Of a stretch of 8,485 bases of DNA, positions 1-8,485 are shown piece after piece; the first letter of the stretch is position 1, and every line of letters starts with the position of its first letter. Location of the stretch: contig JAJYJX010000113.1 of assembly GCA_021789095.1 (NCBI GenBank), positions 1 to 8,485 of the forward strand, read 5' to 3'. Made by a program: the position numbers and the translations under genes. This DNA is from a bacterium. GTDB taxonomy: Bacteria; JAMCPX01. The notes below the pieces were generated by a model. The model was not told the DNA's origin, searched no databases, and saw only the letters and a list, made by a program, of their open reading frames with translations.

Positions 1-127
1 GCTTAATGTGAGCAACCTTTTCGAGCACTCTTACAGAAGCTCACGCACGAGGTTTAACTTCTATTATAATAATATGCATTATCTCGAAAAGTTCAAGAGC
101 GAGGGTTGCCATAAACCCGAAAAATGT

Positions 128-531
128 AATAAGGACGCAAACAGCCTTTCTCCTGACGATTTCAGGCGCATGAACCCGCGTTTTCAGGAAGGGAATATAA
201 AGAAAAACCTGTTTTTCCTGCAACGTATAGAAGATATTGCGGCAGAAAAAAATGCACACCTTCACAGCTTGCATTGGCATGGGTGCTTGCACAGGGCAAA
301 GACATCGTGCCCATATCTGGTACTAAACACTGAAAGTATCTTGAGGAGAACATTGCTGCAGTTGATGTGATACTAACAAAAAAAGACATTGAACGCATAA
401 ACGAGACAGCACCTTATGGCATTGCTGCAGGTACACGCTATTCCGAAGCTTTAATGCAGGCGGTAAATAAAAAGGAGACAGACATGAAAAAAAGAATGGA
501 TAATTATGAAATAATCGGTGTAACGGGGTAA
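128..531 (+). pseudogene. Aldo/keto reductase, degraded 3' remnant
   Basis: This is the C-terminal part of an aldo/keto reductase (NADPH-dependent carbonyl reductase family) that can no longer be translated as one protein. From about 128 to 253 one frame reads family-typical sequence (SLSPDDFRRMNPRFQ, then RIEDIAAEKN). At 254-255 a net one-base loss shifts the frame, and homology resumes as TPSQLALAWVLAQGKDIVPI followed by SGTK. A TGA at 331-333 stands where the family has Arg in GTK-R-R-KYLEEN; CGA to TGA would explain it. Homology continues through KYLEENIAAVDV and AAGTRYSEALMQAVNK to about 471. The N-terminal two thirds, with the catalytic Tyr, is not found upstream; positions 1-127 hold nothing I recognise. 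The frame runs past the usual family end for about 20 codons to TAA at 529-531. Inside that tail an AAGGAG followed by ATG at 484 looks like the start of another, truncated gene. The remnant converges on the protease gene. Confidence 0.85.
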
Positions 532-536
532 ATTTC

Positions 537-1556
537 TCAAGCCTCGGCTATGACAACCTCTTTTTCAAACCGTTCCTGTCCCCGTAGTACGGTCACGGTA
601 ACAGGTATGCCGGCAGGCAATTCACCTATGAGGCTGTGAATGTGGTCCACGCTCGCGACTTCTTTTCCGTTAATAGCAATGATAAGGTCACCCTCGCAAA
701 TACCTGCTTTCCCGGCCGGACTGTCGTGCATGATCGACACGACTTCTACGGCAAACTCTGCTTTAAGATTATGGAACCTTACCAGCCGTCTGCCGAGAGG
801 ACGCTGCTGCGCAGTGATGCCGAGGTATCCTCGGCGCACCCTTCCGTTGGTCAGTAATTGAGATACAACCCATTGGGCTGTATTCGATGGTATGGAAAAG
901 CCGATCCCCTGCGCCATAACTATGATCGCAGTGTTGATACCTGCTATCCGTCCCCTGGAATCTACAAGCGGCCCCCCTGAATTCCCGGGATTGAGCGGGG
1001 CTGTATGCTGAATGATGTCCTCTATGAGCCTTCCACCCCGGCTTCTTAAAGCCCTGCCAAGTGCGCTCACCACCCCGGTGGACACAGTCGATTGGAACCC
1101 GAACGGATTGCCTATGGCAATAACAAGCTGCCCCACGCGCAAAGAGCCCGAATCTCCGAGTGAAGCATAAGGAAGGCCTGAACCGTCTGCACGGATTACC
1201 GCAAGATCAGTTGCCGGATCTGTGCCGATAAGTGCTGCAGGAATAGTTGTCCCGCTGGTAAGCGTTACGCTCAGCTCTTTTGCGTTGTGCACAACGTGAT
1301 CATTGGTAAGGACATAGCCGTCGGGAGCTATGATAACACCTGAACCGGCCCCGATCTGTTCTGTTTCGCTCTCCCTTGACTGAGCTCCGACAGAAATACT
1401 TACGACTGCCGGGCCTACATCATCCACTACCTTTATGACTGCACGCGAGTACGTATCAAGCAGTTCAGCATCGGGCTTATCAGCATCTCTTACTTCATAC
1501 TTTCCCTCCCGATCTTTCTCCTCTTCACTCTTAATCAGTTTGAAAGTCTGCAGCAT
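537..1556 (-). CDS. HtrA/DegQ-like serine protease with one PDZ domain, no signal peptide
   Basis: A 339-residue S1C-family serine endopeptidase with a C-terminal PDZ domain. The catalytic triad is visible: His87 in TNDHVV, Asp117 in DPATDLAVIR and Ser193 in NPGNSGGPL. The protease domain covers about residues 42-235 and the PDZ domain about 243-335 (YLGI, then SPAGKAGICEGDLIIAINGK). HtrA proteins degrade or refold damaged proteins, usually in the periplasm. Here the N-terminus (MLQTFKLIKSEEEKDREGKY) is charged and has no hydrophobic stretch, so export by a Sec signal is not supported. I know a group of similar leaderless HtrA-like proteins in environmental bacteria, so this is probably a real cytoplasmic type. 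The ATG at 1556 is preceded by AGGGAGG at about 5 bases, which supports the start. It is divergent from the DUF1571 gene; I see no convincing promoter for it in the 112-bp gap. Client proteins cannot be inferred. Confidence 0.93.
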   Translation of the reverse strand: MLQTFKLIKSEEEKDREGKYEVRDADKPDAELLDTYSRAVIKVVDDVGPAVVSISVGAQSRESETEQIGAGSGVIIAPDGYVLTNDHVVHNAKELSVTLTSGTTIPAALIGTDPATDLAVIRADGSGLPYASLGDSGSLRVGQLVIAIGNPFGFQSTVSTGVVSALGRALRSRGGRLIEDIIQHTAPLNPGNSGGPLVDSRGRIAGINTAIIVMAQGIGFSIPSNTAQWVVSQLLTNGRVRRGYLGITAQQRPLGRRLVRFHNLKAEFAVEVVSIMHDSPAGKAGICEGDLIIAINGKEVASVDHIHSLIGELPAGIPVTVTVLRGQERFEKEVVIAEA

Positions 1557-1630
1557 AAACGCCTCCCTGTTGTATTAGTTAAAGTACACTATTACTGTTT
1601 TCAAGTGCTCGGCAGGAAGTGTTTAATTAA

Positions 1631-1659
1631 TTGACCGCCCTGTCGTTATTGCTTATACT
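1631..1659 (+). promoter_or_regulatory. Sigma70-type promoter for the DUF1571 gene
   Basis: TTGACC (1631-1636), a 17-base spacer, then TATACT (1654-1659), 5/6 matches to each consensus hexamer. A transcript would start near 1666, only a few bases before the ATG at 1669, which has no Shine-Dalgarno sequence. The mRNA would therefore be leaderless or nearly so. The alternative is that translation starts further in, at 1786 or 1816. Confidence 0.6.
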
Positions 1660-1668
1660 GCAATAATC

Positions 1669-2589
1669 ATGAAAAGAGATTCTTATACCGGTTCAAAGAT
1701 CATAAACCCCGTTAGAAAATCTAAGACGGGAAAGCACGCCCTTTCTATAAGGAATTTGAGATGTATCATATTATCCCCGCTATATATGGTGCGACTTTCT
1801 AACGGGGTAAAGTACATGCTGTTATTTATGGCGTGCATATCGTTTTACCTACCTGTACGCTATGCACTCGGAGGAGAGGAACCAGAGAGTACAGTGAATA
1901 CGCAGAAGATCAGCACCGCACAGTCGATAATGAACAACGTGATAATAGCACTGCTTAAAAAAGATATAGATGCCTTAAAGCAGATAAAGAGCTATCATTG
2001 CACATTTATAAAACAGGAAATGTTCAACGGTAAGCTCAGCCACACAGAGACAATAAGCTATTACTACGAGGCACCGTGCAGCATTTATATGAAGTGGACG
2101 AACGAACAGGAAAAGGGACTTGTTGCAGTATATAACTGTAAAAAAGATAAAAACCATTTCAAGGGAAAAGACAGCGGAATTGCGGGGTACCTCGGGTTCA
2201 TGAAGTTCAAGTTGAAAAGCAATTTTGTAAAGGCATTCCATCCAAACCACTGGCAGATCAATCAATCGGACATAATTTTTATGACCAGGATGATCCTTGA
2301 ACAGATGGAGGATTCCATCAAGGCCGGGCAGTTCAGACTGAACTCGATCAAGGCGGTGCACGACGATGAAGCCGGCGTGGATGCCCTGAGGTTCGATGCT
2401 TTCCTTTCCGACAGGCCCGTTGACGGAATATTGTACAGCAAGGCATCAATATGGGTGGATTCCGATACACTCATACCCGTGAAGTTACTGCTGTATAATT
2501 TCAAAGGTGAACTCTATGAAAGGTACATATTGAAGGACATGAAACTGAACGTGGACATCCCCCGGGGCATATTTGTGCCTGTACGGTAG
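1669..2589 (+). CDS. DUF1571 family protein, probably exported, N-terminus altered by an inserted element
   Basis: A DUF1571 family protein of unknown biochemical role. The recognisable domain runs from about IKSYHCTFIKQEMFNGKL through a middle tract ending YMKW to the C-terminal part (ILEQMEDSIKAGQF, ASIWVDSDTLIPVKLLLY). The pattern is that of a LolA-like beta-rich envelope protein; that fold is inferred. As read from ATG 1669 it has 306 residues, but codons 13-47 come from a 101-bp inverted-repeat element plus a duplicated TAAA. Without it, the protein would begin MKRDSYTGSKIIK, then YMLLFMACISFYLPV and RYALGG: a normal signal peptide with basic n-region, hydrophobic core and small residues near the cut site. 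Three starts are possible today: 1669 (306 aa, next to the likely transcription start), ATG 1786 inside the element (267 aa, with a basic n-region) and ATG 1816 (257 aa). None has a good ribosome binding site. The gene lies 48 bases before msrAB and probably shares its transcript. Confidence 0.8.
   Translation: MKRDSYTGSKIINPVRKSKTGKHALSIRNLRCIILSPLYMVRLSNGVKYMLLFMACISFYLPVRYALGGEEPESTVNTQKISTAQSIMNNVIIALLKKDIDALKQIKSYHCTFIKQEMFNGKLSHTETISYYYEAPCSIYMKWTNEQEKGLVAVYNCKKDKNHFKGKDSGIAGYLGFMKFKLKSNFVKAFHPNHWQINQSDIIFMTRMILEQMEDSIKAGQFRLNSIKAVHDDEAGVDALRFDAFLSDRPVDGILYSKASIWVDSDTLIPVKLLLYNFKGELYERYILKDMKLNVDIPRGIFVPVR
1707..1807. mobile_element. MITE-like 101-bp element with 12-bp inverted ends and TAAA target duplication
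   Basis: The left end CCCCGTTAGAAA (1707-1718) and right end TTTCTAACGGGG (1796-1807) are perfect reverse complements. A 4-bp direct repeat TAAA flanks them (1703-1706 and 1808-1811), as left by transposition. If the flanking A/T is counted in the inverted repeat it grows to 13 bp and the duplication shrinks to AA. The left end can also fold alone: CCCGTTAGA at 1708-1716 pairs with TCTAA and CGGG at 1720-1730 around a two-base GA bulge. On the right, CCCCG at 1775-1779 faces CGGGG at 1803-1807. No transposase frame fits, so it must be non-autonomous. It is read through in the DUF1571 frame without a stop. The transposon family is not identified. Confidence 0.75.
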
Positions 2590-2637
2590 AAGTACCGCAC
2601 TTGACTCGAGCTGTTGCTGTGCGCATTATCAGATCAT

Positions 2638-3702
2638 ATGGTGAAAGTATTGCTCATCATCACGGCAGTCAGTATGGTAATAATGCTTGCACGGGCAGAC
2701 CGTACACAAACTCAGGACCCGGGAGACAGCAATACAACGTCCGGGAAGAATCTGGAAACCGCTATATTCGCAGGAGGGTGTTTCTGGTGTATGGTGTCCC
2801 CGTTTGAACACCTCAAGGGCGTGGTAAAGGTCGTATCAGGCTATACCGGAGGAAAAACAAAAAACCCGACATACGAGGAAGTTTCCTCCGGGACAACGGG
2901 CCATTATGAGGCAATACAGGTAACGTACGACCCGTCAAAGATTACCTACAAAGAGCTCCTTGACGTTTACTGGAGGCAGATTGACCCGACGGACAGCGGC
3001 GGTCAGTTCGTTGACAGAGGTTCACAGTACAAAACAGCAATTTTCTATCAAACAGATGAAGAAAAGCAGCTTGCGGAAAAATCCAAAGAAGAGACTGCCA
3101 GGCTATGGGATTTTGACAAGCCGATCGTTACAAAAATCATCAAGTTCACGGAATTCTATCCTGCCGAGGACTACCATCAGGACTATTACAAGAAAGACCC
3201 TATACGGTACAAGCTTTACAGGATTGGTTCAGGACGTGATGCGTATCTTGAAAAGCAGTGGGGGGATGAAAAACCCTCAAAGAAGGATCTCGAAAAGAAG
3301 CTCACTCCCCTGCAATACAAGGTCACACAGGAATGCGGCACTGAAAAACCGTTTGACAACGAATACTGGAACAACCACAGGGAAGGCATATATGTGGACA
3401 TTGTTTCCGGGGAGCCGTTGTTCAGTTCAACTGACAAGTTCGACTCTGGCTCAGGCTGGCCCAGCTTTACAAAACCGCTTGTGCCGGACAATATCGTTGA
3501 AAAAAAGGACACAAGCCACTTTATGGTCAGGACAGAGGTGGAGAGCACGGCAGGCTCGCACCTGGGACATGTCTTCGATGACGGGCCAAAACCGACGGGG
3601 CTGCGCTACTGTATAAACTCCGCCGCCTTGAGGTTCATCCCCAAGGAAGACCTGGAGAAGGAAGGATACGGCCAGTACAAGAAACTATTCGAGAAGAAAT
3701 AA
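2638..3702 (+). CDS. msrAB: Peptide methionine sulfoxide reductase MsrA-MsrB fusion, exported
   Basis: A 354-residue bifunctional enzyme that reduces both stereoisomers of methionine sulfoxide in proteins. The MsrA domain (about residues 40-200) handles the S form. It contains GGCFWC with the nucleophile Cys48, then [18 protein letters not shown] and the EDYHQDYY motif. The MsrB domain (about 222-335) handles the R form: [43 protein letters not shown] and [11 protein letters not shown], with nucleophile Cys325. Cys51 and Cys233 are candidate resolving cysteines. The CxxC pairs of zinc-type MsrB are absent. I chose ATG 2638 because it begins a clear signal peptide ([10 protein letters not shown], then [10 protein letters not shown]); a TTG at 2614 is in frame but less likely. 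The enzyme probably repairs oxidised proteins outside the cytoplasm, as PilB-type fusions do. No strong ribosome binding site precedes it; coupling to the DUF1571 gene 48 bases upstream is plausible. I see no convincing terminator in 3703-3773. Confidence 0.95.
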
Positions 3703-3773
3703 GCCTGATCCCAAACTTTACGGCGTGATATACAGGGTCATATTTGGTTAATTCTTCCTTTTTTCACCAGATC

Positions 3774-4154
3774 TTATACGTGCTTATGCGCATCAACAAG
3801 CTCTGGGTTGTCTGTAAGCTTGTTATTGAGGAACAATTCTACCGCCCTGTTAGTATCTGTCTCGTCCGTGACAAAGACCTCTATTCCTGCGTCTTTTAGA
3901 TCGTCATAAATCCGTCTGCCCATGCCGTGCGATATTACAATCTTGCAGTCTGACAGAGCCTCTAAGATAAGGCTGTGGTGGTCGTAGTTGCCATGCTCAT
4001 GCTCTATACCCCTGGCATGCCCGGTAAAAGTATTGTTCCTGTATTCCCGGTTTTTTATGCTGCTGTTCTCAATGTCAAAGATCACAAACCCTCTTGTCCT
4101 CCCGAAATGGGAAGATATGTTTTGTCCGTTGTCAGATGCAACTGCTATTTTCAT
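3774..4154 (-). CDS. NifX/dinitrogenase iron-molybdenum cofactor biosynthesis family protein
   Basis: A 126-residue single-domain protein of the NifX/NafY/NifB-C-terminal family. The start MKIAVASDNGQNISSHFGRT is the family's hallmark; ALSDCKIVISHGMGRRIYDDL and AGIEVFVTDE complete the RNase H-like fold. Relatives bind or carry iron-sulfur or molybdenum cofactor precursors, but many members occur outside nif clusters and have no defined function. No nif gene lies in this window, so a role in nitrogen fixation is not supported. A His-rich stretch (GHARGIEHEHGNYDHH, residues 45-60, and HKH at 123-125) could bind metal. ATG 4154 follows GGAGGT at 4 bases. It lies 12 bases after the DUF134 stop, so the two are almost certainly one operon with DUF134 first. 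It converges on msrAB. Confidence 0.88.
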   Translation of the reverse strand: MKIAVASDNGQNISSHFGRTRGFVIFDIENSSIKNREYRNNTFTGHARGIEHEHGNYDHHSLILEALSDCKIVISHGMGRRIYDDLKDAGIEVFVTDETDTNRAVELFLNNKLTDNPELVDAHKHV

Positions 4155-4166
4155 ACTTACCTCCGT

Positions 4167-4652
4167 TTATATTTTTATCTGCCTTCTTTTTCCCAATAAC
4201 TTCTCATGACAGGAAGACCCTTCCCTCATCATACTTGTCCCGCATTTGGGACATCTTTCCTCTTTACACGGTATACCGGCCTTATGCGGTACCTTTTCGT
4301 TACATTTGGGACATATGCAAAATCCGTCGGCGCCCATGCCATTACGAACGTCTCCAAATCCACGCATTTCAATATTACCTCCTTCGATTCTTAATGCCTT
4401 TCCCTTTACCAATGCATCTGCTATTTTCCTGTGCGCTGATTCTATGATCCTGCCGAAGGTAGGTCTGGAGATATGCATCTTTTCTGCTGCCTGTTCCTGG
4501 TAAAGCCCTTCGTAATCGGCAAGCCTCACAGCTTCGAGCTCGTCTATGCTCAAAACAACCTCCCCGAGCATATGCATGGGTATGCCACTTGGTTTGAAAT
4601 ACCTTGTGCCGGGCACAAATCCTACCCTTCTGCAACATACCGGTCTTGGCAT
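4167..4652 (-). CDS. DUF134 (UPF0251) DNA-binding protein with C-terminal Cys-rich segment
   Basis: A 161-residue member of the DUF134/UPF0251 family, predicted helix-turn-helix DNA-binding proteins. The family signature MPRPVCCRRVGFVPGTRYFKPSG opens the protein as two adjoining stretches (residues 1-9, then 10-23). The sigma-like HTH lies at about 33-80 (LSIDELEAVRLADYEGL, then QEQAAEKMHISRPTFGRII). The C-terminal part carries Cys112, 114, 117, 129, 134, 137 and 148, including CPKC and CPKCG pairs that look like a zinc ribbon or a metal-cluster site. Many DUF134 proteins are shorter and lack such a segment. ATG 4652 follows AGAGGTGA at 4 bases. It is the first gene of a pair with the NifX-like gene, and a palindrome overlaps its promoter. 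Autoregulation in response to metal or redox state is a reasonable inference, not shown. Confidence 0.88.
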   Translation of the reverse strand: MPRPVCCRRVGFVPGTRYFKPSGIPMHMLGEVVLSIDELEAVRLADYEGLYQEQAAEKMHISRPTFGRIIESAHRKIADALVKGKALRIEGGNIEMRGFGDVRNGMGADGFCICPKCNEKVPHKAGIPCKEERCPKCGTSMMREGSSCHEKLLGKRRQIKI

Positions 4653-4670
4653 AAAATCACCTCTGGATTA

Positions 4671-4692
4671 ATTATAAGCAAATGCTCATAAT
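4671..4692. promoter_or_regulatory. 22-bp palindromic operator candidate over the -10 and spacer
   Basis: ATTATAAGCA (4671-4680), AA, TGCTCATAAT (4683-4692): two 10-base arms that match as reverse complements at 9 of 10 positions. It covers the -10 hexamer and most of the spacer, an ideal place to block RNA polymerase. It is suited to a dimeric HTH protein; the DUF134 protein encoded just downstream is the obvious candidate, by inference. I found no second copy in the window. Confidence 0.6.
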
Positions 4693-4699
4693 ATGTCAA
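4671..4699 (-). promoter_or_regulatory. Consensus sigma70 promoter of the DUF134-nifX-like operon
   Basis: Read on the minus strand: TTGACA (4699-4694), a 17-base spacer, then TATAAT (4676-4671). Both hexamers and the spacing are perfect consensus. Transcription would start near 4664, giving a leader of about 12 bases that is little more than the ribosome binding site. A promoter this strong in front of a small regulator operon implies repression in normal conditions. Confidence 0.8.
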
Positions 4700-4761
4700 G
4701 ACCTCTGGTGGATGTTGTGATGAACCCAGAAATTGCATCAAAAATAAAAAAGGGCTGTAAT

Positions 4762-4824
4762 GTCATTCCCGTGCAAACGGGAATCCAGTTCTTTAAAATA
4801 GTTCCCTGCTTTCGCAGGGATGAC
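4762..4824. repeat. Double-hairpin intergenic repeat with a dRS3-like core
   Basis: The first hairpin is ATTCCCGT-GCAA-ACGGGAAT (4765-4784), a perfect 8-bp stem. It fits the ATTCCC-N8-GGGAAT pattern described as dRS3 in Neisseria and seen widely as GTCATTCCCGC-type repeats. The second is TCCCTGC-TTTC-GCAGGGA (4803-4820), a perfect 7-bp stem. Outer ends GTCATTCCC (4762-4770) and GGGATGAC (4817-4824) are themselves inverted, so the unit looks like a small mobile palindromic unit. It lies 22 bases beyond the sugar kinase stop. On that strand a T-rich tract follows the last hairpin after a 13-base gap, so it may also help end transcription. Confidence 0.75.
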
Positions 4825-4846
4825 GGCAGTGGGGTTCTACTTCATC

Positions 4847-5815
4847 TTAAACAGATTCCGCTGCCAGCTTTTCCTCGTCCAGTTTCTCCCCGAACTCGCA
4901 GCACTTGATCTGCGGAACAAGTCTGAGAAAATCCTCCTTCTGGCAAAGCGCTGTACCCGGCATCAGTGTGGTTGCAGTACCTGCGGCTACAGCATATACA
5001 AGCGACTCCTTAAGGCTTTTGCCCCCTGACAGTCCGTACACAAAGCCTGCCACAGAAGCATCTCCTGCACCGATTGTGTTTTTAACATCCACCTTGGGAG
5101 GCACAGCTATGTGACGTTCGTTCTCGCTGACCAGCAGTATGCCCTTGGCCCCCATTGAAACAAGCACGATCTTTACGCCCTTCTCTTTAACACTGCGGGC
5201 CGCACTTATTATGTCGTCCATGTTCTTCAGCTCCCTGTCGGTAAGCCTGCCGAGCTCGTAAATGTTCGGCTTTATTATATCAGGGAAAGCCTGTATGCCT
5301 ATTTTAAGGGCATCTCCGTCTGTATCCAGCACTGCTCTTGCCCCCCTGTTCTTGGCGATCTCTATGATCCTCCGGTATATCTCCGGGTGAACTCCTGTAG
5401 GAAGACTCCCGCTTATGACGATAAACTCCGGTCTCTCGATCTTTTCAATCGTATGTATCATATCTTCGAGTTTATTCGCGGGGATTTCCGGACCATGCGC
5501 GCTGAAGACTGTCTGCGTACCGTCACCAATATCATTTATGACAATGTTAGTACGGATTTCTCCTGTGATCTTTATGAAGTCAAATTGTACCCCTTCTTTC
5601 AGAAGAAGTCCTTCAAGCTCGGCGCCGGTGAATCCTCCGACAAACCCCAATGCCCTGCTGTTTGTCCCAAGCGTTGTAAGCACTTTGGATACATCTATAC
5701 TCTTACCCCCGGCATAACGTTCTTCGCGTTCGATTCTGTTGGAATCATCAGCATGCACGTGCTTGACCCAGAGCGTCCTGTCAAGTGCCGGGTTAAGTGT
5801 TATGGTATAAATCAT
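4847..5815 (-). CDS. PfkB-family hexose-phosphate kinase (1-phosphofructokinase/6-phosphofructokinase II type)
   Basis: A 322-residue ribokinase-fold kinase of the FruK/LacC/PfkB branch, which phosphorylates fructose-1-phosphate, tagatose-6-phosphate or fructose-6-phosphate with ATP. MIYTITLNPALDRT is the branch's typical N-terminus. GGKSIDVS at 36-43 is the first PfkB signature, with Ser and Asp where GGKGINVS is usual. FIVISGSLPTGV and KPNIYEL follow. NTIGAGDASVAGF holds the anion hole and catalytic base Asp252. The end (VAAGTATTLMPGTALC) resembles E. coli PfkB, and there is no PTS gene nearby, so 6-phosphofructokinase is at least as likely as FruK; substrate is unresolved. I chose ATG 5815, preceded by GAGGGG; an in-frame TTG at 5839 would overlap the upstream gene's stop. 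A charged tail of about 20 residues follows the domain. It lies 20 bases after the preceding membrane-protein gene and is probably co-transcribed with it. Confidence 0.9.
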   Translation of the reverse strand: MIYTITLNPALDRTLWVKHVHADDSNRIEREERYAGGKSIDVSKVLTTLGTNSRALGFVGGFTGAELEGLLLKEGVQFDFIKITGEIRTNIVINDIGDGTQTVFSAHGPEIPANKLEDMIHTIEKIERPEFIVISGSLPTGVHPEIYRRIIEIAKNRGARAVLDTDGDALKIGIQAFPDIIKPNIYELGRLTDRELKNMDDIISAARSVKEKGVKIVLVSMGAKGILLVSENERHIAVPPKVDVKNTIGAGDASVAGFVYGLSGGKSLKESLVYAVAAGTATTLMPGTALCQKEDFLRLVPQIKCCEFGEKLDEEKLAAESV

Positions 5816-5835
5816 GGCCACCCCTCTTGTTGTTT

Positions 5836-6384
5836 TCAAAGTGTGACGTTAAGGTTCAGCGAAGATGATTCGAAGCCGTTTACTTTGACCTCGATCCTGT
5901 ATGCCCCTGGCTCAAGCTGCTTCGGGATGGTCAGCATGACCATATTCAGGGATTCCTCACCCTTTGCATATTTCCTGTCAAGCATCGTAACTGCTTTACT
6001 CCAGTCAGACTTTGGTGCAAGTGTTACATCAACCTCTGCATTCTCCGGTGCAGGACCTGCAAGATCGAACGCAAGCCTGTCACCGGGATGAACATCCAAT
6101 GAATCCATCCTTATGTCTATGTGCCTCCTTTCTCTTCTTTCTCTCCTGCCGTCTCTCCCAAAGTATATTGAGCCTGTAGTAAAGTCCACAACCAGTGCTA
6201 CCACGCCCGGGACAATACCGACAAGAAGCCAAAGACAATCCATGATGAGTACCACACCGTCAACATCCCCCGGCCTATTACCCCTTCTTTCAGGGTAGAG
6301 GATGAAGCCGCAATTTACAGTTGTGAATACCATTAATACCAAGACTACTACTACCAAAAAACGCGACCTGATAATTTTCTTCAC
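5836..6384 (-). CDS. Membrane-anchored or lipoprotein-like protein of unknown function
   Basis: A 182-residue protein with two parts. Residues 1-75 carry a basic start and hydrophobic stretch (8-22), then CGFILYPERRG, then a second hydrophobic segment (about 42-67) ending VDFTTGSIYFG. The order C-G-x-x-LYPERRG, hydrophobic PGV, DFTTGxIY is one I recognise from small lipoproteins of Gram-negative bacteria with no known function. Cys25 would be the lipidated residue, but TVNC is not a canonical lipobox (Asn before Cys), so lipidation is uncertain. After a very basic linker (GRDGRRERRERRH, 77-89) comes a C-terminal beta-rich stretch (about 89-182) that could be an immunoglobulin-like domain facing the periplasm. 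The start is GTG 6384, supported by AGGAGG 8-9 bases upstream. It has its own promoter and precedes the sugar kinase gene by 20 bases. I assign no function. Confidence 0.8.
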   Translation of the reverse strand: MKKIIRSRFLVVVVLVLMVFTTVNCGFILYPERRGNRPGDVDGVVLIMDCLWLLVGIVPGVVALVVDFTTGSIYFGRDGRRERRERRHIDIRMDSLDVHPGDRLAFDLAGPAPENAEVDVTLAPKSDWSKAVTMLDRKYAKGEESLNMVMLTIPKQLEPGAYRIEVKVNGFESSSLNLNVTL

Positions 6385-6420
6385 CTTATCTCCCTCCTGA
6401 TTCCTATTCTGATACGGCTT

Positions 6421-6450
6421 TTAATAGCTTATTTTCTATTTTTTTGTCAA
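6421..6450 (-). promoter_or_regulatory. Candidate promoter for the membrane-protein/kinase unit
   Basis: On the minus strand: TTGACA (6450-6445), an A-rich 18-base spacer, then TATTAA (6426-6421). The -35 is perfect and the -10 matches 4 of 6. It lies about 37 bases before GTG 6384, in the 138-bp gap after galT, so this unit need not depend on galT transcription. Confidence 0.5.
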
Positions 6451-6522
6451 CATTGATGCCCTGCTGTGTCCTTTACGAATTAAAAGGGAAGAGAAGAAAG
6501 CAGGGGTCAATACCGGGTATAT

Positions 6523-7515
6523 TTAAAACTGAACATCCCTGAGAAACCTGGCACTGTTGTCAGGCAGTGACGGGTTTATATACATGCCCGTGCCCATCTC
6601 GAAACCCGCTGTTCTTGTTACCCTGGCAACAATGGAGAGGTACCAGTGGAAGTACCTTACGGCATTTTCCTGCGGCGAGAGCGATCGGATAACATAATTC
6701 AAATCAGGGTCGCTGAGCCCGTGATACAGCCGCAGAAGTGTATCCTTCAGTATATCGGCAAGGTCTGAAATCTCTGCATCGGTTATATACCCGAAACATC
6801 CGTTGTGCCTCTTGGGAAAGATCCATATATGGAAAGGTGACAGTGCAGCATACGGAATAAACACAACAAATGACTTATTTTCAGAGACGACCCTTGTCAT
6901 TTCCCTCTGCTCTTCCTTCATATACCAGCAGTAAAGGCATTCTCCGAAATCGTCGTAGTACCTCAATGCCTCTTCGATCCTGCCCTTTACCTGTCCCGGT
7001 ATTACCGGCGTACCAACGATCTGCGAATGGGGATGCTGGAGTGATGTACCGGCCCTCAGTCCGTGGTTCTTGAACACGATAACGTGTTTAATTTCGTCAT
7101 TTTTGTAAAAATCCAGAAACCTGTTCCTGTAAGAATATATGATCTCCCCCACATGTGAAGCTGGCAGGAATGCCGTCGGCATGTTGTGCTGCTGTGTTTC
7201 TATGATGACTTCATGTATACCGAAACCGGTCATGAATTTCTTGAAACCCATGACGTGCCTGACAATATCATAACCGGGGGTCAATGCAGAAAACTTATTG
7301 AGTGTAGACCTGACCGTCCATTGGCCGTTGTTACTTATGCGGAACGTTTCTTCAGGTGTCTGGTCTTCATTGCCGGGACAGAACGGGCATGTTGGAACGT
7401 ATCCGGGTACTGCTTCTTTTTTCTTCGCAGAAGTAAAGTCCTCGGGCCGTTTGGAGCGTTCAGGTGCTATAATAACCCAGTCGCCTGTCACAAAATTAAA
7501 CCGGATCTCGGACAT
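6523..7515 (-). CDS. galT: Galactose-1-phosphate uridylyltransferase
   Basis: A 330-residue GalT of the HIT superfamily. GalT exchanges UMP between UDP-glucose and galactose-1-phosphate through a uridylyl-histidine intermediate (Leloir pathway, cytoplasm). Visible are the N-terminal RFNFVTGDWVIIAPER, the zinc pair Cys43-x-x-Cys46 (CPFC), HEVIIET, FKNHG and the active site QHPHSQIVGTP with nucleophile His163. In the C-terminal half FHIWIFPKRH and AGFEMGTGMYIN are typical. One oddity: the usual HWHIEI-PR motif reads HWYLSIVAR (290-298), so the second His, the Glu and the Pro are replaced. Related proteins act on other sugar-1-phosphates or nucleotides, so exact substrate is not certain. I chose ATG 7515 because the family's conserved N-terminus begins there; a TTG at 7533 is in frame. 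The ribosome binding site at 7515 is weak, while a perfect AGGAGG lies farther up in front of a short ORF. Confidence 0.92.
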   Translation of the reverse strand: MSEIRFNFVTGDWVIIAPERSKRPEDFTSAKKKEAVPGYVPTCPFCPGNEDQTPEETFRISNNGQWTVRSTLNKFSALTPGYDIVRHVMGFKKFMTGFGIHEVIIETQQHNMPTAFLPASHVGEIIYSYRNRFLDFYKNDEIKHVIVFKNHGLRAGTSLQHPHSQIVGTPVIPGQVKGRIEEALRYYDDFGECLYCWYMKEEQREMTRVVSENKSFVVFIPYAALSPFHIWIFPKRHNGCFGYITDAEISDLADILKDTLLRLYHGLSDPDLNYVIRSLSPQENAVRYFHWYLSIVARVTRTAGFEMGTGMYINPSLPDNSARFLRDVQF

Positions 7516-7523
7516 ATCACTAC

Positions 7524-7601
7524 TTATAACCAACAGCCGTACAAATACAAGCGTTTCATGTATTCAAAAAGTTCAACAGCAAGGTTTGTTCGCCCGCTCA
7601 A
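7524..7601 (-). CDS. Possible 25-residue upstream ORF before galT
   Basis: A short frame from TTG 7601 to TAA 7524, preceded by a perfect AGGAGG (7616-7611) at 9 bases. It ends 8 bases before the galT ATG, in a different frame, so translation could be coupled to galT, whose own ribosome binding site is poor. The peptide (SGRTNLAVELFEYMKRLYLY near its middle) reads like an amphipathic helix and could equally be the tail of a lost gene, since the frame is open upstream through the palindrome to about 7661. No homolog is recognised. A chance ORF is quite possible. Confidence 0.25.
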   Translation of the reverse strand: MSGRTNLAVELFEYMKRLYLYGCWL

Positions 7602-7615
7602 CCCTGCGATCCTCC

Positions 7616-7646
7616 TGTAGGGACGATTTACCGAATCGCCCCTACA
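7616..7646. repeat. Palindromic repeat of the TGTAGGGGCGATT type
   Basis: TGTAGGGACGATT (7616-7628), a 5-base loop TACCG, and AATCGCCCCTACA (7634-7646). The arms pair at 12 of 13 positions; the A at 7623 is the one departure. Palindromes with TGTAGGGGCGA ends are dispersed in many bacterial genomes. A TTTGTTCGCCC at 7585-7595 may be part of a second, related unit. There is no T-tract on either side, so a terminator role is not indicated. Confidence 0.65.
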
Positions 7647-7679
7647 ATAAAATACCCATCTTTAAGTCCTCTGGCTTAA

Positions 7680-7708
7680 TTGCTTTTTGCATATTTAGTG
7701 CCTATAAA
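7680..7708 (+). promoter_or_regulatory. Candidate promoter for gltX
   Basis: TTGCTT (7680-7685), a 17-base spacer, and TATAAA (7703-7708). Transcription would begin near 7715, giving a leader of about 25 A/T-rich bases that includes the AAGGAG site. No T-box-like leader fits in this space. Confidence 0.55.
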
Positions 7709-7740
7709 AACAATGCATATATTTTTAAAAAGGAGACTGA

Positions 7741-8485
7741 ATGGAGAATGAAGTACGGGTCAGGTTTGCCCCCAGTCCGACAGGTTATCTGCACATAGGC
7801 GGTGCAAGGACAGCCCTGTTCAACCACCTGTTTGCACGGCATAACAACGGGAAATTCATACTGAGGATAGAGGACACGGACAAAGAGCGGTCGACACAGG
7901 AGTACGTGGACGCCATCATCAACGGACTTCAATGGCTCGGACTCCACTGGGACGAAGGCCCGTATCACCAGTCGGACAGGACGGTGCTTTACAAACAGCA
8001 CGCTGAAAAGCTGTTAAACGAGGGCAATGCTTACAAATGCTACTGCTCGCCTGAGGAGCTTGAGGTAAAAAGGACAAAGGCCCTTGCTGAAAAAAGAAAG
8101 CCCATCTATGACAGGACATGCAGGGAAAGAAAGGATCAACCCGCAGATAAACCTTTTGTCATAAGATTTAAATCACCACTCTATGGAACAACCATGGTCA
8201 AGGACATGGTAAAGGGCAATATCATATTCAACAACGAAGAGCTCGAGGACTTTGTCATCGTGCGCAGCGACGGCAGTCCGACCTACAACTTTGTTGTTGT
8301 TGTTGATGACGTGGATATGCGCATAACGCATGTTATACGGGGCGATGACCACCTCAACAACACCCCGAAACAGATCTTCCTGTACAACGCCTTCTTGTAT
8401 CCCGTGCCCTTGTTCGCCCATATACCGCTCATACACGGGACAGACAAGGCGCGGCTTTCAAAAAGACACGGTGCAACATCCGTGG
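7741..8485 (+). CDS. gltX: Glutamyl-tRNA synthetase, 5' part (cut by window end)
   Basis: The first 248 residues of a class I glutamyl-tRNA synthetase, which charges tRNA-Glu with glutamate in the cytoplasm. [20 protein letters not shown] contains the HIGH-type motif (18-21). [33 protein letters not shown] and the KMSKS-type LSKRH (239-243) follow in the proper order and spacing. Cys100, Cys102 and Cys127 match three ligands of the E. coli zinc site. The His that follows the third Cys by two in E. coli is not present (CRER), so zinc binding may differ or be lost. ATG 7741 follows AAGGAG at 5 bases. The reading frame is intact to the window end; about half the protein, the anticodon-binding part, is missing. 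It is transcribed away from galT. Confidence 0.96.

Follow-up and report, generated by a model that had tools for sequence, protein, structure and literature searches.

The 101-bp segment at positions 1707-1807 of the DNA analysed here is very probably a non-autonomous MITE of a family that crosses bacterial phyla, lying in the leader of a DUF1571 gene and read through from the start codon at 1669. Taken as a whole, this reading explains the observations best. The DNA (the window, 8,485 nucleotides) makes up a complete contig (C45) in a draft genome of 2.15 Mb, and all features described below are on its forward strand.

An in-frame insertion in the leader of a DUF1571 gene

The layout at 1703-1811 is TAAA-CCCCGTTAGAAA-77 bp-TTTCTAACGGGG-TAAA. 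The left terminal inverted repeat (1707-1718), recognised by repeat search and from genome copies, and the right one (1796-1807) are perfect 12-bp ends, TTTCTAACGGGG being the exact reverse complement of CCCCGTTAGAAA; in an imperfect version the inverted repeat extends to 16 nt at 94%. The ends are bordered by the target duplications TAAA at 1703-1706 and 1808-1811, and a 4-bp duplication is general to the family. Element plus one TAAA amounts to 105 bp or 35 codons, which read NPVRKSKTGKHALSIRNLRCIILSPLYMVRLSNGV and contain no stop within the 306-aa ORF 1669-2589. A MITE-like element with inverted ends, duplicated TAAA and an in-frame length of 35 codons, carrying an in-frame ATG at 1786, had been predicted earlier from the sequence, and all these features were confirmed.

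The ORF encodes a signal peptide followed by a DUF1571 domain (PF07608, E 1.4e-20, residues 107-298). Two related genomes from the same family, G004 and G001, have orthologs (76% and 72% identical, respectively) without the element; the gene neighbours of these orthologs differ from those in the window, orthology being assigned by sequence alone. When the element was removed, the window sequence TTCAAAGATCATAAAGTACATGCTG aligned without a gap across the site with TTCAAAGTCAGTAAAATGCATGCTG of G004. Both orthologs are gap-free across the junction and have the start codon at 1669 in common. The ancestral start and n-region (MKRDSYTGSKII, 1669-1704) align with a GTG start and KKDSYKTSKSV in G004 and with an ATG start in G001, and the hydrophobic core of the signal peptide (YMLLFMACISFYLPV, 1813-1857), which is aligned in the orthologs, is uninterrupted by the insertion. 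Element ends were found in none of the relatives' DUF1571 loci. Judged from these alignments, the absence of the element from both orthologs, the unbroken match at the junction and the common start at 1669 make the 101-bp segment an insertion. The original prediction had proposed looking for an empty site in orthologous genes; it was found in the two related genomes, where the 35 residues are absent. A second DUF1571 paralog, 48% identical, is present in the same genome (G000:C118, L045) and does not carry the element.

The insertion lies in the n-region of a Sec-type signal peptide, which it would lengthen by 35 residues, and has the orientation and frame in which the 101-bp subfamily can be read through. 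That the ORF is open throughout could also be expected of ordinary lineage-specific protein sequence with a chance inverted repeat, but the empty site in the relatives and the occurrence of the same DNA at many unrelated places refute this explanation, to which we attach practically no probability.

Copies in the source genome

The end repeats occur in the source genome far beyond chance: the 12-bp end (with at most one mismatch) was found at 171 places, versus 15 for the reversed-pattern control, and complete end pairs 64-94 bp long were found seven times, versus none in the control. The original prediction had named the absence of any other copy in the genome as an outcome that would speak against it; many copies were found. 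The nearest kin of the window copy, in its own genome, are 101 bp long and identical to it at 71-80 of the 101 positions. These kin can fold into an end-stem and inner hairpins, a structure that is partly lost in the window copy. Since the ends are perfect and the duplication is intact while the interior has clearly diverged, the comparison suggests that most interior divergence from the kin predates this insertion. A second ORF of this genome that contains the element (L004) matched no Pfam family and is unlikely to be a real gene.

The frame of the element is open in four of the eight full-length relatives in the genome; at the position of the TAT codon 1783-1785 four of the eight full-length copies have the stop TAA. 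The exact 35-codon fit emphasized in the original prediction is real but unremarkable: 101 bp is the usual length of the subfamily, and any such member keeps the frame, so that an in-frame fit is to be expected.

Target site, ends and length

Terminal inverted repeats, a target duplication of fixed length, dispersed copies, an empty site and the lack of a transposase gene, i.e. the features that define a MITE, were all found. Of 137 copies, 72 have flanks that agree over exactly 4 bp, as opposed to two copies each for 3 or 5 bp, and in a larger set of exact-end copies the 4-bp duplication was present in 85 of 157; about half of the copies are thus without a matching 4-bp duplication. The first position of the target is T in 95%, the second and third are mostly A/T and the fourth is A in 95%, with G before and C after it at 42%, which gives (G)TWWA(C). 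The element would therefore be described as a MITE with 12-13 bp inverted ends (CCCCGTTAGAAA) that probably inserts at TWWA in the context G-TWWA-C and duplicates those 4 bp. Copies range from 29 to about 270 bp and carry no transposase gene of their own. Their interiors are mostly unrelated between genomes and only small subfamilies can be aligned, as if family members kept their ends and changed their interiors.

Several further observations concern the architecture of the copies. In 106 of 130 copies position 13, next to the 12-bp end, is complementary between the two ends, whichever base it is (T-A 66, G-C 20, A-T 16, C-G 4). Many copies whose flanks are not identical have a different valid target on each side (TTTA/TGAA, TTCA/TAAA), as recombination between elements would produce. 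In the sample of 79-109 bp (loci L048-L161) lengths cluster at 79-83, 92-95 and 101-105 bp, about 11 bp apart (Rayleigh statistic 7.5 at 11.5 bp); this would fit a requirement that the two ends face the same side of the helix. Versions of 33 bp, consisting of the 12-bp ends and the 9-bp middle [AG]TAGAAGAC, are located at different sites in two genomes (L164, L165 and L172; G067 and G070). The recurrence of a 33-bp version with the same middle at separate positions in two genomes suggests that even very short copies can move, and the 33-bp form may be among the shortest mobile-looking DNA repeats.

Search for a parent element and a transposase

No end pair at a distance of 0.5-4 kb and bordered by a matching duplication, as an autonomous copy would show, turned up in the fetched loci. 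One 2.7-kb end pair in G067 proved to be two separate copies flanking ordinary genes; of 20 single ends in G070, most belonged to MITEs whose other end had decayed. Likewise, no parent element with matching ends was detected in the fetched loci or among the end positions listed for three genomes. The IS1380-type transposase (PF13701) was rejected as a candidate: it is absent from eight of nine element-bearing genomes, and the ends are absent at the locus that has one. The duplication and the ends point to movement by a DDE-type transposase, and the MITE would be moved in trans by such a putative enzyme.

A different kind of mobility was weighed, namely that the element is a REP-type palindrome moved through single-stranded DNA by a Y1 (RAYT) tyrosine transposase. 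The element can form hairpins, some copies are only 29-40 bp long, and Y1 transposases are present in eight of the nine genomes examined. Y1 mobilisation, however, is not known to leave a target duplication, and the family has a clear 4-bp one; moreover, none of 30 fetched Y1 loci was bracketed by element ends, and G066, which has many copies, gave no Y1 match. We hold mobilisation by Y1 to be very improbable, and the non-autonomous MITE remains the preferred interpretation.

Start codon and tolerance of the insertion

Three in-frame start codons come into question. Shine-Dalgarno energies were +1.8 kcal/mol for the start at 1669 and +1.9 kcal/mol for the ATG at 1786-1788, that is, there is no Shine-Dalgarno sequence at either. 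For the ATG at 1816-1818 the value was -6.3 kcal/mol, produced by the Shine-Dalgarno-like GGGGTAAAG, which consists of the last bases of the right element end plus the duplicated TAAA. Four other genes of the window have values of -7 to -11 kcal/mol. The position of ATG 1816 is occupied by ATA in G001.

The original prediction had suggested that the element was tolerated because it supplied a new start and n-region (ATG 1786: MVRLSNGVKYMLLF), the upstream part being no longer translated. ATG 1786 is indeed in frame and places two basic residues ahead of the intact core, and the element end can provide the Shine-Dalgarno-like sequence for ATG 1816. Nevertheless, the start at 1669 is conserved in two relatives, ATG 1786, without a Shine-Dalgarno sequence, is a possible but unsupported start, a signal peptide beginning at ATG 1816 would have no basic n-region, and the frame is open through the element, which a new start would not require. 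A replacement start is thus possible but unnecessary, and we consider it doubtful. Of 1669, 1786 and 1816, the conserved 1669 appears to be the simplest choice.

Read from 1669, the n-region with the insertion has 48 residues and a net charge of +10, which is unusual for a Sec signal. This property, together with the DUF1571 paralog elsewhere in the genome, would fit an insertion that damaged the protein, leaving it mis-targeted and its gene heading to decay. The remaining ORF, however, is intact and gives a strong DUF1571 match, and similar insertions recur upstream of conserved genes, e.g. that of a penicillin-binding protein, so we regard damage as quite unlikely. With the hydrophobic core and the mature protein unaffected and the leader presumably removed, the DUF1571 gene is most likely still functional from the ancestral start at 1669. 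Loose constraint on leaders, which are usually cleaved off, is the best explanation for the tolerance of the insertion. We infer the use of the protein and the processing of DUF1571 and of the element-bearing leaders from sequence.

In-frame copies in N-terminal leaders

A survey of 183 distinct copies with flanks was carried out, in which a long ORF reading through the element and then Pfam support for it were sought. In a sulfatase the Tat motif directly follows the element (..SNGVNRREFLNIVAGG..), and in a penicillin-binding protein the element is just before the membrane anchor. Other Pfam-recognised leader copies belong to four pseudopilins, a polysaccharide-export lipoprotein and a CHASE2 cyclase. 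A smaller number were inside proteins (a pyruvate-type oxidoreductase, radical SAM proteins, a histidine kinase and a lysyltransferase-like protein). In-frame copies thus seem to recur in N-terminal leaders predicted to be of the Sec, Tat, lipoprotein, membrane-anchor and prepilin types, and these leaders may be a refuge for the element. The in-frame insertion into a signal-peptide n-region claimed for the window therefore held up, as one of a recurrent class.

The prepilins were the most regular case. The string LTGFTL[IV]E read from the element end was found in ten prepilins in 6 of 20 carrier genomes, and not once with the reversed-pattern control. Three of the 20 genomes (G397, G398, G399) were chosen for showing a leader insertion, so that the count is somewhat biased; six prepilin cases remain in the other 17. 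In all ten prepilins an element end is located 29-152 bp upstream and TTTA forms the right flank; eight of them also have TTTA on the left. The ORF typically reads ..GF-TPLE..-LTGF-TL[IV]E, the element end and the duplication recreating the G-F-T-L-[IV]-E cleavage motif. About 150 prepilin motifs are present in the same genomes in all, so roughly one in 15 has an element right at the cleavage motif. An approximate calculation, which takes about 600 copies in 47 Mb and some 105 motif sites of the TTTA type among about 1.4 million TWWA sites, predicts fewer than 0.1 prepilin cases by chance; the figure stays below one if survival of copies is confined to a tenth of the genome.

The prepilin insertions are partly explained by the preferred target GTTTAC, which is contained in the GGG-TTT-ACN version of the motif. 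Insertion at GGN-TTT-ACN would duplicate TTTA, and the element end GGGG followed by TTTA would recreate G-F-T. Because the copy rebuilds G-F-T, the mature pilin should be unchanged: given its known specificity, prepilin peptidase should remove the element along with the old leader. A more general idea, which in our judgement could equally well prove right or wrong, is that the GTWWAC preference and the end ..CTAACGGGG make insertion into the prepilin motif self-repairing at the protein level, leaders serving as protein-level 'introns' and, in gene-dense genomes, offering selfish DNA a systematic refuge.

Spread across phyla

The exact end pair, 79-109 bp long, was present in at least 114 stretches in GTDB genomes. 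The titles among the matches listed include Patescibacteria (many lineages), Kazan, Omnitrophota, Deltaproteobacteria/Syntrophaceae, Planctomycetes (Sedimentisphaerales, Phycisphaerae), Nitrospirae/Thermodesulfovibrionia, Nitrospinota, KSB1 and Stahlbacteria. The family thus appears to be present in at least seven bacterial phyla, the carriers being mostly metagenome-assembled genomes, of which some may be misbinned and bear a wrong phylum label. Single genomes contain up to 191 end sequences (reversed control, 0). The short form (36-66 bp) was found in 8 of 386 sampled genomes, including that of the window and two more from the same family. Two different Deltaproteobacteria genomes (L170, L173) have a 40-bp copy preceded by an identical left flank (ggttcatcctttttacctaccttta), which marks it as a shared, older insertion. 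Phage records gave no element match; among 2.9 million viral contigs one (L228, IMGVR_UViG_3300038429_000794) has a 79-109 bp pair.

Relation to known elements

Correia elements, RUP, ERIC and MITEAba12 are, like the present family, small and non-coding, with inverted ends and many copies, and are thought to be mobilised in trans. Each is known from one genus or family, whereas the element family crosses phyla, has a hypervariable interior and yielded no parent insertion sequence. C-rich tips and AT-rich duplications of 4-5 bp are characteristic of the IS1380/piggyBac superfamily; the element resembles it in its C-rich tips and AT-rich duplication, a likeness that is a lead only, with an IS1380-type transposase in one of nine carrier genomes. 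REPs are not known to have a target duplication. They resemble the element in being short hairpins of high copy number, and differ from it in that the element family has a target duplication and is unlinked to Y1 genes; REPs are extragenic and carry a GTAG or CGTC tag (PMC3733652).

Another close parallel is offered by the Rickettsia palindromic elements (RPE), short palindromic mobile repeats that have inserted in frame into genes of many unrelated proteins and are translated with them (PMC10969869). The present family, too, has open frames through recognised genes, as read from the sequence. Compared by description only, RPEs are about 150 bp long and were described from Rickettsia, whereas our copies are 29-270 bp long and occur in many phyla; the family also differs in its 4-bp target duplication, its fixed 12-bp ends and the location of in-frame copies mostly in N-terminal leaders. 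Neither 12-bp end was found printed in the open-access literature, where only shorter strings in unrelated papers matched, and no cross-phylum or prepilin MITEs were found there, which is weak evidence of absence. MITEs and translated palindromes are known kinds of elements; a parentless family with identical ends across phyla that recurs in leaders is apparently undescribed.

The family represents a tiny mobile element with identical ends in many phyla, the reduced Patescibacteria among them. As a concrete example, it illustrates how selfish DNA could live within coding sequence, by residing in a leader that the cell would cut off. For annotators it carries a warning: the recurring NPVR..SNGVK and TPLE..LTGF in proteins from metagenome-assembled genomes are probably translated transposon ends and not domains.
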